Shown piece after piece: positions 1 to 27,892 of a stretch of DNA of 27,892 bases. Within the stretch, counting starts at the first letter, position 1, and each line of letters begins with the position of its first letter. Under the pieces are notes generated by a model. The model saw nothing but the letters and a program-made list of their open reading frames with translations. It was not told the origin of the DNA and searched no databases. Source of the stretch: a virus; IMG/VR virus record IMGVR_UViG_3300008267_000672, positions 1 through 27,892 of that record; one strand, written 5' to 3'. The position numbers and the translations under genes were made by a program.

Positions 1-42
1 CCAGCGCGATTCACTGTAGTTGAACGAGTAATAAACAAATAA
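1..42 (+). CDS. 3' end of an upstream gene (partial)
   Basis: The first reading frame is open from the window edge to a TAA at 40-42 and encodes PARFTVVERVINK. The stop lies 4 nt before the next start codon, which is the spacing used throughout this operon, so it is probably the tail of a gene that begins outside the window. Thirteen residues are too few to assign a function. Confidence 0.45.
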   Translation, partial: PARFTVVERVINK

Positions 43-46
43 TCGA

Positions 47-292
47 ATGGGAGCGTATAAGAAGTATTTAGTAGAGCTTAGTGAATACGGGTTACAACTG
101 CACCCAGAGATGGAACAGTCAGAGATTCTTGAGATTCTTATTAGGGAATCAGTGTCTGAGCAGCATCCTATGGCTTACCAGATTATGCAAGAAGTCGGGG
201 AGATTATCTACGACGATAGTAGTTTTAAGCGGGCAGCAACTCATTTGCTAAAAGAGCATTACCATGAGAATAATCCACCTGCTCAAAATTGA
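47..292 (+). CDS. Hypothetical small protein, 81 aa
   Basis: I do not recognise this protein. It is mostly helical in character, rich in Glu, Leu and Ile, with no Cys, no membrane segment and no signal peptide, and ends in a hydrophilic His/Asn/Pro-rich tail. The start at 47 follows an A-rich stretch without a Shine-Dalgarno sequence, as in Bacteroidota. Its last 29 nt overlap the next gene. It is the first complete gene in the operon that leads to the MoxR/VWA pair, so it may be co-expressed with them; that is only inference from position. Confidence 0.6.
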   Translation: MGAYKKYLVELSEYGLQLHPEMEQSEILEILIRESVSEQHPMAYQIMQEVGEIIYDDSSFKRAATHLLKEHYHENNPPAQN

Positions 293-527
293 AGATGGGA
301 GCCTTGAGATAGTAGAATCTTTTCCAGTGGTTGATGAGCAGCTTAGTGCTGAGACAATCCAGGTTGCAGAAGATGTATTGTTTGCAACACTACTTGGTCC
401 CAAGTATGAAGAAGTGAATTCTTACAAAGATCTCCATGAAGTAGTCACTCACGCCTATACCACAGGTGTGAGTGATGCTCAAGGGGAGCGTAGTTTTTAT
501 CTATTGTGGTCTACAATACCCGACTAA
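264..527 (+). CDS. Hypothetical small acidic protein, 87 aa
   Basis: Unrecognised. It begins MRIIHLLKIEDGSLEIVE and is acidic, with no Cys and no membrane segment. The 29-nt overlap with the gene before it means either coupled translation or a later start; no better in-frame ATG is near, so I keep this one. The stop TAA at 525-527 is followed 2 nt later by the next ATG, which supports a real translated unit. Confidence 0.55.
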   Translation: MRIIHLLKIEDGSLEIVESFPVVDEQLSAETIQVAEDVLFATLLGPKYEEVNSYKDLHEVVTHAYTTGVSDAQGERSFYLLWSTIPD

Positions 528-529
528 CC

Positions 530-703
530 ATGGAAAAAGAAGAAAAGAAAGCGTTTGACTTAGATAAGTTATTTGATCTTAAGCAAGCGTATAAGAAAGC
601 AATACAGGAAGAAAAAGATACTTTCTGGTTTGATGACAAACAGCTGCTAGTAAGCTATGCTAAGTATTTGATTGAGTATCTAGAATACCAGCTCAAACCA
701 TGA
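530..703 (+). CDS. Hypothetical Lys/Glu-rich protein, 57 aa
   Basis: The frame is open from 506, but that start would overlap the previous gene by 22 nt. The ATG at 530 lies directly after its stop and begins MEKEEKKAFDLDKLFDLK, so I choose it. The product is short, highly charged and probably helical, with aromatic residues (Phe-Trp-Phe) in the middle. The stop overlaps the next start as ATGA at 700-703. Function unknown. Confidence 0.55.
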   Translation: MEKEEKKAFDLDKLFDLKQAYKKAIQEEKDTFWFDDKQLLVSYAKYLIEYLEYQLKP

Positions 704-960
704 CAATGAAAGGATTATTTCGGTTATTGAAAATCGTACCGTACGAGTACATTAATGACAAGTTAGCTGATGCTGTAAGCACAGAGAAAGCTATTAGGGA
801 AGAAGTTAGAGCTGCTGCATTGAATAGAATCAATGAGCTGGGTAGCACACCTGCTACTGCAGACATTAAATCTATTATGTCAGAGCTTAATATCAATTTA
901 GACAATAGCTACGCTAGAGAGCGCATGCTGACGGACTTCATCACTAAAATCAAGGAGTAA
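700..960 (+). CDS. Hypothetical protein, 86 aa
   Basis: Unrecognised. It starts MTMKGLFRLLKIVPYEYI and continues as an amphipathic, mostly helical chain rich in Ala, Glu and Arg. Translation is probably coupled to the gene before it through an ATGA overlap. A second in-frame Met at codon 3 is an equally possible start. It ends 5 nt before the MoxR-like ATPase gene, so the two are likely on one transcript. An antisense ORF at 693-905 is a shadow of this frame. Confidence 0.6.
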   Translation: MTMKGLFRLLKIVPYEYINDKLADAVSTEKAIREEVRAAALNRINELGSTPATADIKSIMSELNINLDNSYARERMLTDFITKIKE

Positions 961-965
961 TTATT

Positions 966-2237
966 ATGTATCTAGTTAAAACGTCCCTCAACGGGGCACA
1001 ATTCTCTATTCAATTTGTTAAAGGACAAACTAACTCAGCTCCTGTTACGGTTGACGTTGACAATCATAACCTTAAGGGTGACTTTAAGATACTTACTAAA
1101 TTCCCGGTAGGTACTGTATTTGCAGTGACTGATATTGCATGGGGTGATGTATCCTCAGAAATCAAAGGTTCTGTACGCCCGCTGTTCTTCGAGGACAATA
1201 TCTATGCAATGTCTGTGCTACCTGCTGAAAACACCCCTACAAACGCAGACATTGATTATCTAATAGACTGGATGATCGCTAGTCCTGACTATACAGAAGA
1301 TGCCATTACTTCTTATGTAAACATCTTTGTAGGATATGGATACACTATCGATCTGAAGGCTAAATACAATGCTTACAAAACAGATACCTCTGGTACGTTG
1401 CGTGATCAAATCATCAGGATGCACCCATGTCCTACCATAGAGAAAACAGGATTCTATGTAGACCCTGAGCTATGGTATTTGCTTATCCGTAATGTACTGC
1501 GTGGTGAGAATACCCTGTTGATCGGACCTACAGGTTCAGGTAAGACCGAGATTATCAGTTTGATTGCAGAGTCTATGCAAAAAACACTGAACTATCAGGA
1601 TATGGGTACTGTACAGGACGCTCAGTCAGCTCTGCTCGGTGTGCACCGTCTTAACAAAGAAGGTCACTCATCGTTCGAGTATGCTCCATTTGTGTCTTAT
1701 GTACAACAACCCAACATTACCTTACTTGACGAGCTCAATCGTGCACCACTCTCAGCTTCTAATATCCTATTCCCATGTCTTGACAAGCGTAGGTATTTGC
1801 CTGTAGACATTGCATGCAGTGATTCTGATCGTAAGATTGCAGTGCATGAACAGTGTGTATTCTTTGCTACTGCTAACCTAGGTTCAGAATACAGCGGTAC
1901 TACTCAGATCGACCGTGCATTGCTAGATCGTTTCTTCCCCATCGAACTTAGCTATCCAACAGAAGACGCTGAGATCAAAGTATTAATGCTTCGCACTGGT
2001 GTTGATGAGAAAAATGCAAAAGCTATTGTCAAGGTAGGTAAAACTATTCGTGATCAATTCAAAGAGCAAGAGCTTAGTAATGTAGTATCAGTTCGTCATA
2101 CACTGACTGCAGCTAATCTGATCAAAGATGGTTTCGATACAGTCGGTGCTTTGATGAAGGTTATTATGCCTCTGTTTGATGACTCTAGTGGTGTATCTGA
2201 GCGTACTAAGGTGAAATCTATTATCGCAGCTAACTAA
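966..2237 (+). CDS. MoxR/CobS-like AAA+ ATPase, 423 aa
   Basis: The C-terminal two thirds is an AAA+ module of the MoxR/CobS/NorQ type. Visible are Walker A GPTGSGKT at residues 187-194, Walker B ITLLDELN at 251-258, sensor 1 FFATANLG at 299-306 and an arginine-finger-like DRALLDRF at 316-323. About 180 residues precede the ATPase and match nothing I know. Members of this group form ring ATPases that remodel a target together with a von Willebrand A partner, as CobS-CobT and RavA-ViaA do. The VWA partner gene is here too, two genes downstream, which strongly suggests a working pair. The target in this phage is unknown; a cobalt-chelatase role is not shown. The last base of its TAA is the A of the next ATG. 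Confidence 0.93.
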   Translation: MYLVKTSLNGAQFSIQFVKGQTNSAPVTVDVDNHNLKGDFKILTKFPVGTVFAVTDIAWGDVSSEIKGSVRPLFFEDNIYAMSVLPAENTPTNADIDYLIDWMIASPDYTEDAITSYVNIFVGYGYTIDLKAKYNAYKTDTSGTLRDQIIRMHPCPTIEKTGFYVDPELWYLLIRNVLRGENTLLIGPTGSGKTEIISLIAESMQKTLNYQDMGTVQDAQSALLGVHRLNKEGHSSFEYAPFVSYVQQPNITLLDELNRAPLSASNILFPCLDKRRYLPVDIACSDSDRKIAVHEQCVFFATANLGSEYSGTTQIDRALLDRFFPIELSYPTEDAEIKVLMLRTGVDEKNAKAIVKVGKTIRDQFKEQELSNVVSVRHTLTAANLIKDGFDTVGALMKVIMPLFDDSSGVSERTKVKSIIAAN

Positions 2238-2425
2238 TGATAACATTCACTAAGCTTAATGAAACAGATGATTCAGTGAGTGTAACAGTAGGAGATAAGA
2301 TGTTCATAATCATTAAACGTAATGATACCGGAATATCCATTGACTACTACAATTACACTCATTCTGATGAACCTCTTGAACCATTCAAATCAGATCAGAT
2401 TTGGTTTGATGATTTAACAGAATAA
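2237..2425 (+). CDS. Small acidic protein between the ATPase and VWA genes, 62 aa
   Basis: The start ATG shares one base with the TAA of the ATPase gene (TAATG), so translation is probably coupled. The product is acidic, predicted beta-rich at the N terminus (MITFTKLNETDDSVSVTVG), and ends FDDLTE. No known domain. Its place between the two members of a likely ATPase/VWA complex suggests an accessory or adaptor subunit, but nothing in the sequence proves that. Confidence 0.6.
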   Translation: MITFTKLNETDDSVSVTVGDKMFIIIKRNDTGISIDYYNYTHSDEPLEPFKSDQIWFDDLTE

Positions 2426-2430
2426 ACAAT

Positions 2431-4245
2431 ATGGCTTACTTCAGAGATTGGTTTGGTAGAGATGCCGACTATGGCTATACCTACTATGATCCCAAACGAC
2501 GCAGTGTCAACTGGGACAAAGGTTATACAAACTACAGCGACTTTATCTTCGGTTATGGGACTAAGTCTATTAAGACAGAGCAAGCTGCGCAATTGTTGAG
2601 CACCATGAGTCGGGTAATGGGAGTTACAACAGATAAGTTTAGCTCCTCTAGACGTGCAGATTCTGTGTTCATACCTACAAATATGCTCAAGGATCCATCT
2701 CTTCTAGATGCGTTTATCGGTGCATCGTTGCAGAATATGGCTGCTTATACTCATCAAAGTGATATAGAGCGAGAGCACATTCATGGTCTTGGTAGAGGTA
2801 GAGCATCATTGAATAAAACTGTTGCCAAGATTCTTAATCAAGAGCGTGTTGGTAAGCATATGTCTAAGGAAACTCCTGGTTATCTGAGATTCGTACAGAA
2901 ATACAAGGATCATGCTTATAGCAGTAGACCTGTGCCTAAGAATGACAATGAGCATTTGATAGAATTATTTGATCGTATCATTCGCTATCCTGATAAGATT
3001 ACAGAGGAAGAGCTTGAGAAGTTCAAAGATCCTATCAATGAAATCAAGACTGTTATTCAAAGCACAGGCGGTATCCCTGATGACTTCTCTGGCATGATTA
3101 AAACATCTAAGAAAATCACTACAATTCTTGAGAAATACATTGAGGAAATTCCACCCAAAGATGATAAAGACAGTAGTGATGACGGGGATGAAGGAGATGA
3201 ACCAGAAGATGAGTCATCAAAAAAGAGCAAAAGTCGAGCGTCCAAATCCGATGAGATTAGAGACTTTGCATCTAGTTTGTTTGACCATGTTGACGGTATA
3301 GACGGAGATGGTGAAACAGACGCAAGTAGCTCTTTCACAGAGTTTATGGAGTGTATTAAAGCTGATGAGGAATGTTCTCTTAAAGCAATTACCAAGGTAG
3401 ATTACATTACCATAGCTCCAACAACAAAATCTGAAAAAGCTTATGCAGAAGCAGTAGATAATATAGACATTACTGCAGCCAATGTTCTTGGTTCTTTACT
3501 GCGTCGTAAAAGCAGAGATTATCAGTTCCATCTGAAGTCTATGCGCAGTGGTCGTCTAGATACTGGTAAACTGGCTGAAGCTAAGCAAGGTGTACCTACT
3601 ATCTATGAGCGCATCGGTGAAGTAAAAACCAACAAACTCTGTGTTACCATCCTTGTTGACGAGAGTGGTAGTATGCATGATACAAAAGCAGATGCTGCTC
3701 GACAATCCGCTATCTTCTTAAATGAGGCTCTAAAGAATGTACCAGATGTTGAGTTATTCATTTATGGTCATACTGCAGACCTTGGTTCTGATTGCGACTT
3801 TAGGAGGTATGGTTTTAGTAAAAAGCCAAGCGGTAATGGTTCTACACAGCTGTTGATTTACAAAGAACCTGGTGTGCACAATAGTCATCAGCTCGGTCAC
3901 ATTAGCGGTAAATATGAGAATCGTGATGGTAGTGCGATGATTGCTGCTGCAAAACGAGTGAGAGGATTTACTCCTAGCAATGGTGTGTTCATAGTAATTA
4001 GCGACGGTTCTCCACATGCAAATGACTACCATGGTGATTCTGCACGTAAACACGTTCGCAAAATGGCTAATTCTATTGAGCAAATGGGTTTTCAGGTAAT
4101 CCAAGTTACTATCGGAGGATATCATAGTAGTGATATGTTTAAGACAGTAATTGATATGGATGATGTAGACACATTCCCGCGTGAGTTTGTCAACTTCCTC
4201 AAGAAGAAGATTAACACAATGATTAAAGAAAAAGTAACGCTGTAA
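2431..4245 (+). CDS. CobT-like von Willebrand factor A (VWA) protein, 604 aa
   Basis: The C-terminal 200 residues form a VWA domain with a complete MIDAS metal site: DESGS at 410-414, Thr448 in GHT, and Asp525 in VISDGS. Just before it stands SGRLDTGKLAEAK (373-385), the kind of Arg-Leu-Asp segment found ahead of the VWA in CobT proteins. Residues 244-275 are a very acidic then basic low-complexity linker, also typical of CobT. The N-terminal half (1-240) has no recognised domain. In CobS/CobT and related systems the VWA protein binds the substrate complex and the AAA+ ring drives change in it; the matching ATPase is encoded at 966-2237. The operon ends at a hairpin 5 nt downstream. Family assignment is firm for VWA and fair for CobT-like. 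Confidence 0.9.
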   Translation: MAYFRDWFGRDADYGYTYYDPKRRSVNWDKGYTNYSDFIFGYGTKSIKTEQAAQLLSTMSRVMGVTTDKFSSSRRADSVFIPTNMLKDPSLLDAFIGASLQNMAAYTHQSDIEREHIHGLGRGRASLNKTVAKILNQERVGKHMSKETPGYLRFVQKYKDHAYSSRPVPKNDNEHLIELFDRIIRYPDKITEEELEKFKDPINEIKTVIQSTGGIPDDFSGMIKTSKKITTILEKYIEEIPPKDDKDSSDDGDEGDEPEDESSKKSKSRASKSDEIRDFASSLFDHVDGIDGDGETDASSSFTEFMECIKADEECSLKAITKVDYITIAPTTKSEKAYAEAVDNIDITAANVLGSLLRRKSRDYQFHLKSMRSGRLDTGKLAEAKQGVPTIYERIGEVKTNKLCVTILVDESGSMHDTKADAARQSAIFLNEALKNVPDVELFIYGHTADLGSDCDFRRYGFSKKPSGNGSTQLLIYKEPGVHNSHQLGHISGKYENRDGSAMIAAAKRVRGFTPSNGVFIVISDGSPHANDYHGDSARKHVRKMANSIEQMGFQVIQVTIGGYHSSDMFKTVIDMDDVDTFPREFVNFLKKKINTMIKEKVTL

Positions 4246-4249
4246 CCAT

Positions 4250-4273
4250 AAGCCCCCAGATTATCGGGGGCTT
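4250..4273 (+). terminator. Hairpin terminator after the VWA gene
   Basis: AAGCCCCC (4250-4257) pairs perfectly with GGGGGCTT (4266-4273) around an 8-nt loop, followed by a short T stretch (TTTAAC). It lies 5 nt after the VWA stop codon. The T tract is weak, so termination may be partial. Confidence 0.75.
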
Positions 4274-4288
4274 TAACTCTATTAAGTT

Positions 4289-5323
4289 ATGTCGATTAGA
4301 TTAAGAGGACTAACAGTATTATTCCCAAACGGATTTGTAACTACAGTCTTGATTCCATCGGTGCTGTCTACTGTATCAGAAGTGGACTCAGCCAGAGAGA
4401 TTCTAGTTGCGTTAGACAAATACAAAAACGGTATACAAAGACTTATAGCAAGATCTCCTAGTCTGTCTATGGGTAAAGGTAAAGTATATTCAAGCTTTGA
4501 TGAGCTCTTACATTCTATGATCAATGCTCGTAAATATCTTGACATGGACGAAGCGGACCCAGATGTAGTGAAAGAACTGTATTACCTAGATCTTACTAAT
4601 AGTAAAATTACCTTGTATGATCACAAGAGTAAAACAGAGCGCGGTACTATGTTCTTAAGAGGGTTCTACTCAAACTGGCAAGAAATGTTCTATCCGGAGC
4701 ATGTAGAAAAACTACCTGATCCTCCTGAAACTATTGAGATTGCAGAGGAACTAATTGTTGAGTCGATAAAAGAAGAATCTGCTGAGGAGATTATGATGGA
4801 GATGACTTCTGAGGATGTTGATGAGGGTCTGTTTAATAACTATTCTAAACAAATGCGAGAACAGCTTCCTGCAGAGCAGTATGCACTATGGGAAATGTCT
4901 ATGCAATTACTAGTGGATGCAGAATTTCAGTATAACAATAGTCTGTACATGTCTATAGAATATAGTGGAGGTGGGGATTCCGGTCAAACTGACAACATAT
5001 CTGTTACTGTTCCAGCAGATAGTGATGATCCAAAAGTATTAAAGGAAGGTCTAGATTATAAAAGATGGAATGGAAGCGGTTATGTAATGTGTCGTAGAGT
5101 TTACTTAAGTACTGCAAATGCAGAATACGATGAACAAATCTGGAAAGTCATTCAAGGATCAGAAGGTGGATTTTATAACGATGAAGGTGGTCGCGGTGTA
5201 TTTGTAATAAGTCCTACTACGTTCAAATGGCAGCACTACAACTATGAACAACGTGAAGACCAAACTATAGATTTAGATATTGATGTGCTAAGTCTACCTA
5301 CAAAGGATTCATTACCCTTCTAA
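4289..5323 (+). CDS. Hypothetical protein, 344 aa
   Basis: I do not recognise the family. The N-terminal 130 residues mix beta and alpha character (MSIRLRGLTVLFPNGFVTTV at the start), followed by a strongly acidic region around 150-180 and a C-terminal part rich in Tyr, Gly and Asp. No Cys cluster, signal peptide or membrane segment is visible. It begins the transcription unit after the terminator and ends 2 nt before the next gene. Possible partner of that gene; function unknown. Confidence 0.75.
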   Translation: MSIRLRGLTVLFPNGFVTTVLIPSVLSTVSEVDSAREILVALDKYKNGIQRLIARSPSLSMGKGKVYSSFDELLHSMINARKYLDMDEADPDVVKELYYLDLTNSKITLYDHKSKTERGTMFLRGFYSNWQEMFYPEHVEKLPDPPETIEIAEELIVESIKEESAEEIMMEMTSEDVDEGLFNNYSKQMREQLPAEQYALWEMSMQLLVDAEFQYNNSLYMSIEYSGGGDSGQTDNISVTVPADSDDPKVLKEGLDYKRWNGSGYVMCRRVYLSTANAEYDEQIWKVIQGSEGGFYNDEGGRGVFVISPTTFKWQHYNYEQREDQTIDLDIDVLSLPTKDSLPF

Positions 5324-5325
5324 CA

Positions 5326-5715
5326 ATGGCCACACCTATGCATCATGCTATGTCCAGTGCTCGTAAGCACGGTGGAACATGGCAACAATATGTCCACATT
5401 CACAATTGGTTCGATGAGACAAAAGCTTGGGTGCCTGATGTAAGACATCGGGCATTCAGGCACCATGCTGAAGGTATCTTTGAGTGCGAACAGAAGTTTG
5501 GGATATCAATCCCTATTATACTTGCTGGAGGTGTTACCAAAGAAGTACCTGTTAGAGTATTAGGCGAGCAGCACGTCAATGAAGATTGTGGTTTTATACC
5601 CAATGCCAAAGATTATGTGAAAGGAATGAAGTTGGAGATGTGGCAGGTTAAGGTCGGAACTAAAATTGATGTCAATCTAAACGGTGATCTGACTATAGAT
5701 AATGTAGAACTGTAG
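5326..5715 (+). CDS. DUF6915-like protein, 129 aa
   Basis: The N-terminal half carries a dense His/Trp pattern: SSARKHGGTWQQYVHIHNWF (11-30), then DVRHRAFRHHAEGIF near residues 39-53. I recall this as the hallmark of the DUF6915 group found in phages and some bacteria; I could not check it by search. The His and Asp residues could bind a metal, which is inference. The C-terminal half has a GEQHVNEDCG segment and short beta strands. It is 2 nt downstream of the 344-aa gene. No experimental role is known to me. Confidence 0.7.
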   Translation: MATPMHHAMSSARKHGGTWQQYVHIHNWFDETKAWVPDVRHRAFRHHAEGIFECEQKFGISIPIILAGGVTKEVPVRVLGEQHVNEDCGFIPNAKDYVKGMKLEMWQVKVGTKIDVNLNGDLTIDNVEL

Positions 5716-5738
5716 TGATATAGTCCTATGTTTTTTGT

Positions 5739-5752
5739 AACTTTGAAAAGTT
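5739..5752. promoter_or_regulatory. Inverted repeat AACTTT-GA-AAAGTT, possible operator
   Basis: A perfect 6-bp inverted repeat with a 2-nt spacer lies in the 89-nt gap before the gene at 5805. A closely similar palindrome, AAACTTT-G-AAAGTTT, occurs at 9497-9511 before the helicase gene. Downstream, TAGCTTGG (5769-5776) weakly resembles a Bacteroidota -7 box, but its spacing from TTTG is long (23 nt). Operator is a better reading than core promoter. Confidence 0.4.
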
Positions 5753-5804
5753 TAGATTTAATAATTGGTAGCTTGGTAGTCTATATGTATCTCTGTGTAT
5801 CATA

Positions 5805-6050
5805 ATGATTATCAACCTTCCAAACGGAAAATCCGTTGAGGTTTCCCTGGAAGTGTATCTACGAATGACTGATGAGGACTTTGAATATCTTATGTCTCTT
5901 AATTGGGGTGATGAGCTTATCAACCCATTTCAATCTAGCGTCCTATTATATGGAGAAGCTAAGATTGAAGAAGACGATGATGATGAAGATGAATCTGATG
6001 CTGAAGTAGATACGCTTTCAGACCTCGACGCTGAAGCCTTTGATGAATGA
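5805..6050 (+). CDS. Hypothetical protein with acidic tail, 81 aa
   Basis: The first 50 residues (MIINLPNGKSVEVSLEVYLR onward) look folded; the last 30 are almost all Asp and Glu with a few Ser and Ala. It is the first gene after an intergenic gap holding a palindrome, so it probably starts a transcription unit. Its stop overlaps the next start (ATGA at 6047-6050). Acidic tails like this occur in DNA mimics and in proteins that bind basic partners, but no specific role can be given. Confidence 0.7.
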   Translation: MIINLPNGKSVEVSLEVYLRMTDEDFEYLMSLNWGDELINPFQSSVLLYGEAKIEEDDDDEDESDAEVDTLSDLDAEAFDE

Positions 6051-6463
6051 TTACTAAACCCAAACAGTGCTCTGGTTGTGGGGAAATGAAAGCTATTTGG
6101 AAAAATAGTGGTGGGGAGAAGTATTGCAAAGACTGCTGGTACAAAAAATCTCCTACTAAATTCCCCCAACAGTCCAAAGTGTTACCTAAGAAGTCACCCA
6201 AGCGTGGAGTATTGGATCAAGCCTACTCCGTATTAAGACAACAGTTTTTGACAAGTCATCCTTATTGCTCTGCAAAATTGGATGGATGTACTACTAATAG
6301 CACTGATATACATCACAAATCTGGACGTAGCAAACATTACTTGAATCAAGTAACTTGGCTTGCAGTATGCAGGAGCTGTCATCAGTGGATTGAACTGAAC
6401 CCTGCTAAAGCAAAAGAATTGGGGTTTTCTAGCTCAAGAATACAAGATGCTGATGCTGACTAA
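6047..6463 (+). CDS. HNH endonuclease with zinc ribbon, 138 aa
   Basis: Residues 8-30 form a zinc ribbon with Cys8, Cys11, Cys27 and Cys30. The C-terminal half is an HNH nuclease: Cys74 and Cys81, His89-His90, Asn100 and a C-R-S-C-H group (Cys108, Cys111, His112). HNH enzymes use the His pair and a metal to cut DNA; phages use them in packaging, recombination or as homing enzymes. Placement in an early operon next to a helicase fits a recombination or genome-defence role more than packaging. The start is coupled to the gene before by ATGA. A basic linker (35-55) separates the two zinc parts. Confidence 0.88.
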   Translation: MITKPKQCSGCGEMKAIWKNSGGEKYCKDCWYKKSPTKFPQQSKVLPKKSPKRGVLDQAYSVLRQQFLTSHPYCSAKLDGCTTNSTDIHHKSGRSKHYLNQVTWLAVCRSCHQWIELNPAKAKELGFSSSRIQDADAD

Positions 6464-6686
6464 CGCAGAAAAACTATTCTGCATGTATAGACTACAATTA
6501 GCAGGTAGTGGTATGACTGCCTTGATTGATGCAATATTCGCTCTGGACATCAACAACAGAACGAAGTTAGCTATGGGATTCCCTGAGCTGGTAGAAGTAG
6601 TTAATCGCTACAATTTTGAGAATGGGTATTGGGAAGACCTGGTAAAGCGTTGGAATGAAGAATCAGCAATACAATTAGACATATGA
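6447..6686 (+). CDS. Hypothetical protein, 79 aa
   Basis: Unrecognised. It overlaps the HNH gene by 17 nt; a second Met at codon 3 (6453) would shorten this to 11 nt and is equally likely as the start. The protein is helical in character, with LFCMYRLQLAGSGMTALIDA near the N terminus and a Trp-rich C terminus. Its stop overlaps the helicase start by 4 nt (ATGA), so it is probably translated with it. Confidence 0.65.
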   Translation: MLMLTNAEKLFCMYRLQLAGSGMTALIDAIFALDINNRTKLAMGFPELVEVVNRYNFENGYWEDLVKRWNEESAIQLDI

Positions 6687-7807
6687 CAACTATCTCTCCA
6701 TTAGGATCAAGGAGAGATACTATTCAAGAACAAGCTTTAGAAGTAGCTAAACAGCACAAGCGCTGCGGTCTGGCTATCTCCATGGGTGTAGGTAAAACCT
6801 ATATTGGACTAAAGCACATGGAATGGTATCTCAAAGAAATTAATGCAGATGCTAAATTCCTGGTAGTAGCACCTAAGCGTTCTATATTCAACAGTTGGTT
6901 TGACGATATGGATAAGTTCAACTTAGGGTACTTAAAGGATAGAGTTACAATAACCACTTATCTTAGCCTACAAAAACAATCTCTAGAGTACGATGTCCTT
7001 TATCTTGACGAGTGTCATAGCCTGTTGTTCACTCATTTGCTTTGGCTTAATTCTTATGCGAATAGCATACTGGGACTTACTGGTACACCACCCAGATACG
7101 AAAAGAGCGAAAAGGGCGAAATGGTTGGAAAGTTCTGCCCTATTCGTTATCATTACCTCACTGATGCTGCTGTCGATGATCATATTCTTAACGACTATAG
7201 AATAGTCGTACACTCAGTCAACCTCAGTAAGCTTAATACACATGTAGTAAAGACTGCAAGCAAGGTATTCAAGACCAGCGAGCATGAAAACTACCAGTAC
7301 TGGTGCAATCGTATATCTAATGCCAAATCCCCCGCTGATGAGCAATTCTGTAGGATTGCTAGGATGCGAGCGATTATGGAGTATCAGACAAAAGAGCGGT
7401 ATGCTACTTCCCTGCTAAAGGATATAGAAGACAAGTGCATCATCTTCTGTAACACCAAAGAGCAAGCGGAACGAATGGCTAACCATAGCTATCATAGTAC
7501 AAATCCCGACAGTGAAGAGAATCTAGAGCTATTTAAACAAGGTAAAATCAATCGTTTGAGCTGTGTGCTGCAGCTTAGCGAAGGAGTCAATATACCGGGT
7601 CTGAAGAATGCTATTATCCTACACTCCTACGGTAATGAGCGCAAGTCTGCTCAACGTATTGGTAGGGTACTAAGACTAAATCCTGACGAGGTAGCTACAG
7701 TGCACGTATTACGATATCCAGCAACAATCGATGTCAAGTGGGTAGACAAAGCGCTGGAAGACTTTGACCGTACTAAAATCCAATATCGAGATGTATACCA
7801 TTATTGA
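6683..7807 (+). CDS. Superfamily 2 DNA helicase, 374 aa
   Basis: Motif I is SMGVGKT (33-39), motif II is DECHS (109-113, DExH class), motif III-like is LTGTP (132-136) and motif VI is QRIGRVLR (324-331). The segment IIFCNTKEQAERMA (253-266) opens the second RecA-like lobe. The layout matches compact phage helicases of the UvsW/RecG-like broad group that unwind or rewind branched DNA. At 374 residues it is close to a minimal two-lobe enzyme. It lies in the recombination and replication block, between an HNH nuclease and an unknown gene, and its 3' end overlaps the next gene by 17 nt. Confidence 0.92.
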   Translation: MTTISPLGSRRDTIQEQALEVAKQHKRCGLAISMGVGKTYIGLKHMEWYLKEINADAKFLVVAPKRSIFNSWFDDMDKFNLGYLKDRVTITTYLSLQKQSLEYDVLYLDECHSLLFTHLLWLNSYANSILGLTGTPPRYEKSEKGEMVGKFCPIRYHYLTDAAVDDHILNDYRIVVHSVNLSKLNTHVVKTASKVFKTSEHENYQYWCNRISNAKSPADEQFCRIARMRAIMEYQTKERYATSLLKDIEDKCIIFCNTKEQAERMANHSYHSTNPDSEENLELFKQGKINRLSCVLQLSEGVNIPGLKNAIILHSYGNERKSAQRIGRVLRLNPDEVATVHVLRYPATIDVKWVDKALEDFDRTKIQYRDVYHY

Positions 7808-8186
7808 GTACCTGGTAGACGAAAAAGGGGTTATGAGTCCCAGGAGCGATAAAGAACTACAGAAGTTCAATCGACTCCTTCTAACACTGAAGCCTGGAAT
7901 GAGGTTAAGTGCAATGTTCGAGGTCATTAAAGATGACCACAGTTTGGTACAATTAGCTAAAGTCCATGCTCTAATACGAGAGCTGGCTCATTGCACAGGT
8001 AATGAGTTTGAGGACGTAAAGCTGGAAGTAAAAAGAAAAGCGGGTCTTACCGTTAAGTCCAAGGACAGTAGTGGTAACCCGATAGAGATTGTCAAGAGCT
8101 TTGCTGACTGCAGCAAGGATCAATTAGGAATGGCTATCGAGTCCTGTATCCAGATCGGAGTCGAGTTCGGTTGCATCCTTTACTGA
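7791..8186 (+). CDS. Hypothetical recombination-region protein, 131 aa
   Basis: The frame is open from 7764, but the ATG at 7791 (MYTIIEYLVDEKG) cuts the overlap with the helicase to 17 nt and gives a sensible N terminus, so I choose it. The middle segment KVHALIRELAHCTGNEFEDV and the C-terminal DQLGMAIESCIQIGVEFGC recall a group of phage proteins placed with NinB/Orf-type recombination mediators; this is recall, not a search. The last 63 nt overlap the 3' end of a gene on the other strand, so the two genes converge tail to tail. Confidence 0.68.
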   Translation: MYTIIEYLVDEKGVMSPRSDKELQKFNRLLLTLKPGMRLSAMFEVIKDDHSLVQLAKVHALIRELAHCTGNEFEDVKLEVKRKAGLTVKSKDSSGNPIEIVKSFADCSKDQLGMAIESCIQIGVEFGCILY

Positions 8187-8519
8187 TTCTTGTATCTCAG
8201 CATAGGTCATCTTCTTAGTAGCTCCCTGCTCAAGAGCTGCTTTGTCAACTGCTTGCATTAACATCAAGAATGTCTGAATGTTGTATGCAAACAAGTCTGT
8301 GGGAGATTCGTCTGGTTTCTCTATAATCTGATTATAAGCGACCAAGACCTTCTCTGATGGTTGGGATTTTAGCAGCCAATCACCCACTGCTTGTAGTCTC
8401 TTTGCAAAGAACCCCGACATATTGATGGTAAATACCTTATCATCAATAAATACGTCTAGTTCTGCATGAGGGTCAATGTTGACATGACTCAAAGGTCCAG
8501 GTTTCTGCTTTGCTTCCAT
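8124..8519 (-). CDS. Hypothetical minus-strand protein, 131 aa
   Basis: Unrecognised. It begins MEAKQKPGPLSHVNIDPHAE and has a hydrophobic middle (TFLMLMQAVDKAALEQGA) that is not long enough for a clear membrane span, then an acidic C terminus with repeated Asp-Ser-Asp-Leu. With its upstream partner at 8519-8740 it makes a minus-strand pair inside a long plus-strand block, and its 3' end overlaps the plus-strand gene by 63 nt. Start and stop are linked to the partner by TAATG, which supports real translation. Confidence 0.68.
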   Translation of the reverse strand: MEAKQKPGPLSHVNIDPHAELDVFIDDKVFTINMSGFFAKRLQAVGDWLLKSQPSEKVLVAYNQIIEKPDESPTDLFAYNIQTFLMLMQAVDKAALEQGATKKMTYAEIQESVKDATELDSDLDTGLDSHS

Positions 8520-8740
8520 TAGAACTCTACCTCCTTTGATACAGTCTGGTGCTGATCCTTAGCACACTGATCGATTCTAGTACAGAGATCTGTGATTGCA
8601 TCCCACGATGGGTTATCCAATCTAACTTCACCTGCTAGATGACGCAGTAAGATTGACTGAAGAGCTGCCACGTCGTCTGTGGTAAATGGTACGGTGATTT
8701 GAGCATCCCGCTTAAATACATCCATGAATGTCTTACTCAT
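8519..8740 (-). CDS. Hypothetical minus-strand protein, 73 aa
   Basis: Unrecognised, helical in character (DDVAALQSILLRHLAGEV). It starts only 20 bp from the divergent ung gene, so the two share a very short control region. It is the first gene of a two-gene minus-strand unit, linked to the second by one shared base. No DNA-binding helix-turn-helix is evident, though the size and divergent position would fit a small regulator or a DNA-mimic. That remains inference. Confidence 0.65.
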   Translation of the reverse strand: MSKTFMDVFKRDAQITVPFTTDDVAALQSILLRHLAGEVRLDNPSWDAITDLCTRIDQCAKDQHQTVSKEVEF

Positions 8741-8750
8741 AGTTTAAACT
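8741..8750. promoter_or_regulatory. Palindrome AGTTTAAACT in the 20-bp divergent gap
   Basis: The whole space between two divergent start codons (8740 and 8761) is 20 bp and holds this perfect 10-bp palindrome, followed by TT, giving AAACTTT as in the palindromes at 5739 and 9497. A protein bound here would block translation starts or leader regions of both genes. The core promoters must lie inside the neighbouring genes. Confidence 0.35.
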
Positions 8751-8760
8751 TTAGAGATTT

Positions 8761-9498
8761 ATGAGCGAAGTTACAGCAAAAACATTAAGTCCAGAACAAA
8801 TTCAGCTGAAATTAATCGAAAAGTTAGAACCTTCAGGATGGGCAGAGTTCCTCCGAGGATTTCTAAAGTCTAATGATTTTACCAAGCTAGTAGAGTTCTT
8901 AATCACTGAGAATCAAGAAGGTAGACGATTTACACCTGCACTGAAGCAGTTGTTTCGAGCCTTTGAGTTATGTCCTGTGAGTCAAACCAAGGTGATTATC
9001 ATCGGTCAAGATCCCTACCCTCAGCCACTAGTAGCAGATGGTATAGCATTTAGTTGTGGCAACACCCTAAAAGCAGAAGCTAGTCTACGCTATATGCTAA
9101 AAGCCATTGATACTACAGTGCCTGAACAGGATAGAGCCAAAGTAGATTTCCCTGAGAAATGCGACCTAGAACGCTGGTCTAAGCAAGGTGTCTTACTACT
9201 AAACAGCACCCTTACTACAGAGCTAACTAAGGTAGGAAAGCATACAGAGCAGTGGAAACCCTTTATGGAGTACCTCATAGACATGCTTAACTTCAAGCAG
9301 TCAAGTCTTATCTGGGCTCTTATGGGTAAGCAAGCTAGGGAATTTGAAGGTATGATTGGAGATCATCATGCGGTATTTAGCTGTACTCACCCTGCATTTG
9401 CAGCCTATCAAAAGGTCACTCATTGGGACTGCAGTGATGTATTCAATAAAGTAAATCAACAACTGGTTGACTATAAGAAGTTTAAAATCTTATGGTAA
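8761..9498 (+). CDS. ung: Uracil-DNA glycosylase, family 1-like, 245 aa
   Basis: This enzyme removes uracil from DNA by cutting the base-sugar bond. The water-activating motif is GQDPYP at 82-87 (Asp84), with the uracil-stacking Phe97 in GIAFS, Asn149 in LLLNSTLT that reads uracil, and His210 in THPAFAAY. Family 1 enzymes normally have GQDPYH and HPSPLS; here the first motif ends in Pro and the second loop is HPAFAA, so it is a divergent member. Length matches the family (about 220-250). It is divergent from a minus-strand pair and followed by a promoter and the replicative helicase. A phage with uracil-free DNA could use it in repair or to purge dUMP; a host-attack role is possible. Confidence 0.9.
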   Translation: MSEVTAKTLSPEQIQLKLIEKLEPSGWAEFLRGFLKSNDFTKLVEFLITENQEGRRFTPALKQLFRAFELCPVSQTKVIIIGQDPYPQPLVADGIAFSCGNTLKAEASLRYMLKAIDTTVPEQDRAKVDFPEKCDLERWSKQGVLLLNSTLTTELTKVGKHTEQWKPFMEYLIDMLNFKQSSLIWALMGKQAREFEGMIGDHHAVFSCTHPAFAAYQKVTHWDCSDVFNKVNQQLVDYKKFKILW

Positions 9499-9531
9499 AC
9501 TTTGAAAGTTTAACTTTTATTCTTATATTTA
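9497..9531 (+). promoter_or_regulatory. Bacteroidota-type promoter with palindromic -33 region
   Basis: TTTG at 9501-9504 is followed after exactly 19 nt by TATATTTA at 9524-9531, matching the Bacteroidota sigma-ABfr consensus (TTTG, 19-21 nt, TAnnTTTG) except for the last base. The TTTG sits in the centre of a perfect palindrome AAACTTT-G-AAAGTTT (9497-9511), which could be an operator. The helicase ATG at 9538 is only 7 nt after the -7 box, so its mRNA would have almost no leader. Confidence 0.65.
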
Positions 9532-9537
9532 CACCTT

Positions 9538-10509
9538 ATGACAAAGAAGAGTCCAAAAGAACTAGGGTTCATCCATGTGTCTGAAGCATATTCTCAAGCT
9601 TTAGATTACGCTGAAAAGCGCAGAACGGGTGAAATCAGGAGTATCAGGACTCCATGGGAAAAATTCAATGAGGTCAGCATGAACGGTCTAGAATGGAATA
9701 GCCTGACTGTAATTGCTGGTCGCCCTGGTAGCGGTAAAACGCTTATTGGAAGTATGATTGCTAGGGAGGCATTCAGACTTAACCCAGAACAAGCTAGTGA
9801 GTTCTGTGTAGTAGATTTCCAGTTCGAGATGTTAGCTCGAAACATTGCTCTTAGAGAAATCAGCGGGCATACTGGTATCAATGTACGTAGACTTACCAGT
9901 GTAGCAGGAAGTGTAACAGATGAAGACTTAGCTGCTGCTCACAAGTACTGTCAAGACAACAAGTATAGAGAGATTTATACTTGGGAAAGACCTCTGACTG
10001 TGGATAAGATGAGAGAGAAAATCTATCAGTTCTACGAGGCTAAGGAGAAGAAGATGATCATTACCGTAGATCATAGTCTTTTGCTTAGGAAAAGTGCTAG
10101 TGAGAAGGAGAACAAAGACATTCTTTACAATCTGGGCTACATGTTAGCTGAGACCAGAAGACAATTGCCGGTGATTTTTATCGTGTTGAGTCAGCTTAAC
10201 AGAGAGATAGAAACCGTCGAGCGAGTAAAAAATGCAAGCATTGGCAACTTTGTTAAAGACAGCGATGTTTTCGGTGCAGATGCTATGCTGCAGTTCACTG
10301 ATATACTTATTGGTATTAACAGACCTGCAAAGTATGGTATTACATTGTACGGACCACCCAACTCCTTCCATGAGGACGAGCGGTATCGTAAGGGAATTCC
10401 TGTGGACATCAACTCCCTAGCTGTCCACTTCCTGAAAGTGAGATCAGGAGAACCCTGTCTAACAATGTTTAAAGCAGACTTTGCTAGAAGTAACATTCTT
10501 CAACTTTAA
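9538..10509 (+). CDS. DnaB-type replicative helicase (C-terminal domain only), 323 aa
   Basis: The protein is a RecA-fold hexameric helicase core. Walker A is AGRPGSGKT (60-68), the segment VDFQFEMLARNIALREIS (92-109) is the DnaB H1a region, Walker B is MIITVDHSLLL (173-183), and VIFIVLSQLNREIE (212-225) is the H3 region ending in the Gln switch. DVFGADAMLQFTDILIGINR (243-262) is the H4 region with the arginine finger zone. The N-terminal primase-binding domain of bacterial DnaB is absent; only about 50 residues precede the core. It would unwind the phage fork and work with the Toprim primase at 12877. The ATG follows a Bacteroidota-type promoter directly. Confidence 0.9.
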   Translation: MTKKSPKELGFIHVSEAYSQALDYAEKRRTGEIRSIRTPWEKFNEVSMNGLEWNSLTVIAGRPGSGKTLIGSMIAREAFRLNPEQASEFCVVDFQFEMLARNIALREISGHTGINVRRLTSVAGSVTDEDLAAAHKYCQDNKYREIYTWERPLTVDKMREKIYQFYEAKEKKMIITVDHSLLLRKSASEKENKDILYNLGYMLAETRRQLPVIFIVLSQLNREIETVERVKNASIGNFVKDSDVFGADAMLQFTDILIGINRPAKYGITLYGPPNSFHEDERYRKGIPVDINSLAVHFLKVRSGEPCLTMFKADFARSNILQL

Positions 10510-10520
10510 TCTTAACTATC

Positions 10521-11141
10521 ATGATTACTTTCAAAATGGAAGAAAAAACAGAGAAGAAGCCTTGGGCTCTTGCTAAAGAGCGAAGTCTTAAGCCTGTAGT
10601 AGAGAAGCTTAAGTCTATGGGTTACTCCATGACTGAAGAGGCTGCAGCTAAGCTTACTGTTACCAAGAACCTTACCAAGTTTAGGACATTTCTACTGAAT
10701 GACTATGAGTTCAAGGGTACTAACATCTTCATTATATTCAATGAAGACTACTCAGAGTACATTGATCTAGAAGGTAAGGTATGTATTGAGCCTCAGCTGT
10801 ACACTCTTCCTAAAATAGAGAACTATGCTGATGTGTACGAGCATTTGAATCTGCATACTTACGGACCATATGCTGTTCCTGTAGCAGACTTCAAAGAACT
10901 ATCCTACAAAGAAGGATTTGAACCTAAGAAAGCAAAACCCACAAAAGCACCCAAGGTAGGTACTGGAACTGGTCTATTGGACTTAGAGATTCCAAGTCCG
11001 GATGTAGAAAGCTGGGATGAGAATTTTAGCAGTATGACTGTAAAAGACTTCATTGCTATTCTCCATTGCTATCCTGTAAGTGACAAACCTGAAATTAACG
11101 AGATAATCAAGCGCATCAATGTCAGCAGAAGTAAAAATTGA
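10521..11141 (+). CDS. Hypothetical two-part protein, 206 aa
   Basis: Unrecognised. A basic N-terminal region (1-50) is followed by a beta-rich middle (NDYEFKGTNIFIIFNEDYSE, 60-79), a Lys/Pro/Thr linker around 135-147, and a C-terminal helical part MTVKDFIAILHCYPVSDK. The linker suggests two separately folded parts. It sits between the helicase and the Sak4-like ATPase and overlaps the latter by 23 nt, so it likely serves replication or recombination. A single-strand-binding or mediator role is possible but unproven. The first two Mets (codons 1 and 6) are both possible starts. Confidence 0.72.
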   Translation: MITFKMEEKTEKKPWALAKERSLKPVVEKLKSMGYSMTEEAAAKLTVTKNLTKFRTFLLNDYEFKGTNIFIIFNEDYSEYIDLEGKVCIEPQLYTLPKIENYADVYEHLNLHTYGPYAVPVADFKELSYKEGFEPKKAKPTKAPKVGTGTGLLDLEIPSPDVESWDENFSSMTVKDFIAILHCYPVSDKPEINEIIKRINVSRSKN

Positions 11142-11871
11142 GCTACCACTTAGTCCGATAAAAGCATCCACTAAGTCTCCTAAAGAACTAATCATCTTCA
11201 GTAAACCCAAAGTAGGTAAGACTACACTGTTATCTCAGCTGGAAGGATGTCTTATCCTGGATTTTGAGGATGGTTCTGACTATGTAGATGCTATCAAGCT
11301 AAAGGTAGATAGCTTAGATACGTTAAAAGCAATTGGTAAAGCAATCAAGGAAGCAAATCATCCTTATCGGTATATTGCGATTGATACCGTCACTGCTATG
11401 GAAGAGTTCTGTATTGCATACGCTGAGCAGATCTACTCTCAGACAAGCGTAGGTAAGAACTGGTTCACAGAAGGTAAGCCTAAGTATGGTACTATTATCA
11501 ATATGCCCCAAGGTGCAGGATATCAATGGCTGAGGACAGCATACAATAAGGTGTTGGATTTTATCCGCACTCTTGCTCCTCGGATTATCCTAATGGGTCA
11601 CGTAAAAGACACCATACTGGAAAAAGCTGGTAATGAGTTTAATAGCTTGGATTTAGATCTCACAGGTAAAATTAAGCGCATAACCGCCAGTAATTCTGAT
11701 GCAATTGGCTATCTTTACCGTAAGGGTGACAAGAACATCCTTAGTTTCAAAACTAACGACGAGGTTTCCTGTGGTGCCAGACCTGAACATCTGCGCAACC
11801 AGGAAATTGTTGTCTCTGAGATTACCGAATCAGGCGTAGTCTCTCACTGGAATAAAGTATACATTGACTAA
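11119..11871 (+). CDS. Sak4-like RecA-type ATPase, 250 aa
   Basis: Walker A is SKPKVGKTT at 28-36, followed by LILDFEDGSDYVD (45-57), and Walker B is YIAIDT at 85-90. HVKDTILEK (about 160-168) and DLDLTGKIKRITASNSDAIG (about 179-198) are typical of the AAA_24 or Sak4 branch of phage recombinases. These are small RecA-like enzymes that pair homologous single strands, usually with a dedicated ssDNA-binding protein; a likely partner is the next gene. It replaces RecA or annealases such as Red-beta, which are not found here. The start lies 23 nt inside the previous gene. Confidence 0.87.
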   Translation: MSAEVKIELPLSPIKASTKSPKELIIFSKPKVGKTTLLSQLEGCLILDFEDGSDYVDAIKLKVDSLDTLKAIGKAIKEANHPYRYIAIDTVTAMEEFCIAYAEQIYSQTSVGKNWFTEGKPKYGTIINMPQGAGYQWLRTAYNKVLDFIRTLAPRIILMGHVKDTILEKAGNEFNSLDLDLTGKIKRITASNSDAIGYLYRKGDKNILSFKTNDEVSCGARPEHLRNQEIVVSEITESGVVSHWNKVYID

Positions 11872-11888
11872 CTCTAAACTAAAATCAA

Positions 11889-12584
11889 ATGTCATTCACA
11901 TTTAGCAGTAAAGAAGCAGACAAAATGATGAGTTCTAATGCTGGACCATCTAAAGTAATTCTACCCAGCAACGTGGTTGCTCGTATTTTGGACGTTAAGC
12001 TTGATGTTCCACCTTATGATGTAAATGCTTTTAACCTTGTTCTTAGCATCGAGACTCAAGCTCTTGGTGAAGGATTCGAAGGTTTGCTTATCGATAAGGA
12101 TATGCCCGAGCTGGGTAACTATGCAGGTCAATTTGCACGAGTGCAGACTCAACAATATGCTTATACGGACTACACCAATAAAGAAGGTAAGACCACTACC
12201 AAAGAAGAGATGATTTTTAGATGGGTGTGGAACTTTGCTAAAGAGCTTGGTGTAACTCAAGCTATGATCGACAATGATGTTAAAGGTGAGTCCATTCAAG
12301 AATTCATTGATAACTGCAAACCATTTTTGATTAACAAAGACCGCTGGATTCACTTTTGCATTGGTGGCTCAGAGTATGAGAACAAAGCGGGTTATACACA
12401 GTACAGATTATTCATTGTTAAACCTGAAAAAGGTAAATCTGGTTATGAGCTCTATACCGAGGGTAAAGCTTCTTCAAAACTTATGAAGTTTGATGAGAGT
12501 CAACACATTAAGAAGAAGAAACCAGCTGAATCCGTCGGTTCATTCTCTGGTAGGGATGCTGGCACAGACCTAGATTTGGAGTAA
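11889..12584 (+). CDS. Probable single-stranded DNA-binding protein, 231 aa
   Basis: Directly follows the Sak4-like gene, where phages commonly encode the partner SSB. The chain shows a beta-rich core with many aromatics (QTQQYAYTDYTNKEGKTTT near 96-114; MIFRWVWNFAKELGV next), then a Lys/Gly-rich section, and ends in a disordered stretch finishing SGRDAGTDLDLE. An acidic tip like this is the usual protein-docking tail of SSBs. A functional OB fold is inferred from this arrangement, not seen as a motif. A strong terminator follows 25 nt after the stop, so the helicase-to-SSB unit ends here. Confidence 0.72.
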   Translation: MSFTFSSKEADKMMSSNAGPSKVILPSNVVARILDVKLDVPPYDVNAFNLVLSIETQALGEGFEGLLIDKDMPELGNYAGQFARVQTQQYAYTDYTNKEGKTTTKEEMIFRWVWNFAKELGVTQAMIDNDVKGESIQEFIDNCKPFLINKDRWIHFCIGGSEYENKAGYTQYRLFIVKPEKGKSGYELYTEGKASSKLMKFDESQHIKKKKPAESVGSFSGRDAGTDLDLE

Positions 12585-12609
12585 TAGTTGTTAATATTGT
12601 TGTCATGGG

Positions 12610-12635
12610 TAGGGGAGATCATAGTATCTCCCCTA
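12610..12635 (+). terminator. Strong rho-independent terminator
   Basis: TAGGGGAGAT (12610-12619) pairs without mismatch with ATCTCCCCTA (12626-12635) around a 6-nt loop, and TTTATTTT follows. It lies between the SSB-like gene and the next small gene. An ATG at 12605 that opens a longer ORF would sit ahead of this hairpin, which is why I reject that start. Confidence 0.88.
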
Positions 12636-12649
12636 TTTATTTTAGTCTT

Positions 12650-12874
12650 ATGACTAACAAGTATCAAACCCAGATGGCAATCGTTAACAGCGATAACGAT
12701 GAAGAAGGTTGGTGTAAAGTAATCTTTGATCTATCAGAGGTTGCTGTAGTAAGACCTAGCATTAACGACGAACTACAGTATGAGAATACTCACATCTACT
12801 TTAAGAGTGGTATGGGTATTATCATAAAAGACGACTACGACGACTTTATTAAAAAAACACTATTGACTGACTAA
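12650..12874 (+). CDS. Hypothetical small acidic protein, 74 aa
   Basis: The frame is open from 12605, but those codons form the terminator hairpin; the ATG at 12650 (MTNKYQTQMAIVNSDNDEEG) lies just after it and gives a better N terminus. The protein is acidic and beta-rich, ending in a Lys/Asp stretch. It probably begins a new transcript that continues into the primase 2 nt downstream. No known domain. Confidence 0.68.
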   Translation: MTNKYQTQMAIVNSDNDEEGWCKVIFDLSEVAVVRPSINDELQYENTHIYFKSGMGIIIKDDYDDFIKKTLLTD

Positions 12875-12876
12875 TC

Positions 12877-13827
12877 ATGTTCTCAGCCAAAGAAGCAGCA
12901 TATGATATAACAAACATCTCTTCAGCTTGGATCTTTGAATACTATCTCAAGCTTGATACAAAGCTCACAGGACAGGCTGTTAAGCTTAAAAGCGTATTTA
13001 ATCCTAATGACAAAAACCCAAGCTTTAACATCTACATCAGCAGCCATTACAAAAACTACTGGTTCAAATGCTTTAGCACAGGTCTTACAGGAAATGCGAT
13101 TAGCTTAGTAATGTATCTGTACAATCTATCCTATGACGATGCAATCAAAAGAATCTCCAGTGACTATCAGCACTACGTTACTAAAACAGGTAGGTTAGTA
13201 GAAGAACAAGTACAAGTCATTTACTCTAAATGGGAAATGGCTGACTATGAGGTACGCAACTGGAATAAGATAGACGTGGGATTCTGGTCTCCCTACAATA
13301 TAGGTTCTAGTTTACTAGAGGAGTATAATGTTAAACCTTTAGCCAAATATACTATGCAAAGAGATGGTAATCAGTATTTTACTATCAATGGACAGCTGGT
13401 ATATGGTTACTTCACCGCTAATGGAGAGCTCTACAAAATCTACCAGCCCGCTAATCCTGATAAAAAGTTCTTCAACATCATGCCTAACTATCTGCAAGGA
13501 TGGGATCAAATCCAAGGTAAGTCTGCATTATTTATATGCAGTAGTCTCAAGGATATCATGACTCTCAAATCTTTGAAGATAGAAGGTGATTACATTGCCC
13601 CCTCTAGTGAGATTAGCAATATTGACAGCATAATCCACTGGATTAACGCTTATCCTAAAAAGTACACTATATTTGACAACGATCAGACCGGAATCCAAAT
13701 GATGCAGAAGTATAATGCTAACTACGGACTTCCATATTTGCACATCAATCTGAGTAAGGACATTAGCGATAGTGTCAAGGATCATGGTGCAAAGACAGTA
13801 AGAGACCTGGTCAGGTCGATGTTATAA
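12877..13827 (+). CDS. DnaG-like primase with Toprim domain, 316 aa
   Basis: The N terminus (FNPNDKNPSFNIYI at 41-54, then WFKCFSTGLTGNAISLVM at 62-79) copies the outline of the DnaG/CHC2 zinc-binding domain, but only one of the usual zinc ligands (Cys65) remains. The Toprim part shows IFDNDQTG at 265-272, giving the DxD pair, and SALFICSSLKDIMTLKSL at 216-233 in place of the strand that normally carries the catalytic Glu; here Ser-Ser-Leu-Lys replaces it. Phage primases with a similar SLKD segment exist, so this may be a distinct but active lineage. It would make RNA primers for the family B polymerase. Its TAA shares a base with the RusA start. Confidence 0.82.
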   Translation: MFSAKEAAYDITNISSAWIFEYYLKLDTKLTGQAVKLKSVFNPNDKNPSFNIYISSHYKNYWFKCFSTGLTGNAISLVMYLYNLSYDDAIKRISSDYQHYVTKTGRLVEEQVQVIYSKWEMADYEVRNWNKIDVGFWSPYNIGSSLLEEYNVKPLAKYTMQRDGNQYFTINGQLVYGYFTANGELYKIYQPANPDKKFFNIMPNYLQGWDQIQGKSALFICSSLKDIMTLKSLKIEGDYIAPSSEISNIDSIIHWINAYPKKYTIFDNDQTGIQMMQKYNANYGLPYLHINLSKDISDSVKDHGAKTVRDLVRSML

Positions 13828-14270
13828 TGAAAGGAATATTCTTCATACCAGGAGCTGTACCCTCCAGTAAGAACAGTAGAATAATGACTCGTTCTGGCTT
13901 GTTTATAGCCAGCAAAGCAACACAGAAGTATCGTAAACTAACTGCAGCATACTGGATGATGCATAAGCCTGCGTTCAAAGCAGAGCTTGCTGTTAAGTCC
14001 AAACCTATTACTATAGGATTGCATTTCGTAAGAGGTAGTAGACATAAGTGGGACTTTATAAATCCTGCTCAGACTATTCAAGACGAGATGACAAAAGCTG
14101 GTTGGATTGAAGATGACAATGTAGACGAGATTCTACCTGTTCCTCTCTATGTCAATGGTTCTTATTGGAGCTATGACAAGAGTAATCCTGGAGTATACAT
14201 TGCGGTCCTTGAATCGTTCTGTGACTCTTATACAATCAGTGATGAAACCATTAAACATTTACGACCTTAG
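13827..14270 (+). CDS. rusA: RusA-like Holliday junction resolvase, 147 aa
   Basis: RusA enzymes are small dimeric nucleases that cut four-way DNA junctions. The expected Asp pattern is present: Asp76 in HKWDFINP, Asp86 in TIQDEM, and Asp96-Asp97 in GWIEDDNVDEI. The N terminus FIPGAVPSSKNSR is also typical (proline then SKNS/R). Length (about 120-150) is normal. It is coupled to the primase by TAATG, and its end overlaps the nuclease gene by 29 nt. It would resolve recombination intermediates before packaging. Confidence 0.88.
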   Translation: MKGIFFIPGAVPSSKNSRIMTRSGLFIASKATQKYRKLTAAYWMMHKPAFKAELAVKSKPITIGLHFVRGSRHKWDFINPAQTIQDEMTKAGWIEDDNVDEILPVPLYVNGSYWSYDKSNPGVYIAVLESFCDSYTISDETIKHLRP

Positions 14271-15294
14271 TCTGACTGACAGACTAGGCTTGGAAGAAGA
14301 GTTCTTTTCTCAGCCATTTATGATGTCCTACTCAGGACTAAACAAACTAGTGTATAGTCCCGGTGCGTTCTATCAACACTATATCCTCAAGCAACGCGAG
14401 GATACCACAGACAAAGCAGCTGCTGAAGGTAGACTGATACATTGTATGCTACTGACTCCGGAGCGTTTTGAGGACGAGTTTGTAGTGCTACCAGATTCCT
14501 TTCCTAGTGAGAATCCTAAACGAGTTATGGATCGTCTTAGGACTCATCTCAAAGAAGTTTACCCTGAGATTATAGACAGAGGTACTCTAATGGAGAATAT
14601 CGAAGATGTGCAAAATGCTATAATTGATATTCTCAAAGATGAGAATCTATACCAGACTCTGAAAACAGATGCTCAACGGATTGACAAAGTCTTAGTCGAA
14701 AAGAACCTAGCTTACTTAGATTTCTTATTGCAGTCAGAAAATAAGACTGTGGTAGAAAAACAGATGGTAGACTTTAGTCTAAAGGTCAGAGAGGAGATTA
14801 TGAGCAAAACTCACATTCGTGAACTGATGGGTCACAACGGACGCGATGATGTGAAAATCTTTAATGAGCTTGAAGTAGCAAGTTTTGATCAAGACTATAC
14901 CTTTGGACTCAGAGGTATTATCGACAACATTGTCATTGATCACCGTTTTAAGGTGATTAGAGTCAATGACTTGAAGAAGACTTCTAAAGCTCTTAGTAGT
15001 TTCAATGACTCGATTGAATACTACAAGTACTGGATGCAAGCTGCAATCTATTATAAGATTGTCAATAGCATCAAGCAGACAACTTTTGGTGTTGATTATC
15101 CTGTAGAATTCAGGTTTATTGTCATCGATCCTTACCTGCACATTGCTCCTTTCAAAGTAAGCGATGTTACTATGACAAAGTTTACTGAGATGACTGATGA
15201 TGCATTGACTATGGCGCAATATCATTTTATTAATCGAGACTTTAGTCTTCCTTTGGAAGCACTATGCTCAGACTACAAAGAGTTCACTCTATGA
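14242..15294 (+). CDS. PD-(D/E)XK exonuclease, RecE/DUF3799-like, 350 aa
   Basis: The frame opens at 14149 inside rusA, but the Met at 14242 (MKPLNIYDLSLTDRLGLEEE) is the natural start, giving a 29-nt overlap. The N-terminal part has SYSGLNKLVYSPGAFYQHYI (29-48) and AEGRLIHCMLLTPERFEDEF (61-80), the signature of exonuclease VIII-like proteins, with His67. The catalytic pair is Asp228 in GIID and Asp243-Lys245 in NDLKKT, followed by Gln266 in YWMQAAIYY. Such enzymes chew one strand to give ssDNA for a recombinase, here the Sak4-like protein with its SSB. Placement agrees. Confidence 0.85.
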   Translation: MKPLNIYDLSLTDRLGLEEEFFSQPFMMSYSGLNKLVYSPGAFYQHYILKQREDTTDKAAAEGRLIHCMLLTPERFEDEFVVLPDSFPSENPKRVMDRLRTHLKEVYPEIIDRGTLMENIEDVQNAIIDILKDENLYQTLKTDAQRIDKVLVEKNLAYLDFLLQSENKTVVEKQMVDFSLKVREEIMSKTHIRELMGHNGRDDVKIFNELEVASFDQDYTFGLRGIIDNIVIDHRFKVIRVNDLKKTSKALSSFNDSIEYYKYWMQAAIYYKIVNSIKQTTFGVDYPVEFRFIVIDPYLHIAPFKVSDVTMTKFTEMTDDALTMAQYHFINRDFSLPLEALCSDYKEFTL

Positions 15295-15911
15295 CACAAA
15301 AACTGAAAAAACTATACGGTAAGTATTTTCAGAAAAGTAAAAGCTTTTTGTATCCGCTAATTGGTATCAAAAAAGATAGTATATATGCTCCTATTCAGAG
15401 TTACATGGCATGGGAGGGTATATTCAGCATCACAGATCAGAAGTTGATTCTCACTTATTATGTCAGAGATGACGAGAAAGCATGGGACTCTTATCTACTC
15501 AATACAATTATGAAGAACAAGTTCTTTAATGAGTATCACGAGATAGACGAGGAACTCCTTGCAGTTAGCTTTGATCTAAGTTTAATGTCTGATGACTATC
15601 AAAAGGTATTATTTGGTCAATACAGCAAGCTCAGCAAAATTCTCAAAGGTAGAATCAGAGAGTTCTATGGTTATAGCTCACCTGAGTGGGCATACATGGA
15701 GTCTTTTCTATTCCCTGACAGATATGTACCTGTATACAGTAGGCTTCTCGATGTAGACGAATCTCACATTCGTCACACTGGTGAGCTATGCGACAAACCA
15801 AATCTCGACTCAGAAACCCTTAAAATCAAACCCTATGGAAAAATCAATGATGCTGATTCGCACAAAGTGGAATCAAGCGAAGACTTTCAAGCTGATCCCC
15901 ATCAGTCTTAA
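15291..15911 (+). CDS. Hypothetical protein, 206 aa
   Basis: The longer frame begins at 15264; the Met at 15291 overlaps the nuclease stop as ATGA and starts MTQKLKKLYGKYF, so I prefer it. The protein is rich in Tyr, Phe, Leu and Lys with a patterned core (IQSYMAWEGIFSITDQKLIL, 40-59) and no known motif. Its C-terminal 26 codons are overprinted by the next gene in another frame, and there the composition shifts to charged, low-complexity residues. Function unknown; the position, between a nuclease and the polymerase, suggests DNA metabolism. Confidence 0.7.
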   Translation: MTQKLKKLYGKYFQKSKSFLYPLIGIKKDSIYAPIQSYMAWEGIFSITDQKLILTYYVRDDEKAWDSYLLNTIMKNKFFNEYHEIDEELLAVSFDLSLMSDDYQKVLFGQYSKLSKILKGRIREFYGYSSPEWAYMESFLFPDRYVPVYSRLLDVDESHIRHTGELCDKPNLDSETLKIKPYGKINDADSHKVESSEDFQADPHQS

Positions 15912-16224
15912 CTCACCTTACAACGAGGCAATCTACGATCCTCAAGAGAAGATTCTTGCTGTAATCAGTAAGGAAAAGAAAGAAAGCTTTCAGCTTGTAC
16001 CCAAGTTTACTGATAAAGGTGATATCCAATACACCAAAGTAGCTCGTGAGAATGGTAAGAACTACGCTGAAGAGCGCAGAGCTATCGAGTCTTGGTATGA
16101 ATACTACATTGATGATGTAGATGATATGCGCGCATTTGTAAAAATGTTTGCAGTCAATGCTGACGACTTTGATATCAATCAATACGTAACTACACAAGTA
16201 ATCGAACCACCCAAAATTGTCTAA
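15835..16224 (+). CDS. Hypothetical protein, 129 aa
   Basis: Opened from 15781 in the raw frame; the Met at 15835 (MEKSMMLIRTKWNQAKTFKL) looks the best start, with 15850 a second choice. Either way it overlaps the previous gene by 62-77 nt. The N-terminal 60 residues are beta-rich with SPYNEAIYDPQEKILAVIS near 29-47, and the C terminus is helical and acidic (DDVDDMRAFVKMFAVNADDF). Its TAA shares its last base with the polymerase ATG, so the two are translated together. A polymerase accessory role is plausible but unproven. Confidence 0.68.
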   Translation: MEKSMMLIRTKWNQAKTFKLIPISLNSPYNEAIYDPQEKILAVISKEKKESFQLVPKFTDKGDIQYTKVARENGKNYAEERRAIESWYEYYIDDVDDMRAFVKMFAVNADDFDINQYVTTQVIEPPKIV

Positions 16225-18095
16225 TGGTAAAACATTGGGTATATGACTTAGAGACCCTGGTGAATTGTTTCATCGGGGTCTTTGAGTCTTACAAGGATAA
16301 TACTCGGAGAATCTTTATAGTACACCCTCTTAAGAATGACTTTGACGACTTACTTAAGTTCTTAGCTCAGTGCAAGAAAGATAAGTGTTGGCTGTTCGGT
16401 TACAACAATATAGCATTCGATGCACAGATTATCGAATATATATTAGCAAACAAAAAAGAATTAAAACTATTGTCTGCGCAAGATATAGCTAAGTCTATAC
16501 ATGATTATAGTCAGTCAGTAATAAGTAAGTCTTTCGGGGGTGAGTTTATGGATTACCCGGAATGGAAGTTTAGCATACCCCAGCTTGACATATTCAAGCT
16601 CAATCACTGGGATAGCGATGCTAAACGTAGCTCATTGAAGTGGATTCAGTACAGCATGGATTGGTATAATGTGGAAGAGATGCCTCACCCACATGACAAA
16701 CCAGTGACTGGTATGGACACACTCAAGAAGATAGTCAGCTATTGTATTAACGATGTAGAAAGTACTAAAGCAATCTTTCTACAGGAGGATATGAAAAAGC
16801 AGATTAGTCTTAGAGCGAAACTAAGCAAGGAGTACGGGCTTAACCTGTACAGCGCTTCAGAACCTAAGATCAGCAAAAAAATGTTTCTCCACTTTTTATC
16901 GCAGAAGCTGGGTGTAGACAAAAAAGCGATTCAGGATCTGAGGACAGTAAGACACTCTGTTCCAATCAAGGATCTGATATTACCTCTGGTCAAATTCAAG
17001 ACTGTTCCTTTTGCTAATACACTAGGATGGTTCAAGAGTTTGGTGCTCGATATAGATCCTAGCGAAGGTAAGATCAAAGGACCCCAACATGTAATGTCAG
17101 CCTATGGAGTCAAGACAGTCTATGCACTGGGTGGTATCCATGGTTGTGCAAGCTCGGGGACATATGAGTCTAGTGATACACATCTTATAGTGACTGCAGA
17201 TGTTACTAGCTTCTATCCTAACCTGGCTATCCGCAACAAATGGAGTCCAGAGCATCTACCCAAGGATCACTTCTGTCAGCTTTACGAGTGGTTCTTTGAG
17301 GAGCGTAAGAAGTATGACAAGAAGAACCCGCTGAACTATCTGTTTAAGATCGTACTAAATAGTACCTACGGTCTCAGCCAGAACAAGCACAGCTTCTTGT
17401 ATGATCCAGAGCTAACCTTTCGCATTACAGTGAATGGTCAGTTGTTGCTCAGCATGCTCTATGAAATGGTGATGCTGGAAATACCTGATGCAGAACCTAT
17501 CATGCAAAATACCGACGGTCTGGAGTTCAGAATACCCAGGCCTAGGCAGCCAGACTTTGACAGGATATGCAAACAATGGGAAGAGCTAACCTCATTGCAG
17601 CTAGAAGTGGATACTTACCAGAAAATGATCATCCGGGACGTAAACAACTACATTGCAATCTACACTGATCCTAAGAAAGAACCTAAATGTAAAGGTACTT
17701 TCGAGTGGAAGGGTCTAGCTCTACACAAGAACAAAAGCTTTCTTGTAGTAACCAAAGCTCTATATCAGTACTTTGTACATGGAATCAAACCGGAGGACTA
17801 TCTTAAAACCAATCAAAACATTTTCGATTACTGTGCTGGTGTCAAAATCAAAGGTAGCTGGCACTTTGTTCAGCGTTACATCCTAAACGGAGATTACAAA
17901 GACGAGAAGCTACAAAAGCTGGTTCGTTATTATATCTCTCATAAAGGTGTAAAGCTGTTCAAGTGTCACCCCGATGGTAGGGAAATACAGCTGGAATCCG
18001 GTAGGTGGGTCCAGCAAGTATTTAATAGATTTGTAGATAAACCCTTTGAGCAGTATGGATCAACTCAGATTATTCTAACATGGACGAAAAACTGA
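16224..18095 (+). CDS. Family B DNA polymerase with 3'-5' exonuclease, 623 aa
   Basis: Exonuclease motifs: Asp8 and Glu10 in YDLET, Asn62 to Asp66 in NNIAFDA, and Tyr173 to Asp177 in YCINDVES. Polymerase motif A is DVTSFYPN (326-333, family B DxxSLYP), motif B is KIVLNSTYG (375-383), and motif C is QNTDGLEF (428-435), where the usual YxDTD is reduced to NTD. KCKGTFEWKG near residues 489-498 matches the KxG region. The enzyme copies the phage genome and proofreads. It is short for family B; the thumb is compact and no protein-primed TPR inserts are obvious. It overlaps the small gene behind it by 16 nt. Confidence 0.92.
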   Translation: MVKHWVYDLETLVNCFIGVFESYKDNTRRIFIVHPLKNDFDDLLKFLAQCKKDKCWLFGYNNIAFDAQIIEYILANKKELKLLSAQDIAKSIHDYSQSVISKSFGGEFMDYPEWKFSIPQLDIFKLNHWDSDAKRSSLKWIQYSMDWYNVEEMPHPHDKPVTGMDTLKKIVSYCINDVESTKAIFLQEDMKKQISLRAKLSKEYGLNLYSASEPKISKKMFLHFLSQKLGVDKKAIQDLRTVRHSVPIKDLILPLVKFKTVPFANTLGWFKSLVLDIDPSEGKIKGPQHVMSAYGVKTVYALGGIHGCASSGTYESSDTHLIVTADVTSFYPNLAIRNKWSPEHLPKDHFCQLYEWFFEERKKYDKKNPLNYLFKIVLNSTYGLSQNKHSFLYDPELTFRITVNGQLLLSMLYEMVMLEIPDAEPIMQNTDGLEFRIPRPRQPDFDRICKQWEELTSLQLEVDTYQKMIIRDVNNYIAIYTDPKKEPKCKGTFEWKGLALHKNKSFLVVTKALYQYFVHGIKPEDYLKTNQNIFDYCAGVKIKGSWHFVQRYILNGDYKDEKLQKLVRYYISHKGVKLFKCHPDGREIQLESGRWVQQVFNRFVDKPFEQYGSTQIILTWTKN

Positions 18096-18280
18096 TTGAC
18101 CAAGTTATTGAACAAATTCAACTAGACGTAAGAGACGGAGATGTCAGTGCTATTGACGAACTCTTGAAGCTAGTACTTAACGGACAAAACAAGAAGTATT
18201 TCATTGGGTATCTCTCTGAAGATCGGATTGAAGAACTGGGATACGACTTAACTAAACTCTATACAGATGACACTGAATGA
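18080..18280 (+). CDS. Hypothetical small acidic protein, 66 aa
   Basis: Helical, acidic, with MDEKLIDQVIEQIQLDVRDG at the start and FIGYLSEDRIEELGY in the second half. Proteins with this layout (IDELL then GYLSED) recur in phages near replication genes, in my recollection, without known function. It overlaps the polymerase by 16 nt and the MazG-like gene by 14 nt, so it is translationally nested between them. No membrane or metal motif. Confidence 0.65.
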   Translation: MDEKLIDQVIEQIQLDVRDGDVSAIDELLKLVLNGQNKKYFIGYLSEDRIEELGYDLTKLYTDDTE

Positions 18281-18644
18281 ACTAAGAGACAAAATTTATC
18301 AGAATGCTAAAGACAAAGGATTCTGGGATCAAGAGCGCAACATTGGAGAAGCTCTGATGCTTATTGTGACTGAACTAGCTGAAGGATTGGAAACCCATCG
18401 CGCTACAGGACAGATCAAATTGCTAGATCCTATGGTTAAACAAGCAATGTCTGAAATGAACGATGAAGAATTTAAAGAGCATTTCGCTGTTATGGTCAAA
18501 GATAGTTTCCAAGACGAAATGGCTGATTCAATTATTCGTATTCTTGATCTATGTGGTGGTCTTGATATTGATATTGAGTGGCATATTGCAGCCAAAATGA
18601 AGTACAATGCTACCAGAAGTAGACTACATGGAAAAACGTATTGA
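18267..18644 (+). CDS. MazG-like nucleotide pyrophosphohydrolase, 125 aa
   Basis: All-alpha NTP pyrophosphohydrolase of the MazG/dUTPase type, which splits (d)NTPs to the monophosphate and PPi. The metal-binding ExxE...ExxD set is Glu36-Glu39 in TELAEGLE and Glu84-Asp87 in DEMADSII; the NIGEALMLIVTELAEGLETH and WHIAAKMKYNATRSRLHGK segments are typical. Phages use such enzymes to lower unwanted nucleotides or the alarmone ppGpp. With the uracil-DNA glycosylase it may keep odd bases out of phage DNA (inference). It overlaps its neighbours on both sides by 14 and 17 nt. Confidence 0.85.
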   Translation: MTLNELRDKIYQNAKDKGFWDQERNIGEALMLIVTELAEGLETHRATGQIKLLDPMVKQAMSEMNDEEFKEHFAVMVKDSFQDEMADSIIRILDLCGGLDIDIEWHIAAKMKYNATRSRLHGKTY

Positions 18645-18924
18645 GGATTGTAGTACTGCAGAGCTGATTATATTCGAGTGTGAAGCTCTGAAGAACCTGC
18701 TGTTAGATAAGAATGCTGCTTACGGTGATGCTGTACACCAACCGGGTCCCCTATTCCAGGTGGATCCGGTGGTGGGCATCCAAGCTAGGATAAACGATAA
18801 GCTAAGACGCATTCAGAATAAAGGTATAACAGACCTTACTGAGGATACTCTGCAAGACTTAATAGGATATCTAGTGCACCTGCGTATAGCATTGCTACGA
18901 AAACAAAGAAGCCTGGGTAATTAG
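18628..18924 (+). CDS. DUF1599/Nmad1-like nucleotide-modification domain protein, 98 aa
   Basis: The frame opens at 18607, but the Met at 18628 gives a shorter overlap with the MazG-like gene. LLLDKNAAYGDAV (about 24-36), GIQARINDKLRRIQNKG (about 51-67) and DTLQDLIGYLVHLRIALL (about 74-91) match my recollection of DUF1599, also called nucleotide modification associated domain 1. This small all-alpha group is named for its occurrence beside enzymes that make modified bases. The activity is unknown. Its stop codon lies in the loop of a two-way terminator. Confidence 0.76.
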   Translation: MEKRIEDCSTAELIIFECEALKNLLLDKNAAYGDAVHQPGPLFQVDPVVGIQARINDKLRRIQNKGITDLTEDTLQDLIGYLVHLRIALLRKQRSLGN

Positions 18925-18933
18925 ACCCAGGCT
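18910..18933. terminator. Two-way terminator between converging operons
   Basis: AGCCTGGGT (18910-18918) pairs fully with ACCCAGGCT (18925-18933) around a 6-nt loop that contains the TAG of the preceding gene. T-rich tails are present on both strands (CTTCTTTG on plus; TCTTTGTTT on minus). It separates the plus-strand replication operon from the minus-strand tail operon. Confidence 0.85.
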
Positions 18934-18977
18934 CTTCTTTGCCACAATGAAACACAATCACCGTCAACAGAACGGGT

Positions 18978-21323
18978 TTATGGTATTCTCACAGCTCCAA
19001 TAGAATTTGTAGCTTGATCATGATACAAGTATGTAAACCCTGGAGCAGCAGTTCCTGCGTTAATAACAGCAGTTGCTGCAGCAAAGTTTGCAAATGATGG
19101 GATAAAATCACTTTTAATCATTGTTACATTATTAAGTGTATTGGTCACCAAAGGAGTGACATGTCCAAATACAAGCACATCGTCTCCTACGTTTGATGTT
19201 CCTGCAGATGCACCTATAGCAATTACTCTGTCGCCTGTATTAGAATAAGCTGCAGCATCACCAAGAGCAGTTACTTCTGTTCCTGAATTTTGGAACGCAG
19301 CTGAGACTCCTATTGCTGTTATAGTACTAACACCAGTTTGTTCATATCCTGCGCCCTCACCAACAAATGTGCAGTAATCACCAACATTGTCTTTACCTGC
19401 TGTATTACCAATAGCAGTAACACCAAGACCAGTGTTAGTTATACCTGCAGTGTTACCAATAAAAGTGTTACCATCTTGAGTATTGCCTTTACCTGCTTGA
19501 TTTCCAACAGCTGTAACATTTAATCCACTATTGTTATTTGCAGCTTCATATCCAATACCAACTACGTTATTGCCTGAGTTACCATCTGAGGCTTGAAAAC
19601 CTATACCTACAACATAGTTTCCAGTATTACCTGTACAGGCATTATCAAAAGCAGCAACATAGTCTCCTGTATTATTTCCAGCAGCTCCGGCACCTACTGC
19701 GGTTACATTATCACCTGTATTTCCTTTTGCAGCTAAGTAACCTACTCCAATTACATAGTCACCTGTGTTGTTGCGAGCAGCTTCACCACCAATTCCAATT
19801 ACTTCAGGAGTTCCTGTGTTACCATCACCTGCTAGAGTACCAATAGTAATGATACCATTTAGCATATCGTGATTGTTGTCAATCACATTCTGCAAAGTGC
19901 AGAAACAAGGAGGAGCAGCTCCAGCTGGTTGGAAGATTACATCACCTGCTGATGGGATAGTAGGAGGACCAGCAGTAACCCATAGGTTATTAAGTGGATT
20001 AATGATATCCGCAGTAGTGGTAATGCCAGGTCCGAGGTTTACAGCTTTGAAATCCCACTTCACTGTACCTACATTAGACATCTTTGATCCAGCGGGCCAC
20101 ACTGTAGAATTAGAGAAGTAAATATCTCCAGTACCTGAGTACATTTCTGTAGCTACTACTGTCTGCACAGATTCATTATACAATCCGTCTACAATAGCCA
20201 TACCACCATCCTGCATTTTCATGTACAAGCCTGCTACTGCTGTGTCAGTGGTGATATACGTATCCATTATGCGCAAGTTGTACGCCTCATTGTTGTCCAA
20301 GCTATCCCACCAAATACCGTAGTCGGGTGTACCCAGACCTTTCAACCAGAACTGGCTAACCACAGCATTGTTTACTCCAGCAAAAGACAGAGCAGCGGTT
20401 TGGCTGTTTGAGTCCTCTACCTGTACTTGATAAACAGCTACGTTGTTACTATTGGAGTTAGTCAAACTAGCACCAAACCAGCTACCAGACTTGATATACA
20501 CTGAACGTGTTTTGACATTGCTGGTAAATATGTTCTTTACTGTAGCATTGGGACAATACTCCATCCGAATACCAATGTCGTAGTTAACGATGTTAATGTT
20601 ATCTACCACAGCATTGGAGCTTGCACCAAGGAACAAGAAGCTATATCCTGAGTTCACCCAGCTTGCACCCCAGCTAGTAGCACTGAAGTTCTTAAAAACA
20701 ATGCTATAGTTGATCAGAGTATTTGCTTCAGTCTGACTAGCAGGAATTCTTCTAAACACATCAAAGGGTGCGCTTGTACCATATGTACTGATTGTAGCAC
20801 CATTACCGTCAATGATAAACTTACCTTGACCACCTACTCCAGGAAGACCTGAAGCACTTGTGTTAGTCTTGGGCAGATCAATACTCTTAGTCAGCCAATA
20901 GAGCTTAGGCTCAAACTGTAAACTATTTTCACTAGCAAATGCACCCATATAATACATAGCATACTTAACAGCTGCTGTATCATATGTATCGCTTGTATTT
21001 ACAAAACCAACACCATATCTGTTGTTCAAGGTATTTTGGGAAACACCTAGCTGCAAGAAAGTGTATGGAGCATTTGGTGTATTTTGCGGACCAAACCAAT
21101 CTACACAGACTGGACCCTCGCTTACACGCAACCAATATCCATTGTTACTTGTATTAGGTTTAATCCTAACACCAGGAATATTATTGATAAGTGTATTGTT
21201 TGCATTGGAAACCCACTTGAAGTCTCCTCCACCGCTTGTGGTGTTGTTATCAAATGATCCAACGGTATGATCTGCAAAGGTGGTGCTGCTTGCTAGATCC
21301 CAGAAATACTTGTAGAATGCCAT
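18978..21323 (-). CDS. Tail fibre: beta-helix with YadA-head-like repeats, 781 aa
   Basis: Residues about 1-160 are an N-terminal part with a FKWVSN...YWLRVSEGP segment and a region ending in WLTKSIDLPKT, common in phage tail spikes. Residues 160-440 form a right-handed beta-helix of the pectate-lyase-like class (FIIDGNGATIS at 169-179, many Asn-rich turns); no clear lyase catalytic residues. Residues 502-722 contain about fourteen 16-residue repeats of the form N-S/T-G-x-x-V-x-x-I/V-G-x-x-A. These match left-handed beta-rolls of YadA/hep_Hag heads, which bind extracellular matrix or sugars. The end, YLYHDQATNSIGAVRIP, is likely a folding or trimer-closing tip. It likely binds the host surface. 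Start ATG follows the paralogue 3 nt away. Confidence 0.87.
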   Translation of the reverse strand: MAFYKYFWDLASSTTFADHTVGSFDNNTTSGGGDFKWVSNANNTLINNIPGVRIKPNTSNNGYWLRVSEGPVCVDWFGPQNTPNAPYTFLQLGVSQNTLNNRYGVGFVNTSDTYDTAAVKYAMYYMGAFASENSLQFEPKLYWLTKSIDLPKTNTSASGLPGVGGQGKFIIDGNGATISTYGTSAPFDVFRRIPASQTEANTLINYSIVFKNFSATSWGASWVNSGYSFLFLGASSNAVVDNINIVNYDIGIRMEYCPNATVKNIFTSNVKTRSVYIKSGSWFGASLTNSNSNNVAVYQVQVEDSNSQTAALSFAGVNNAVVSQFWLKGLGTPDYGIWWDSLDNNEAYNLRIMDTYITTDTAVAGLYMKMQDGGMAIVDGLYNESVQTVVATEMYSGTGDIYFSNSTVWPAGSKMSNVGTVKWDFKAVNLGPGITTTADIINPLNNLWVTAGPPTIPSAGDVIFQPAGAAPPCFCTLQNVIDNNHDMLNGIITIGTLAGDGNTGTPEVIGIGGEAARNNTGDYVIGVGYLAAKGNTGDNVTAVGAGAAGNNTGDYVAAFDNACTGNTGNYVVGIGFQASDGNSGNNVVGIGYEAANNNSGLNVTAVGNQAGKGNTQDGNTFIGNTAGITNTGLGVTAIGNTAGKDNVGDYCTFVGEGAGYEQTGVSTITAIGVSAAFQNSGTEVTALGDAAAYSNTGDRVIAIGASAGTSNVGDDVLVFGHVTPLVTNTLNNVTMIKSDFIPSFANFAAATAVINAGTAAPGFTYLYHDQATNSIGAVRIP
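19158..19820 (-). repeat. About fourteen 48-nt coding repeats (16-residue beta-roll)
   Basis: The minus-strand protein repeats on a 16-residue step: NNTGDYVIGVGYLAAKG, NTGDNVTAVGAGAAGN, NTGNYVVGIGFQASDG, NSGLNVTAVGNQAGKG and so on. Conserved are Asn and Gly at each turn, Val/Ile-Gly at mid-repeat, and Ala near the end. At DNA level the copies are too diverged for simple slippage, so it is an old expansion. This is the YadA-head type of beta-roll (known family, matched by eye). Confidence 0.9.
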
Positions 21324-21326
21324 GTT

Positions 21327-22388
21327 TTAGGATATTGTGTTGTTATTAACCTTCATTGAGTCAGTGATGATTGCTTTGCTCTGATTGAAGTACTCAGAGT
21401 ATCTATAGTAGGGGACAACCCCATTGTTCCAGCGTGACGTACTAAATATCTGATCACCTTGGTATACTTCATTAAAACTCCACACTACACTAGCACCAAC
21501 AGTTTCGAATCTGGTGCCTGAACTTAGGAACGGAATGTTCTCTACGTACAAATGCGAGAATGATGCACCTGCTTCTGCAGACATCAATGTCATATCCATA
21601 TCTGTTTGTATACCGTTGACCTTTGCATAACCAGAACCAAGCTTAAGCTTCATTGCTGTAACTGTAGCTGGGATATTGAACTGCAGATTATTGACAAAGA
21701 AGCTACGGACACTGTTGTTGTTATAGCTATCATAGAAGATGTGGTACTGCGTAGAACCCCCTTCCATAATACACTGATTGATTTCTACTCCACCAGAAGC
21801 ATACACAGCTATGCCAGCGTATGAACCACTACCATATACAATCCTGCATTGCTCTATACGACAGTATCCTGACTGAGAGTTTGAGGTGGTTGATCCTGCC
21901 CAGTTTCCTTTGTCTATCTGGAATGCTACACCACCTACATTATTAGCAACACAGTTGATGATTCTAGTAAGTCTGCAGAATCTAGCAATCACCCCATTAG
22001 CAAGTGACTTAAAAGTGCAGTTTTCAATTACTGAGCCTGTGGATGCTCCCAAGTCAATACCTGTACCTACTCCAGTCTTACCATTAAAGGTGAGATCCTT
22101 AATAATAAACTTGCAACTGTCCATCGATCCGGTAGCTTCTCCCTGATTTACAGGCAGTCTCTCCATTAGAGTGTTCAGAGCACCACCGATAGGTTGAATA
22201 GTCGCACCATTACCATTAATCACCAGTGTCTTCCCCGGAGCAAAGAGCGTCTTGGGTAAGCTCAAAGGAGCATTGATTTGGATTAAATCGTTGGTGATAT
22301 TGATAAAGGTAATAGGCTGATTAGCAGCACTACTTAACGCAGTCTGAAGCTGAGTTTGATTGGTAACATTAATGGTATTGGCAGCCAT
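21327..22388 (-). CDS. Beta-helix tail protein, paralogue of the fibre, 353 aa
   Basis: A pectate-lyase-like beta-helix: KTLFAPGKTLVINGNGATIQ (46-65), FIIKDLTFNGKTGVGTGIDL and repeated NC or Asn ladders. Segments in the same order as the 781-aa fibre show shared descent: INGNGATI, the R-L/I-P...Q-x-E-A pair, xCRLTRIINC against xCPNATVKNI, DKGNWAGSTTSNSQ against KSGSWFGASLTNSN, and YHIFYDSYNNN against YGIWWDSLDNN. It lacks the YadA-head repeats. It may be a companion spike or the adaptor that carries the fibre. It is coupled to the spanin-like gene by TAATG and is 3 nt from the fibre gene. Confidence 0.83.
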   Translation of the reverse strand: MAANTINVTNQTQLQTALSSAANQPITFINITNDLIQINAPLSLPKTLFAPGKTLVINGNGATIQPIGGALNTLMERLPVNQGEATGSMDSCKFIIKDLTFNGKTGVGTGIDLGASTGSVIENCTFKSLANGVIARFCRLTRIINCVANNVGGVAFQIDKGNWAGSTTSNSQSGYCRIEQCRIVYGSGSYAGIAVYASGGVEINQCIMEGGSTQYHIFYDSYNNNSVRSFFVNNLQFNIPATVTAMKLKLGSGYAKVNGIQTDMDMTLMSAEAGASFSHLYVENIPFLSSGTRFETVGASVVWSFNEVYQGDQIFSTSRWNNGVVPYYRYSEYFNQSKAIITDSMKVNNNTIS

Positions 22389-22948
22389 TATGATAACGGT
22401 TTGAAGAATTTATATACACGCATGAGCAAACTTATACCAATAACAACAAGAGCAAGAATCAAATACCAGTTGGTCTTGTTTAATTTACCATTTAGATACT
22501 CCATTTGCATGGAGTGTTCTTTAATGATTGTCTTAAGCTCGAGTACAGAGTCTTTGTAGATTTCAATATCCTTCTTAAGAATATCCTCGAACTTAGTATC
22601 TCTAATATAGTTGTCTACCCTATTGGTAATTACTCGGTTTTTATACCTGATTTTCTCATTGATTAACAAGAATCCATTACCATACTTAATTCTAGTGCCT
22701 GAAGACAAAGTAGTGTCAAAGCTGCAGATACCATCCCCAATGATTACAGTGTCCACCCGCTCTTCAATCTTAAGAAAGAAAGTGTCGGTCACTTGTGTAA
22801 TAATGGTGGTGTCATTGCTACAATATCCACGACGGATCATTTCAGTAGCAACTTCATTCATCTTTGCAGGATCATTGAGAACCTTTTTGACTGGATTGCA
22901 ACCAATACTAACAGCAAGGAGTAGGAGAAAACCTAGGATAAACCTCAT
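22388..22948 (-). CDS. Unimolecular spanin-like lipoprotein, 186 aa
   Basis: The N terminus MRFILGFLLLLAVSIGC is a lipoprotein signal with Cys17 as the likely lipidated residue, though SIGC is a loose lipobox as often seen in Bacteroidota. The C terminus has one strong membrane segment, WYLILALVVIGISLLMRVY (about 159-177), followed by a short basic tail. The middle (18-157) is hydrophilic with helical stretches (DILKKDIEIYKDSVLELKTI). An outer-membrane lipid anchor plus a C-terminal inner-membrane anchor is the defining plan of u-spanins, such as T1 gp11, which fuse the membranes in the last lysis step. The holin-like gene just upstream agrees. Confidence 0.76.
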   Translation of the reverse strand: MRFILGFLLLLAVSIGCNPVKKVLNDPAKMNEVATEMIRRGYCSNDTTIITQVTDTFFLKIEERVDTVIIGDGICSFDTTLSSGTRIKYGNGFLLINEKIRYKNRVITNRVDNYIRDTKFEDILKKDIEIYKDSVLELKTIIKEHSMQMEYLNGKLNKTNWYLILALVVIGISLLMRVYKFFKPLS

Positions 22949-23226
22949 TTTATAAACTTTTTAAGCTTTGTTATAATCTCATCAGGTGCAAACAATAATC
23001 CAACTCCCACTGCAATACCCCAAACAGAGTCAGACCACTCATTCTCCATAATAACACTAGAGAATAACGACCCTAAGATAATAACAATTCCTAGTACAGT
23101 TGTAATCAGGGACTTAAATACGTTCTTTATCAGACCCTTCTGGGCTAGGCACTTTAGGTCCATCCTCTTTTTTGGGGGTTGCTCGCTCATAGGGGAATCT
23201 GATGGTGGGCTCGTTGCGTTGGACAT
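22945..23226 (-). CDS. Holin-like membrane protein, 93 aa
   Basis: Two membrane segments: SLITTVLGIVIILGSLFSSV (about 39-58) and a second, VWGIAVGVGLLFAP (about 68-81), with charged ends (PPKKRMDLK in front, KLKKFIK at the end), a class II holin outline. Holins form the timed hole in the inner membrane. Its 3' end overlaps the spanin-like gene by 4 nt. The first Met at 23226 makes a 113-nt overlap with the coiled-coil gene; internal Mets (codons 13 and 22) would reduce it to 77 or 50 nt. The true start is therefore uncertain, and the first 20 residues may not be made. Confidence 0.68.
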   Translation of the reverse strand: MSNATSPPSDSPMSEQPPKKRMDLKCLAQKGLIKNVFKSLITTVLGIVIILGSLFSSVIMENEWSDSVWGIAVGVGLLFAPDEIITKLKKFIK

Positions 23227-23437
23227 TGCTATTATTTCTAAGATAATCCACTTCTTTTTCTAACATTGCTAACTTTGCTTCAGTAGCACTGGTCTTCATT
23301 AGTAGGGTCTTTACATCTGCCCTAAGTTCTGTAAGCTCAGTCCACAGCATTACACCTACTATACTAATCAGTGTTGGAGTTAGCCACTCTTTTAAGGCAG
23401 AGATTACCTTGTCTTTTTCAACAGGTCGTGGAGTCAT
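23114..23437 (-). CDS. Membrane-anchored coiled-coil protein, 107 aa
   Basis: One membrane segment, WLTPTLISIVGVMLWTELTE (about 18-37), is followed by a likely coiled coil (ELRADVKTLLMKTSATEAKL to EKEVDYLRN) and a Pro/Lys/Glu-rich C-terminal tail. It heads the minus-strand lysis and tail operon, directly behind a promoter candidate. The plan fits an inner-membrane partner of lysis proteins or an anti-holin, but the family is not known. Its 3' end overlaps the next gene by up to 113 nt, in another frame, a spanin-like nested arrangement. Confidence 0.66.
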   Translation of the reverse strand: MTPRPVEKDKVISALKEWLTPTLISIVGVMLWTELTELRADVKTLLMKTSATEAKLAMLEKEVDYLRNNSNVQRNEPTIRFPYERATPKKEDGPKVPSPEGSDKERI

Positions 23438-23452
23438 AAGTCGAGTAATAGA

Positions 23453-23484
23453 TAGATATACAATACACTAAGAATTTAACCAAA
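23453..23484 (-). promoter_or_regulatory. Candidate Bacteroidota-type promoter for the minus-strand lysis/tail operon
   Basis: On the minus strand TTTG (plus 23481-23484) is followed after 20 nt by TATATCTA (plus 23453-23460), close to TAnnTTTG. It points to the ATG at 23437 and lies in the 64-nt AT-rich gap between two divergent operons. One base in the -7 box differs from consensus. Confidence 0.5.
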
Positions 23485-23501
23485 AAACACATAAAATCCA
23501 A

Positions 23502-24107
23502 ATGACAGACAACATTTGTATACCAGAATCTGCTCTAAGGAATCATCTGACCTTTAGAGATTGGTACAAAAAGGTCTCATATGAGATGTTCCAAGACCCG
23601 ACCAGCCCAGAACGATTTGATATAATATGGTCTGATGAGAACAGGTCAGACTATATTGAAACTATTATGAAGGAGGCAAACCTTATCTACTATGGTAAAT
23701 ATGAGCTTATAGACTATAAGACAAAGAACCGCAAGTTCAGCACTAGAAAAACCGATATAGTAGCAGCCACTTGCGTCATTATCCTTAATAACTTTAAGAT
23801 TACCTACACTAGATTAGCATCGTTCTTTGGTGTAAACCATGCCACGATGATCTACTATGTTAAAAGACACGCAAGTCATTGTGAGTCAAGAGATTACAGA
23901 AACAAATACATAAACCTATTAACACGTTTACAAAATGAGGGAATTATTCCACCTACTAAAAACAAAAGACATAACCCCCAACAGCTTGTATCTACTCTAC
24001 TGTCTCGAGTTGAATCTAAAGCTAGAGCTGCCAATAGCAGAGGCAACAGAGGTAAAAAGATTGCAGCTGCTGGGAATGTTAACAGCAAGTCTACAGCTCA
24101 CAAGTGA
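23502..24107 (+). CDS. DnaA domain IV-like DNA-binding protein, 201 aa
   Basis: Residues 80-123 match the C-terminal DNA-binding domain of DnaA: TRKTDIVAATCVIILNNF then SFFGVNHATMIYYVKRH, the equivalent of the signature GRDHSTVIHAV-type helix-turn-helix. There is no AAA+ ATPase part. It could recognise a phage origin or act as a transcription regulator. Its last 57 codons or so lie over the next gene in a different frame, and there the chain becomes basic and low-complexity (Arg/Lys/Ser/Ala/Asn), as expected for overprinting. It opens a plus-strand operon that includes the tmRNA. Confidence 0.8.
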   Translation: MTDNICIPESALRNHLTFRDWYKKVSYEMFQDPTSPERFDIIWSDENRSDYIETIMKEANLIYYGKYELIDYKTKNRKFSTRKTDIVAATCVIILNNFKITYTRLASFFGVNHATMIYYVKRHASHCESRDYRNKYINLLTRLQNEGIIPPTKNKRHNPQQLVSTLLSRVESKARAANSRGNRGKKIAAAGNVNSKSTAHK

Positions 24108-24531
24108 AGCGGAGTTGTTCATGCTGGAGGTTGATAAGATATTCTCCAAAGAAAAGAAGAAAGTGTCTGACGCTAGACTTGGGGGTGACTTTACAGAGAA
24201 TCTCCTAGCTTATCGAGATCTGTTTCCCACCTCTAAAGTTGCAGGTAAGCTGGTTAGAAACAGTGTGTCAGACCTTGAGCAGCGCATGGCTTGGTTTATG
24301 AAGACCTACCCTGAGTATACTTGGGAGAATATCTTTGGTGCTACAAGAAAGTATATCGAATCACACAACGGGGACTATAAGTACTGCATGACTTCAGCTT
24401 ATTTCATTAAAAAAGACGATAAGAACAAAGCTTCATTATCTTTGCTCTCATCATGGTGCGAGGCAGAACTGGAAGAGGACTCGCAAGAGTCTGCACCGCC
24501 AGTAATACTCGGCTTCAACAAGCTTATATAA
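23935..24531 (+). CDS. Hypothetical protein overlapping the DnaA-like gene, 198 aa
   Basis: The N terminus MRELFHLLKTKDITPNSLYLLYCLEL reads like a genuine folded start, and further on YPEYTWENIFGATRKYIESH and a SLLSSWCEAELEE end are patterned too. I recall a similar layout in other Bacteroidota phages but know no function. The first 173 nt overlap the DnaA-like gene in the +1 frame. A later start (codon 48, 24076) would cut this to 32 nt but would discard the patterned start. Alternatively a +1 frameshift could join the two. It ends just before a hairpin and the tmRNA. Confidence 0.72.
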   Translation: MRELFHLLKTKDITPNSLYLLYCLELNLKLELPIAEATEVKRLQLLGMLTASLQLTSEAELFMLEVDKIFSKEKKKVSDARLGGDFTENLLAYRDLFPTSKVAGKLVRNSVSDLEQRMAWFMKTYPEYTWENIFGATRKYIESHNGDYKYCMTSAYFIKKDDKNKASLSLLSSWCEAELEEDSQESAPPVILGFNKLI

Positions 24532-24536
24532 CAAAT

Positions 24537-24562
24537 ACCAGGGGGGATAACACCTCCCTGGT
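24537..24562 (+). terminator. Stable hairpin just before the tmRNA
   Basis: ACCAGGGGGG (24537-24546) pairs with CCTCCCTGGT (24553-24562) with one G-U, around a 6-nt loop. It lies 5 nt after the stop of the 198-aa gene and 12 nt before the tmRNA's first base. No T run follows, so it could be a weak terminator or a processing signal that shapes the tmRNA 5' end. Confidence 0.65.
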
Positions 24563-24574
24563 TAATCAAAAACT

Positions 24575-24878
24575 GGGTCCGACAGGAATCGACAGGATGG
24601 AGATTGGTAAACAATGCAGGTAGTGCTAGTTGGAAGCACTTAAAAATCCTAATAACACTACAAATGGCAATGAGTCAACCTTTACTTTCGAAGATGCAAT
24701 GAACTTTGTATCTATTGATGAGCTTGTAGCAGCGTAGTAACTACACGACTAAAGTGCCCCGTGGTTTCCTAGTTCCCTAAAAATTAGGTGGTGGAGTCAT
24801 TCTCCTAGTGCCCCTAAACCTGTGTATCGTTGCTTATTAACACATATCTGGACGTGGGTTCAATTCCCACCGGATCCA
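24575..24878 (+). ncRNA. ssrA: tmRNA, complete phage-encoded gene
   Basis: The tRNA-like ends pair: GGGTCCG (24575-24581) with CGGATCC (24871-24877). The single wobble is G3-U70, the identity signal for alanyl-tRNA synthetase, and the discriminator is A (24878). CCA is not encoded. The 5' side carries GGAATCGACAGG, the conserved D-loop-like block of tmRNAs. The T arm is perfect: stem GTGGG/CCCAC (24854-24858 with 24866-24870), loop TTCAATT. Helix 2 forms between GCAGGT (24616-24621) and ACCTGT near 24820. A pseudoknot-1-type hairpin AGTGCT/AGCACT is at 24622-24640. The product would rescue ribosomes stalled on truncated mRNA and tag the proteins for proteolysis. Length 304 nt is slightly below the common 350. 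Confidence 0.93.
24666..24740 (+). other. tmRNA tag-peptide reading frame
   Basis: Reading from a GGC resume codon, the frame gives GNESTFTF, then EDAMNFV, then SIDELVAA, then TAG TAA. That is 23 encoded residues plus the alanine carried by tmRNA itself. It ends in the small hydrophobic VAA that ClpX-type proteases recognise. The resume codon is inferred from the tandem stops and the Bacteroidota habit of a Gly-first tag; the GCA at 24667 would give a stop after 11 codons and no sensible degron. Tags in free-living Bacteroidota usually are near 10 residues, so this is long. Confidence 0.8.
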
Positions 24879-24885
24879 CAAAGTC

Positions 24886-25098
24886 ATGAAAAAGACAATT
24901 GAATTAGTATTGAGAATTACAGTAGACCAAGATCAGGTTATGGTGGAGGTTGATCAGATGAACAAACCTCTATCGGTCATGCCTCCTTACGATGGACCAC
25001 TGAGTGTCAGCGTAAACCTTAGCGCAGACACTAACACCTACACTACTACCACATGGCATGGTAGTGAAGAGATGTGGTATAGTAGCTATAAAGAATAA
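24886..25098 (+). CDS. Hypothetical small protein, 70 aa
   Basis: Starts 7 nt after the mature tmRNA 3' end (MKKTIELVLRITVDQDQVMV). It is beta-rich and acidic with a Thr-rich stretch and a Trp/Tyr/Ser end. No known family. The mRNA start must be made by processing or by readthrough of the tmRNA transcript, unless a promoter lies inside ssrA. A two-strand hairpin overlaps its stop. Confidence 0.6.
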   Translation: MKKTIELVLRITVDQDQVMVEVDQMNKPLSVMPPYDGPLSVSVNLSADTNTYTTTTWHGSEEMWYSSYKE

Positions 25099-25123
25099 GA
25101 GCCACTCTTTCGAGTAGCTCTTA
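25096..25123. terminator. Two-way terminator hairpin
   Basis: TAAGAGC-C-ACTC (25096-25107) pairs with GAGT-A-GCTCTTA (25112-25123) across one C-A mismatch and a TTTC loop. It closes the plus-strand unit and the facing minus-strand unit. The plus strand has no clear T tract; the minus strand has TTCTTT downstream. Confidence 0.65.
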
Positions 25124-25166
25124 TCTCCAATAACCTAACCTTGCAGAGCAAGTAGTGCAAAGGTAA

Positions 25167-25355
25167 TCAATGCTCTCCTACGTGACAAGGATAAACCTTA
25201 GCAGCAGGATTATTATTTACCATTACACCTTTGCTACCAGGTACAGTTTGTACTGATACCTTAGCATTCAGTCCTACATAGGTACCCTTGCTACCAGGTA
25301 CTTTCTGTACCTGAGCTGCGGGATTTGGATTGTTGAGTTTTCCAGTCTTTCCCAT
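25167..25355 (-). CDS. Small repeat protein, 62 aa
   Basis: The sequence has two near-copies of a short pattern: NPNPAAQVQKVPGSKG and, later, VSVQTVPGSKG followed by NNPAAKV. VPGSKG occurs twice and NPAA-x-V twice. The repeats and small size suggest a surface or decoration protein, but no family is known. It is the last gene of the minus-strand chain of small proteins, and its start is 2 nt after the stop of the gene at 25358. The ATG at 25355 follows an A/T-rich leader. Confidence 0.65.
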   Translation of the reverse strand: MGKTGKLNNPNPAAQVQKVPGSKGTYVGLNAKVSVQTVPGSKGVMVNNNPAAKVYPCHVGEH

Positions 25356-25357
25356 GA

Positions 25358-25492
25358 TTACATACCTTTTTTCATTTTACTTTTCTTCATGCCACCTTTT
25401 TTCATAGGTGTGGCTTTAGCAGGAGCATTAGGTCCTTTAACTTGGATTTTACCAGCAGCTCCGCCAGTTCCCATTTTACCCATCTTTTTCAT
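25358..25492 (-). CDS. Small Lys/Gly/Met-rich protein, 44 aa
   Basis: Begins MKKMGKMGTGGAAGKIQV and ends KKGGMKKSKMKKGM. It is strongly basic and full of KKGG-type steps, like its neighbours at 25495 and 26682. The compact spacing (2 nt on both sides) and the shared composition support a real gene despite its size. Such peptides may coat DNA or lie inside the capsid; that is inference. Confidence 0.62.
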   Translation of the reverse strand: MKKMGKMGTGGAAGKIQVKGPNAPAKATPMKKGGMKKSKMKKGM

Positions 25493-25494
25493 GC

Positions 25495-25641
25495 TTATTT
25501 CTTTTTAGATTTAGTCATACCACCTTTCTTGTAACCGGTGCCACCAGACATCATCTTCTTAGCACCTGCTTTGCCACCTTTTTTCATGTACTGAGCGTTT
25601 TCTCCTGTGCCCATGCCAGCTTTTCCTTTGGTCATTCCCAT
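25495..25641 (-). CDS. Small Lys/Gly-rich protein, 48 aa
   Basis: Begins MGMTKGKAGMGTGENAQYMK and ends GGMTKSKKK. It shares KKGG and MGTG pieces with the 44-aa gene directly downstream, so the two are probably tandem duplicates. Strongly basic, no Cys, no membrane part. The gap to its neighbour is 2 nt. No known family name; function unclear. Confidence 0.62.
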   Translation of the reverse strand: MGMTKGKAGMGTGENAQYMKKGGKAGAKKMMSGGTGYKKGGMTKSKKK

Positions 25642-25652
25642 TGTTTTAAGTT

Positions 25653-25940
25653 TTATTGGTTAGAGTTAATGTCAGCTAATACGCTTAGCTTATATTTTAT
25701 GTTGTTTAACTGAGACTTTAGTACTTCAATCTCTGCTTTCTGACTTTCTATTTGCAGAAGCATCATGCTATCGTTTTGTAAAGCCTCTTCAAATCTGACT
25801 GCAGTTAGGCTATCTAGAGTAACCTGGTGCTCAATTTTTTTAATTGTGCTATTGTCTTGGAACTCCATAACCTTACCAGCCATACCAATCATCATTCCAA
25901 GTACAGCAATGACAATGATTACTACTCCAAACCTACTCAT
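25653..25940 (-). CDS. Membrane-anchored coiled-coil protein, 95 aa
   Basis: One N-terminal membrane segment (VVIIVIAVLGMMIGMAGKVM, about 6-25) is followed by a long helical, coiled-coil-like stretch (LLQIESQKAEIEVLKSQLNN). It could be an i-spanin-like or phage lysis accessory protein; there is no proof. It overlaps the holin-like gene before it by 8 nt, so it belongs to the same translational unit as the second lysis set. There is no lipobox. Confidence 0.65.
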   Translation of the reverse strand: MSRFGVVIIVIAVLGMMIGMAGKVMEFQDNSTIKKIEHQVTLDSLTAVRFEEALQNDSMMLLQIESQKAEIEVLKSQLNNIKYKLSVLADINSNQ

Positions 25941-26205
25941 GACTAGATTCTAATTGTTTAATTTTTTCTTCTAACTCCTTGTTCTTTCGAGAAAGCTCAT
26001 CTAACATAAGAGATTCATCCCCGGTAATCTTCTTAAGGGATCCAGACATTGCACCAAATAGAACAGAAACAAATGCAATCAATAGTTCACGATTAGTGGA
26101 TGGCATCTCTGTGCTCATCAGCATCATAAAGATGCCAATAGCCACAGCTAACACCAAAAGACTACCTAAGAAATTAATTAGTTTATCAGTATTTGTCGTA
26201 CTCAT
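25933..26205 (-). CDS. Holin-like protein with coiled coil, 90 aa
   Basis: Two likely membrane segments: FLGSLLVLAVAIGIFMMLM (about 12-30) and LLIAFVSVLFGAMSG (about 41-55), then a charged coiled coil ending ELEEKIKQLESSHE. The pattern FLGSLLVLAV then NRELLIAFVSVLFGAMSGSL is familiar from Bacteroidota-phage holin-like proteins, by memory. It lies next to the M15 endolysin, so it most likely times its release. It overlaps that gene by 20 nt. Confidence 0.72.
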   Translation of the reverse strand: MSTTNTDKLINFLGSLLVLAVAIGIFMMLMSTEMPSTNRELLIAFVSVLFGAMSGSLKKITGDESLMLDELSRKNKELEEKIKQLESSHE

Positions 26206-26680
26206 TGGTCGGATCGAAATCAGTTACAGGTTTATATACAGTCTTGCTACCATCTTTCAGAGCTACCAGCTTCTGCTTGCGGTTACCAGTCTTCTTGACT
26301 GAAGCATGTACCCATCCAGAGTTAGCTCCTTCAGCTGGGTTATAGAACTCCAGGATAACCTGGTCGAATTCTACATTCTCAGATACCCAATCAGCGAGGA
26401 TTTTATTAGTAACTCCAGTGATTTCAAAATCAACAGCTTCACCGTTCATATGCTGCGAGGTAGTACTCCCACCGATAGCTTTATTAAGAGCAGGTCCTCT
26501 GTAGCAACTATTCACCGTCACTGGTTTTCCAAAGTGTGCTCGAGCAGGTTCCAAGATCTTCTCGCATACACGCTTCATATTCTCCAGATGTTCGGGAGTA
26601 GGAGTATTATCGATGCCAAGTTTGGTAGCAGTGGGAGACTCGGTGAGCTCCTTTAGTGTAAAGTTTGGTGTAATCTTCAT
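26186..26680 (-). CDS. Peptidase M15 endolysin, 164 aa
   Basis: Zinc peptidase of the M15A (D-Ala-D-Ala carboxypeptidase/L-Ala-D-Glu) group: SCYRGPALNKAIGG (58-71), zinc ligands His77 and Asp84 in SQHMNGEAVDFE, and His125 in SGWVHAS. It would cut peptidoglycan cross-links in lysis. The frame opens at 26746, but the Met at 26680 (MKITPNFTLKELTES) is right: the N-terminal FTLKELTES motif is typical and the upstream part would run over the neighbouring gene. No signal peptide, so release depends on the adjacent holin-like protein. Confidence 0.88.
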   Translation of the reverse strand: MKITPNFTLKELTESPTATKLGIDNTPTPEHLENMKRVCEKILEPARAHFGKPVTVNSCYRGPALNKAIGGSTTSQHMNGEAVDFEITGVTNKILADWVSENVEFDQVILEFYNPAEGANSGWVHASVKKTGNRKQKLVALKDGSKTVYKPVTDFDPTNEYDKY

Positions 26681-26681
26681 G

Positions 26682-27206
26682 TTATTTCTTCTTTTTAGCA
26701 GAACCACCTTTCTTGAAGACACCTCTACCTTTGAGGACATCTGCACGAGTTACCTTACCATCACCAGTGAGGTCAGGGAAAGTAGATCCGCCACTCTTGT
26801 ACTTACGAGTAGTACCTCCAGCTCTATTTACACTACGCGGAGCTGTTAGAGGTAGTTTAAAGTTACTCATGTTCTTGCGGTTCTCATAATCTATCTGATT
26901 CTGTTTTGCTTTGTCATAAGCTTCTTCAGATCCAGGATTTTTGGGAGACATTTTGCTAAGAGCCTCTCTGGTTTTCTGAGCATAAATTCCAGTACTATCT
27001 GCTACTTGCTTACCAGCTTGGTACTTCTTTACCTTACCACCAGCTTTGTACATAGCATAGTTGCTCATTGTATCTCCTGAGATAGCTTCGTTGTACTTAC
27101 GACGGTTCATTACCCCACGCTTGGGGATGCCAGCAGTGGCTGCTGTAGTTTTCTTAGCCGGTTTCTTAGCAGGTTTAGCTTTAGTTTTTCCTTTGTTTAG
27201 TGACAT
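26682..27206 (-). CDS. Basic phage protein with EF-hand-like loop, 174 aa
   Basis: The N terminus is Lys/Ala-rich (KAKPAKKPAKK near 9-19), the middle has KAGGKVKKYQAGK and KYKSGG, and the C terminus carries a single calcium-loop-like DLTGDGKVTRAD (145-156) with Asp1, Thr3, Asp5, Gly6 and Asp12, as in dockerin or EF-hand loops, followed by a KKGG...KKKK tail. This loop context (TGDGKVT then GRGV) recurs in small phage proteins, from memory. Possibly a virion-internal or scaffold-like protein. It lies 1 nt upstream of the endolysin gene and 2 nt below the next. Confidence 0.72.
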   Translation of the reverse strand: MSLNKGKTKAKPAKKPAKKTTAATAGIPKRGVMNRRKYNEAISGDTMSNYAMYKAGGKVKKYQAGKQVADSTGIYAQKTREALSKMSPKNPGSEEAYDKAKQNQIDYENRKNMSNFKLPLTAPRSVNRAGGTTRKYKSGGSTFPDLTGDGKVTRADVLKGRGVFKKGGSAKKKK

Positions 27207-27208
27207 GA

Positions 27209-27400
27209 TTATTTCTTTTTACGCATTTTAGATAATGTTTGAGCAAGTGCTGCTTGACGCTTAGTGCGGGTACTAGCTTTACTACCTTCTGCTAATACAG
27301 ATTTAGCATACCCAGCCACAGATTTACCAGCAGCTTTGGCTTTCTTGGTAAAAGCACCTGGACGCTTGATAGCTTTTTGGATCCACTTTTTTTCTGCCAT
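27209..27400 (-). CDS. Small basic phage protein, 63 aa
   Basis: Starts MAEKKWIQKAIKRPGAFTKK and ends LAQTLSKMRKKK. The KKWIQKAI-K-PG start and the R...LAQTL-KMRKKK end form a recognisable small phage protein seen in many virion-gene neighbourhoods, by recollection. Strongly basic, with no membrane part. It could bind DNA or pack inside the head. Co-transcribed with its neighbours (gaps 2 and 18 nt). Confidence 0.7.
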   Translation of the reverse strand: MAEKKWIQKAIKRPGAFTKKAKAAGKSVAGYAKSVLAEGSKASTRTKRQAALAQTLSKMRKKK

Positions 27401-27418
27401 GGTTTTATAATATTAAAG

Positions 27419-27700
27419 TTAGCAATTCCATTTACGCAGAGACTTATTGATCCTGCTATTAGGATCATTCGCTGTCTTAGCTGAGGTGAGCTTAGCTTTC
27501 ATACCCTTCATCCTACTACAGAATGACTTGCGTCTCTTAGCATCTTTGCTTCCAGCTTTGATCTTACTGGGTTTAGTAGTGACTGCAGTCTGTAGTTTAG
27601 ACCCAGGATTAGCTCTACGGTAGGATGCTACACCTTTAGCATTAAGTCCTCCCTTAGGATCCTTACCTTCTTTGCGAGTCCAAGCTGGTGATTTAGCCAT
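27419..27700 (-). CDS. DUF6321-like small basic protein, 93 aa
   Basis: PAWTRKEGKDPKGGLNAKG (5-23) and KRRKSFCSRMKGMKAKL (about 56-72) are the hallmark segments of the DUF6321 group that I recall from phages and large viruses. The end, KSLRKWNC, holds a second Cys after Trp; with Cys62 it could form a bond or bind metal. Strongly basic. Function unknown; it is thought to be a virion or nucleic-acid-associated protein only by context. Confidence 0.73.
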   Translation of the reverse strand: MAKSPAWTRKEGKDPKGGLNAKGVASYRRANPGSKLQTAVTTKPSKIKAGSKDAKRRKSFCSRMKGMKAKLTSAKTANDPNSRINKSLRKWNC

Positions 27701-27703
27701 CTT

Positions 27704-27853
27704 TTATTTCTTCTTAGCTGTCTTAGCAGCTTGTGTGAATTGCTTAGCTGTAGGAGCTCCCTTACTTCCGGGTTTCCTCATCTTCTCTCCACTACCCGCA
27801 GCGATACGCTTGCGCTTAGCGTGGATGTTAGCATAGAGTCCTGGTTTTGCCAT
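27704..27853 (-). CDS. Small basic phage protein, LYANIHAKRKRI type, 49 aa
   Basis: MAKPGLYANIHAKRKRIAAG, then SGEKMRKPGSKGAPTAKQF, and an AAKTAKKK end. I know this short sequence type as very widely shared among phages of aquatic and gut bacteria; its role has not been shown. It is conserved far beyond its size, so it is surely functional. The ATG overlaps a TAA from a gene that continues beyond the window (TAATG), so it is translationally coupled. Confidence 0.75.
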   Translation of the reverse strand: MAKPGLYANIHAKRKRIAAGSGEKMRKPGSKGAPTAKQFTQAAKTAKKK

Positions 27854-27892
27854 TATGGTGCTGTATATAGTTCTAATACTCGGTTAACTACG
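27853..27892 (-). CDS. 3' end of an upstream minus-strand gene (partial)
   Basis: On the minus strand the frame that ends with TAA at 27855-27853 is open to the window edge and encodes VVNRVLELYTAP. Its stop overlaps the next start as TAATG, the usual link in this operon, so a gene likely starts outside the window. Too short to identify. Confidence 0.5.
   Translation of the reverse strand, partial: VVNRVLELYTAP

Follow-up and report, generated by a model that had tools for sequence, protein, structure and literature searches.

The window, a 27,892-base IMG/VR virus record (IMGVR_UViG_3300008267_000672; a 27.9-kb fragment), carries a tmRNA gene whose peptide tag includes a module that many phages have conserved and that bacteria lack. 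This tag is the unusual part of the gene. The window tmRNA belongs to an apparently undescribed, virus-only branch. We consider it probable that the gene serves a working phage trans-translation system with a bipartite tag, in which the conserved module is joined to a Clp-type degron.

ARAGORN called a single tmRNA in the window, with the limits and tag given in Table 1. The Rfam model RF00023 matched positions 24575-24881 over its full length (model 1-374) with 83 bits (E 4.7e-31), and the gathering score of this model is 47 bits. The original prediction of a tmRNA was thus borne out by both methods. Its account of the acceptor stem also held, because all seven pairs of GGGTCCG/CGGATCC form and G3-U70 is the sole wobble. 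The T stem is fully paired, and the tRNA-like domain has no anticodon arm. The other predicted elements, namely, the D-loop-like block (GGAATCGAC), helix 2, a PK1-type element, and the tandem stops TAG TAA, were all seen. The tag had been described as long, and it has 23 residues with a hydrophobic, alanine-rich end (LVAA).

The gene had also been called complete. This held for the acceptor, T arm, PK1, and tag, but was too strong for the PK2-PK4 region after the tag, most of which is missing. Owing to this loss, no other member of the family has so short a gene (approximately 305 bases in the window versus 369-464 in 57 relatives). The CCA is not encoded; the 3' end reads ACAA, and position 24878, originally given as the end of the gene, is the discriminator base A73. 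The pseudoknots of tmRNA "typically number four" (PMC11915505); therefore, a smaller number is compatible with membership. The predicted pseudoknot-free folding energy was ordinary relative to shuffled sequences (z -1.44), so that the evidence for the RNA rests on the covariance-model match and on conservation.

Table 1. Features of the tmRNA gene in the window
Feature	Position	Strand	Basis
tmRNA (ssrA) gene, one-piece, ~305 bases	24575..24879	+	ARAGORN; RF00023
Acceptor stem, 5' strand GGGTCCG, including G3 of the alanine G3-U70	24575..24581	+	7/7 pairs with 24871-24877
D-loop-like block ACAGGAATCGAC	24582..24593	+	agrees with RF00023 consensus
PK1-type element, AGTGC/GCACT stem and second strand	24622..24652	+	aligned to RF00023 PK1; limits approximate, by eye
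Tag frame GNESTFTFEDAMNFVSIDELVAA, then TAG TAA	24666..24740	+	ARAGORN; predicted resume codon GGC
Conserved phage tag module STFTFEDAMNFV	24675..24710	+	core common to 72 IMG/VR tmRNAs; 0 in 84,980 genomes
H5-type RNA hairpin (24688-24699 with 24706-24718), overlapping the module	24688..24718	+	predicted fold; relatives form alternative hairpins there
C-terminal LVAA, degron-like, cf. host ALAA	24723..24734	+	A[VLI]AA-type ends in nearly all STxTFEDAM members
T arm GTGGGTTCAATTCCCAC	24854..24870	+	stem pairs 5/5
Acceptor stem, 3' strand CGGATCC, and discriminator A	24871..24878	+	sequence, pairing

The phage genes of the window include a DNA polymerase, a DnaB-like helicase, a Sak4-like annealing protein, and an endolysin (replication and lysis). 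An SmpB gene was not found in the 27.9-kb window. An inverted repeat (CCAGGGGGG...CCTCCCTGG) without a T run lies just 5' of the tmRNA (24540-24563) and may be a terminator, processing site, or operator. At 966-4245, a MoxR/CobS-like AAA ATPase precedes a protein of the VWA type that by eye is CobT-like. An ORF at 23502-24107 has a helix-turn-helix similar to DnaA domain IV by eye, and its overlap with the following ORF (23935-24531) exceeds 170 bases. A series of small lysine-rich ORFs on the minus strand (25167-27700) may encode virion DNA-packing proteins. No relative of the ORF upstream of the tmRNA was found.

The distribution of the module was examined with a DNA pattern for STxTFEDAM. 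In IMG/VR, the pattern occurred on 72 viral contigs, in every case within a short tag-like frame. The frame reached a stop 19-21 codons on in 71 of the 72, mostly after A[VLI]AA, and the last was cut by the end of its contig. Across 84,980 prokaryote genomes (257 Gb), the same pattern was absent. As approximately two chance matches were to be expected in a collection of this size, estimated from the information content of the pattern, there is no sign of the module in bacteria. A relaxed pattern also gave no match in 395 Bacteroidota genomes. The full acceptor stem was resolved in 57 relatives and the window, and all 58 keep the seven pairs with G3-U70. The carrier contigs are up to 294 kb in length, and a terminase match was present in 24 of the 48 carrier and related records examined. 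Two pairs of records with the same tmRNA and SmpB differ greatly in length (L223/L245, 134/254 kb; L227/L263, 129/294 kb) and are probably overlapping assemblies.

Other searches extended this picture. The VELSDMTFEDAVEFV tags (VELSDMTF family) form a group related to the STxTFEDAM family. An untargeted scan of IMG/VR with a T-arm pattern recovered more tmRNAs, three of which have window-like tags (L109, L138, and L178), and an exact tmRNA pattern built from the window had no match in IMG/VR. Of 50 records encoding a DNA polymerase related to that of the window, three gave a tmRNA match above the cut-off. Their tags are long (27, 27, and approximately 37 residues); two were read by eye as ARAGORN missed those tmRNAs. 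One tmRNA that ARAGORN missed, in a polymerase relative (L080, 1501-1889), is divergent, with an unusual D-loop block and an apparent 37-residue tag (GNNDSSLGLVQDVKFAMSHNLLSGVYVGNPVGELELV). In several members of the STxTFEDAM family (L085, L203, L205, L215, and L222), ARAGORN placed the start of the tag too late (e.g., AEYAVAA), and annotated phage tag lengths are therefore underestimates. A tblastn search of annotated phages and plasmids with the tag returned nothing, which is uninformative because a control with the Bxz1 tag also failed.

We examined whether the module is maintained as a peptide or as RNA. In the STxTFEDAM family, selection was counted on codons outside the search pattern (codons 10-20), and pS was 0.44 and pN was 0.16 (pN/pS 0.37). 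The ratio was 0.30-0.46 between the STxTFEDAM and VELSDMTF families and 0.50 in the AQIEANM family described below. As simple counts on related sequences, these values show a direction and are not a test with a p-value. On these counts, the codons of the tag are under purifying selection. However, the tmRNA may work with the module kept only as RNA, such that H5 lies in these codons, the longer peptide is a by-product, and only the AxAA end matters. Predicted hairpins overlapped TFEDAMxFV in all 40 distinct sequences examined, and part of the conservation may thus serve RNA structure. There are two main alternative pairings, one with Ser10 and the other with Ala10, and the codon use fits them: Ser10 is always TCT and Ala10 is nearly always GCA. 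These pairings account for the alternation between Ser and Ala, but not for the constancy of the remaining peptide. The same FEDAM[SA]F is encoded by two different hairpins, and a constraint on RNA only would let the peptide change along with the pairing. Furthermore, F11 and V12 are invariant as residues while their codons vary, and the VELS part, which is outside H5, is kept as a peptide with silent changes between families. Within the STxTFEDAM family, the VEL codons are nearly invariant at the DNA level, which counts against the bipartite-tag explanation. RNA and peptide constraints probably both act on the module, and we regard a module kept purely for its RNA, the main alternative, as unlikely.

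Another explanation is that the window tmRNA inhibits host trans-translation by competing for SmpB. A phage precedent exists in mycobacteriophage DS6A, for whose tRNA-like-only form such competition was suggested (PMC4131195, PMC11915505), and the reduced PK2-PK4 region of the window copy is in line with it. However, a competitor has no need of a long, selected reading frame that ends in tandem stops, and we consider this role improbable.

The phylogeny was examined with trees built without the tag from 44 STxTFEDAM-family tmRNAs, including the window, and 44 bacterial tmRNAs. All 44 family members grouped together (support 0.94-0.96), with the window inside and the bacterial tmRNAs outside. 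The comparison with Bacteroidota ssrA genes suggested in the original prediction thus places the window with phage tmRNAs. Its view that the gene is not decayed was also supported, as the window tmRNA sits in an old, phage-only clade with conserved features. A search of 44 other carrier contigs for the DNA polymerase of the window, made without a positive control, gave no match. An old phage tmRNA lineage that has been passed between different phage groups is the simplest reading. The resume codon and C-terminal end resemble those of Bacteroidota host tags, but a tmRNA recently taken from the host, without a special role and retained either by chance or as a backup that sustains translation, is very improbable. 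Recent capture was rejected on the tag-free tree and chance or decay on conservation across the family, and the window tag is unlike all bacterial tags sampled.

The host setting, as judged from sequence, is Bacteroidota. Bacteroidota-type promoters (TTG, spacer, TAnnTTTG) were present 5' of 8 of the 44 family tmRNAs, and in 6 of these 8 cases TAnnTTTG lies 26-28 bases before the gene. Of 48 records, four carrier records encode SmpB; the closest matches of one phage SmpB searched against genomes were Bacteroidales proteins (53-56% identical). On the contig of L223, a carrier phage has a row of genes (L270, 31-3071) that comprises a TROVE/VWA-like gene, judged Ro60-like by eye, SmpB, a small gene, and a CCA-adding-enzyme-like gene. 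Since the tmRNA of this contig does not encode its CCA, this phage may complete its tmRNA itself and then use it. A GTTCTTT/GTTATTT...AT leader directly 5' of five tmRNAs (L205, L208, L210, L265, and L268) is similar to the boxA-like leaders found in rRNA operons of Bacteroidota.

In the trans-translation system that we favor, host alanyl-tRNA synthetase would charge the window tmRNA through G3-U70 and A73. Host EF-Tu and host SmpB would accept the charged RNA, and SmpB would carry it into ribosomes stalled on broken mRNA, where the 23-residue, two-part tag would be added to the stalled peptide. The tag would comprise a module of approximately 12-15 residues, [VEL/EK]STxTFEDAMxFV, joined through a short linker to an A[VLI]AA end of the host type. 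This end most likely keeps a Clp-type degradation signal; the LVAA of the window is compatible with a ClpX-type ssrA degron. The module is most likely a second docking site for a protease, adaptor, or other partner of the host or phage, and proteins rescued in infected cells would be handled differently from those with the 9-10-residue host tag. We infer the expression, charging, and degradation, as well as the existence and nature of a partner for the module.

Candidate partners were sought in phages and hosts. Beside the tmRNA, no cluster of neighboring genes was common to more than 12 of approximately 80 loci, a point against the system that we favor. SspB (PF04386), the tag adaptor of E. 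coli, was detected in both controls, E. coli and Caulobacter, and in none of 41 Bacteroidota genomes. On the basis of these 41 genomes, host SspB was rejected as the partner, which would be something else. ClpP-family genes were present in 11 of 48 records. These genes are common in phages as head-maturation proteases; therefore, their presence is uninformative on the partner. Published suggestions for the role of phage tmRNA are general, namely, that it maintains hijacked translation or recycles host proteins (PMC9004378). A tag module found in many phages and absent from bacteria offers a concrete handle because a short peptide may be used to pull down the partner, and its effect on degradation is measurable. 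If the module does redirect rescued proteins, the virus would have taken over protein quality control.

Long tags with conserved modules were also found in other phages. Most of 69 matches to a pattern for AQIEANM were tags, and a few were ordinary long proteins. The front of these tags is conserved, the linker varies in length, and the end is usually AA; a two-part tag predicts this layout. Cellulophaga phages phi40:1 and Calle carry the tag AQIEANMEAVNAILNLEVAVGV, and a 72,534-base record, taken as Cellulophaga phage phi38:1, also matches the pattern. Phages phi38:1 and Calle are cultured systems for this tag family. TFDFSAMSF tags occur in the permuted tmRNAs of T4-like phages (91 contigs, with an ARAGORN tmRNA in 73 of the 80 read) and mostly end in ALAA. 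The neighbors of these tmRNAs include ribonucleotide reductase and endolysin genes. The similarity of the TFEDAM and TFDFSAMSF modules, seen in the likeness between TFDFSAMSF and TFTFEDAMSF (shuffle p ~0.003 for the closest pair), is no more than suggestive. We consider it quite possible that phages repeatedly evolved two-part tags, with a module of their own before a host-type degron, that redirect rescued proteins to another protease, adaptor, or compartment. TFEDAM, AQIEANM, and TFDFSAMSF would then be independent or laterally shared cases.

Phage tmRNAs were reported in 402 of 18,146 phage genomes (PMC9004378), and a tmRNA database holds 79 unique phage sequences (PMC11915505). Named carriers include mycobacteriophages and Bacillus phage G (PMC4131195), Cellulophaga phage Calle (PMC8776804), and huge phages (PMC7162821). 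In view of these counts and of isolated Bacteroidota phages with a tmRNA (PMC8776804), the original description of a phage-borne ssrA as rare was too strong.

The bacterial tmRNAs of Bacteroidota (RF00023) share with the window the one-piece form, tRNA-like domain, PK1, and an AxAA-like tag end (ALAA, AMAA, or RLAA in these hosts). The resume codon is GGC in the window and in nearly all of the first 14 of these bacterial tmRNAs, and GAC or GCA in other phages. However, the bacterial tags are short and without the module, with 8-10 residues in 43 of 44 (e.g., GENNYALAA and ANDYSYAMAA); the lone exception appears to be an ARAGORN misreading. Compared with a host tag, the phage tag appears to carry an insertion of approximately 13 conserved residues ahead of the host-like end. 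Cellulophaga phages phi38:1, phi40:1, and Calle, the last with an annotated tmRNA (PMC8776804), are Bacteroidota phages that also have a one-piece tmRNA with a long conserved tag, but their tag represents a separate family and their tmRNAs a separate clade. The crAss-like phages cr7_1, cr124_1, and cr50_1 are Bacteroidota gut phages with annotated tmRNAs; however, these are permuted according to ARAGORN and have 13-residue tags without the module. A misreading as permuted was rejected because no full 5' acceptor partner was present upstream in the stretch scanned, and the call stands. Aquatic phages also encode permuted tmRNAs, OM43 phage Melnitz being an example (PMC9004378), but these have the two-piece form. 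The tmRNAs of the mycobacteriophage Bxz1 type and Bacillus phage G (PMC4131195) are likewise phage-encoded, in other hosts. A conserved phage tag module was not found in the literature searched on phage tmRNAs, which consisted mostly of non-subscription papers. Phage tmRNAs in themselves are already known and not very rare, and we provisionally regard the conserved tag module as new.
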